Below, in pieces: positions 1 to 11,584 of a stretch of DNA of 11,584 nt. The notes beneath the pieces are model-generated. The model was not told where the DNA came from. It saw nothing but the letters and a program-made list of their open reading frames with translations, and searched no databases. The stretch spans positions 1 through 11,584 of the forward strand of contig CAMHBE010000028.1 of NCBI GenBank assembly GCA_946183095.1, read 5' to 3'. Each line of letters begins with the position of its first letter. Within the stretch, counting starts at the first letter, position 1. The position numbers and the translations under genes were made by a program. Source of the DNA: an uncultured Clostridia bacterium (lineage in GTDB: Bacteria; Bacillota; Clostridia; Oscillospirales; Ruminococcaceae).

Positions 1-1
1 C

Positions 2-187
2 AACTCCGTCGTGGTGGACGGCAAGAGCGCTCAGACACGCATAGATGAAGCCGTGAAGGTGATCGACCGCGAGATGAAGCGCAAGCTCGAAGAATTCGGC
101 TACATCGACAGTGACGGCAACACTCTGAAAGAGTACGTCATACCCGATATCCACAGTATCATGCCGATACTCGGAAGAGAACAGTAA
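2..187 (+). CDS. C-terminal end of an upstream protein, possibly an ABC sugar-binding protein (5' partial)
   Basis: An open frame enters from the left edge and stops with TAA at 185-187, leaving 61 residues. The visible part has an amphipathic, charged helical stretch (around DEAVKVIDREMKRKLEEFGY) and then a short tail ending PILGREQ. A helical C-terminus directly before a MalF/MalG-type permease pair is where a family-1 extracellular solute-binding protein is usually encoded, so that is the likely identity. It is inferred mainly from position, because no diagnostic domain is inside the window. The stop codon overlaps the ribosome binding site of the next gene, and only 15 nt separate the two coding regions, so translation is probably coupled within one operon. 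It could instead be the end of another enzyme or regulator. Confidence 0.55.
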   Translation, partial: NSVVVDGKSAQTRIDEAVKVIDREMKRKLEEFGYIDSDGNTLKEYVIPDIHSIMPILGREQ

Positions 188-202
188 GGAGGTGCTTGCA
201 TA

Positions 203-1225
203 ATGGAAACACAGGCGAATGCCGCGGCTCCCGCAAAGCCCGCGGTGAAGCGCAGAAAAAACAAGATCTCCCGGCGTGAGAACAACTGGCGCGGCTGGCT
301 GTTCATCGGTCCTTATGCGATCATCTTCTCCATATTCATCCTCGTACCCGTTGTCCTTGCGGTGATACTCTCGTTTACGAACTTCAACGCGATACAGTTC
401 CCGAAGTTCGTGGGGTTTCTCAACTACATAACCATACTTACGAATGACGCGGAGTTCATGAAGTACGTCCTGCCGAATACCATTATCTACGCGGTAGTGG
501 TGGGCATCGGCGGCTACATCCTCTCATTCATCCTCGCGTGGGCGCTGTGCAACCTCACAAAGCCCGTGCGCACCGTATTCGCGCTGATACTCTACTCGCC
601 GAGCATGACCACCGGTGTTGCCATGACCGTACTCTGGAAGGTAATCTTCTCCGGCGACCAGTCGGGTCTGCTCAACAGCTGGCTCATGGAGCTGGGAGTT
701 ATCACCGAGCCTGTGCTGTGGCTCACCGATACGCGGTTCCTCCTGCCGATAGTCATAATAATCGGTCTGTGGTCGTCGATGGGTATCGGCTTCCTCAGCA
801 TGATAGCGGGTATTCTCAACACCGACGCTTCTCTCTACGAAGCGGCAGCCATAGACGGTATCACCAACCGTTTCCAGGAAATGGTCTATATCACCATACC
901 GCAGATGAAGCCGCAGATGCTGTTCGCGGCGGTCATGGCGATAGTCGGCGCATTCCAGAACGGCATGATAAGCTCCATGCTCGTCGGCAATCCCTCTCCG
1001 GGCTATGCGTCGCAGCTCCTCGTGAACCACATCGAGGACTATGGTTTCCTGCGCTACGAAATGGGCTACGCGGCGGCGATATCCGTCGTTCTGCTGCTGA
1101 TAGTGCAGCTGTTCAGCAAGGGCGCGAACGCACTGCTGACGGAGAAAGACCCATACGGAAAAGCAAAGGCGACAAAGAACAAGATCGTGAAAGAACTGAA
1201 AATGCCGGATGAAAGGAGGGCGTGA
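203..1225 (+). CDS. Carbohydrate ABC transporter permease, MalF/UgpA type (first pair)
   Basis: This 340-residue integral membrane protein is one half of the transmembrane channel of a CUT1 sugar importer. A basic N-terminus ([11 protein letters not shown], about 16-26) precedes the first membrane helix (about 32-58). Five more hydrophobic segments follow, giving the usual six. The ATPase-docking EAA loop is intact at about 213-233: EAA at 213-215, the conserved Gly at 219 and Pro at 233. Length and layout are normal for the MalF/UgpA group. ATG at 203 is preceded by AAGGAGGTG at 186-194, which overlaps the upstream stop. The gene is followed after 2 nt by its MalG-type partner, the standard heterodimer arrangement. 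No ATPase gene is adjacent. The transported sugar cannot be read from the sequence, although an oligosaccharide is typical of the family. Confidence 0.95.
1212..1220 (+). promoter_or_regulatory. Ribosome binding site that sets the MalG-type permease start
   Basis: AAAGGAGGG lies inside the last codons of the preceding permease gene. It sits 7 nt before ATG 1228 but only 1 nt before the in-frame GTG at 1222. Only the ATG has workable spacing, so the protein should begin MKGRKINPKR. Confidence 0.75.
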
Positions 1226-1227
1226 AG

Positions 1228-2091
1228 ATGAAGGGCAGAAAAATAAACCCCAAGCGCTTCGAGATAGGTCAGCTCAAAATAATCCTGCTCATACTCCCGC
1301 TCGTTATCTTCATGGGTATGCCTATCATCTTTATCATCAACCACGCTTTCAAGCCGATGGAAGAGCTGTTCGCGTTCCCTCCGACATTCTTTGTGAAAAA
1401 CGCGACCCTTGAGAATTTCAGCAAGCTGATAAAGTTTTCGGACAGCAGCGGCATACCGCTCAGCCGTTACCTCTTCAACAGCCTTGTGGTCACGGTCATA
1501 ACAGTGGGGCTTGCGCTGCTGCTCACCACAATGTCGGCATTCGCGCTCGCAAAGATAAAGTTCAAAGGCCGCAATATGCTGACCCGCATAAATCAGGTGG
1601 CGATCATGTTCGTCAGCACCGCTGTGCTGATACCGCGCTACATTGTTATCTGCAACCTCGGGCTCATCGACAACCTTCTGGCTCACATACTGCCGCTCGT
1701 GGCAATGCCGGTAGCGCTGTTCCTTGTGAAGCAGTTCGTTGAGCAGGTGCCCGATTCGCTGCTCGAAGCGGCGTACATGGACGGCGCCACCGACCTCGAT
1801 ATCTACCTCAAAGTCATAATGCCCATGATACGGCCCGCTGTTGCAACGGCAGCGATACTCGTATTCCAGCAGGTCTGGACGAACATGGAGACATCGAGCT
1901 ATTTCTTCAGCGACGACAGCATGAAGACTCTGACATTCTACATGAACACTCTCGTGAACGCGAACAACACCGTTGCCGGACAGGGTATGGCGGCTGCCGC
2001 TTCTCTGATAATGTTCCTGCCGAACCTCGTGCTTTTCATAATCCTTCAGAACAAGGTAATGAACACAATGGCAAATTCCGGTATCAAGTAA
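1228..2091 (+). CDS. Carbohydrate ABC transporter permease, MalG type (first pair)
   Basis: This 287-residue membrane protein is the second half of the first importer channel. A basic N-terminus leads into the first helix (about 17-38). The family signature NSLVVTV at about 84-90, ending in FALAKIKFKG (105-114), is clear. The EAA loop is at about 180-199, with E180, D185, G186 and P199, and it should dock on the nucleotide-binding subunit. About six membrane segments are visible and the length is typical. An in-frame GTG exists at 1222, but the ribosome binding site spacing favours ATG 1228. The gene starts 2 nt after the MalF-type gene and ends 18 nt before the NHL/YIP1 gene, so all three are probably on one message. 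The substrate is unknown. Confidence 0.95.
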   Translation: MKGRKINPKRFEIGQLKIILLILPLVIFMGMPIIFIINHAFKPMEELFAFPPTFFVKNATLENFSKLIKFSDSSGIPLSRYLFNSLVVTVITVGLALLLTTMSAFALAKIKFKGRNMLTRINQVAIMFVSTAVLIPRYIVICNLGLIDNLLAHILPLVAMPVALFLVKQFVEQVPDSLLEAAYMDGATDLDIYLKVIMPMIRPAVATAAILVFQQVWTNMETSSYFFSDDSMKTLTFYMNTLVNANNTVAGQGMAAAASLIMFLPNLVLFIILQNKVMNTMANSGIK

Positions 2092-2109
2092 GATCGGGGG
2101 TAAGAAAAT

Positions 2110-4158
2110 ATGCAAAAGCTGAAACGCCTTGCAGCGGCTTTACTTTCAGCCGTCGTAATATGTGTGGCATTGTCTGTCACCGCGTTTGCCGATACCCCCT
2201 ACGTTACATACACGATAAACGGTTACGGGCAGATACGAAGGACACAGACCGCGTATCTCGCGCATTCCACCGTTATCAAGTTCGGTGAAGAGTCTCTCGC
2301 GGCTCCCTCCGATATATGTCTGGCGGACGACGGGCTCATCTATGTTGCGGATTCCGGCAACAGACGTATAGTTGTGGGTACGGCAGACGGAGAGCTTGTC
2401 CGCATCATAGGCGAAGGCACTCTGAAAAATCCGCGCGGCGTATTCGTTACCGCAGACGGCAGCGTATATGTTGCCGACCGCGACGCGGAAAGAATATTCA
2501 TTTTCGCTCCGGACGGCGAGCTGACCGGGGAATACGGCAAGCCCGCAAGCCCCCTCTACGGAGATGAAGTCAGCTTCCTGCCGATAAAGATAGTCGTGAA
2601 TGATGCGGGCATCATGTTCGTGGTGTGCGAATCCAACACCAACGGTATCGTTGAGATATCCCCCACCGACGGCGGCACGTTCCTCGGCTACTTCGGCACG
2701 AACTATGCGGCGGTCGATCTGACCACTATAATCTACAGATCCATACTGACAGATGAACAGCGCGCAAAAATGGTGAGCAATATCCCTGCCACTCCCACGA
2801 ACCTCACTATCGACGGCAAGGGGCTCATCTACACCGTAACGCGCGGCAACGAGAACGATACGCTCAAACGCCTGAACATAGCAGGCACAAACATGATACA
2901 CAACACCGACGGGACTTACGCCGATACGCCCACTTCGGTAGCTGCCGGGAACCATGACAACGTTTATGTCGCTGACCAGCAGGGCTACATCTTCGAGTAC
3001 AACAACGAGGGCGAGATGATATTCGTGTTCGGCGGACCCGACGACGGTACCCAGCGTGTGGGTCTTTCCACAATGGTAAGCGGTATCGCGGTGGACAAGA
3101 ACGACCGCATATACGTTCTCGACTCCGACAAGGCGCAGATACAGATCTATCAGCCCACGGAGTTCACCGACCTGCTGCACAGCGCGCTGTACCTCTACTC
3201 AAAGGGTCGCTACACCGAAGCGAAGGAGCCGCTCACCGCGATACTTCGCATGAACTCGATGTTCGACTACGCAAACAAGGCTATGGGACGCTGCTACTTC
3301 CGTGAGGAGAACTACACCGAGGCTCTGCGCTACGCGAGACTTGCAAAGGACTACACGGGTTATTCCGACGCCTACTGGGAGATACGCAACGTATGGCTGA
3401 AAAACAACATCATCACTGTTATAATCGCACTGGTGCTGCTGTTCGTTATAATAAAGTTACTGAAAACGCTTGACAAGAAAAAGAACATCCTCGCGGCACC
3501 GAGAGCGTTCTTCGGGAAAGTGCGTGAAAAGCGCTTCATCGACAATTTCCTGTACGCGTTCAGGTTCATGAAGAAACCCGCCGACACCGCATACGGCATA
3601 GCGGCGGAGGGCAGGGAAGGCTGGCTGATGCCGTCGCTCCTGCTGCTCATCTTCATGGTGGAGTTCGTGCTCAACAAATACACCTGCGGCTTCCTCATGA
3701 AAGGCGTGATGGACGGCAGATACGAGATCCTCAGCGACATCGGCGCTATCATAGCGGTCGTCATTGCGGTGACAGCCTGCACCTACCTCGTCTGCACGAT
3801 AAACGAGGGCGAAGGCACGGTCAAGAAGATCTACACGGCGATATGCTACAGCCTTACGCCTTACATAATCTTCACGCCGCTCGTATATCTCCTGTCGCAC
3901 GTTCTCACCAACAATGAGATATTCCTGACAACGATGCTGTCGATACTCACTTACGGCTGGATCGCCGTTATAGCGTTCATCGGTATCAAGGAGGTCAACA
4001 ACTTCACGTTCTGGCAGACGGTGAAGGTGCTGCTGCTTACGGCGTTCACCGCGCTGATACTCGCGCTTCTGATATTCATAATCTATGTTCTCTGGGCTCA
4101 GGTGTTCGGATTCATCGGAGCTGTAGTCGGTGAGGGGGTGTACAGACTTGGATACTAA
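2110..4158 (+). CDS. Secreted NHL beta-propeller/TPR protein with C-terminal YIP1-like membrane domain
   Basis: This 682-residue protein has an unusual layered design. A Sec signal peptide covers about 1-27, with AFA before D28. Six NHL-like units follow at about 63-351, each running Pro/Gly, hydrophobic strand, DG or similar, (I/V)YV(A/L)D, then a strand ending in G. Good examples are GLIYVADSGNRRI (75-87), GSVYVADRDAERI (117-129) and DRIYVLDSDKAQI (332-344). Six units fit a closed propeller. A helical, TPR-like stretch with two units follows at about 354-420 (GRYTEAKEPL; ENYTEALRYA), then a membrane helix at 432-451 and a basic loop (KKK 456-458). Five more hydrophobic segments at about 505-662 resemble a YIP1 domain. 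By this topology the propeller and TPR lie outside the cell. From family memory, similar proteins occur beside DUF5696 genes in Bacillota sugar loci; I could not check this. Its role is unknown: scaffold, sensor or transport accessory are possible. The ribosome binding site is weak (GGGGG 2096-2100, 9 nt spacing). Its 3' end overlaps the next gene. Confidence 0.88.
   Translation: MQKLKRLAAALLSAVVICVALSVTAFADTPYVTYTINGYGQIRRTQTAYLAHSTVIKFGEESLAAPSDICLADDGLIYVADSGNRRIVVGTADGELVRIIGEGTLKNPRGVFVTADGSVYVADRDAERIFIFAPDGELTGEYGKPASPLYGDEVSFLPIKIVVNDAGIMFVVCESNTNGIVEISPTDGGTFLGYFGTNYAAVDLTTIIYRSILTDEQRAKMVSNIPATPTNLTIDGKGLIYTVTRGNENDTLKRLNIAGTNMIHNTDGTYADTPTSVAAGNHDNVYVADQQGYIFEYNNEGEMIFVFGGPDDGTQRVGLSTMVSGIAVDKNDRIYVLDSDKAQIQIYQPTEFTDLLHSALYLYSKGRYTEAKEPLTAILRMNSMFDYANKAMGRCYFREENYTEALRYARLAKDYTGYSDAYWEIRNVWLKNNIITVIIALVLLFVIIKLLKTLDKKKNILAAPRAFFGKVREKRFIDNFLYAFRFMKKPADTAYGIAAEGREGWLMPSLLLLIFMVEFVLNKYTCGFLMKGVMDGRYEILSDIGAIIAVVIAVTACTYLVCTINEGEGTVKKIYTAICYSLTPYIIFTPLVYLLSHVLTNNEIFLTTMLSILTYGWIAVIAFIGIKEVNNFTFWQTVKVLLLTAFTALILALLIFIIYVLWAQVFGFIGAVVGEGVYRLGY
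4132..4140 (+). promoter_or_regulatory. Ribosome binding site favouring a TTG start for the DUF5696-like gene
   Basis: GAGGGGGTG lies 7 nt before an in-frame TTG at 4148. The longer reading starts at GTG 4130, which overlaps this site and has only GGAG at 4117-4120 upstream. The purine tract resembles those before neighbouring genes (186-194, 1212-1220, 6401-6410), which favours TTG 4148. GTG 4130 remains possible and would add six residues. Confidence 0.5.
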
Positions 4159-6415
4159 AAAGCCGAGAAGGCTTCTCCCCGTCATCATTATATGCGCGGC
4201 AGTCCTGCTGATAGCCGCAATAGTGGTCGCAGTCATCATAATCACGGGTTCGGAAACGGATATCGTCAAAGGCACCCACAGTCACACCTCGCCGCTGCCC
4301 GCACTCGGCGCTAAAGTCGAAGCATCGCAGGATTACGTCAAGGTCGCGGAGAGCGATAACTACATACTGTACTACTACGAGCCGCGGTTCTCCATAAGGC
4401 TCGAAAACAAGAAGACCGGCGCTGTGCTCGATTCCACCGTCAGCGACGAAAAGGACGACGGCAGGAACAACGCGAGCTGGACGGCGTACATGAAGAGCGG
4501 CATAGTCCTGACCGCGATAATCGGCACTCTGAACACATATCAGGTGGATATGAACAGCGTGCAGAACGAGATCTCCACATGGTACACCGATAACGGCATC
4601 TATGCGAAGATACATTTCAAGGGCAACTACGACTTCGAGCTCGGCGTGGAAGTTGCGCTCAGCGGCGACGACCTTACGGTGCGCATCCCCGACGAGTCGA
4701 TAGCGGAGCACAAGGAAGGCACATACATAAGCACTGTCGGCGTGTTCCCGTTCCTCGGCTACACATACCTTGACGAGCAGGACGGATATATGCTCGTTCC
4801 CGACGGCAACGGTGCTCTGATATACCTCGACAACAAGGAGGGGCGCTACACCACGGGCTTTTCGGGGCTGATATACGGCATAGACGACGGAATGACCAAC
4901 CGTACCGCGACTTCCACGCTCTGGGAGCATTACGAGACGGTTACTTCCGCAAACACAGTGACCGCGCCGGTATTCGGCATGGCACACACGGAAGATGAAC
5001 AGGCATATCTCGGCATCGTCGAATCCGGCGACGAGAGATGCAGCGTAGAAGTAGTTCCCAACGGCGTTATGGTGGATTATAACCGCTGTTTTGCAAGGTT
5101 CCTGCTGCGTGACGTTTTCGTGCAGCCGCTCAACCAGTCGAACTCCGGCACCGTTCCGGCGGTAGAGCAAGACAGGCTTCACTCCGACCTTGCGGTGCGA
5201 TACAGGCTTCTTTCCGGTGAAAATGCGGATTATTCCGGCATGGCGAACGCTTACCGTTCGTACCTCCTCGATACCGGGAAGATACAAAAGCGTGACACGA
5301 GCTACAACACCCGTGTCGATATGCTCGGCACCGAGCGCGAATCGTTCCTCATGGGCACTGTTCCCGTTACGATGACGACTGCCGGTCAGGTCGGGGATAT
5401 ACTGAACGACCTGCGCGGCCTCGGCGTGCAGAACATACTGACGGTCTATAAGGGCTGGCAGAGCGGCGGGCTTTACGATGTCCCCGTGAGCTCATTCGGC
5501 GCTGACGGCTATATCGGCGGCAACTCCGCGGTAAAGGATCTTGTAAAGCAGCAGGCGGAGCTCGGCAATACCGTTTATCTGTATGACGACGCGCTTTCGG
5601 TCAATGCCGCGACACATTCCACCACATACAACGTGATGAAAATGGTGAACAAGCGCACGTTCGAGAACAAGACCCACGGGCAGGTATATGACACCTTCTA
5701 CTACCTCATGCCCGGACGCAGCAGCAGCGACCTTGCGCACCTGACCAAAGACATATCCGGCGCCGGTATAGGCAATATCGCGCTTGCGGGTATCACCGGA
5801 ACGCTGTTCTCCTACAGCTCGAAAGGCTCGTACTACTCCCGCACCGACACCATGGATATCTACGAGGACGCGGTGAGCGCGGCTGACGGGAGCTGCAATG
5901 TCATAGCGGAAAGACCGAACGCTTATCTCTGGAGATACTCGGACGCTTTCCTCGATATGCCGCTGAGCTCCTCGGATTATATGTACCTTGACCGTGAAGT
6001 GCCATTCCTGTCAATGGTGCTCAAAGGCGTTGTTCCGACATACTCGGATTATGTGAACTTTGAAGCCAACAAGAAGGAGAACTTCCTGCAAATGGTGGAG
6101 TCGGGCGTTTACCCGTCATTCTACGTCGCGGCGGAGGATTCCTCGAAGCTGATATACACCAATTCGAGAAACCTGTATTCCCTCGAATACACGTCTTACC
6201 GTGATACGATCGTCGAATACGACACGGCGCTGCGGGCGATAGCGGAAAAAACGTCGGGAGCCTGCATAATTTCCCACGAGGTAACGGACAGCGGTCTTGC
6301 AAAAGTAACCTACGACAACGGCGTTGTCATCTATGTGAATTATTCCGGATCCGCGCAGAGCGACGGCGATGTTACCGTGGACGCGCTTTCCTATACCGTA
6401 AAGGGGGGTGAGTGA
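4148..6415 (+). CDS. Membrane-anchored extracytoplasmic protein, DUF5696-like, with glycosidase-like layout
   Basis: This protein has 755 residues from TTG 4148, or 761 from GTG 4130. A basic N-terminus (KKPRR) precedes one membrane helix (about 10-33) with no clear cleavage site, so it is probably a membrane-tethered protein facing outward. Residues about 60-370 look all-beta, a sandwich-like region. A barrel-like alternation follows at about 400-640, with strand-end motifs VYKGWQSGG (433-441) and VYLYDDALS (476-484). The segment VPFLSMVLKGVVPTYSDY (618-635) and the later ESGVYPSF (651-658) match my memory of the DUF5696 family. A beta-rich C-terminus ends in VKGGE. The order sandwich, barrel, sandwich resembles large glycosidases, so a role in binding or cutting a glycan is inferred, not shown. 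D480 and D481 are candidate active-site acids. The start overlaps the NHL/YIP1 gene, and the stop is 2 nt before a permease start. A non-catalytic binding protein is an alternative. Confidence 0.85.
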   Translation: MDTKKPRRLLPVIIICAAVLLIAAIVVAVIIITGSETDIVKGTHSHTSPLPALGAKVEASQDYVKVAESDNYILYYYEPRFSIRLENKKTGAVLDSTVSDEKDDGRNNASWTAYMKSGIVLTAIIGTLNTYQVDMNSVQNEISTWYTDNGIYAKIHFKGNYDFELGVEVALSGDDLTVRIPDESIAEHKEGTYISTVGVFPFLGYTYLDEQDGYMLVPDGNGALIYLDNKEGRYTTGFSGLIYGIDDGMTNRTATSTLWEHYETVTSANTVTAPVFGMAHTEDEQAYLGIVESGDERCSVEVVPNGVMVDYNRCFARFLLRDVFVQPLNQSNSGTVPAVEQDRLHSDLAVRYRLLSGENADYSGMANAYRSYLLDTGKIQKRDTSYNTRVDMLGTERESFLMGTVPVTMTTAGQVGDILNDLRGLGVQNILTVYKGWQSGGLYDVPVSSFGADGYIGGNSAVKDLVKQQAELGNTVYLYDDALSVNAATHSTTYNVMKMVNKRTFENKTHGQVYDTFYYLMPGRSSSDLAHLTKDISGAGIGNIALAGITGTLFSYSSKGSYYSRTDTMDIYEDAVSAADGSCNVIAERPNAYLWRYSDAFLDMPLSSSDYMYLDREVPFLSMVLKGVVPTYSDYVNFEANKKENFLQMVESGVYPSFYVAAEDSSKLIYTNSRNLYSLEYTSYRDTIVEYDTALRAIAEKTSGACIISHEVTDSGLAKVTYDNGVVIYVNYSGSAQSDGDVTVDALSYTVKGGE
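6401..6410 (+). promoter_or_regulatory. Ribosome binding site that sets the second MalF-type permease start
   Basis: AAGGGGGGTG sits 7 nt before ATG 6418. The in-frame GTG at 6412 is only 1 nt away, so ATG 6418 (MADTKKMSRK) is preferred. The site lies within the last codons of the DUF5696-like gene, which suggests translational coupling. Confidence 0.7.
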
Positions 6416-6417
6416 CC

Positions 6418-7500
6418 ATGGCTGATACCAAAAAAATGTCCCGCAAGGAGAAGAAAGAGCTCAAAGAGCGCATGAAGCACCTCAAATCGGGCAAGCTCGA
6501 AAAACGCTATGCGCGGATGGGCTACATCTTCATGATACCGTGGTTCATCGGCGCGGCAGTGTTCCTTGCCTACCCGCTGGGCAGCTCGTTCTGGTACGCC
6601 CTCAACAATATCCGCATAACCCCGCTGGGCAGGATATTCAACTTTGTGGGTCACGGCAACTTCACACAGATACTCATTCAGGACCCGGATTTCATGATCT
6701 ATCTTGTGGATTATCTCACATCAACGATCATATCCGTTCCTATCATCGTGGTATTCGCCCTTATCATCGCGATGATGCTGAACATGAAGATAAAGGGCAA
6801 GGGATTTTTCCGCCTGATATTCTTCCTGCCCGTTATCATCGTGAGCGGTCCTATCCTCGGAATGCTCAACGCGCAGGGCGCCGGCAGCGTATCGGCGATA
6901 GATACCGCGGCGCTTTCGGGCGCGATAGGTTCGGTGCTGCCGGAGATCATCGCGAAGCCTATATCGGACGTATTCAGCAACATGATAACTACGCTCTGGT
7001 ATTCGGGCGTGCAGATACTCATATTCCTGTCGGGACTCCAGAAGATCGACAAGTCCATGTACGAAGCCGCGAAGATAGACGGCGGTTCGGGCTGGGAATG
7101 TTTCTGGAAGATAACGCTCCCGAACCTAAAATCCATGATACTGCTGAATACGATCTACACCGTCGTGTTCATTTCCAACAACAGCGAGAACCCGATAATC
7201 GTGCTCATCAAGGATTCGATGTTCTCCGGAACGAAGGAGAAGGGCTACGGCTATGCATCGGCAATGGCATGGCTCTACTCTGTGGTGGTGCTGATACTTG
7301 TCGGATTGTTCGCACTGCTCCTCGCGACACGAAAAGACCAGTACGAGAAGCAGGTAAAACGTGCGATGAAGGCACGCAAGAGAGAAAAACGCAACAAACA
7401 GCGGATAGAAAGGAGGAACCGTCGGAATGCCAGAAGGATCGAAAAACAGCGCGCGAAAGGCAAGATCACAACGCACAGCACCAAGCGCGAAGACTACTAA
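6418..7500 (+). CDS. Carbohydrate ABC transporter permease, MalF/UgpA type (second pair), with long basic tail
   Basis: This 360-residue membrane protein is one half of a second CUT1 importer. The N-terminus is long and charged (about 1-34, many Lys, Arg and Glu) before the first helix (about 35-60). The EAA loop is intact at about 216-235, with E216, A217, A218, G222 and P235. Membrane segments run to about 303. After that comes a tail of roughly 55 residues that is overwhelmingly Arg and Lys (for example KARKREKRNKQRIERR, 318-333). This is longer and more basic than usual for the family and should lie in the cytoplasm. The last 74 nt overlap the next gene. It differs clearly from the permease at 203-1225, so this is a distinct second pair and not a fresh duplication. 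The substrate is unknown. Confidence 0.94.
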   Translation: MADTKKMSRKEKKELKERMKHLKSGKLEKRYARMGYIFMIPWFIGAAVFLAYPLGSSFWYALNNIRITPLGRIFNFVGHGNFTQILIQDPDFMIYLVDYLTSTIISVPIIVVFALIIAMMLNMKIKGKGFFRLIFFLPVIIVSGPILGMLNAQGAGSVSAIDTAALSGAIGSVLPEIIAKPISDVFSNMITTLWYSGVQILIFLSGLQKIDKSMYEAAKIDGGSGWECFWKITLPNLKSMILLNTIYTVVFISNNSENPIIVLIKDSMFSGTKEKGYGYASAMAWLYSVVVLILVGLFALLLATRKDQYEKQVKRAMKARKREKRNKQRIERRNRRNARRIEKQRAKGKITTHSTKREDY

Positions 7501-8449
7501 GAGCTGGCGGGAGCGGTTCACCCGGGAGAAGATACACCGCTTCATGTTCGGCACCAAGGACAGGGAAGGCTTCCTTAAGCAGTTCACGGTATATGCGCTG
7601 CTCATCTGTATCGGTTTCATCTACGTCTATCCGATACTCCACATGGTATCGAGCAGCCTCATGACCCTCGACGACCTTCTCGACTCCTCGATAAAATGGC
7701 TGCCGAGTTCGCTGAACCTGTCGAACTATCAGCAGGCGGCGACCAGCATGGATTTCTGGAACGCGCTCTGGCAGAGCATCGTCATTGCGGGCGTACCCAC
7801 GATATGCAACCTCATATCCTGCTCGGTAACGGGCTACGCACTTGCGAGATTTGATTTCCGCGGCAAGAAGATCATCATGGGCATCATTATCCTGAGTTTC
7901 GTCCTGCCGAGCCAGATAACCATGATACCCACCTATGTTCTTTATTCCAACCTCGGCATACTGAACACTATCTGGGCGTTCATCCTGCCGGCACTGTTCG
8001 CGCAGGGGTTCAAGGCACCGATATTCATTCTGATATTCTGGCAGTTCTTCCGGCAGATACCGAAAGCGCTGATAGAAGCGTCGAGAATAGACGGCGCGGG
8101 GCATTTCCGCTCGTTCTTCCGGATAGCGCTGCCCAGTGCGAAACCCGCGTTCATCACAGTTGCTCTGTTCTCGTTCGTGTGGTACTGGAACGAGTCCTAC
8201 CTGACGGAGCTGTACGTTCACGGAGTTTACGGGCAGTCCGACTGGACGACGCTGGTGGTGCAGCTCGACAACTTCGCCGCTAACTTCTCCAGCTATCAGC
8301 AGACGGCGACTGCGGGTGCCACCAACCTCAACGAGTCGATCAATATGTCGGGCACGCTCCTCAGCATACTGCCGCTCATGATACTGTATTTCGTATTGCA
8401 GCGTCACTTCGTCGAGAGCATCGACAGAACAGGTATCACGGGAGAGTAA
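7427..8449 (+). CDS. Carbohydrate ABC transporter permease, MalG type (second pair)
   Basis: This 340-residue membrane protein completes the second importer channel. It has a long, basic cytoplasmic N-terminus (about 1-50), then a helix at about 53-74. The family signature GYALARFDFRG lies at 136-146. The EAA loop is at about 217-236, with E217, A218, D222, G223 and P236. About six membrane segments are visible, and the last lies near 308-325. ATG 7427 has AAAGGAGG at 7409-7416 with 10 nt spacing. No other good ribosome binding site is seen further in, so the 74-nt overlap with the preceding permease looks real. The N-terminus is about 30-40 residues longer than in the MalG-type protein at 1228-2091. 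It is probably the last gene of the upstream block, since the next 227 bases are non-coding. The likely receptor partner is the lipoprotein encoded at 8677-10326. Confidence 0.94.
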   Translation: MPEGSKNSARKARSQRTAPSAKTTKSWRERFTREKIHRFMFGTKDREGFLKQFTVYALLICIGFIYVYPILHMVSSSLMTLDDLLDSSIKWLPSSLNLSNYQQAATSMDFWNALWQSIVIAGVPTICNLISCSVTGYALARFDFRGKKIIMGIIILSFVLPSQITMIPTYVLYSNLGILNTIWAFILPALFAQGFKAPIFILIFWQFFRQIPKALIEASRIDGAGHFRSFFRIALPSAKPAFITVALFSFVWYWNESYLTELYVHGVYGQSDWTTLVVQLDNFAANFSSYQQTATAGATNLNESINMSGTLLSILPLMILYFVLQRHFVESIDRTGITGE

Positions 8450-8474
8450 GCCTACAGCGTATCAATTAAGTAGT

Positions 8475-8553
8475 TGCAGCGGCGCGTCCGCGCTTGTCCT
8501 TCCGGACGGGACCAGAGCTGCGCGCTCTGGACTTGCGGCAGCCTAACGCTGCA
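8475..8553 (+). other. Cluster of GC-rich hairpins in the intergenic region
   Basis: Four inverted repeats lie back to back. They are GCGC-GTCC-GCGC (8482-8493), GTCC-TTCC-GGAC (8496-8507), CCAGAGC-TGCGC-GCTCTGG (8512-8530, seven perfect pairs), and GCAGC-CTAAC-GCTGC (8538-8552). In addition, TGCAGC at 8475-8480 is complementary to GCTGCA at 8548-8553. This would close a multibranched fold and compete with the last local hairpin. No T-tract follows, so it is not a standard intrinsic terminator. It could be an mRNA-stabilising or processing element, a dispersed intergenic repeat, or a structured RNA. The pairings are seen in the sequence; the function is not. Confidence 0.6.
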
Positions 8554-8585
8554 CCGAAATAATATTGGATTCGGAAAAAGCCTGT

Positions 8586-8613
8586 TTGACAGACTGAGTC
8601 TTAAAAGTACAGG
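8586..8613 (+). promoter_or_regulatory. Possible promoter with dyad upstream of the solute-binding protein gene
   Basis: TTGACA at 8586-8591 is a perfect -35 hexamer. The best -10 at normal spacing is poor (TACAGG, 8608-8613, 16 nt spacer), so the promoter is tentative. The spacer carries a perfect dyad AGACT-G-AGTCT (8591-8601). It is flanked by the complementary arms CCTGT (8581-8585) and ACAGG (8609-8613), which could be an operator. The surrounding AT-rich stretch (8554-8666) is what one expects of a leader region before a separately expressed gene. Confidence 0.3.
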
Positions 8614-8666
8614 AATAAATTTTTAATGTTCAAAACACGGGAAAACGTCCTGTGTAAAAATAAAAT

Positions 8667-8671
8667 GGAGG
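8667..8671 (+). promoter_or_regulatory. Ribosome binding site that sets the solute-binding protein start
   Basis: GGAGG lies 5 nt before ATG 8677. An in-frame ATG at 8626 would add 17 residues (starting MFKTRENVLC) that destroy a normal lipoprotein signal peptide, and it has no purine-rich site ahead of it. ATG 8677 is therefore the start. Confidence 0.8.
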
Positions 8672-8676
8672 CTAAT

Positions 8677-10326
8677 ATGAAGAAAAGCAGAATATTATCA
8701 ATGCTGCTCGCGGGATGTCTCGCTGTAAGCGCACTTGCGGGCTGCGGAGGAAACGGCGGTAACACTGCCGGCGGCAATACCGGGAACAGCGGCGGCGAAG
8801 CGGCTGCAAACACAGGTGCGGGCGGAAACGGCGGCTCGGCTGCATCCGTCACCAACGACTTCGAGCTTGTGACAGTTGACGGCAGCACACATCAGTACAA
8901 GAAGTACAAGGATGTCACAAGCGACAACATCACCCTCACATATTTCCACTTTGACCAGGATGAAACGGTAAAGCTCCTCGCTAAGCGCTTCATGCAGATC
9001 TATCCGAACATCACCGTCAATGTGCAGTATGAGAACGTTTCGACCTACAACACCACGCTGTCAACGCTGGTAAGCAACAACCAGTCGCCCGATATCATCA
9101 TGCATTCCGACTGTGACTACGCGCTCTCGAATATGCTCCTTTCGGACATCTCCGCTTACTGGAACAGCGACGACGAGACAAAGAACGTTGCCGACACCAT
9201 AAATTCCGCGGGTCTCGGAACTTACAACCTTGAAGGCGGTATGCGCTACAGCGTACCCGTAAAGTTCTTCCCCGGCGCTGTATTCATCGACCGCAACGTG
9301 CTCGAGACACTCAACCTCAAAGTTCCCACACAGCAGTGGAAGTGGGCTGACATGATACAGCTCATCAAGGACGCTACCGTGCTCAACTCCCCCGACGGTC
9401 AGGCTTACTACGGTCTCGGCTACTACAACCGTCTCGACTCCTACTACGGAATTGCCGCAAGACAGGACATCATCGGTGAGTTCGGCTTCAACGGCAAGAC
9501 CTTCGACCTCTCTCAGTGGGCAATAGGCGAACAGGAGTTCGCAAACCTCAAACTCGGCGGCTATATCGCTCCGCAGACCGAGACACAGGCTATGGAAGAC
9601 TGGAGCGGCGACTGGGAAGGCTGGGCTGGCAACACAGGCCATGCAGCCGTATTCTCCGAAGCGTTCTGGACATTCCAGAATACATGGAACACTCCCGCTT
9701 ACAAGGAAGCGTACAACCTCGACATAGTTCCCTACGTTATCCCCGCAGTTTCCGAAGCTGACGCGGGCGCAGACCACCATTCCATTGCAACTATCGACTA
9801 CGGCGGCATCACTACCTCCTGCAAATATCCTCGTGAAGCGTATGAGCTGCTGAAGTTCATGTCCTTCGGTATCGACGGCTGGTACACACGCTGTGAGATC
9901 TACTCCGACGAGACTATCGTGAACGCTATGGGCACAGCTCTCAAATACGACGTAATGCCCGTGCCGATCACAAAGGATCAGGGCGTATGGGACGAGTACA
10001 TCAAGGTTTTCTGCGCAGGTATGGACGATGAACACGTCGGACTCTGGAAAGATTACTTCAAGTCCTGTATGCAGCCTATCTCGTTCGGCTGGACGAGTAT
10101 CGCCGGCTACTGGAACTTCTGCGATGAGTATTTCAATTCTATCGGCATCCACGACCTTGTTGACAACGGCACCGCGCAGGCAGCCGACTACGTTGAGGAA
10201 GCGAACCGCAAGGCAAACTATTACCACGCACAGGCAATGCTCGACTACTTCGGACCTTCGGCATACAATGTCCTTTCAGAATCCGAGATAGCGGAGTATG
10301 AGAAGATGAAGACCGACAATCAGTAA
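8677..10326 (+). CDS. Extracellular solute-binding lipoprotein, family 1 (sugar ABC importer receptor)
   Basis: This 549-residue lipoprotein is the substrate receptor of a CUT1 importer. The signal peptide (1-22) begins MKKSR and ends with lipobox LAGC, with C23 as the lipidated residue. A Gly/Asn-rich flexible linker spans about 24-57. The mature domain has the family-1 pattern: an initial strand and helix (NITLTYFHF, 84-92; LLAKRFMQIYPNITVNVQYE, 100-119), then SPDIIMHSD (137-145) and an IDRNVLETL element (204-212). The segment DWSGDWEGWAG (308-318) is rich in Trp, and aromatic residues are common throughout (YY, WKW, FW). This suits stacking against sugar rings. The length is a little above the 400-450 typical of small receptors but normal for Clostridia. 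It sits downstream of the second permease pair and 50 nt before a LamG lipoprotein gene. It is probably transcribed more strongly than the permeases, judging from codon use and a candidate promoter. The ligand is unknown. Confidence 0.93.
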   Translation: MKKSRILSMLLAGCLAVSALAGCGGNGGNTAGGNTGNSGGEAAANTGAGGNGGSAASVTNDFELVTVDGSTHQYKKYKDVTSDNITLTYFHFDQDETVKLLAKRFMQIYPNITVNVQYENVSTYNTTLSTLVSNNQSPDIIMHSDCDYALSNMLLSDISAYWNSDDETKNVADTINSAGLGTYNLEGGMRYSVPVKFFPGAVFIDRNVLETLNLKVPTQQWKWADMIQLIKDATVLNSPDGQAYYGLGYYNRLDSYYGIAARQDIIGEFGFNGKTFDLSQWAIGEQEFANLKLGGYIAPQTETQAMEDWSGDWEGWAGNTGHAAVFSEAFWTFQNTWNTPAYKEAYNLDIVPYVIPAVSEADAGADHHSIATIDYGGITTSCKYPREAYELLKFMSFGIDGWYTRCEIYSDETIVNAMGTALKYDVMPVPITKDQGVWDEYIKVFCAGMDDEHVGLWKDYFKSCMQPISFGWTSIAGYWNFCDEYFNSIGIHDLVDNGTAQAADYVEEANRKANYYHAQAMLDYFGPSAYNVLSESEIAEYEKMKTDNQ

Positions 10327-10376
10327 ATCACAGTCCATATCCCGTAACGGGGTAAAATAGAAAGGAAAGAATTACA

Positions 10377-11584
10377 ATGAAGAAGAAATTATCATTCGTG
10401 CTTGCATTCGCAATGGTGCTGTCACTTGCAGCCTGCGGCGGCAACGCAAACACCACCACGACTGCCGCAACACAGGCTCCCGCGGCGAACGATGCGGGAA
10501 CGACCACCACAACATCGGCTCCCGCGGAAGACACATCGGCTGCCGATACGGAAGCTACCGAGGAGGAGAAGCCCCCTGTTGAAGCGGAACCTGTTCCGGA
10601 CGGCGCTCTCCTGCATTTCGATTTCGAGAACGCTGACGGCCTTACGGCAACAGAGCAGACCGAGAACCTCGGCGCTCTTACCGGCGCAAACTTCGGCATC
10701 CAGGACTCCGCGCATGATATCCTCATCGCAGAGGGTCAGGGCGCTATAGGCAACGCTCTCTACCTCGACGGCAAATACGGCGTTGATTTCCAGATGCCCG
10801 AACTTGCCGAGGACATCTACACCATTTCGTTCTGGTACAACGCAGACCGCGTTTCCGCTTACGGTCCTGTAGTGCAGATGGGCAGGAACTGCGGTATGTC
10901 CAACGCGGACGCTACCGTGACATGGCTCAACTTCACAAAGACAGAGTGGGGCTCGAACTCTGCGGATATCTTCCCGGTAGCATGGAACCGCAACTCCTCT
11001 ATCGGTACAGAGGTCAATGCTGACGGCGTATGGCCGTGGATCTACGCGATGGACGATTCCGTACACGGCAAGCGTGAATGGTGCAACGTGACAATAGTTG
11101 CCGACGGAAACCGCTATGTTGCCGATGACGGCATGGAGAGGATCGCGACCAAGTTCTATATCGACGGCGAACTGAAGTGGGAAGCTAACGCCGAGAATAT
11201 GTACTATCAGGGTCTGTCTCCCGAGATCTTCAAGGGCGAGGGTCTTGAAGGTCATATCGGTATCAACTACTGGGATACCGTATTCAAGGGATTTATAGAT
11301 GAGCTCTACATCTATGACAAGGCGCTCACCGACGGTCAGGTAAAGGGTCTGTTCGAGCAGGGCAATCCTCCCGAAACACCCGTAGCTCCCGAATACACAG
11401 CTCCCGACGGAACAGCGGCGGAAGCAGAGCCCGAAGCACTCCCCGCAGCTCCCGTTGACGCTTCCGCTATAGACGTTCTCGGTACTCCCGACCGTGTACT
11501 CGGTTTCTGGAGCGATACCACCGACGGCTATGAACTCGCGGACGGCGCTGAGCGCACATTCGTGCTCAACAACTACTCCAACGG
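10377..11584 (+). CDS. LamG/concanavalin-like lectin lipoprotein (3' partial)
   Basis: The frame opens at ATG 10377 and runs off the window after 402 full codons. AAAGGAAAG at 10361-10369 is a modest ribosome binding site. The signal peptide ends in lipobox LAAC, with C20 as the lipidated residue. A Thr/Ala/Glu/Pro-rich linker covers about 21-74. Residues about 75-327 look like a LamG (concanavalin A-like) jelly roll: an opening LLHFDFE, then GNALYLDGKYG, ISFWYNAD, KFYIDGELKW, and the closing hallmark IDELYIYDKAL (307-317). A second Pro/Ala/Glu-rich linker follows. A new domain then begins near the edge with GFWSDTTDGYELADG, resembling beta-sandwich modules of surface glycan-binding proteins. 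The protein is probably cell-surface anchored and binds polysaccharide, perhaps feeding the importers. Binding, not catalysis, is my inference, and a catalytic module beyond the edge cannot be excluded. Confidence 0.85.
   Translation, partial: MKKKLSFVLAFAMVLSLAACGGNANTTTTAATQAPAANDAGTTTTTSAPAEDTSAADTEATEEEKPPVEAEPVPDGALLHFDFENADGLTATEQTENLGALTGANFGIQDSAHDILIAEGQGAIGNALYLDGKYGVDFQMPELAEDIYTISFWYNADRVSAYGPVVQMGRNCGMSNADATVTWLNFTKTEWGSNSADIFPVAWNRNSSIGTEVNADGVWPWIYAMDDSVHGKREWCNVTIVADGNRYVADDGMERIATKFYIDGELKWEANAENMYYQGLSPEIFKGEGLEGHIGINYWDTVFKGFIDELYIYDKALTDGQVKGLFEQGNPPETPVAPEYTAPDGTAAEAEPEALPAAPVDASAIDVLGTPDRVLGFWSDTTDGYELADGAERTFVLNNYSN

Follow-up and report, generated by a model that had tools for sequence, protein, structure and literature searches.

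A conserved seven-gene unit with two CUT1 permease pairs in Bacillota as a candidate composite glycan importer

Why should two distinct pairs of CUT1 permease genes bracket an NHL/TPR/Yip1 membrane protein and a DUF5696 protein in one tightly spaced block? This arrangement is seen in a stretch of 11,584 nt from an uncultured Clostridia bacterium, analyzed here over its full length and called the window. The first-pass annotation of this DNA had proposed one machine or pathway that couples surface glycan handling to uptake. The analysis, based on sequence and predicted structure, shows a copy of a conserved seven-gene unit in the window, and we see about even chances that this unit builds a composite glycan importer driven by ATP, its most likely role.

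Gene content of the window

The reading frames bear out the six genes initially described, with their coordinates, + strand orientation, and tight spacing (Table 1). P1 and P2 overlap by 4 nt, P2 is followed by the NHL/TPR/Yip1 gene after 18 nt, DUF5696 and P3 overlap by 4 nt, and P3 and P4 by 74 nt. The NHL/TPR/Yip1 and DUF5696 genes overlap by 29 nt if the latter is read from GTG 4130, and by 11 nt from TTG 4148, the probable start, whose Leu was aligned by eye with relatives. The boundary of the block was drawn too narrowly: a seventh gene, CS, the first of the conserved unit, had been missed at the contig start, and genes for SBP2 and a LamG-type lipoprotein also follow P4. Contig C77 of the window's own genome also breaks off inside a CS-type gene.

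Table 1. Features of the window.
Feature	Position	Strand	Details
CS gene, 3' end	2..187	+	C-terminal 61 codons and stop; start lost at contig start
P1, CUT1 permease, MalF type, constant half	203..1225	+	BPD_transp_1 29.2 bits
P2, CUT1 permease, MalG type, constant half	1222..2091	+	BPD_transp_1 55 bits
NHL/TPR/Yip1 protein	2110..4158	+	NHL 68.8 bits, Yip1 46.2 bits, TPR_16 20.9 bits (below cut-off)
DUF5696 (PF18952) protein	4148..6415 (longer frame from GTG 4130)	+	565.7 bits, cut-off 25.6
P3, CUT1 permease, MalF type, variable half	6412..7500	+	BPD_transp_1 38.7 bits
P4, CUT1 permease, MalG type, variable half	7427..8449	+	BPD_transp_1 64.9 bits
SBP2, lipoprotein-type solute-binding protein	8626..10326 (ATG 8677 probable start)	+	SBP_bac_1 49.4 bits
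LamG-type (concanavalin-like) lipoprotein	10377..11582	+	Laminin_G_3 35.8 bits; 3' end lost at contig end

Pfam matches agree with the proposed identity of all four permeases and of the third gene, which matches both NHL and Yip1. The fourth gene, called DUF5696-like at first, is a true DUF5696 member, given its score relative to the cut-off. The permease pairs are distinct, as had been claimed: P1 and P3 are 25% identical, and P2 and P4 21%, hence a recent duplication is ruled out.

EAA-type loops are widely retained in all four permeases, with the loose and strict patterns seen, respectively, in 102 and 64 of 102 P1 proteins, in 100 and 100 of 102 for P2, in 109 and 84 of 116 for P3, and in 107 and 107 of 115 for P4. 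The other parts of a CUT1 importer are also present alongside these BPD_transp_1 pairs: SBP_bac_1-type proteins are represented by SBP2 and by the C-terminal domain of CS in 8/9 relatives scanned, and MalK-type ATPases (ABC_tran with OB_MalK) are found at the gene level, the genome of the window giving two matches to OB_MalK. A MalK-type cluster, one representative of which was scanned by Pfam, lies near 12 of the 80 close loci (best 80 of 572), and ugpC is immediately upstream of the module in Paenibacillus cellulosilyticus.

Terminator-like sites on the + strand are seen inside the block at 5963–5975 and 8096–8110; the whole window has 8 against a shuffled mean of 8.7, i.e., no excess. An Rfam scan of the window yields no structured RNA above the gathering score. 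A promoter scan finds 16 sites where 8.5 would be expected, and 11 of these sites are antisense.

Conservation of the unit and its two halves

Gene order was compared in three locus sets under a 300-nt chain rule. Set A (close loci) was limited to the best 80 of 572 confirmed loci, so that its members are neither a random nor an independent sample; set B comprises 17/20 loci (L032–L034 duplicate the records of L057, L061, and L060 and were omitted); and set C comprises 20 loci chosen by hand among the strong matches of the genome search, from 18 genomes of 10 families. The complete seven-gene order is found in 67/80, 13/17, and 14/20 loci, respectively; L039 and L043 keep the order of the parts yet fail the chain rule, and L044 and L035 are cut by contig ends. 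In every complete chain of sets A and B, and in 14/15 of set C, the two permease pairs flank the propeller/Yip1 and DUF5696 genes. Named carriers include Ruminococcus albus 8 (L062), Lachnoclostridium phytofermentans (L109), Butyrivibrio fibrisolvens, and P. cellulosilyticus. The first-pass annotation mentioned similar neighborhoods in other Bacillota and named adjacency in this genome alone as a finding that would refute its reading; as the order recurs across the phylum, it exceeds chance, and adjacency confined to a single genome, or an artefact, is ruled out.

Among 299 genomes, DUF5696 (>400 bits) and module-type Yip1 (>130 bits) occur in identical sets of 28, the window's own and 27 others; the next best scores outside this set are 26.5 and 51 bits. 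CS is present in all 28 (in G155 partially, at a contig start) and in G156 and G198, the only genomes with CS and no DUF5696 or Yip1 detected, whose contigs end inside P1. The divergence of nine parts is correlated in 36/36 pairs of distance matrices (r 0.47–0.82, 0/999 permutations each), a figure that still contains the shared phylogeny. A conserved unit, co-inherited across many Bacillota, is therefore well supported by the sequences, and to this extent the proposed machine or pathway stands; adjacency and co-inheritance do not amount to contact between the parts.

The unit divides into a constant half (CS-P1-P2) and a variable half. Median identities over 20 modules are 48.8% for P1, 48.0% for P2, and 40.7% for the solute-binding part of CS, compared to 36.7% for P4, 35.5% for P3, and 25.6% for DUF5696. 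CS relatives are about 1000 aa long, with CBM_35/CBM_6-like and coiled-coil-like regions at the N-terminus and SBP_bac_1/SBP_bac_8 at about residues 575–890 (8/9 scanned); the CBM-like part, at 29.8% identity, is as diverged as the variable half. One common ligand may by itself account for the lower divergence of CS-P1-P2.

Free CS-P1-P2 cassettes are seen in four genomes (L159, L162, L163, L166), and in G117 and G208, 12/18 NHL-DUF5696-P3-P4 blocks have no attached CS-P1-P2. Module-type Yip1 genes number at least 10 per genome in G096, G117, G135, and G182 (2.2–3.0 Mb each), copy numbers in many-copy genomes being lower bounds. The constant half is thus separable and apparently shared by several variable halves, a property beyond the reach of the initial description; the 4/20 set C loci that have no attached CS-P1-P2 are compatible with such sharing and do not prove it.

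In the variable half, the NHL/TPR/Yip1 protein has an NHL beta-propeller in its first half, a TPR-like stretch at residues 359–413, a transmembrane segment, and a C-terminal Yip1 domain at residues 486–655 (approximately 3565–4074), for which a sequence search at E ≤ 1 finds no solved relative. It is encoded by two genes in 8/13 and 9/14 complete divergent chains. In the open-licence PMC literature, we found no paper on NHL together with YIP1, on two permease pairs in one unit, or on DUF5696; NHL with Caldicellulosiruptor returned nothing, and NHL with Cphy only unrelated papers.

The DUF5696 protein and neighboring genes

The DUF5696 protein consists of an N-terminal membrane helix, a beta-sandwich, and a TIM barrel, and its structure predicted from 70 sequences has the GH129 fold; this model replaced an unusable single-sequence prediction (pLDDT 35.5). 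Residues were compared in 118 sequences, each longer than 650 aa and above 300 bits, the active site being mapped by strand order and sequence anchors rather than superposed coordinates. One anchor is a barrel stretch that aligned when profiles were compared with a GH101 protein of Embleya (E 0.15, not significant). We take the catalytic residues to be an Asp nucleophile and a Glu acid/base, as in GH101 and GH129. At the nucleophile position on beta4, 80/80 close relatives (best 80 of 572 loci) have Gly, and the 37 divergent ones vary, 13 of them having Asp; the acid/base position is Glu in 75/80 close relatives. The window's protein has Gly and Glu, respectively. The strict pair, D548 and E588, is seen in 0/80 close and 1/37 divergent members (L133), and a tolerant Asp+Glu pair in 5/80 and 4/37. 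Asp or Glu also occupies columns D219, D246, D391, D615, and E651 in 91–98% of sequences. At E ≤ 0.1, 45 DUF5696 members together match 24 families, and Glyco_hydro_129 (PF11308) is not one of them. When 149 genomes of the phylum were searched with PF11308, not even the controls matched, and hence that search is uninformative on absence. As the catalytic pair is not kept, an active GH129 enzyme is disfavored: in the model, DUF5696 has a GH129-type fold that is apparently dead as an enzyme, although some members could be active, since a few keep an Asp+Glu pair.

Near the close loci (best 80 of 572), the SBP2 cluster is found in 60/80, the LamG-type cluster in 52/80, and GH43/GH51/GH127-type neighbors in 64/80, the glycosidase counts being based on BLAST clusters from each of which a single representative was scanned by Pfam; where 5 kb of sequence is available downstream, 7/65 close loci lack all four glycosidase clusters. 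SBP2 probably partners P3-P4. The LamG-type lipoprotein, whose cluster representative (from L059) has no Pfam match at 1e-5, is considered an accessory of the window's subfamily. Among 37 divergent loci, nine were left out (no ORF after P4 in 8, CS in 1); ten divergent neighbors picked by eye as likely enzymes were scanned, and those of L050 and L133 contain no clear glycosidase. No regulator is recognized among recurrent neighbors, which were clustered from ORFs of 200 aa or more on the same strand, a choice that would miss divergent regulators; B. fibrisolvens has genes for a histidine kinase and a response regulator upstream, on the opposite strand.

A candidate composite importer and its alternatives

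In the proposed importer, the constant half would consist of CS, with its carbohydrate-binding regions fused to a solute-binding domain, and P1-P2; the variable half, of the NHL/TPR/Yip1 protein, DUF5696, P3-P4, and, usually, a dedicated SBP2. CS and DUF5696 would grip glycan chains at the membrane or present them there, and the propeller/Yip1 protein would dock them together with both permease pairs into one physical complex. Glycosidases encoded in the locus, both secreted and cytosolic ones, would trim the chain, SBP2 would deliver to P3-P4, and both pairs would be driven by a MalK/MsmK-type ATPase, usually encoded elsewhere; free constant halves would act in trans. The cargo in the window would most likely be an L-arabinofuranosyl oligosaccharide. 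Coupling of surface glycan handling to uptake, as first suggested, is plausible in view of the neighboring glycosidases, the CBM-bearing solute-binding protein, the predicted GH129 fold with a membrane helix, the EAA-type loops, and the MalK-type ATPases in the genome.

P3-P4 with SBP2 could by themselves be an ordinary importer, and CS-P1-P2 and SBP2-P3-P4 might be two independent CUT1 importers, each taking up a different product of one polysaccharide and sharing a transcript with accessory surface proteins. Each pair indeed has its own solute-binding protein and EAA-type loops, and the xylan locus of C. bescii holds two CUT1 importers, as described in PMC8579813. However, the solute-binding domain of CS stays at the above identity while the neighboring enzymes change, CS without DUF5696 and Yip1 is limited, among the 299 genomes, to the two truncated contigs, and both membrane proteins remain between the pairs in nearly all complete chains, making this explanation rather unlikely.

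It is quite unlikely that CS-P1-P2, perhaps with NHL/Yip1, is a glycan sensor or controller and P3-P4 the sole importer: the low variability of CS-P1-P2, the presence in G117 and G208 of one free copy for many variable halves, and the two-component genes of B. fibrisolvens fit such a role, but P1 and P2 retain the loops expected for ATPase-coupled transport, and the same-strand neighbors include no recognized regulator. DUF5696 might instead be the enzyme step of the machine, as an active glycosidase anchored in the membrane that belongs to a new family and has non-GH129 catalytic residues. Its complete predicted fold, the acidic columns, and the frequent acid/base Glu are in line with activity, while Gly at the nucleophile position and the near absence of the strict pair, as mapped here, speak against it, and we regard this as unlikely.

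CUT1 importers such as MalEFGK2, UgpABCE, and MsmEFGK likewise have two EAA-loop permeases, an SBP_bac_1 protein, and an unlinked or shared MalK/MsmK-type ATPase; the module differs in its two permease pairs per unit and its CBM-fused solute-binding protein of about 1000 aa, and to our knowledge NHL/TPR/Yip1 and DUF5696 membrane proteins do not occur in standard CUT1 systems. Unlike GH129 (NagBb, ZgGH129) and GH101, DUF5696 has an N-terminal membrane helix and, in all loci examined, lies beside permease genes. Group II ECF vitamin transporters also have a constant part common to several specificity parts encoded elsewhere, whereas here both halves hold a complete CUT1 permease pair; no ECF T or S component family is found among the Pfam matches of eight window proteins. 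Sus-type PUL systems of Bacteroidota and the Sphingomonas alginate ABC importer couple surface glycan binding to import and, similar to the module, have glycosidases in the same locus, but differ in permease number and partner proteins; no SusC/SusD-type protein is among the window's Pfam matches.

Extending the composite importer further, we tentatively consider it possible that the propeller/Yip1 scaffold and a catalytically dead clamp of GH129 fold dock a shared constant CUT1 unit (CBM-SBP with P1-P2) onto P3-P4/SBP2 importers that are interchangeable. A single constant half would then serve many substrate-specific ones per cell, and the machine would be a new class of glycan importer in Gram-positive bacteria, the equivalent in Bacillota of Sus-type systems, perhaps supplying the cell with long chains instead of short sugars. 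The module is an example of a constant import half that is apparently common to many specific halves, and DUF5696, a family of unknown function, gains a predicted fold and a testable role. The carrier records are presently annotated as two separate permease pairs, "NHL repeat-containing," "YIP1 family," and "DUF5696"; the results point to a composite glycan-uptake machine that would be undescribed, and if it is one machine, this annotation obscures one way in which Bacillota of the rumen and soil take up glycans.

Gene block and the seventh gene

The window spans contig C28 (11,584 bases) from end to end. By Pfam, the block singled out in the first-pass annotation comprises six genes, encoding CUT1 permease pair 1 (P1, P2), an NHL/TPR/Yip1 protein (NHL), a DUF5696 protein, and CUT1 permease pair 2 (P3, P4). 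Its tight arrangement is confirmed, neighboring genes overlapping or being separated by at most 18 nt. The permease pairs are distinct, as proposed, with identities of 25% and 21% between them; these values rule out the pairs being recent copies of each other. P4 is followed by a solute-binding protein (SBP2) and a LamG-type lipoprotein, which looks like a standard accessory of the window's subfamily: members of its cluster lie near the module in 52/80 close loci (best 80 of 572 confirmed).

The unit exceeds these six genes. In relatives, a protein of about 1000 amino acids (CS) is encoded directly 5' of P1 (97 ORFs, including two from duplicate records). Its C-terminal part matches SBP_bac_1/8 in 8 of 9 sequences scanned, while the N-terminal part matches Golvesin_C in 8, CBM_35 in 6, and CBM_6 in 2 of 20 sequences (E ≤ 0.01). 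The N-terminal profile shows two stretches of alignment to portions of solved carbohydrate-active enzymes, the first of them weak, followed by alignment to designed coiled coils. Contig C77 of the window's genome terminates within a CS gene that shares 80% identity with its counterpart in locus L052; by comparison with L052, about 4 codons separate C77 from the window contig.

Coordinates of features in the window and in other loci
Feature	Sequence	Positions	Remark
CS, last 61 codons and stop	window	2-187	
Six-gene block P1 to P4	window	203-8449	
SBP2	window	8626-10326	3' of P4
LamG-type lipoprotein	window	10377-11582	cut by contig end
Module region	L153	15952-25175	Paenibacillus cellulosilyticus plasmid
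CS-N-terminal-like protein	L164 (G066)	6177-7808	no SBP domain
DUF5696-P3-P4-NHL/Yip1	L172	2800-9700	propeller gene last

Gene order and co-occurrence

Similar neighborhoods in other Bacillota had been mentioned in the earlier reading, and the adjacency of NHL-Yip1 and DUF5696 indeed recurs in all three sets of loci compared. The complete order CS-P1-P2-NHL-DUF5696-P3-P4 is seen in 67/80 loci of set A (the closest loci, best 80 of 572 confirmed), the remaining 13 being cut by contig ends; in 13/17 divergent loci drawn from within the genus and from further families of the order (set B; DUF5696 identity 22–28% by BLAST), where two more are cut and L039 and L043 have the genes in sequence but a wider gap between NHL and DUF5696; and in 14/20 loci from 18 genomes of 10 families of the phylum (set C). 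Elsewhere in set C, L135 is cut, L149 has its two blocks swapped, and four loci (L136, L140, L141, L146) lack CS-P1-P2 in front of the block. Among complete chains, Yip1 is a separate gene in 8/13 from set B, 9/14 from set C, and 0/67 from set A. Named, independently annotated examples are Butyrivibrio fibrisolvens pNP243 and a plasmid of Paenibacillus cellulosilyticus, where ugpC lies directly upstream of the module. The named genomes nearest to the window (among the best 80 of 572 loci) are rumen and gut Oscillospiraceae/'Ruminiclostridium' and Ruminococcus albus 8, hence a rumen-type host is likely.

Of the labelled loci, only L172 has a block in which the propeller gene comes last. The window's genome carries a second, divergent module copy (L035 and L161, contigs C78 and C175; DUF5696 23% identical), and at least one DUF5696 gene is present in 35/35 genus-mates searched.

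Among 299 phylum genomes, including the window's own, DUF5696 exceeds 400 bits in 28 (27 besides the window's own; nine additional genomes match at ≤26.5 bits), and module-type Yip1 exceeds 130 bits in exactly these 28 (thirteen more at ≤51 bits). The CS N-terminal part, searched in the same genomes, exceeds 400 bits in 27 of the 28, the match in the remaining one (G155) being partial, at a contig start, and also in G156 and G198. In the latter two, the CS genes lie on 3.8- and 4.3-kb contigs ending inside P1, so the rest of the module may be absent from the assembly. Four further genomes match at 125–163 bits, without the SBP part; CS-N-terminal-like proteins of about 456–561 amino acids without the SBP domain are seen in G066, G109, G145, and G174, genomes without strong DUF5696. 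For the most part, this pattern reflects whether a genome has the operon at all; beyond that, it shows that module-type Yip1 was not seen apart from DUF5696 in the genomes searched.

Constant and variable halves

In 20 divergent complete modules, median pairwise identity is 48.8% for P1, 48.0% for P2, and 40.7% for the SBP part of CS, versus 36.7% for P4, 35.5% for P3, 32.7% for the propeller, 29.8% for the CS N-terminal part, 29.6% for Yip1, and 25.6% for DUF5696. The distance matrices of all parts correlate (0.47–0.82; for each of 36 pairs, 0/999 permutations reach the actual correlation), and these values include a contribution from shared phylogeny. CS-P1-P2 is also found free-standing among unrelated genes in L159, L162, L163, and L166, all of one family; by eye, from protein starts, these cassettes have similar surroundings in different genomes, adjoining peptidase-like and carboxylase-like genes. 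Of at least ten variable blocks (NHL-DUF5696-P3-P4) in G117, three have CS-P1-P2 attached and seven have none; of at least eight in G208, three have it (one swapped) and five do not. In G278, the search found one block with DUF5696 (L146), to which no CS-P1-P2 is attached, and one CS, which belongs to the free cassette L159. The most economical inference is that a single constant half may serve several variable halves.

Transport, cargo, and unity of the module

A loose EAA-type pattern is present in 102/102 P1, 100/102 P2, 109/116 P3, and 107/115 P4 sequences, and a strict one in 64/102, 100/102, 84/116, and 107/115, respectively. The window's genome has two MalK-type ATPase matches; such ATPases lie near the module in 12/80 close loci (best 80 of 572). 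The first sizeable gene 3' of P4 encodes an SBP_bac_1 protein in 13/28 divergent loci scanned. Near the module, 21/37 divergent loci have a protein of SBP size from one shared cluster; the representative of this cluster, taken from L039, matches no Pfam family.

Close loci (best 80 of 572) contain a GH43 cluster member (48/80), a GH51-type alpha-L-arabinofuranosidase (35/80), a secreted GH43 (32/80), or GH127 (5/80), with at least one of the four in 64/80 and none in 7/65 having 5 kb of downstream sequence. FGGY kinase (7/80) and class II aldolase-type genes (5/80) agree with arabinose catabolism; the GH43 family is not restricted to arabinosides. Divergent copies (ten neighbors picked for scanning) adjoin GH26, GH28, GH35/42, GH3, GH106, glucoamylase-type, and rhamnosidase-type genes, hence the machine as such is not arabinose-specific. 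After the module in L153 come genes for four flavin-dependent oxidoreductases of the LLM class, one NADPH-dependent oxidoreductase, and two SBPs rather than for glycosidases, which suggests an unusual cargo.

The first-pass annotation had suggested one machine or pathway. As a single functional unit, the seven genes are well supported; that they form a single physical importer is our best guess, which could equally prove right or wrong. Listings from full-text searches of open-licence PMC papers contained no description of this unit. The original observation grows into a conserved and apparently undescribed seven-gene module.
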